Below, in pieces: positions 1 to 22,701 of a stretch of 22,701 nt of DNA. Both the position numbers and the translations under genes were made by a program. The first letter of the stretch is position 1. Every line of letters begins with the position of its first letter. Source of the stretch: a virus; IMG/VR virus record IMGVR_UViG_3300023257_000131, positions 1 through 22,701 of that record; one strand, given 5' to 3'. The notes under the pieces are model-generated. The model had not been told where the DNA came from. It ran no database searches and was given only the letters and a program-made list of their open reading frames with translations.

Positions 1-30
1 GCTAAACTGCTCCAATTGCCATTTTCCCAT
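1..30 (-). CDS. Start of a further late gene, cut by the window edge
   Basis: An ATG at 30 opens a frame that stays open to the window edge (ten codons, beginning MGKWQLEQFS). It lies four bases after the TGA of the preceding gene, the spacing used throughout this operon. The Shine-Dalgarno sequence is weak (GAG about six bases before the ATG). By position it would belong to the distal tail or tail-tip region, but ten residues say nothing about function. Confidence 0.4.
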   Translation of the reverse strand, partial: MGKWQLEQFS

Positions 31-34
31 GTAC

Positions 35-499
35 TCATTTCCAAACCGCCATTGCCCTTTCATCTGTTTCGTTCCAACGCAGTGAGCTATCCTCATCGTC
101 GCCAACATATATCAGCGTTTCTTTTATGTACCAGATGCCGTCTTCTTTTATTACCTCCACACCTGAGCCAACCGGGAACCACGGCATATAATGCCGCAGG
201 TCGCCGTCCCCGTTACACGTCACATACGGAGCATCAACTTCAATCTCTTCTCCAGAGCTAACAATTTCGAGCGTATAGGTATCCTGCGAAGTATAATCAA
301 TACAGGTTGTAACTGTAGCTATTATCCGACGGGTTTTACCTGTTACGCTTATCGACCGGCCATACCTACTTTGCGTTACAGACGTACCAGGCCCACTGAT
401 AGAGATATTAAGAGCATCGTTTATCTCTTCAATTTTCCTATTAAGAACCGCTGCGGTAACAGCCTGATTCAAAGGTATTTTATCAATACTATCGACCAC
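35..499 (-). CDS. Unrecognised beta-rich protein, probably distal tail region
   Basis: A 154-residue protein that I do not recognise. It starts with GTG at 499, supported by AGGTGG eight bases upstream and by an 11-base overlap with the end of the preceding gene; no in-frame ATG gives a better fit. A short helical N-terminus (about residues 8-31) leads into a long stretch of alternating hydrophobic and polar residues typical of beta structure, rich in Thr, Ser, Val and Ile, with an acidic C-terminus. There is no signal peptide or membrane segment. Its place two genes after the tape measure suggests a tail-tip, adhesin-attachment or collar component, but this is inference from order only. Confidence 0.6.
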   Translation of the reverse strand: MVDSIDKIPLNQAVTAAVLNRKIEEINDALNISISGPGTSVTQSRYGRSISVTGKTRRIIATVTTCIDYTSQDTYTLEIVSSGEEIEVDAPYVTCNGDGDLRHYMPWFPVGSGVEVIKEDGIWYIKETLIYVGDDEDSSLRWNETDERAMAVWK

Positions 500-1310
500 T
501 TAAAGCACCACCTAAGTCAGTAGTTATGTTTTTCATGCCATTTAATAGCTCATTAAAATCTGCTGTCTTATACATATTAGTCGCTACTCCATTTTGAGTA
601 TTCCACCCATCATCATTATAACGAAATAGCATTCTATAGTTCCAAACCTTACTACCTCTCTTATATCGCCGAGCTTTTATGAATAACCATTTCTCTGTGT
701 CATCTCCTGTGAAGTCTGATTCATAATCAGTTTGAGCTTTCGCCAATAGCTCTTCAGTTTCATTGAGAAAATCTATACTGTTTATTTTGCCTTTCATAAG
801 TACAATATTTCTCATAAAGGCTTTACCACCAACTACCGTAACGAGCAAAACAGGCGTTACTTTAGTTTGCTTTAATTCAGGTCTATTCGCCTCTGTATAT
901 GCAGCCCCCTGATCGGACCAGTTTGTTGCCCAGCTTTGCTTATTACCATCAGCGTCAATATAAGCATCGACACTTGCCTCTTCAATCTCAGAATCTAATT
1001 CAATATTCCAAGAGCCAACTTCGTCCGGCCGGCCTAAACGAAACTCATGGCCAAAAGTTGAATAGACAGTCGTGACAAGGCATTCAGTTTTATTATTTGG
1101 TCTGGCTGATACTCGCTGATCGGTAACCCTCAAATCGTCACGACCTGGCCATCTGTCGCCAAGAAAAGGGACAGGATCAGATATACGTCGCAAATTACCT
1201 ATTATACGGAAGTCCCAATCAGTCCATGACATCGAATGAATACGAGTTATCGTTTGACCTAATGAAGTCAAATGCTCGGCTCGACTTTGATATAATTCCT
1301 TAACCGACAT
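489..1310 (-). CDS. Unrecognised protein directly after the tape measure (candidate distal tail protein)
   Basis: A 273-residue protein whose ATG at 1310 overlaps the tape-measure stop in a TAATG junction, with AGGAG ten bases upstream. In siphophages this slot normally holds the distal tail protein, but I see no motif that identifies one. The N-terminal third is rich in Arg, Asp and Trp, the middle (about residues 80-185) looks like alternating beta strands, and the C-terminal part has more helix and many aromatic residues. No membrane segment or signal peptide is visible. It could be a diverged Dit-like tail-tip hub protein or a lineage-specific virion protein. Translation is probably coupled to the tape measure. 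Confidence 0.6.
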   Translation of the reverse strand: MSVKELYQSRAEHLTSLGQTITRIHSMSWTDWDFRIIGNLRRISDPVPFLGDRWPGRDDLRVTDQRVSARPNNKTECLVTTVYSTFGHEFRLGRPDEVGSWNIELDSEIEEASVDAYIDADGNKQSWATNWSDQGAAYTEANRPELKQTKVTPVLLVTVVGGKAFMRNIVLMKGKINSIDFLNETEELLAKAQTDYESDFTGDDTEKWLFIKARRYKRGSKVWNYRMLFRYNDDGWNTQNGVATNMYKTADFNELLNGMKNITTDLGGALSGR

Positions 1311-2680
1311 TATTGTGGTACTCCTACATTACCGACAGGATTAGGGGTTAATTTGTCTGATATATCCTCAAGTAACTCAGTTTGTCGTCTCATCAGGGCT
1401 TCATTGTACGCCTCCGAGCCAGGCATCGGCCTTGTGTGGCCAAGCCCTGCCGTACGCTGTGGGCCGGTAGGTTTAGTATCTGCTGTTGATAATGTTGTGC
1501 CTCTTATATTTTGTAATTCCTTTTCTAATTCTGTATGTATATCTAGTAATCTCTTTTTAGTTGTAAGGCCTGTAAATCTTACAGGTCCGGCTAGTCCTCC
1601 GGTTTTTTTGTATTCTCTCAACGCTTTCTTATACTCTTGCTGCTTTTTTACGTTTTCTGCTATTGTTGGATCACTAATTGACTCAAAGAAATCCCCAATC
1701 TGACCAAATAGTGGTATTGATTCTAAGATAGCATCTTTGAGAGCCTTAGCGAACATTATTGCAATATCTTTAGCCGGTCCTTCTGCTATTACTACTAATG
1801 CATCAAATGCAGATGACACAATAGCAATCATAGACTTCATAGCTATTTTCATTCCACCCTCGAAATCAATAGTCATATACTTCAACCAATCCTTAAATAC
1901 ATCCCAAATTTCGGTCACTTTTTTGTGAAATGTATCGGCCCACTCTCCTATTTTTTTCTGATTATTTTCGGCCCATTTAGTTATCGCATTAGCAGTCTTT
2001 TGTAAATCCGCTAAAAATGGTTTGCCAATTACTTCCAATATATCTCCAAGAGCATTTCTCATTTTTCCTAATGGCGTTAGCCCAACAAGAGCCTCAGCCT
2101 TTGCGATCTTAAAACCATCGGCCATAGCTCTTTGGAATAGAGCCATTTTTTCCGTTTCAGTGCTAGCCGCACGTATAGAAGTTATATAACGACCTAGCAT
2201 AGAATATTCACCGGCTAATCCAAGGGCTACAAGTTTCATTGACGCGGATAAATCCATATTAAATGCTGCGGCTAAACCCATAGCACCTTTTGTTGCTTCT
2301 TTTATTTTATCAGTCGTAACACCCATAGACAAACCAAGCCGCATTATTTCGAGCGTCCCTTCGTCTCCATGTTTCGTTACTTTTTGCAGTTGGGACGCAT
2401 ATTTTTTCAATTCTTCAAATTGTTTTTTTGTAGCTTTCCCTGTGTTTTGTAATGCTACCGCAAGCTTAAATTCAGCCTCTTGTTGTGTCGCAGCAGCACG
2501 TATGCTTAATGTGTACATAGTTGCTAAAGTAGCTCCTATTACAAACGCAGCTTTTTTCGCTGTTGCCGCCATGCTAGTCATAGTTTTTTTTAATGTCGCA
2601 TGAGCTCCGGCCAATCCCTTTTTGAATTTACTGAGCTTCGCAGATATCTCAACATATGCTTCTGCTAATTTGAATGCCAT
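1310..2680 (-). CDS. Tail tape measure protein
   Basis: A 456-residue, mainly helical, Ala/Lys-rich protein. It begins AEAYVEISAKLSKFKKGLAG (residues 7-26), the usual opening of phage tape measures, followed by an Ala-rich hydrophobic stretch (about 43-62) and a second hydrophobic stretch (about 283-318), as expected for a protein threaded through the tail tube and expelled on infection. It sits after tube and chaperone genes as in lambda-type phages. At the family rule of about 0.15 nm per residue it would set a tail of roughly 65-70 nm, short for a siphophage. The ATG at 2680 overlaps the stop of the chaperone frame (TAATG), with GAGGTGAT upstream. The C-terminus is Pro/Thr/Gly-rich and probably disordered. 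Confidence 0.88.
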   Translation of the reverse strand: MAFKLAEAYVEISAKLSKFKKGLAGAHATLKKTMTSMAATAKKAAFVIGATLATMYTLSIRAAATQQEAEFKLAVALQNTGKATKKQFEELKKYASQLQKVTKHGDEGTLEIMRLGLSMGVTTDKIKEATKGAMGLAAAFNMDLSASMKLVALGLAGEYSMLGRYITSIRAASTETEKMALFQRAMADGFKIAKAEALVGLTPLGKMRNALGDILEVIGKPFLADLQKTANAITKWAENNQKKIGEWADTFHKKVTEIWDVFKDWLKYMTIDFEGGMKIAMKSMIAIVSSAFDALVVIAEGPAKDIAIMFAKALKDAILESIPLFGQIGDFFESISDPTIAENVKKQQEYKKALREYKKTGGLAGPVRFTGLTTKKRLLDIHTELEKELQNIRGTTLSTADTKPTGPQRTAGLGHTRPMPGSEAYNEALMRRQTELLEDISDKLTPNPVGNVGVPQ

Positions 2681-2931
2681 TATTTATCACCTCTAGCTCT
2701 TTTATTAACAAAATCAGGCATAGGCCCGTTAGGCAGTATTTGCTTTGCTAACGCAGCACCTAAATCACCAGTCATCGATTGCTCTTCTATCGGTTCATTA
2801 TCGTCTTCGTCTGATGTACCTGATTCCATTTCTTTAATTACAGCTATCTCTTTAATCAATATCAAACATTGCTTTAATGTTATACTACCTACACTCTCTA
2901 AAGTGTAACCAGGATAAAAGTGTATAATCAT
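2680..2931 (-). CDS. Tail assembly chaperone, T part (expressed as a -1 frameshift product)
   Basis: An 83-codon open frame between the upstream chaperone and the tape measure. No Shine-Dalgarno sequence precedes its ATG at 2931, and the frame stays open upstream through the end of the preceding gene to the AAAAAAA at 2976-2982, so I read it as the T half of a G/GT pair. A -1 shift would give 159 upstream residues, 15 bridging residues (SGDGSESIEWSTIIA) and these 83, about 257 in all. The first half is hydrophobic and helical (FYPGYTLESVGSITLKQC), the middle is acidic, and the end is basic. Lambda-type GT proteins bind the tape measure and recruit tube subunits. Independent translation from 2931 is possible but unsupported. 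Confidence 0.75.
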   Translation of the reverse strand: MIIHFYPGYTLESVGSITLKQCLILIKEIAVIKEMESGTSDEDDNEPIEEQSMTGDLGAALAKQILPNGPMPDFVNKRARGDK

Positions 2932-2951
2932 TGCTATGATAGTTGACCATT

Positions 2952-3452
2952 CTATGGACTCACTACCGTCTCCGCTTTTTTTGTTTCAGAATCTTCCCCC
3001 TCATCTTTTGAAACAATACCAGCAGCTTCGTCAAGTACCTTTTTTGCTTCATCTTCTTTCTCAATAAGTCCGGCGTCTTCCAGAACCGTTTCTATATCGG
3101 ACCTGTTAAGCATTTCTCTAATTTCAGATTCTACCAAGTCTGGATTTGCTTTGTGTATTAACTGAACCAAAAGGTAAGTCAATCCTTCGACCGATTCAGT
3201 CTCGGTACTTATTTGTAAAGGTGTGAATTTCTGGGTGATCCTGTAATACACAGCTTCCGGCATTTTGCTGCCAGCATAAAGATCTCTTGCGATCTCAATA
3301 TTCTCTTTGCGTTCCTTGATTAAATTTTGCTTTGCAATCCGTTCTGATTCAGCTAACTCCTGAAGCCCTAATTTGCCGATAGGGTACGCCTTGCCGTCGA
3401 GAGTTATTTTTCTGATAGTTCCTTTTGCCAATGTCTCACTTAAATCTGCCAT
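2952..3452 (-). CDS. Tail assembly chaperone, G part
   Basis: A 166-residue protein between the tail-tube genes and the tape measure, the position of lambda gpG and its equivalents. A beta-like N-terminus (residues 10-30) leads into a helical, charged body, and the C-terminal 45 residues are strongly acidic (many Glu and Asp), as in many G-type chaperones. Near the 3' end, codons ACA AAA AAA GCG place an A AAA AAA heptamer in exactly the register needed for -1 slippage. The start at 3452 has AAAGGA nine bases upstream. The unshifted protein ends at TAG (2954-2952). In lambda the G and GT forms are made in a fixed ratio and act in tail assembly without entering the virion. Confidence 0.8.
   Translation of the reverse strand: MADLSETLAKGTIRKITLDGKAYPIGKLGLQELAESERIAKQNLIKERKENIEIARDLYAGSKMPEAVYYRITQKFTPLQISTETESVEGLTYLLVQLIHKANPDLVESEIREMLNRSDIETVLEDAGLIEKEDEAKKVLDEAAGIVSKDEGEDSETKKAETVVSP
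2976..2982 (-). promoter_or_regulatory. Programmed -1 ribosomal frameshift site (A AAA AAA)
   Basis: Seven consecutive A residues on the minus strand, with zero-frame codons AAA AAA preceded by the third base of ACA, fit the X XXY YYZ rule exactly. Slipping back one base reads AGC GGA GAC GGT and on without a stop into the 83-codon frame. Conserved -1 slippage at this point in tail chaperone genes is well established for tailed phages. I found no convincing stem-loop just downstream. Confidence 0.75.
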
Positions 3453-3475
3453 GTTAATAGTTCCTTTCTTAGTTT

Positions 3476-3943
3476 TTAATCATGCCATTCAGGATCAACT
3501 GTTGATCCTACAGCCAACGTCGGTGCAGCTCCTGTCCCTTGAAATGTATATGTCGTTTTAGTCACATCGTCTACCGGCGATGACGGCGATATACCAGTTA
3601 ATATAATACTGCCATATATGACGTGTAATGTATCGCCAGCCGTTCCGTTTAAATATAACCCTACTTCATGTGCCACGCCTGCTGATATTTCTTCTGCTCC
3701 AAAATGAGTTAAATCTATTTCGCCTGCCATATCGTTAATAACTTCAAAAGAACCTGCCCAATCAAATAAGCCTGCTACTCTAGCACGATAGTTATTTGCA
3801 GACGTACCGTTTGTCATGCTTGTAGTTTCGGCTGTATCGCAACTGATTGAGCAGTTCCAGTTTTGGCAATGGTCTACAATGTCATCTGTTTCAGCTCCAG
3901 TTTTCCATTCAACCTTACCGCTTTTCCCGTTAAATTTACCCAT
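3476..3943 (-). CDS. Tail tube protein paralogue 3 (longest copy)
   Basis: A 155-residue beta-rich protein, the third of three tandem related genes. It shares with the other two an N-terminal GK.GKV motif, a Trp about 20 residues later, AETTSM (about residues 38-43) and an AGLFDWAGSFEV segment matching AGFKDWTATIEV in copy 1. It differs by extra residues between ETT and AG and by a longer C-terminus. Tail tube proteins stack as hexameric rings around the tape measure. The third copy might be the main tube, a minor ring near the tip, or a tube-derived tip protein; order alone does not tell. The start at 3943 has AGGAG eight bases upstream. Confidence 0.75.
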   Translation of the reverse strand: MGKFNGKSGKVEWKTGAETDDIVDHCQNWNCSISCDTAETTSMTNGTSANNYRARVAGLFDWAGSFEVINDMAGEIDLTHFGAEEISAGVAHEVGLYLNGTAGDTLHVIYGSIILTGISPSSPVDDVTKTTYTFQGTGAAPTLAVGSTVDPEWHD

Positions 3944-3959
3944 GTCAATTACTCCTATA

Positions 3960-4343
3960 TTAACCTACTACAAATTTACTATTGCCTTCGAAACTATATG
4001 TCGCAACAACAACTTCTTCTTTGTCAACAGCCAACGCACAATCAGTAGCTATGCCTGTAGCGGTATATGTGTTTGTTCCATCACTAAATACTAATACGCC
4101 TGAATCGCCAATCTCGCCTAATACTGTTGACGTACCCATTAGGACATTAGTTGAATCTACGCGTATCTCGACAGTTGCCGTCCAGTCGGTAAAGCCTGCA
4201 AGATAATCCTTGTAATCACCGGCACTATCCATAGCGGTAGTCTCGGTTAAACTAACAGTATAATCGAAACTCCAACTTGAAATATTAGCCTGAGTTTCAC
4301 TTGTCCAGGTTAGCGAACCTGCTTTTCCATGTCTCATAGCCAT
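3960..4343 (-). CDS. Tail tube protein paralogue 2
   Basis: A 127-residue beta-rich protein, the same length as copy 1 and clearly homologous: MAMRHGKAGS against MAMAHGKGGS, a Trp in SSWS, ETTAM against ETTFM, and YLAGFTDWTATVE against YLAGFKDWTATIE. After about residue 65 the two diverge strongly. It has the best Shine-Dalgarno sequence in the region, GGGAGGTGAT with seven bases to the ATG at 4343, which suggests high expression, as expected for a tube subunit made in many copies. MAM gives a second ATG two codons later. It lies 17 bases downstream of copy 1 and 16 upstream of copy 3. Confidence 0.8.
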   Translation of the reverse strand: MAMRHGKAGSLTWTSETQANISSWSFDYTVSLTETTAMDSAGDYKDYLAGFTDWTATVEIRVDSTNVLMGTSTVLGEIGDSGVLVFSDGTNTYTATGIATDCALAVDKEEVVVATYSFEGNSKFVVG

Positions 4344-4362
4344 GTCATCACCTCCCTTTCAT

Positions 4363-4746
4363 TTATGCCGCCGTCCAACTTGTAGGAGCAAGAATACCCT
4401 GAATTGACATAGTAGCTTTTGTGATGCCTTGAGCATCGCAAGCGACACTAATTCCTGTGCAGATACATCCGTTAGTCGCCGCTGTAAATGTTGCTGAACC
4501 ATCTGTTAAAGTACAAGCTGTTAGCGTTGAACCCAATACAGTTAGTGCAGCAGTGCAAACATTTACCTCTATCGTGGCTGTCCAGTCCTTAAAACCAGCC
4601 AGATACGATTTGTAGGCAGCATCGGCGGCCATAAAAGTTGTTTCTGCCATATCAGCAGTCATATTAACACTCCAAGATGTTACGTTTGTAACATCTCCTC
4701 CAACAGTAAGTGTTACCGATCCGCCTTTTCCATGTGCCATTGCCAT
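4363..4746 (-). CDS. Major tail tube protein, paralogue 1
   Basis: A 127-residue beta-rich protein (Thr, Ala, Ser and Val-rich) placed just after the tail terminator, the standard slot for the major tail tube subunit. The first half carries the motifs shared with the next two genes (HGKGGS, TSWS, ETTFM, YLAGFKDWTATIE). The second half has four to five Cys residues (VCTAAL, TACTL, NGCICTG, ACDA), unusual for a tube protein and absent from copy 2 in that number, so disulphide or metal cross-links are conceivable. AAGGAG lies eight bases before the ATG at 4746; a second ATG follows two codons later. Confidence 0.8.
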   Translation of the reverse strand: MAMAHGKGGSVTLTVGGDVTNVTSWSVNMTADMAETTFMAADAAYKSYLAGFKDWTATIEVNVCTAALTVLGSTLTACTLTDGSATFTAATNGCICTGISVACDAQGITKATMSIQGILAPTSWTAA

Positions 4747-4765
4747 GATATATACTCCTTAATTA

Positions 4766-5224
4766 TTAGATCATCATTAAATTATACAAATGAGCTTCTA
4801 CTATATGTCCGCCTGATATTGATGACTCTCTGATAATACGATACTCTAAAGTTACCATCCAATAGTTCAAATCTTTTTCTATTTCGCCGGTTCCTGTTCG
4901 TTCCATCAGTAAAGCTGAATCATTCTCATAGCTTAAAGTCACATCATCAAACGCATCGGTAAACTTTTCTAATATATCCATCAGTTCAGATATACCGGTC
5001 GAATCTGAAAATATATTAAACTCCATGATAGATTCTTTTATCTCACTATCACCCATCGTATATTCAGATTCAGTGCTTACATGGTGCATAACTATATAAG
5101 GCATTGCTACGCCTTGTCGTTGCTCTTCTACCCATAAGCCATTCGTATTAGCTGCACGCAGCGTTACAAAGTCGTCACCAGCAGAATCGTATGCGGTCTT
5201 TAGAGCTTTTAATAATTCAAACAT
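4766..5224 (-). CDS. Tail terminator / tail completion protein (DUF3168-like)
   Basis: A 152-residue protein with an N-terminal helix (LLKALKTAYDSAG), then strands around PYIVMHHVSTESEYTMGDSE, a second helix (ISELMDILEKFTDAFDD) and C-terminal strands (LNYWMVTLEYRII). This alpha-beta pattern, the length and the place between the gp10-like gene and the tube genes match lambda gpU/DUF3168-type proteins, which form the ring that caps the finished tail and docks it to the head. The ATG at 5224 follows the upstream TAA by three bases, with AAAGG upstream. Assignment rests on pattern and order rather than on a diagnostic motif. Confidence 0.68.
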   Translation of the reverse strand: MFELLKALKTAYDSAGDDFVTLRAANTNGLWVEEQRQGVAMPYIVMHHVSTESEYTMGDSEIKESIMEFNIFSDSTGISELMDILEKFTDAFDDVTLSYENDSALLMERTGTGEIEKDLNYWMVTLEYRIIRESSISGGHIVEAHLYNLMMI

Positions 5225-5227
5225 TAT

Positions 5228-5542
5228 TTATTTGCCTTTATAAAGCCTTGCTATCTTTTGCCTGGATTGTTTTAATGCTTCTCTCAAAAACGATTTACCT
5301 TTCCAAAATTTTGTACCTAATTCTACAAAAGGAGAATATTCTACGTTCGTGCCAACTATGGCAGTATGTTTTCGCTTGTCTATATCATGAAATATGCTAC
5401 GAAACAAAGTAGAGGTATCTCTTAATACTAATTGTTTTGATTTACGCTCTACTATCAAAGCAGCTTTTTTTAAGGCTGCGTCATTCAGTTTGACAACTTC
5501 CTTTTCTACTTCGCCGCCATACCATTTTATATTCTGGCTCAT
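5228..5542 (-). CDS. HK97 gp10-like head-tail joining protein
   Basis: A 104-residue basic protein. An N-terminal helix-rich region (LNDAALKKAALIVERKSKQL) leads to TSTLFRSIFHD and then IVGTNVEYSPFVELGTKFW (about residues 62-80), the hallmark of the HK97 gp10/minor tail family (VGTN..YA.FVE.GT). A short helical, basic C-terminus follows. The family acts at the head-tail interface, usually between the stopper and the tail terminator, exactly as here. The start at 5542 follows the upstream stop by 11 bases, with AAAGG upstream. Confidence 0.85.
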   Translation of the reverse strand: MSQNIKWYGGEVEKEVVKLNDAALKKAALIVERKSKQLVLRDTSTLFRSIFHDIDKRKHTAIVGTNVEYSPFVELGTKFWKGKSFLREALKQSRQKIARLYKGK

Positions 5543-5553
5543 AATCTAAGCCT

Positions 5554-5871
5554 TTATTTTAATAAGTATATTTTTTGATGACTACCCATAAAATTAACAT
5601 CAGGATCGATCCCAACTACAAGATAATATTCACTCTTATAAACTACTCTGTCTTTGCCAAGTATGCTATTTGACGTAGCACAATACAAAACATAATCAGA
5701 GATAACTGTCATGTTGCCGCCGTTTATGCCCTCCGCTGATTTTTTCTGTACTAACCTACAAGGCATATTCGATATTTGAACGGTCCACGCCTTAGCAGCG
5801 GCTCCATAATCGTCCTGCGAAAATGCAGGCCGCTCGACATTCACTTTTATATTGTATAAATCTGCAATCAT
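5554..5871 (-). CDS. Head-tail stopper/adaptor protein (SPP1 gp16 / HK97-type joining family)
   Basis: A 105-residue beta-rich protein overlapping the connector gene by four bases (ATGA). The sequence runs from IKVNVERPAFSQDDYGAAAKAWT to PCRLVQKK and ends in YYLVVGIDPDVNFMGSHQKIYLLK-like strands; the YGA..K.W and late V.G..P pattern is that of the small head-closure proteins (Phage_H_T_join/gp16). These sit beneath the connector ring and close the DNA channel until the tail joins. Size and gene order agree. Translation is likely coupled to the connector. Confidence 0.75.
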   Translation of the reverse strand: MIADLYNIKVNVERPAFSQDDYGAAAKAWTVQISNMPCRLVQKKSAEGINGGNMTVISDYVLYCATSNSILGKDRVVYKSEYYLVVGIDPDVNFMGSHQKIYLLK

Positions 5872-6776
5872 ACTGTACTCAACATAGGTTTTTTTCGTAT
5901 ATAGTTTCTTAGTAACTTATCAGCGGATTCTATTCCGGTTGACGACTTCATATCAATGTCAGCAAGCGTGTAAGCATAATCGCCTATCTTTTCGGATTTT
6001 AGAGTACTGCTATAACCTGGATATAAAGTAGAATCATTTTCAGAACTCGCCAATATAATCGCAGCCTGTTTAATCGCAGGCGGCGTGCTACTCCAGCCAT
6101 AAGTACCAGTGACTTTGATATTACCCATGCCTTTAGGAAATAATCTATGCTTATAGCTCAATCGCAAATACAACTCAGGCAAATCGTCCTCGTCACCTGT
6201 TACGGCTTCAGGGTCAAGATAGACAGAATTAACATCAGATGTCCACCACGAATCAGGCAGCTCTACACCTGATATTTTAATCTCAGTCACCGTCAAAACG
6301 TCTGGGATTAGTCCGAGAAATAGCCGGTCATTACTATTGCCGTCGATATAAATAACAAAAGCCTTTGAATAGAAATAATCCTTAGTTATCAACTCTATTG
6401 TCTGTTCAACTCGATTGATAATTTCCTGCCGATCAGTCGTACCGCTGCCCTCTCCGGTGTCTAGTGTGTGAGTCCCAGAGCCGACATCTGTAATATCAAC
6501 AGCAGTACCAGCGGCAGCATTGACGGCACTTGTAGCAACCTCTATCGTCGTAGCGTCAATGTTAATTGCATAATAGGCAGTCCCGGCCACCAATGGGGCC
6601 GGGACAGCGCCTGTTGAGCTAAATCTAATCAGCGAGGCCGTATCAATGTCATTTGCAACTGTTATCCTGTCGGTCGTTATATTAACGGCTGTGGTTGCAA
6701 ACGTCTCGGTCGAGCTTACAGCATCGTCCCAGTTTGATATATCAGACTCTACTATGTAATTACCTGAAGCAGCCAT
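5868..6776 (-). CDS. Head-tail connector (gp6/gp15-like adaptor) with inserted beta domain
   Basis: A 302-residue protein. The first 20 residues (NYIVESDISNWDDAV) and residues 113 onward (TTDRQEIINRVEQTIELIT, then KDYFYSKAFVIYIDG, and IKQAAIILASSE near the C-terminus) form a typical head-tail adaptor that packs under the portal. Between them, about residues 23-112 form a Thr/Ala/Val-rich beta segment (including PLVAGTAYYAINI, TTIEV and GSGTHTL) that looks like a small beta domain spliced into the adaptor at its first loop. AAGGA lies seven bases before the ATG at 6776, three bases after the upstream stop. The adaptor assignment is fairly firm; the role of the insert is unknown. Confidence 0.78.
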   Translation of the reverse strand: MAASGNYIVESDISNWDDAVSSTETFATTAVNITTDRITVANDIDTASLIRFSSTGAVPAPLVAGTAYYAINIDATTIEVATSAVNAAAGTAVDITDVGSGTHTLDTGEGSGTTDRQEIINRVEQTIELITKDYFYSKAFVIYIDGNSNDRLFLGLIPDVLTVTEIKISGVELPDSWWTSDVNSVYLDPEAVTGDEDDLPELYLRLSYKHRLFPKGMGNIKVTGTYGWSSTPPAIKQAAIILASSENDSTLYPGYSSTLKSEKIGDYAYTLADIDMKSSTGIESADKLLRNYIRKKPMLSTV

Positions 6777-6779
6777 TAG

Positions 6780-7169
6780 TTATTCCTTAATTTCGTCAAG
6801 ACCAGAAACAATTTTGCGAATCTTTAGCAAATCTAAAGCCGACATTTTAGCTTCTTGCAATGAATCAATATCTATTTTCTTAATGTCAACTTCGACTTCA
6901 TGCGTAAGCAATTCTTTGTATTCATTACCATAAGCCTCTTCGTCCTCAATCATATATTTACCATCTTCGGTTTTAGGATTGCCGTTATCGTCTAATAGAC
7001 TATATTTCTTAATTAGGCTCATCCTTGCCTTTTCAAAAATAGTTACCTCAGCAGCCAAAGCCATATATGACTTGGCAATTGAGTACGCTTCTTTGATAGG
7101 CAATTTCTCACTTAGTAATTCATCCAAAACCTGTACCGTTCCTTTAATTTCTGCCAGTTGCAACTTCAT
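6780..7169 (-). CDS. Small helical phage protein (possibly DUF1617-like)
   Basis: A 129-residue, strongly helical, charged protein. Motif-like stretches are LSEKLPIKEAYSIAKSYMAL (residues 18-37), FEKARMSLIKKYSLLDDNGN and a later LLTHEV segment. From memory this resembles small proteins of the DUF1617 type found in phage structural modules, whose role I do not know. The ATG at 7169 lies inside the end of the glycosyltransferase gene (26-base overlap), with GGAG seven bases upstream, so its translation is probably coupled. It directly precedes the connector gene and may act in head completion or assembly; this is inference. Confidence 0.65.
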   Translation of the reverse strand: MKLQLAEIKGTVQVLDELLSEKLPIKEAYSIAKSYMALAAEVTIFEKARMSLIKKYSLLDDNGNPKTEDGKYMIEDEEAYGNEYKELLTHEVEVDIKKIDIDSLQEAKMSALDLLKIRKIVSGLDEIKE

Positions 7170-7971
7170 TTTTTGTCTCCATTTCTATGTTTTCTGAAAG
7201 TGATTTTGGAGTCGTCCACCCTGGAAGACTTCCATCTAATACATCGTTAATAGCAACGTAATGAGTTTTATAATATGCGGAATCGCTTCCGCACCATGAA
7301 CACATCAACTCCATGTGTCCTATAAATACCTCAGCCAACGCAACTTTCAATCCTTCATGTTTACATTTAATCCAAAAGTTAATATCTGCGTCTTTATGAT
7401 GCAATCTCCAGTTATTATCCTTGTTTGGTTTACTTATGAACCACGGCTTAGATAATCGCTTCAAACTTTCCAGCCTTATCAATGTCAAACCAAAATGACC
7501 GGTATCGGCCTCAGATATACCGTCAACAAATTCCCTTTTCGCTGCGACTTTAACTATATCTCCACGATCGTCATTGAAAATACCTGCTATCGGATACTTG
7601 TGTCCGCGTTTTGATTGCAAGGGAAATAATACATCTATTTCAGTGTGCTTTTCTATCGTTCGATACAAGTCTATCAAGTGAAATTTAGTAAAGTAAGTAT
7701 CGTAATCAATAGCCAATGCGTACTTGAATCCGCTTTCCGTTGCATCCTCTAGTAGGTTCTCGACACCTTGCTCCCAAAATACACCACAATGCCGCTGACC
7801 ATAAAGCCCTAACTCGTGTACAGCATTTATTAAACAAAACATATTGTCAGTGAAAGCCAACCTCGGCATCGACATTATAAAAGCTACATCTTTGCTGATA
7901 TTACCTACATCTATTAACAGCTTTTCCACTTTCCCTATTTTCTGTTCGATTTTCCCTGGTTTTTTTTCCAT
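7144..7971 (-). CDS. Glycosyltransferase, GT-A fold (GT2-like)
   Basis: A 275-residue soluble protein. After a basic N-terminus, KDVAFIMSMPR starts a nucleotide-sugar binding fold; KYALAIDYDTYF (residues 83-94) carries a DxD motif (Asp89 and Asp91), which in GT-A enzymes holds the metal and the sugar nucleotide. Further on come TGHFGLTLIRLESL (acceptor-side region), DADINFWIKC (194-203) with a likely catalytic acid, and a His near the end of the domain (IGHME). It would move a sugar from a nucleotide donor to an unknown acceptor in the host cytoplasm. Together with the adjacent methyltransferase and the fibre gene it may decorate a virion protein. Start at 7971 with AAGGA upstream. Confidence 0.78.
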   Translation of the reverse strand: MEKKPGKIEQKIGKVEKLLIDVGNISKDVAFIMSMPRLAFTDNMFCLINAVHELGLYGQRHCGVFWEQGVENLLEDATESGFKYALAIDYDTYFTKFHLIDLYRTIEKHTEIDVLFPLQSKRGHKYPIAGIFNDDRGDIVKVAAKREFVDGISEADTGHFGLTLIRLESLKRLSKPWFISKPNKDNNWRLHHKDADINFWIKCKHEGLKVALAEVFIGHMELMCSWCGSDSAYYKTHYVAINDVLDGSLPGWTTPKSLSENIEMETKNEVATGRN

Positions 7972-7983
7972 ATTTTTCCTTTC

Positions 7984-8502
7984 TTATTTTATCGCTATTA
8001 CATTAAGACTTATCCGCTTACCCTCAAATTGTATTTCAGAACAATCATTAAACAAACCAAAGGATTCCGTTCTGGCAACTGAACAAAACCCAGCGGTTCC
8101 AAGCAATCCTCTGAGCATTTCAAACTCGAAACCAAATTTATGATAATCATACCTATCAGTCTGCGATCCATACACCATATGTAATACACGTATTTTGTTT
8201 TGTGTTGACAAGTTGCCATTCAAATATAAGTCAAACAAAACCTTAAGGTCGGGGACGGCTACGTATAAAACGCCGCCAGGCTCTAAAACCCTTCTCCATT
8301 CTGTCAACACTTTAGTGATAGATTTTCGACTAAAGTGTTCAAGCACATGAGAAGTATATACTTCACAAAAAGTCTCATCAGCATATACACTCAAATCAAT
8401 AGCATTGCCGGCTTCATCCACGCCTGGGCCTAACTCTGTGTTAAATATCTCCCAGCCGTCTTTTACCAGCTCACCGCCAATATGTAGTTTTCGCTGTTCC
8501 AT
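7984..8502 (-). CDS. SAM-dependent class I methyltransferase (short form)
   Basis: A 172-residue protein of the Methyltransf_11-like fold. KLHIGGE (residues 5-11) takes the place of the usual K-L-N-L-G-C-G SAM-binding loop, followed by GWEIFN, the acidic NAIDLS strand, VYTSHVLEHF (49-58, the central E-H-F motif) and RVLEPGGVLYVAVPDL (71-86, the PGG turn). It is shorter than most (220-260), and the SAM loop is degenerate (GGE for GCG), so activity is uncertain. Such enzymes often sit beside glycosyltransferases, as here, and methylate sugars. Start at 8502 has only a weak GGA; a 24-base stem-loop lies just upstream. Confidence 0.75.
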   Translation of the reverse strand: MEQRKLHIGGELVKDGWEIFNTELGPGVDEAGNAIDLSVYADETFCEVYTSHVLEHFSRKSITKVLTEWRRVLEPGGVLYVAVPDLKVLFDLYLNGNLSTQNKIRVLHMVYGSQTDRYDYHKFGFEFEMLRGLLGTAGFCSVARTESFGLFNDCSEIQFEGKRISLNVIAIK

Positions 8503-8514
8503 GTTTTCCGTAAT

Positions 8515-8538
8515 GGGTGAGGCGATTAAGCCCCACCC
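8515..8538 (-). other. Stem-loop between fibre and methyltransferase genes
   Basis: An inverted repeat of nine base pairs (GGGTGGGGC and GCCTCACCC on the minus strand, one G-T pair) around a six-base loop TTAATC, lying in the 52-base gap between the fibre stop and the methyltransferase start. It ends 12 bases before that start codon. No T-run follows, so it is not a normal intrinsic terminator; an RNA processing, stability or start-blocking role is possible. Confidence 0.5.
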
Positions 8539-8554
8539 GTAAAACTAATTCTTA

Positions 8555-9835
8555 TCAAGATAACGCAGCCGTAGAAACCCACGTTCCGCTACCGGTGTGA
8601 ACCCAGAGACAAGAGGTGTCTGTTTCAAAATACAGTGAATAGTCACCAGGGTCTTCTGATGTCGGACCGGTAGCACTATTAGGCAATGTCAATCCGCCCA
8701 GATCGCTCTGAATCGCACAAGTGATCACGGCACTGGTAGTGCCTGACATCGTGATATTGAAATCAGTAAATGTTACGGTTTCTGCACTTGTATCAAAGGT
8801 GATAGCATCAGTTGTAGTATCGCCGTAAATAATCACGTCCTGATTGTTTGAATGACCAATCCAGATGGCAGTGTTTTCATTCGCTCCATCAATTAGCAAT
8901 CGAGACGTATCCCACGTAACGGTAATATCAGGTGCAGCAGCCGTACCACCAAAACCAAGTATGGCGTCGTCCAATAGTCCGAGCGTATCCTCTGAGCCGT
9001 CCCAGTGGAGGTCAGCATCGGCAGAAACACCTTGCATGATTACATCGGTAATAGTGCCTTTGCCGATGTTAATCACACCGTTGGCAGAACCGGCATTAAC
9101 AGCAAGTTGAGATTGGTCCCATTTGATCTGCATGTCATCACTATCGCCAAAAGTGAGAATGTCATCGTCCTGAAGCTCCAAATCCCAGCCGTTCAGGATT
9201 ATCTCCGGCGTACTGACATCGAATAAAGCGATATTGGTGTTTGTCGAACCATATACAGCGAAATCGATCGCATTAGTCGAGCCGATTCTTATTTGGCCGG
9301 TATTGTCAGCATAAGCCTCGATAAGCAGATTGGTAACATCCCAAACTATGCTAACATCGCCGCCGGTCGCATCGCCGAACTGCAATTCGTCGTCATCTTG
9401 TAGGTGCATATCCCAGTCATTTATCTCGACGATACCACTATTCGCATCAAATTTGAATATCTTGGTATTCGTATTTGCGTAAATAGACACATCGATAGCG
9501 GTTGTAGGTCCGAACTGAAATTCGCCTGTGTCTTCAGCTAAAGAATTTACAACAAAATTAGTACCGTTCCAGACCATTGATACGTCTGAGCTTGTACCAA
9601 AATTTAACCCATCATCATCGAGATAGGTTACGGATGTTGTGGCAGGCAAAACTAAATTACCGCCACTGTCAACATAAATATCAATATAATCGCCACTTGA
9701 ATCAGCTAATTTTAACTTATTCCCATAAGTAACCATTACGTCGCAATCGATGCCGTCATCAAAAGCCTCTTGAATTATTCTACCTAGACCCTGATGCATA
9801 TCAGTGTCTAACGCACTTAAATCTCTTACAGCCAT
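8555..9835 (-). CDS. Repeat-containing beta fibre / decoration-type virion protein
   Basis: A 426-residue, acidic, Asp/Thr/Gly-rich protein two genes downstream of the major capsid gene. After an N-terminal helix (about residues 12-27, RIIQEAFDDG) come four imperfect repeats of about 66-76 residues (72-144, 145-220, 221-286, 287-360), each built on a LqDDdiL.FG start, an I.W(D/N) strand and an I.IG/FG strand, with a Y-strand and an F(D)...EI strand later in three of them. The C-terminus (PGDYSLYFETDTSCLWVHTG) looks like the tail-fibre ending that reports a surface-exposed tip. No enzyme motif is seen. By gene place it may be a head fibre or capsid decoration protein, perhaps a trimer. AAAGGG precedes the ATG at 9835. 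Confidence 0.7.
   Translation of the reverse strand: MAVRDLSALDTDMHQGLGRIIQEAFDDGIDCDVMVTYGNKLKLADSSGDYIDIYVDSGGNLVLPATTSVTYLDDDGLNFGTSSDVSMVWNGTNFVVNSLAEDTGEFQFGPTTAIDVSIYANTNTKIFKFDANSGIVEINDWDMHLQDDDELQFGDATGGDVSIVWDVTNLLIEAYADNTGQIRIGSTNAIDFAVYGSTNTNIALFDVSTPEIILNGWDLELQDDDILTFGDSDDMQIKWDQSQLAVNAGSANGVINIGKGTITDVIMQGVSADADLHWDGSEDTLGLLDDAILGFGGTAAAPDITVTWDTSRLLIDGANENTAIWIGHSNNQDVIIYGDTTTDAITFDTSAETVTFTDFNITMSGTTSAVITCAIQSDLGGLTLPNSATGPTSEDPGDYSLYFETDTSCLWVHTGSGTWVSTAALS
8756..9622 (-). repeat. Four imperfect protein-level repeats of about 70 residues
   Basis: The four repeats inside the fibre gene begin LDDDGLNFG, LQDDDELQFG, LQDDDILTFG and LLDDAILGFG. Units 1, 2 and 4 are closest in length and order of strands; unit 3 is shorter by about eight residues. 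The similarity is at protein level, with nucleotide divergence, so the duplications are old. Confidence 0.75.
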
Positions 9836-9863
9836 TTTATTACCCTTTCAATTTTTAATTATT

Positions 9864-10160
9864 TTATTTTTTGGTTACTCTCTTTTTCTTAATTATATTT
9901 TTAGAGAGTACGGTTTTTGTAGTAACTGGCTTTGGTTGTTCTATGACTTCGTCAATATCACCAACATCATCAGGCTCGATAGTTTCAGTTATGGTAACGT
10001 CCACAAACTCAAGCAGATCAAAAGCATCTGCTACCTCTTTAGCATTAGCAACTTCAGAATCATTAAATTCGATTGTCTGATTTTTGGATAGTTCCCAAAC
10101 ACCATCATTCGTATAAATCGATCTTGTGTTGCCGTAATTTGTGACTTTATACTTAATCAT
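9864..10160 (-). CDS. Small unrecognised protein following the capsid gene
   Basis: A 98-residue protein. The first 35 residues (MIKYKVTNYGNTRSIYTNDG, then WELSKNQTIEF) form a small beta fold, followed by a helical ANAKEVADAFDLLEF segment, an acidic linker and a Lys-rich tail (KKKRVTKK at the C-terminus). The opposite charges of linker and tail are typical of small accessory capsid or connector proteins, but I do not recognise a family. It lies 20 bases after the major capsid gene with GGAAGG eight bases before the ATG at 10160. It may bind the capsid or DNA; this is inference. Confidence 0.65.
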   Translation of the reverse strand: MIKYKVTNYGNTRSIYTNDGVWELSKNQTIEFNDSEVANAKEVADAFDLLEFVDVTITETIEPDDVGDIDEVIEQPKPVTTKTVLSKNIIKKKRVTKK

Positions 10161-10180
10161 AAAACAAACCTTCCATTATT

Positions 10181-11284
10181 TTAATCGTTGGCACTAGACA
10201 TCGAGCCAGTTACAATAAGTTTTCTTGCCAATACACAAGCATTGACATTTTCGATAGTAGGATCGACACGAGCAGAATAGAACCAATAAGTTGCCTCATC
10301 AGCCGCTACTCGCTGAGCCTCAATCTTAATCTCACGCTGGATACCGATAACTAAGTTACCGTTTGGAGTAAGCAGGCAATCGGTATAAGCTCCACCAGAC
10401 GAAGCTTCAATAGCTTGCGCGCCACCGTCCATAACAATCGGCATATTAGGACACGATATGATTTTTACTCCACCATAACTAAGTGGAGCGTTTCCGATAA
10501 TAGCATTATCACCCTGGACGGTTGATCTTTGCTGGAGAGCGTCAATGTAATTTGTCGTAACCGCATCGTTGTTGTAAAACGCAAGATTTTTCAATCCACT
10601 GGTTTTATACTTTGAATCAAGATTTTGTAGCATTGTGTTATACTTAAAATCCCAGATATACGGAGCTGTAGTTGACACCATAGCTATCCTACCACTTTCG
10701 ATCGGGAAAGTTGTGTCATCTGTAGCATCGAGTACCGTCGAGCCGCCGGATACTGAGTTGTAATAGTCATCACCAACAGTATCGCCATTAGCAATTCTAA
10801 AACGCCAGCCGTCCCACAAACTCCTAATATCAGTGTCTTCATAATCATTGCCAGTACCGGTGTCGCCGGTCCAGTATGCTATGTCTAACTCATTAGACAT
10901 TTGTTTTGCAACCATTTTCATTACATGGTCAGCAAAGGCATCGCCCTCGATATTATCCTCAAGGTCATCGTCGAATATTACAATACAGCCCCTTACTTTT
11001 TTGCTCGTCAATTGTATCCGCTGTGTTGATAGTGACTTTTTATAGTCAGACGAAGTAAACGTCGCTCCAGGATGCAAAAATGCTCCAGAACCTAAACCTA
11101 AAGCACGAATGTTTTTGGTCGGCTTACTCATTTTAACGAAACGTGCGGTGTTTTTCATTACAGATTCGTCAACTAGATAATCAATAAATCTGTCAGCCTC
11201 TTCGGCTTCTAACGTGATATTCGGCAGGCTCACCATTTTGGTAAACGCTGCTTTGTTTTTTAGAAATTGGTTATTAGTTATCAT
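10181..11284 (-). CDS. Major capsid protein (HK97 fold)
   Basis: A 367-residue protein directly after the scaffold gene. It has a helical N-terminus (residues 1-40), an E-loop-like region (LGSGAFLHPGATFTSSDYKK, then TQRIQLTSKKVRGCIVIFDD), a long spine-helix segment (FADHVMKMVAKQMSNELDIA), and the late P/A-domain pattern YGGVKIISCPNMPI, then LTPNGNLVIGIQREIKIE. This is the layout of HK97-type capsid proteins that are helped by a separate scaffold, since there is no long helical delta domain. It would form the hexamers and pentamers of the head shell. The start at 11284 has AGGAGT eight bases upstream after a 46-base gap, the longest in the head region apart from the stem-loop gap. Confidence 0.9.
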   Translation of the reverse strand: MITNNQFLKNKAAFTKMVSLPNITLEAEEADRFIDYLVDESVMKNTARFVKMSKPTKNIRALGLGSGAFLHPGATFTSSDYKKSLSTQRIQLTSKKVRGCIVIFDDDLEDNIEGDAFADHVMKMVAKQMSNELDIAYWTGDTGTGNDYEDTDIRSLWDGWRFRIANGDTVGDDYYNSVSGGSTVLDATDDTTFPIESGRIAMVSTTAPYIWDFKYNTMLQNLDSKYKTSGLKNLAFYNNDAVTTNYIDALQQRSTVQGDNAIIGNAPLSYGGVKIISCPNMPIVMDGGAQAIEASSGGAYTDCLLTPNGNLVIGIQREIKIEAQRVAADEATYWFYSARVDPTIENVNACVLARKLIVTGSMSSAND

Positions 11285-11330
11285 TTTATTTTACTCCTAA
11301 AATATTTTTCTTATGTGTTTCCTGTTTAGA

Positions 11331-11906
11331 TTATTCAGCGGACTCAAGTAAGCTTGGCCATTTAGCACCACTCGCTTCGTTGCCACTGTTAGCCTCTTGT
11401 CCGTCCAGGCTCTTTTTAACGCCGGAATTTTTCTCGACCGTCGCAAGCCGTTTCGCTAAGTCTTCAAGTAACTTAGTTGCCTTGTTATCATCATCAGGTT
11501 CGCTTTTCTTTTCAAGGCTTTCAATAGTTTTTTGAAGCTCTTCGATTGCCTTATCATTATCAGACTTTTCGACGTTCTGTTTAATCTCAGGCAAAAGCGA
11601 CTTCAAAGCACTTAAAGCATCAGTTAGCTTTTTTAGTGTGTCTTTTGATAACTTAGCTCCGGCCTTTTCAATATCAGTCGCACCGTCTTCGTTATCAGAC
11701 TTTTCGACCTTGACAGGCGAATACAAAGATGCTTGTTTGACAATAGAGCCAACTGCCTTCTTGAGGTCGTCGGGGAAATCTCCGAGATATTCAATAACAG
11801 TTTCCAACGATTTAATAATAACATCGTCCTCAACTGCCTTTTTAAAATCGACTGTTTGGTTTTCGCCGAAATATACTTCTACTTGTTTCTTAATTTCTTC
11901 GTTCAT
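11331..11906 (-). CDS. Nested scaffold protein from in-frame internal start
   Basis: An internal in-frame ATG at 11906 would give a 191-residue protein identical to the C-terminal part of the longer gene. AAAGGAG lies eight bases upstream, as good as any start in the window. The short form holds just the helical, charged region (EIKKQVEVYFGEN onward, with coiled-coil stretches near its middle and end) and lacks the zinc ribbon, the composition expected of a capsid scaffold that is removed on maturation. In lambda the Nu3 scaffold is made the same way from within gene C. Translation of the short form is inferred, not shown. Confidence 0.65.
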   Translation of the reverse strand: MNEEIKKQVEVYFGENQTVDFKKAVEDDVIIKSLETVIEYLGDFPDDLKKAVGSIVKQASLYSPVKVEKSDNEDGATDIEKAGAKLSKDTLKKLTDALSALKSLLPEIKQNVEKSDNDKAIEELQKTIESLEKKSEPDDDNKATKLLEDLAKRLATVEKNSGVKKSLDGQEANSGNEASGAKWPSLLESAE

Positions 11907-12422
11907 AGTATGCTCTCCTTTCGAGAGTTGGAATGTTTCTGAGCGACTGAATCCGTCGTCGTTTTCAACTTCTTTTGAATAGAAACACGATACAGGACTA
12001 TCCATATCAGAACTAGTCCAGAAAGAGAATGAAAAATCTTTCATCTTTTCTATTTCGTCGCCATTCAAAATTATCTTTGTTCCACCGACTGTTCCGTCGC
12101 TATCAATTACAATGTTTAATTTCTTTTTTTTCTTTAACATTTTAGTATTAGAACCTTTCATAAGCGTTCCACATTCAGGGCATTTGATTTTAGTGCATGG
12201 TATCGATTTGCCTTCGCCTGTCTGTTTGTGTTCTTCGCTATAACCACAATCAGGACAAACACAATATTTAACTCCACCATCACCTTGAGCGTCACCACCA
12301 ACGCCCCTGCCTTCTCCTTGTTGTTTATAAAAGAGAAATTTCTTTTTGTTAGCTGCCTTATCGACCAGGCTAACTTCGCCAATCTCCATATCTTTGAGTT
12401 CACGTGGTTTTAATTTCGCCAT
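11331..12422 (-). CDS. Zinc-ribbon N-terminal domain fused to scaffold-like helical region
   Basis: A 363-residue protein. Residues 14-30 (IGEVSLVDKAANKKKFL) are a motif common in XkdF-type protease proteins of phages. Residues 54-84 hold a zinc-ribbon-like set (CVCPDCG, then C76, and CPECG at 81-85). A beta segment follows (about 101-170), then a Lys/Glu/Leu-rich helical stretch (173-331) with coiled-coil character and a flexible acidic end. Place between protease and major capsid protein is the scaffold slot. An internal ATG at residue 173 has its own strong Shine-Dalgarno sequence, so two proteins may be made. The long start at 12422 has AGGAG seven bases upstream. Confidence 0.72.
   Translation of the reverse strand: MAKLKPRELKDMEIGEVSLVDKAANKKKFLFYKQQGEGRGVGGDAQGDGGVKYCVCPDCGYSEEHKQTGEGKSIPCTKIKCPECGTLMKGSNTKMLKKKKKLNIVIDSDGTVGGTKIILNGDEIEKMKDFSFSFWTSSDMDSPVSCFYSKEVENDDGFSRSETFQLSKGEHTMNEEIKKQVEVYFGENQTVDFKKAVEDDVIIKSLETVIEYLGDFPDDLKKAVGSIVKQASLYSPVKVEKSDNEDGATDIEKAGAKLSKDTLKKLTDALSALKSLLPEIKQNVEKSDNDKAIEELQKTIESLEKKSEPDDDNKATKLLEDLAKRLATVEKNSGVKKSLDGQEANSGNEASGAKWPSLLESAE
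11915..11921 (-). promoter_or_regulatory. Internal Shine-Dalgarno sequence for nested scaffold
   Basis: AAAGGAG on the minus strand, eight bases before the in-frame ATG at 11906-11904. It is encoded inside the longer gene in the segment for LSKGEHT, where several other codons could have been used. Confidence 0.65.
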
Positions 12423-12432
12423 TAGTTATCTC

Positions 12433-13623
12433 CTACTCGGTTCTAGCATAACCGGCCATTGAGAATCCTGTAAGCTCTCCGTCCTGGACAGCTTTCCAAA
12501 TTTCTTTATCAAGCACTCGGACCGTAATTAACCACGATCCTTTCTTGACAGATTTACTCATGATTGTAAAATCTGATGGAGCTATATAACTCTCTAAGAC
12601 TTTCACTTTCACTTTGTTACCTTTGTGCATCACTTTGAATTTTTGCACATTCTCCATGAATTTATACGCAGCCTTTTTGATTTCGACCTCATTAGCAAAG
12701 TCACCTTGAGCGTCAACCTCATCAGGTTCATATACTATTCCGCAAACTATTTGCTCATCTTTGTCTGCTTTATCGAATTGATAAACAGAGATAAACTTTT
12801 CAACTTCTTTAGAAACTTCGCTTTCGCCAGTCTTCGGTAGAAGTTTTTTTGTTATCTTTTTGGCAGGCTCAAACGTGATATGTTTTATATCATTATCAGT
12901 GAGCCATTTTTTAGCTTTCGTAACCGTCCAATCTGCTTTTGGGAACCTCAGCGATTGAGGTATCGGAGGATCGGACGGTTTTGTTTTTCCCTCTAACTTA
13001 CCCCAAATAATACCGATACTTGACGGTATTTTTTTCGAGCCATATATCGTACCGCCATTAGTACGCCTGAAACTTTTAATATCAAACTTGTCAGGCTCTT
13101 GCAACCTGGCAGCGTGTTCGTTTGGGTACGGCTTTGATACCTCAATTATTTCAGTGTTCGATTTTGCCTTCAATACCAAATCGTATAATGGGATATAAGC
13201 CTCGGATGGCTCATCTCGTTTTTTAATGATATCAATCAGTTCCGATTTTGCCACATTAATTATTGTAGCAAGTCTTCCATCCTTTTCGGTTTTAATTGCT
13301 GATGTAACATAGGCAAAATTCTCAACAAGTACAATATCATCACAATCAGACACGTCGATACCATATTTACTTGCGGTCATAGCCTTACTAAATGCAGCCT
13401 TGTCGATCGCACTTGTGCTATGCTCCAGCTTCCGAGAGTTCATCTCGTCAAGTAGCAGTTTATATTTTTTCATAAAACTATTACGATTAAGACTGCCTAC
13501 GATTGTATTGTCGTTGTCTTTGAAATTCTTATCGAACAACTGAGTGAATCGCAATTTAAGAATAAGCAATTCTTTATCGTATGCTTTCGATAGTTTTGTT
13601 TTGTCAGCCTCTTCTATTCTCAT
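12433..13623 (-). CDS. XkdF-type putative prohead protease with extra N-terminal domains
   Basis: A 396-residue protein with three parts. Residues 1-160 are helical and unrecognised. Residues 164-254 (from KPYPNEHAARL to ITFEPA, with FRRTNGG and IPQSLRFPKADWTV between) match a module I know from phage head proteins, of unknown role. Residues 285-394 match the XkdF-type putative serine protease (Peptidase_S78_2): CGIVYEPDEVDAQGD, VMHKG with His333, ESYIAPSDF, GSWLITVRV and GELTGFSMAGYA with Ser388 as candidate nucleophile. It would cleave scaffold and capsid proteins in the prohead. The start at 13623 overlaps the previous stop (ATGA). Confidence 0.8.
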   Translation of the reverse strand: MRIEEADKTKLSKAYDKELLILKLRFTQLFDKNFKDNDNTIVGSLNRNSFMKKYKLLLDEMNSRKLEHSTSAIDKAAFSKAMTASKYGIDVSDCDDIVLVENFAYVTSAIKTEKDGRLATIINVAKSELIDIIKKRDEPSEAYIPLYDLVLKAKSNTEIIEVSKPYPNEHAARLQEPDKFDIKSFRRTNGGTIYGSKKIPSSIGIIWGKLEGKTKPSDPPIPQSLRFPKADWTVTKAKKWLTDNDIKHITFEPAKKITKKLLPKTGESEVSKEVEKFISVYQFDKADKDEQIVCGIVYEPDEVDAQGDFANEVEIKKAAYKFMENVQKFKVMHKGNKVKVKVLESYIAPSDFTIMSKSVKKGSWLITVRVLDKEIWKAVQDGELTGFSMAGYARTE

Positions 13624-13883
13624 GGCAATCGTTCCTTAATTTCTTTGATACCATCACTAATATATTTCTGCGAGGTTTTAATTGAGCTTATATCAGATTG
13701 AACCCTAGACACTTCTTTTTCCACACCAGTAATCCGCTTGTCATGTTTTTCTATATGAGTAGTATTCTGCCCAACAGTCGCATAGGCTAACCCTACCGCA
13801 AAAACTATAATACCAACCTCAATCACTACCGTAAGCCATTTCGTTATCTGGTTACTTAGTTGCGTTTTTTTTGCCTCATTCAT
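13620..13883 (-). CDS. Single-span membrane protein with coiled coil (holin-like or accessory)
   Basis: An 87-residue protein: a short basic N-terminus, one hydrophobic span (residues 17-36, LTVVIEVGIIVFAVGLAYAT) and a coiled-coil tail with heptad-like spacing (IEKHDKRITGVEKEVSRVQS). AAGGAG lies at the end of the preceding gene with ten bases to the ATG at 13883, or seven to a GTG at 13886, so a longer frame reaching 14075 is rejected. It resembles a small holin or XhlA-like membrane protein in architecture, but XhlA proteins carry the span at the C-terminus, and its place inside the head genes is odd. Function unknown. It precedes the protease with an ATGA overlap. Confidence 0.68.
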   Translation of the reverse strand: MNEAKKTQLSNQITKWLTVVIEVGIIVFAVGLAYATVGQNTTHIEKHDKRITGVEKEVSRVQSDISSIKTSQKYISDGIKEIKERLP

Positions 13884-13890
13884 CACAGTG

Positions 13891-14121
13891 TCACTCCTTA
13901 GGTTCGAATTGTATCCCGTTATCGCCTGGGTACGGCTTTGTGTGTTGTCTCTCTCCCGAATAAAATACTGGAGGTATTGCATCCGGAAACGCATCACAAG
14001 CAATACTATCATTAAACCGGTGTTTACAAAAGACACACGAGATATTATTGTTTTGTATCGAACGCAACGCAGCATCCATAGTCATATCGTCTTCTTTCAT
14101 TACAATAGGATTTATACTCAT
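13891..14121 (-). CDS. Small Cys-containing protein following the minor head/zeta fusion
   Basis: A 76-residue protein starting at an ATG that overlaps the previous stop (ATGA), with a purine-rich GGGAGGGAG upstream. The N-terminus is variable; from residue 29 it reads CVFCKHRF, then ACDAFPDAIPP, SGERQH and KPYPGDNGIQFEP to the end. I have seen this C..C...C.AFPDGIP...G...H..PYPGD.GI.FEP pattern in small proteins encoded beside phage head morphogenesis genes, but I know no assigned role. Cys29, Cys32 and Cys43 could bind a metal. Given its tight coupling to a gene with a toxin-like domain, a partner or immunity role is one hypothesis; an ordinary structural accessory is another. Confidence 0.7.
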   Translation of the reverse strand: MSINPIVMKEDDMTMDAALRSIQNNNISCVFCKHRFNDSIACDAFPDAIPPVFYSGERQHTKPYPGDNGIQFEPKE

Positions 14122-16031
14122 ATTTTGCTCCCTCCCGTAGCAACTTTAATCGGTTTTTTGCCACGTGGTACATCCGTGTTGTAATGTACCCACTTGTTTA
14201 CTTTACCTTTTAACCTGTTAAATGTATCTATATTTTTTGTTCCGTGCGTCGCTTGATACATAGGCTCTACAAATCTATTTTGCTGCCCGTACATACGAGA
14301 GATTGAACGCAGCATACTTTTCTCAAGCGGTAAATCAGCAAAAGCGGCCTCAACTTCGTATCCATATTTTTTATACGCATCAACAATCTTTAATGCTTTT
14401 TTTTGACTTTTCATGGTGCCGTCAAACATTATATTCATCTTTGATGCCCGTGCTCGATCAAATAGCTCATTGATAATATAATCCGATTCCTGCTGATACG
14501 ATGCTGAACGCCAGCCGAGTGCTTTATGACCATCTGCTTTTGCAAGTTTTAGCTTTATATCATCGCTGTCAATATGTAAATACTTCTTTTTCCATCCCGG
14601 AAAGGCTGTATTTAACATTGATGATTTGCCACTACCTGGATATCCACCTGTCATTATAAACTTAGGAGTACCTTTTGCTGGTTTGACAGTAGCAAGCATA
14701 TCGTCCGCAATATTTTGATGTAATTGCAATCGCTTATGTAGCACTTTTTTGGTAACTTTGCCGCTAAAATATGTATTGATAGTCGGTGGAGTCTGTGACT
14801 GTAACTTCCTAAATTTTATAATATCTTTATAAACTTCTATTTTAGTTTTGCCACGATACTTTAATAAGTCAATGGCCTCTTTAGTATCAAGATGTATAAT
14901 TTTCTCATAAGCATCAATTCCCAGTTTTGACGGCTTATATGTTTTTGTAGCAATATCATCACTCTCACGCAAAGCGTTAAACGATCTGCTACTTAAGGTT
15001 TCCGTTGGTTTCGGGACTAATGCAGGCCTCGCAATCGGAGGTGTTGGTTTAACTACTTTTAACTCGCCTTTGTGTCCAAGCTTTCTAAGTGACCCTTTAA
15101 GTTTTCTACTTATTGCTATGTCAGTAGTTTTCTCTAGTTTTTTCAACAATCCGTCAATATGCTTAGGAACGGCGGACGCAGCTTGCTTTGGAGTTCCTAC
15201 GCTTTCGCCTGCGATTACAGGTATGAATCCACTCCGACAATTTACATGAGCCGGAATTATACCCACTGATTCCGCTGGCGTGAATTTCTTACCATTTAAA
15301 TTCAAACATATTGTCGAAGTACGGTCATCTAATATTGCAGAAAATTCTACTTGCTCAACTCCTAAGTCTTCCATGCCTACAGCATATCCCATATTTTGGG
15401 CCCTTGCCGTTTCTGTCCTGGCTATCGTTTTAGCCCTACGCCTATGTGTTTTATCTGCATACTTCTGAGTTTTCCTATCAATATCAGTATCGGTTAATTT
15501 CGGAAACTTATCTTTATCCTGTAACCTGGTTCTGAAATTCATTACCGATTGAGTTTGGTTTTTAGTTAATCCTACCAACGGACGAACCTCGCGTGCGATC
15601 TTATCCATCGATTTGCCTTCTTTAACGCCGGCACTTATAAAAGTACGGATTCCTTTTTTAGTTTCATTCGTTACCTGTCTAACCAAATCAGCGGTAAACT
15701 TTTCGGCAGCACGGACTGAAACTACATTCAGCACATCAAAGGAACCCTTTGCCTGCAATAGGTTATATGACTGTTCGCCGCCATTTGACATAACAGTTAA
15801 TGTCGCCGGCTTGATTATATCTTTGCCTTTATCCTGTATGAATTCCCAGTCGGTAAGCGTGCTGGTTATATCCTTTTGAAATTTAGTCCTCAAATCAGAC
15901 TGTATCTGCTTGATTGCATAACTAAACCATTCCCTTACGGCAGATTCAAATATAGGCTCCATCCGCCGCCTATGCCAATCCAGCTTAGCATGGATTTTAT
16001 TTCTAAATTGTGTTTTAATTATCGTTATCAT
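14118..16031 (-). CDS. MuF/SPP1 gp7-type minor head protein fused to a zeta-toxin-like kinase domain
   Basis: A 637-residue protein. Residues about 100-275 are a minor head (Phage_Mu_F/gp7) domain: long helices, then ARTETARAQNMGYA (205-218), FSAILDDRTSTIC and AHVNCRSGF (261-269). Residues 276-450 are a helical, Lys/Pro-rich linker I do not recognise. Residues 455-600 look like a zeta-type P-loop kinase: GYPGSGKS Walker A (463-470), HIDSDDIK (486-493), IMFDGTMK (534-541) with a GT as in zeta toxins, YGYEVEAAFADLP (556-568) and LRSISR (574-579). Zeta toxins phosphorylate UDP-N-acetylglucosamine. Minor head proteins bind the portal and may be injected. The start at 16031 overlaps the portal by 17 bases with a weak AGAGAT upstream. 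No epsilon-type antitoxin is apparent nearby. Confidence 0.8.
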   Translation of the reverse strand: MITIIKTQFRNKIHAKLDWHRRRMEPIFESAVREWFSYAIKQIQSDLRTKFQKDITSTLTDWEFIQDKGKDIIKPATLTVMSNGGEQSYNLLQAKGSFDVLNVVSVRAAEKFTADLVRQVTNETKKGIRTFISAGVKEGKSMDKIAREVRPLVGLTKNQTQSVMNFRTRLQDKDKFPKLTDTDIDRKTQKYADKTHRRRAKTIARTETARAQNMGYAVGMEDLGVEQVEFSAILDDRTSTICLNLNGKKFTPAESVGIIPAHVNCRSGFIPVIAGESVGTPKQAASAVPKHIDGLLKKLEKTTDIAISRKLKGSLRKLGHKGELKVVKPTPPIARPALVPKPTETLSSRSFNALRESDDIATKTYKPSKLGIDAYEKIIHLDTKEAIDLLKYRGKTKIEVYKDIIKFRKLQSQTPPTINTYFSGKVTKKVLHKRLQLHQNIADDMLATVKPAKGTPKFIMTGGYPGSGKSSMLNTAFPGWKKKYLHIDSDDIKLKLAKADGHKALGWRSASYQQESDYIINELFDRARASKMNIMFDGTMKSQKKALKIVDAYKKYGYEVEAAFADLPLEKSMLRSISRMYGQQNRFVEPMYQATHGTKNIDTFNRLKGKVNKWVHYNTDVPRGKKPIKVATGGSKI

Positions 16032-17370
16032 CGTCTGTTATCTCTGATTTACTCAGTGGCTCTTCAGGTTCGCCAATTTCTATAAGGCTACTCATCATAT
16101 AAAACTTGTCACCGTCCTGATACGGTTTACGTCCTAATATGTTTCTCGATTCGTTTGGTGTCATTGTTCCGCGTTCTATCTGGAATCCGTGTTGCTTTAT
16201 CAATACGTCAATATCACGCGTGTCAATATTTGTAAACTTAAATTCGTAAATTCCTGAATTTAATAGATTGTCGTTTATAATATCCTCCATGTCCGTCTGT
16301 AATGGCTCGACCACGCTTTGGATATATATCTTTGTAGCCTCTTCAGCTACGTTGCCGCCAAGTTTACCAACAATCCTTACGCCGATTCGCTCAGCCGGCA
16401 TCGAGAATGCAATCATTATGTCTTCACGTGAGGTTTGGCCGTAGACTTTGAAGCTACCATCTTTAACCTCGACGCTTAATTTTTCATATTCAAAATCACA
16501 ACCCTCTGGCTGGGTAAGAACTAATGTTTTATGTGCATTAGAATTTCCCTTTGCCTCTTTGTTTAAGAACTGGGCTATTTTTTTATCCGCTCCCTCTTCC
16601 CAATCGCCTTTCAAAGTAATTAGTCCGGCAGGTATCCCATAATTCTCGAAAAATGCAAGGTTGTAATCTCTAAGCCCTATCATACCAACAATATCACCGA
16701 TAGCAGAAATTGCATTGGTTACACCATAGTAGTTTGATTTAGGATAAAAGTTTTTATAGAATATTAACTCATGAGCTTTATTTTCAGGAATAACTCCTTC
16801 CGGCTTTCCGGTTTCAGAGTTTATATCCTCTTCCATTCCGAATTTTTTGAACCATACTTTTTTATTGTTGCGTATTTGTGCATATTTTTCGTTTGATTCG
16901 TGAACCCTTAGAGTGTGTGCAGGTAGGTAATAAACATTAGATACTTCGCCTGCGTTATTCCTCACAACTTCTAACCCAAAATAACCAATCGACCCCCAGT
17001 CGATCAATGCCTGCTTTATAATATTTCTAAACGATTCTTCTTTACCTGATGTCTTCAAAAACTCATTCAATCGCTCTTTTTCTTTTTCGTTATCTTTTTG
17101 GTTTTCTCTTAATTGTAAATTCCAACCTAAACCGGCAACATCAATAGCCAACTGGTTTACACAACTCCAAAATATAGGATTCGATTCGTGTAATGTCAAT
17201 AACACTTCTGGCGGATATGGAGGATTGATTAGGCTGTTATCGGTAACCCATTTATTTTTTTCTTTGAGCTGCTTAGAATCCTCTGCCTCGGATTCCTGTA
17301 ACTTAGAATACGGAAATACACCTTCTGAGGTATGAACATACACTTTGCCTTTTTTTTGTTCGTCAGTCAT
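16015..17370 (-). CDS. Portal protein (HK97/PBSX-like)
   Basis: A 451-residue protein. Residues 58-90 (LLTLHESNPIFWSCVNQLA, then GLGWNLQL) are the usual start of a portal core, followed by an acidic-basic helix region, a stem/wing region with YLPAHTLRVH and FYKNFYPKSNYYGVTNAISA, and DYNLAFFENYGIPAGLI. Near the end, MTPNESRNILGRKPYQDGD (403-421) is the common portal tail motif. Twelve copies would form the DNA entry ring that docks terminase and connector. The gene lies between terminase and the minor head protein as expected. Its ATG at 17370 overlaps the upstream stop by eight bases and has only a weak GGA, so coupling is likely. Confidence 0.88.
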   Translation of the reverse strand: MTDEQKKGKVYVHTSEGVFPYSKLQESEAEDSKQLKEKNKWVTDNSLINPPYPPEVLLTLHESNPIFWSCVNQLAIDVAGLGWNLQLRENQKDNEKEKERLNEFLKTSGKEESFRNIIKQALIDWGSIGYFGLEVVRNNAGEVSNVYYLPAHTLRVHESNEKYAQIRNNKKVWFKKFGMEEDINSETGKPEGVIPENKAHELIFYKNFYPKSNYYGVTNAISAIGDIVGMIGLRDYNLAFFENYGIPAGLITLKGDWEEGADKKIAQFLNKEAKGNSNAHKTLVLTQPEGCDFEYEKLSVEVKDGSFKVYGQTSREDIMIAFSMPAERIGVRIVGKLGGNVAEEATKIYIQSVVEPLQTDMEDIINDNLLNSGIYEFKFTNIDTRDIDVLIKQHGFQIERGTMTPNESRNILGRKPYQDGDKFYMMSSLIEIGEPEEPLSKSEITDDDNDN

Positions 17371-17674
17371 TATTTATTTTTCCAGTCCCATTACAAAATT
17401 GACAATCGGCTATAATTGAGGCCCTACCATCGTTATGTTTACCAGAACCATTACAGTGTTTGCAATCTCCAGCATTTATTACTACCGGCCCCAGATGGGA
17501 AACAAAGTCGATGTCAAGTATCCGCTCGTCAGCAAAAGTCTCATAATATAACATCACACAATTGTCGTACGGTATATCTATCACCACCCGGCGGGTATTG
17601 TCAGGGATAATCCCAGCCTTTGTTAAGCTATCAATCAAACCTTTATGGCTTCCTGTTATCGCTTGTGTTGTCAT
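17363..17674 (-). CDS. Small protein with two DnaJ-type CxxCxGxG motifs
   Basis: A 103-residue protein between terminase and portal genes. An N-terminal 65 residues of mixed helix and strand, without a known motif, are followed by CKHCNGSGK (71-79) and CQFCNGTGK (91-99), two CxxCxGxG motifs of the kind that bind one zinc ion in the DnaJ cysteine-rich domain. There is no J domain, so it is not a DnaJ. It may be a zinc-binding accessory for packaging or for folding of the portal or capsid. The start at 17674 has AAAGGG upstream, in a leader 18 of 21 bases identical to that of the gene before it. Confidence 0.72.
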   Translation of the reverse strand: MTTQAITGSHKGLIDSLTKAGIIPDNTRRVVIDIPYDNCVMLYYETFADERILDIDFVSHLGPVVINAGDCKHCNGSGKHNDGRASIIADCQFCNGTGKINND

Positions 17675-17686
17675 ATCAATCCCTTT

Positions 17687-17908
17687 CTATTCGTAGCTTG
17701 AGTAATAAGAGCCTTCATCTTTGCACGATTGCATATAGCCTTCCATGTATGCCAGCTCTAATTCTCTGGCAAATTCAGGGGACGGAGTGTTTCTTTTTCC
17801 ACACAGCCATTTGTTAAATCCGCCACGGATGCTATTAGCGTTCGTATTCATATCGACACTCTTTTCCTTTGGCTTACATACCGCCGCTGGAATTCCTACA
17901 TCAGCCAT
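17687..17908 (-). CDS. Small unrecognised protein after the terminase
   Basis: A 73-residue protein that I do not recognise. It has three Cys residues (11, 36 and 62), a Lys/Asn-rich middle and a helical, acidic C-terminus (PEFARELELAYMEGYMQSC). It starts at 17908, 37 bases after the terminase stop, with AAGGA five bases before the ATG. No signal peptide or membrane segment is seen. The place between terminase and portal sometimes holds small head-assembly accessory or HNH proteins, but no HNH motif is present. Confidence 0.6.
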   Translation of the reverse strand: MADVGIPAAVCKPKEKSVDMNTNANSIRGGFNKWLCGKRNTPSPEFARELELAYMEGYMQSCKDEGSYYSSYE

Positions 17909-17945
17909 ATCTATCCTTTCCTATTCAGGTATCACCGGTAACCTA

Positions 17946-19244
17946 TTAAGCTGCATAAACTTTCCCTTTTTTTCCTGGTCTATCCGTCGAGTAAATTATA
18001 TAACGCAGGCTGTCAATAGTATGATCGTTTTTCTTTACGGGCACATCCTGTGGATTCCTGGAACTTGAACCTGTCGGGTAATGATAACCGGCCATTTCTC
18101 TACATGTATTCTTGCAGGTGTTAAATATAAACAAACTAGGCTTACCATTTGCCTTAACTTTTAGCTTGCTTTGCACAACCTCTATCCCTTTTGATATTTC
18201 TTTACGAGCCTTCCTATTATGTATCCCGGCTTTGCGTAACTCTTCCCTATCTTCTGCATTTTCAGGATCGGCCCAGGAATCAATATATTTGTCGCCGTTA
18301 CTTAATCGCTTTACCGTCTCAATATGCTCCTGTATTCCTGTTTGTGCTTTGTAATATTCTTTATGTATATACCAGTTTTCGTCGCTATCTTTAGCGGCCC
18401 ATAAACACACAAACGGATTTGTAAAACCAAAATCAAAGCCGCGATACCGCCGCCAGTCATTAGGTATCTTGAACGGTTTAATAACATGAGTGTTCCGGTT
18501 AAATGTTTTATAAACAGCACCGTAAAATGAGGCGAATCGGCCCTCGATCCGTGTCGATTGAACTTCGACCGGCCAATCTGCAATCATTTGGTCAATCCGC
18601 TCATCGTTTATATATCCACCTCTGCTTTTCCGGTTAGAATTTAAGTTAGCATAAAATACATCATCAGTCTTAGGCAAATCCTCAATCCTCTCCTCTAGTG
18701 ACGGCTGAGGCTTAATAGGTGTCATACTCCATGAAAGTTTACCGTTATTAACCATAAGTCGAGCTTGTATCTCGGTTAATATCCCTTCGAAATCATGGTG
18801 GCATTGCTCGTCACAACGGCACGAATTGATAGACCTGGCTTGGAATTGCTCACGGCCTTGATTGAAAGCCTTGAACTCTATCACGTGTCCGTTTTTTAGA
18901 AACAATTTACGAGGCACTTTATCTTGACCATAAGTTAAATCAGATATATGATGCGGCAAGATAAACTTTTTGAGGTATGACTCCCATAAAATATCCCTAA
19001 CCTGCTCCCAACTTTCGATACAGGCCCAGTGTAACCCTGGCTTTGGGTCTGGGTATGATGGATGGATATTTAACACCTGCATAGCAAGGTCTATCATATT
19101 AGTATATGATTTAGATGCCTGATTTCCACCAAACATCCAACGAATATCAGCGGTCGACATATGGAACGCTCGATGGTCATCGTCCAGCGGCTCATAGCGA
19201 GCTAATGGTTCTCCCAGCCATTTTATTTGTGAAATCGTAAGCAT
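17946..19244 (-). CDS. terL: Terminase large subunit
   Basis: A 432-residue packaging motor. The ATPase part has FGGNQASKSYT (38-48), a Walker A-like loop in which Ser replaces the Gly before Lys, SCRCDEQ (141-147) with Asp145-Glu146 as Walker B plus catalytic Glu, and SMTP (173-176) as the coupling motif. The nuclease part has YRGFDFGFTNP (267-277, Asp271), DSWADPENAED (322-332, Asp327) and KNDHTIDSLRY (405-415, Asp407 and Asp411), an RNase H-like metal site. It pumps DNA through the portal and cuts it. Length is normal for the compact terminases of this type. Start at 19244 follows the upstream stop by nine bases; the Shine-Dalgarno sequence is weak (AAGAG, about 13 bases away). Confidence 0.92.
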   Translation of the reverse strand: MLTISQIKWLGEPLARYEPLDDDHRAFHMSTADIRWMFGGNQASKSYTNMIDLAMQVLNIHPSYPDPKPGLHWACIESWEQVRDILWESYLKKFILPHHISDLTYGQDKVPRKLFLKNGHVIEFKAFNQGREQFQARSINSCRCDEQCHHDFEGILTEIQARLMVNNGKLSWSMTPIKPQPSLEERIEDLPKTDDVFYANLNSNRKSRGGYINDERIDQMIADWPVEVQSTRIEGRFASFYGAVYKTFNRNTHVIKPFKIPNDWRRYRGFDFGFTNPFVCLWAAKDSDENWYIHKEYYKAQTGIQEHIETVKRLSNGDKYIDSWADPENAEDREELRKAGIHNRKARKEISKGIEVVQSKLKVKANGKPSLFIFNTCKNTCREMAGYHYPTGSSSRNPQDVPVKKNDHTIDSLRYIIYSTDRPGKKGKVYAA

Positions 19245-19253
19245 TTTAATTTA

Positions 19254-21059
19254 TTACTCTTGCTCTAACCTACCTAAAACATTATTTGTGCTTGTTATAT
19301 CAGAGCCGCCAGTATTTTTCATTGTCTTACTCATCAATACGGTTTCGGTTCCTTCATCTTTATGATCAACAACCCAGGGTGTTTCGGTTGTGTCAATTAC
19401 TTTGTCCGCTCTTTGTAGTTTCGCTCTGGCTTCGTCACTATCAGTAGCAGCATCAAACGTAGAGCCGTCTGCCGTATCAGACGCCATTTTATTTAACATA
19501 CCTGCTATTGTTGCCGAGCCGCTATCCATTGCTACTATCTGGCCCGACGTGACAGAGCCGATAAGAGCCTCTGCGTTTGTCGCTGTTGTCACTGTTGTTA
19601 TCGTTCCAGTAATATCAGCAGTTAATCCAGCAGGCATCGCAACTGCCCCTGTCAAAGTTGTTGTTGTATCAATCAATAAACTATTAGCAGATAAAGCACC
19701 AACAATATCCATGCCGGCATCGATAACAACACTCCCTGCATCTAACTGGCCGGTAATTGATAATGACGCAAGGGTACTAGCTCCAGTAATCGCTAATGTA
19801 CTACTCAACGCTACCGCCCCGGTAAGCGTAGTAGTACCAGTATTTTCTATTGAGTTAACTTTGATCCCAGTCCCGCCAGTGCCGTCAAGTATAGCTTCTA
19901 AGTTATTCGCAGCTGCTTCATCACCTGAGATTTTTATAGCATCTGATTCATCAGTTGTTATTACTACTGTAGTACCATTTGAATTATCTGTTATATCACC
20001 GACTGGACCGTTAATTGTAAGCGTACCAGATGTACAAGAACTGGTTATTGTTAATGAAGATCCACGAGCCATACTAATCGAAGCCGTTCCACCATCCATG
20101 CCAGCCACTGTGAGCGAACCTTTTATGTTCATAATGCCGCACACTGCTGGAGCGTTAAGAGTAAGTGTACAGGCCGAAAGTGCACCGCATACAAGGTCGC
20201 GACATTTGAATATTCCGCCATCCAGAACTGAGCAAGCACCATTTATGCTTCCATTGAACGCAAGCCCATGAATGTTTGTATGTGCATAGAGATGGCATAA
20301 ATCATAGAATGTAACATTTGCTATACCTGTAGCATTCGCTCCAATACCTGTGACTGTAAGCTTTTCAATTGTTGAATGTTCAACACTTTGGGAATTGATA
20401 TCGAGTAAATCAGCTACATCGATATGGCCATCTCCAACTAAACTGTAATGTTCCATTGCCGCTGCAAGATCGAAATCGCCGTGAAGATGAATCCTATTAA
20501 GGTTATTCGCGTCCGCAATAGTCTTAGCGTTAGCAATCGTATCAGTTGGATAGGTGCTTGTTCCATAGGGCCAGGTAGTCGAGTTAGTTCCTCCGTCATC
20601 ACACCACACCCTTCCGCCGTTAAACATAAAACGAGTGGCCATAGCAGTATCACCAGCTAATGACGTAACATTGACATCTGGTATTGCATTGCCGTCATTG
20701 TACGTCAATTGGAAATCAACTGACTTTGATAAAATTGTTGCACTTGCAGCGTCTTCTATTATTATAGAAGCCGAAGTGGCTCCAGCAGCAAAAATATCAT
20801 CATGTAAATCTAAGCGATAATATCCATAACCAATCTCATACATCCCGTTTGCTGTATGTGCTACAACTAAAGATGTTAAGTCAGTTATATCGGCTTTAGC
20901 CGACAAGGTTACATCTTCGTCAGTCTCAACTCGTATAAACCAAATATCCAAGTCAGTAACTGTCACGCCGGTAATAGGAGAGCCGGTAAGTGCATCGTAT
21001 AACCTAACTTGAATGGTTACATCTGTTGAGCCTAACTGTTTTGATATAGTACCTTTCAT
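19254..21059 (-). CDS. Fibre/whisker-like virion protein: N-terminal beta domain plus beta-helix
   Basis: A 601-residue protein of low-complexity beta type. Residues 1-122 form a beta-sandwich-like domain (QVRLYDALTGSPITGV to YEIGYGYYRLDLHDDIFAAG) which I know from many uncultured phages at the N-terminus of neck or fibre proteins. Residues 145-375 look like a right-handed beta-helix (YPTDTIANAKTIADANN, then IHLHGDFDL and LVGDGHID). Residues 395-500 are Thr/Ala/Ser repeats of the LTGAVALSSTLAITG type. The C-terminus carries a possible trimer-forming helix (GMLNKMASDT). It is probably an external adsorption or collar fibre. AAGGAT lies five bases before the ATG at 21059. Confidence 0.72.
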   Translation of the reverse strand: MKGTISKQLGSTDVTIQVRLYDALTGSPITGVTVTDLDIWFIRVETDEDVTLSAKADITDLTSLVVAHTANGMYEIGYGYYRLDLHDDIFAAGATSASIIIEDAASATILSKSVDFQLTYNDGNAIPDVNVTSLAGDTAMATRFMFNGGRVWCDDGGTNSTTWPYGTSTYPTDTIANAKTIADANNLNRIHLHGDFDLAAAMEHYSLVGDGHIDVADLLDINSQSVEHSTIEKLTVTGIGANATGIANVTFYDLCHLYAHTNIHGLAFNGSINGACSVLDGGIFKCRDLVCGALSACTLTLNAPAVCGIMNIKGSLTVAGMDGGTASISMARGSSLTITSSCTSGTLTINGPVGDITDNSNGTTVVITTDESDAIKISGDEAAANNLEAILDGTGGTGIKVNSIENTGTTTLTGAVALSSTLAITGASTLASLSITGQLDAGSVVIDAGMDIVGALSANSLLIDTTTTLTGAVAMPAGLTADITGTITTVTTATNAEALIGSVTSGQIVAMDSGSATIAGMLNKMASDTADGSTFDAATDSDEARAKLQRADKVIDTTETPWVVDHKDEGTETVLMSKTMKNTGGSDITSTNNVLGRLEQE

Positions 21060-21068
21060 AACTTATCC

Positions 21069-22244
21069 TTATTCCTCACGTAAAGGGAGGTTTATTCGGT
21101 TCCAACTTCCTGGCGTAGTGTAGCCGCCAGTTAATGTTGGCTTCCCTTTATTCCATAATGGTGAGCTTGGTAATAATCTAAAATCATTATTCGCAGCATC
21201 AGCAAACATCGGATCAACGGATAGATTATTGTTACCAACTGGTATTGCCGCCGACTTCTGAGTATCATAAAAACCATTCGCAACCGTCAATTCACCGTCC
21301 ACCGCCCAAACACAGTTATTATCACAATAAACAACAGCGCCAACATTACCGGCATGAATCTCTATGGCGTAATCAGTGGCTCCAACAGCGGGCATTAGTA
21401 TATTATTTTGAACGTACGCCGTGGCTACTCTATTATTCATTGAGATACAGGCATCAGTCTGATTATAACATGTACAATTGACAACACTAACCCCACCTTC
21501 TGACGGCTGGATCGCTCTTGCTCCATCAATTATAATTGTGTTGTAGATTGAATCGCCTTTGGCGGGGAAAAAAACCGTCTGATCGATCCCGATCATATCA
21601 ATTAAACTATTACTGATATAATTTCCGCCAGTATCGCTATCGTTAAATCTTACTCTGGCTCCGGTAATGATGCAATTTTCTACCACAGAATCGGCAAACT
21701 TTCCCCTGATTGCATAGATATAATCAACACCAGAAGCCAATGTCATTTTGCAGGTATCCCAAACCCATCCTAAAGGATTAATTCCAGCTAAAGGATTAAT
21801 TCCAGCGGCCATTGCCTTAAAAGCATATCTCCCACCTTTAATACCATCTATATCGAGGTATCGCCAAACTAAATGATGGCGGCCAGCAGCGACCGTCACA
21901 AAATCATCATCAGTATTTTCGAAATCGAACGTCGTATAAGAACCGTCATAGGTTTCGCCCGGTCTCATGTCTCCAGTTGTTACGGCGTATGCTTCGATAA
22001 TGATAGGAGAATTTGTAGAAATAACCCCAAAAGTACCATCAACGTCTAATCCAGCCCCGCCATTTCCCCATCCAGTCGAGGCGGCGGTATATATGGTTTT
22101 AGTTGCTTCGTCTTTGTCTCCCCATTTAACCCATATCGTATTGCCAGCCACAACATTGTCGAGAGCAGACTGGAGGTCATACGGATCAGCCTCACTGCCA
22201 ACACCGCCCGGCCCGCCGTCTTCTGCTACATATATATCAGCCAT
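21069..22244 (-). CDS. Right-handed parallel beta-helix protein (candidate receptor-binding or glycan-active)
   Basis: A 391-residue protein without a signal peptide. It opens IYVAEDGGPGGVGSEADPYD (residues 4-23), the entry of many pectate-lyase-like beta-helix proteins, then runs through Asn/Ile/Val-rich rungs (DGIKGGRYAF, VVENCIITGARV, GGNYISNSLIDM, VVNCTCYN, YVQNNILM, YCDNNCVW) and ends NDFRLLPSSPLWNKGKP, the usual close of such a helix, with a short tail. Such folds serve as tailspikes that bind or cleave surface polysaccharides; no catalytic set is identifiable here. The ATG at 22244 overlaps the previous stop (TAATG), with GAGGA six bases upstream. A six-residue duplication is present at 21771-21806. 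Confidence 0.75.
   Translation of the reverse strand: MADIYVAEDGGPGGVGSEADPYDLQSALDNVVAGNTIWVKWGDKDEATKTIYTAASTGWGNGGAGLDVDGTFGVISTNSPIIIEAYAVTTGDMRPGETYDGSYTTFDFENTDDDFVTVAAGRHHLVWRYLDIDGIKGGRYAFKAMAAGINPLAGINPLGWVWDTCKMTLASGVDYIYAIRGKFADSVVENCIITGARVRFNDSDTGGNYISNSLIDMIGIDQTVFFPAKGDSIYNTIIIDGARAIQPSEGGVSVVNCTCYNQTDACISMNNRVATAYVQNNILMPAVGATDYAIEIHAGNVGAVVYCDNNCVWAVDGELTVANGFYDTQKSAAIPVGNNNLSVDPMFADAANNDFRLLPSSPLWNKGKPTLTGGYTTPGSWNRINLPLREE
21771..21806 (-). repeat. 18-base perfect tandem duplication inside beta-helix gene
   Basis: The 18-base unit taaaggattaattccagc occurs twice back to back (21771-21788 and 21789-21806). It keeps the frame and gives AGINPLAGINPL in the protein. It looks like a recent slippage or duplication event. 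Confidence 0.9.
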
Positions 22245-22597
22245 TATTCATCCTCTGATATGATTCTACCGTTTGGATAAACAGCCCATCGAATATTCCC
22301 GTAATTATCTAGCTCCTGCCTAAACACAGCTTCCGGGTGATTGCCTGGGAATCCTGTTTTTTCAAGCTGGCCCTTAAACACATTAAATATTGCCAGCGAT
22401 TCAATTTGTTTCAGTTCGTCTTTATAACAGCGTATCATACTGCTATACATTTTATTAACTTGGCTAGATTCATCAATAGTGAGTTTATCGGCTCCGGCCT
22501 TTACCGTCTCTATTTTTACGCTTTCAATATTGACAGATGTTAAGTTTTGCGTATCGAGCCACGCTTTTAATTTTATATAAGCTGGTCTTCTTCTCAT
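22244..22597 (-). CDS. Unrecognised small helical protein at the start of the visible operon
   Basis: A 117-residue protein. I choose the ATG at 22597 because AGGA lies eight bases upstream; a GTG at 22684 would add 29 unlikely residues rich in Lys and Asn. It begins MRRRPAYIKLKAWLDTQN, has a central helical stretch (SQVNKMYSSMIRCYKDELKQ) and ends with a beta-like segment (YGNIRWAVYPNGRIISEDE). No helix-turn-helix is clear, so I cannot call it the terminase small subunit, though none is otherwise found. It is followed by the beta-helix gene in a TAATG overlap. Confidence 0.55.
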   Translation of the reverse strand: MRRRPAYIKLKAWLDTQNLTSVNIESVKIETVKAGADKLTIDESSQVNKMYSSMIRCYKDELKQIESLAIFNVFKGQLEKTGFPGNHPEAVFRQELDNYGNIRWAVYPNGRIISEDE

Positions 22598-22648
22598 CAA
22601 TAATATCCTGTTCTGTTTGTTTTGGCATTGTTTCTTGCTCAGTTTTAT

Positions 22649-22654
22649 ATTATA
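22649..22654 (-). promoter_or_regulatory. Possible -10 element (TATAAT) before the first gene
   Basis: A perfect TATAAT on the minus strand, about 52 bases before the chosen start at 22597. The nearest -35-like hexamer, TTGATA, is 21 bases further upstream, too far for a normal sigma-70 promoter, so this is only a weak candidate for a late promoter. Confidence 0.2.
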
Positions 22655-22701
22655 AGTCTTTACTACCACTAGGCTTATCAACACTATACCTACCTAATAG
22701 C

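Follow-up and report, generated by a model that had tools for sequence, protein, structure and literature searches.

A methyltransferase and glycosyltransferase pair in a phage head operon as a probable virion-decoration cassette

The window analyzed in this work is the whole of a 22,701-nt (22.7-kb) viral contig with one structural operon on the minus strand, in which a methyltransferase (MT) and a glycosyltransferase (GT) are encoded between the major capsid protein (MCP) and the head-tail connector. We consider it probable (roughly 70%) that this pair constitutes a virion-decoration cassette, responsible for glycosylation and O-methylation, with the fiber or another head-surface protein as acceptor. 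In the mechanism that we propose, the GT-A enzyme, supplied with a nucleotide sugar, would glycosylate a side chain on a protein of the head surface late in infection, after which the class I methyltransferase would cap the added sugar by O-methylation. The finished decoration might shield the particle, stabilize it, or affect its binding. The likeliest acceptor in the window phage would be the repeat fiber encoded just upstream, the alternative being the capsid or another head protein; in most relatives, the MCP or a protein of approximately 145 aa would have to be considered. From the evidence below we infer catalytic activity, sugar identity, the acceptor, and methylation after glycosylation on the same glycan; gene neighborhood by itself is no proof of an acceptor.

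Glycosylation of phage virions has so far been shown in a few cultured mycobacteriophages. In contigs of uncultivated viruses, the MT-GT fusion family described below turns up repeatedly at one head-operon site; if our reading is true, methylated particle glycans would be common in environmental phages and would matter for how phages decay, adsorb, and are recognized by the immune system. A wider proposal, to which we give even odds, is that a head-glycan cassette built around the MT-GT fusion, with an optional sulfotransferase, FkbM methyltransferase, or cytidylyltransferase, is widespread in uncultivated tailed phages, occupying a fixed capsid-connector slot and passing, along with a surface fiber, from one head type to another unrelated one. 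Methylated or sulfated virion glycans would then be common but overlooked.

Organization of the structural operon

The operon runs in the order terminase, portal, MuF-type protein with a Zeta-toxin domain, XkdF-type protease, MCP, 98-aa protein, 426-aa fiber, MT, GT, 129-aa protein, head-tail adaptor, connector, and tail genes. The MCP (positions 10181–11284; this and all other window features given here are on the minus strand) matches the virion structural protein family phrog_1623 and has 54 related loci. It is followed by the 98-aa protein that adjoins the MCP in the window's clade (9864–10160) and by the fiber (8555–9835), which is the best candidate acceptor. The 172-aa MT (7984–8502) lies 52 nt beyond the fiber and is separated by 12 nt from the 275-aa GT (7144–7971), the gene for which overlaps by 26 nt that of the 129-aa protein (6780–7169; phrog_1401); next comes the head-tail adaptor (5868–6776; phrog_442, 5.7e-16). 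Both enzyme ORFs are intact, each with a clean start and stop, and a purine-rich AAGGA precedes the GT start. They coincide exactly with the pair that an earlier note, drawn up from the DNA letters, had placed between the fiber/capsid genes and the connector genes.

Several other genes of the window merit a brief description. The MuF-type head protein (14118–16031) ends in a Zeta-toxin/AAA domain (matches to PF04233 and PF06414), i.e., it is a MuF-toxin-like fusion. Three successive, similar genes of 127–155 aa (3476–4746) apparently encode paralogous tail-tube-like proteins, the homologues of which in contig L003 are only 40–53% identical, versus 96–100% for most neighbors. A tape-measure-like gene (1310–2680) has evolved much faster than its neighbors in the comparison with L003 (dN 0.156, dN/dS 0.53). 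Upstream of the terminase, a 391-aa protein (21069–22244) matches DUF5123 slightly below the cut-off and is perhaps a right-handed β-helix.

Properties of the two enzymes

The MT matches Pfam Methyltransf_11 (PF08241) at 30.2 bits, for a cut-off of 21.2, and its AlphaFold model (pLDDT 90.6) retrieved class I SAM methyltransferases in Foldseek; this Pfam match and the agreeing fold, along with the fused homologues described below, support its assignment as a class I SAM-dependent enzyme, as had been suggested for this short ORF. The window protein is the stand-alone form of a domain that is usually fused to the GT. Its glycine-rich motif I region (GxGxG in the class I consensus) reads as a shortened LHIGG (8473–8487) in the family alignment, most members having NLGxG, and in a poorly modeled stretch after strand 2 it has Asn21, at a position occupied by Asp in most relatives; some doubt therefore attaches to SAM binding by the window MT. 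The LHIGG form is common to the window MT and to intact homologues from contig L059 and from the three nearest relatives of the window pair (L278, L279, and L280), and a dN/dS of 0.31 against contig L003 indicates that the gene has been kept by selection.

For the GT, no meaningful match was obtained to any curated Pfam or NCBIfam family. Single-sequence searches returned near-identical contigs only, with no match in phages or plasmids, and sequence searches of the PDB gave chance matches only; a weak NCBIfam/PDB match to serine palmitoyltransferase was dismissed as chance. An AlphaFold model computed from a 42-row alignment (the window and 41 relatives) reached a pLDDT of 83.7 and a pTM of 0.79. 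Searched with Foldseek, this model has a GT-A fold, with 105 PDB matches at E ≤ 0.001, led by GT-A enzymes, the matches to which span 4e-9 to 1e-4. Its nearest structures include B4GALNT1 (1e-8), STIV A197 (6e-7), LH3, polypeptide GalNAc-transferases, and SpsA. In a viral library, the best matches were mostly uncultured phage proteins, several of them annotated as glycosyltransferase and one as FkbM methyltransferase.

The motifs of the GT agree with this fold. The IDYD (7699–7710) from which a GT-A enzyme had originally been proposed is an invariant DxD, with D89 and D91 unchanged throughout the family alignment, and is the expected metal/nucleotide-sugar site. In IGH (7315–7323), H219 is invariant and is the expected third metal ligand. 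DADINFW (7372–7392) marks the expected catalytic-base region; it is invariant in the 42-row alignment by construction, because the scan that collected the rows demanded DADIxFW, and the GTs of L278–L280 carry DADVxFW. Further invariant features among the 42 sequences are PR, a Trp, HxGxT (HFGxT), PW, and GH. The gene is under purifying selection (dN/dS of 0.058 against L003), and its product is a predicted sugar-transferring enzyme.

Fusion of the two domains in uncultivated viral contigs

The wider GT family came to light only with a degenerate DNA pattern for DADIxFW, run over viral contigs with gene context ignored. This pattern scan recovered at least 79 new GT loci, all of which encode relatives with the same motif set. 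In at least 22 of the 75 GT-family loci scored, the window's MT family is fused N-terminally to the GT (phmmer E values down to 2e-21), i.e., in the same MT-then-GT order as in the window, but there as two genes. Among the matches listed, an MCP is encoded no more than three genes upstream in 41 of the 46 loci with at least three upstream genes, and a connector no more than three genes downstream in 40 of the 61 loci with enough flank. A Pfam check of 52 sampled neighbors assigned 30 to the HK97 capsid family (PF05065) and 20 to the gp6 connector family (PF05135). The upstream partner, again among the matches listed, is usually a protein of approximately 145 aa between the MCP and the GT, with a few loci lacking a recognized gene there. 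A scan started from the MT instead yielded 73 loci that could be scored, with the MT fused to the GT family in 53, of which 36 have an MCP no more than four genes upstream; these counts are not independent of those from the GT side, because the MT query alignment held fused members and some contigs recur.

On a quick GT tree, with long branches and some contigs cut, the fused and unfused states need approximately seven changes, so that joining or splitting of the domains has happened several times. Hardly any of 50,697 phage records contain the fusion family, and no description of it was found in the open-licence literature.

The repeat fiber and the nearest relatives

The nearest relatives of the window pair, L278, L279, and L280, are MT-GT fusions with 56–60% identity to the window in the GT and 44–47% in the MT. 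Each of these loci encodes a fiber homologous to that of the window and 919–1418 aa in length, situated directly upstream of the fusion in L280 and one to two genes upstream in L278 and L279. The repeats of these fibers match the window fiber with phmmer E values of 2e-204 to 2e-82, and a C-terminal WVSTAALS is common to the fibers of the window and L278. The heads of L278–L280 are unrelated to that of the window, with an MCP of phrog_14242 and an adaptor of SU10 type. Because the same fiber thus stands beside MT-GT in phages with a different head, fiber and enzymes appear to have travelled together; co-occurrence of the enzyme pair with the repeat fiber in relatives, which the earlier note had put forward as a check, accordingly came out in favor in L278–L280.

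The window fiber is rich in Thr and Asp. Its N-terminus is conserved within its own phage clade, and its repeats and C-terminus are shared with fibers beside MT-GT fusions. As a caveat on the four-repeat fiber described earlier, the repeat is degenerate and is visible at the protein level only, with no tandem repeat in the DNA and no match of the fiber to itself by BLAST. A scan with the repeat fiber recovered L278–L280 once more, which is not independent evidence since these were in the query, and L358 as the only new locus. There, no MT-GT separates a weakly related fiber from the next gene, which is homologous to the 129-aa gene of the window, and the locus looks like an unoccupied site for these enzymes.

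The location between MCP and connector, the fusions, and the fibers of L278–L280 together make a virion protein well supported as the target, in line with one half of the original suggestion, which named a virion protein or host surface sugars. A universal fiber acceptor is spoken against by the absence of such a fiber from most relatives and of the enzymes from L358; as acceptor the fiber is therefore plausible for the window phage only.

Alternative targets and roles

Modification of the MCP or of a small neighboring protein, in place of the fiber, would still amount to virion-protein modification and is a possibility to which we give less than even odds. It would suit the constancy of MCP and connector as neighbors, the usual presence of the 145-aa-type partner upstream, the loci in which the MCP is the nearest recognized upstream gene, and the mycobacteriophage glycans that, as summarized in PMC12619734, sit on capsid and tail-tube subunits. 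An MCP acceptor is harder to reconcile with L278–L280, which share the repeat fiber with the window despite an unrelated MCP. In phages with unrelated heads the family keeps to its place between MCP and connector, with the same fiber, which argues against enzymes directed at host surface polysaccharide, for seroconversion or superinfection exclusion, and present in the head operon by chance. Some phage GTs do change the serotype of the host (PMC12619734), and relatives of the MT are encoded in a glycosyltransferase-rich region of a bacterial plasmid; however, neither the flippase nor the membrane GT that would accompany a gtr-type operon was recognized in the window, and we regard a host-polysaccharide target as unlikely.

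Hypermodification of phage DNA bases against restriction appears more improbable still. DNA is the substrate of many phage GTs (Pyle 2024, as cited in PMC12619734), and the MT could act on a base, but PF00303 (thymidylate synthase/hydroxymethylase) was found in none of 16 related contigs of 17–57 kb (a weak negative, these being fragments), the genes lie in the head module, and protein/glycan GTs lead the fold matches, a TET-associated GT appearing no higher than rank 40 in the viral library. Additional enzymes encoded around the fusions bear on the same question. Sulfotransferases lie beside or are fused with the MT-GT protein in L169, L213, and L225, the last having a sulfotransferase-MT-GT fusion (L225:5391–7385) directly after the MCP and a small neighbor. 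FkbM-type methyltransferases lie beside or are fused with MT-GT in L213, L278, and L279, a cytidylyltransferase-like protein accompanies MT-GT in L213, and L286 has further GTs beside an MT of the window's family. Such an ensemble points to glycan decoration more than to DNA modification. That the pair is mere mobile cargo, without any part in the virion, might be read from its patchy presence in the MCP clade but is hard to square with purifying selection, conserved position, and repeated MT-GT fusion, and we give it hardly any weight.

Comparison with known systems

Virion decoration by glycosylation and methylation, the reading that we prefer, has several points of comparison. The head operon of cluster O mycobacteriophages (Corndog) encodes an O-MT and GTs, detected in infected cells and unassigned to virions, for which capsid modification has been proposed (PMC4351075). 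The likeness to the window is that a single MT adjoins GTs amid the capsid genes, an order confirmed in Firecracker and Catdawg. In contrast, the cluster O enzymes are separate proteins, encoded upstream of the capsid gene in the interval from portal to protease, and no homology was detectable between them and the window MT and GT (hmmsearch E ≥ 0.2; hhalign probability ≤ 0.3%). Mycobacteriophage virions have been described with glycans on their own capsid and tail-tube subunits (Freeman 2023, via PMC12619734 and PMC12691614); these accounts concern other hosts and other GTs, no MT-GT fusion was seen in what they relate, and our homology comparison covers the cluster O set only.

A biochemically proven case is that of PBCV-1, in which virus-encoded GTs and class I MTs (A064R and A061L) add and O-methylate a terminal sugar of the capsid glycan (PMC9614988). 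The two activities are fused in A064R; the system differs from ours in belonging to a eukaryotic giant virus, in building an N-glycan, and in a domain order of GT-GT-MT instead of MT-GT. STIV A197 is also a viral GT-A protein, for which the Foldseek match noted above has a target TM-score of 0.64, but from an archaeal virus; annotators have given its name to a P22-type homologue. The window cassette thus resembles known virion glycosylation systems, but its family is a different one, with MT-GT fusions and a fixed location of its own: no homology to the cluster O enzymes was detectable, and these are encoded on the opposite side of the protease.

The window's own clade and P22-type phages

Among the 54 loci related through the MCP, the order is MCP, 98-aa-type gene, fiber-type gene with a similar N-terminus, and adaptor. 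Within this clade, the MT-GT pair of the window occurs in near-identical contigs only, and it must be dispensable, since related phages with the same MCP and fiber N-terminus lack it. The connector region of L039 encodes a 509-aa GT followed by a 143-aa MT, that of L042 a 556-aa GT followed by a two-domain MT, and that of L020 (12984–15230) a three-domain GT-GT-MT fusion, in the order of PBCV-1 A064R, followed by another GT. Because L020, L039, and L042 carry different GT-MT genes, GT and MT have been acquired more than once in the clade. Matches to the GT family PF00535 and to the MT family PF08241 were each found in 5 of 31 clade contigs, with 4 above the cut-off in each case and some of them outside the structural region.

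P22-type phages from Manatee Spring carry an MT and a GT (MW202573) or a GT-MT fusion (MW202691) between the coat and the tail adaptor. In 28 of 82 P22-type coat loci, this slot holds a GT, accompanied in 13 of the 28 by an MT, either fused or separate. The P22-type GT and MT are distant homologues of those in the window by profile-profile comparison (hhalign, 96.6% and 98.7%, respectively), and phrog_1574 matches both the window-type and the P22-type GT groups; the window GT as a single sequence gave no convincing support against the P22-type GTs. The P22-type coat is followed by a protein of approximately 163 aa or by a short form of 66–111 aa with a similar start (L078–L157). A GT accompanies the short, 78-aa-type protein in 26 of 43 loci and the 163-aa protein in 0 of 26, a contrast that is descriptive only because the loci are related. 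In two of the P22-type loci (L087:4851–5594 and L149:9810–10649), an MptE-like protein (PF01973) occupies the coat-adaptor slot in which others have a GT.
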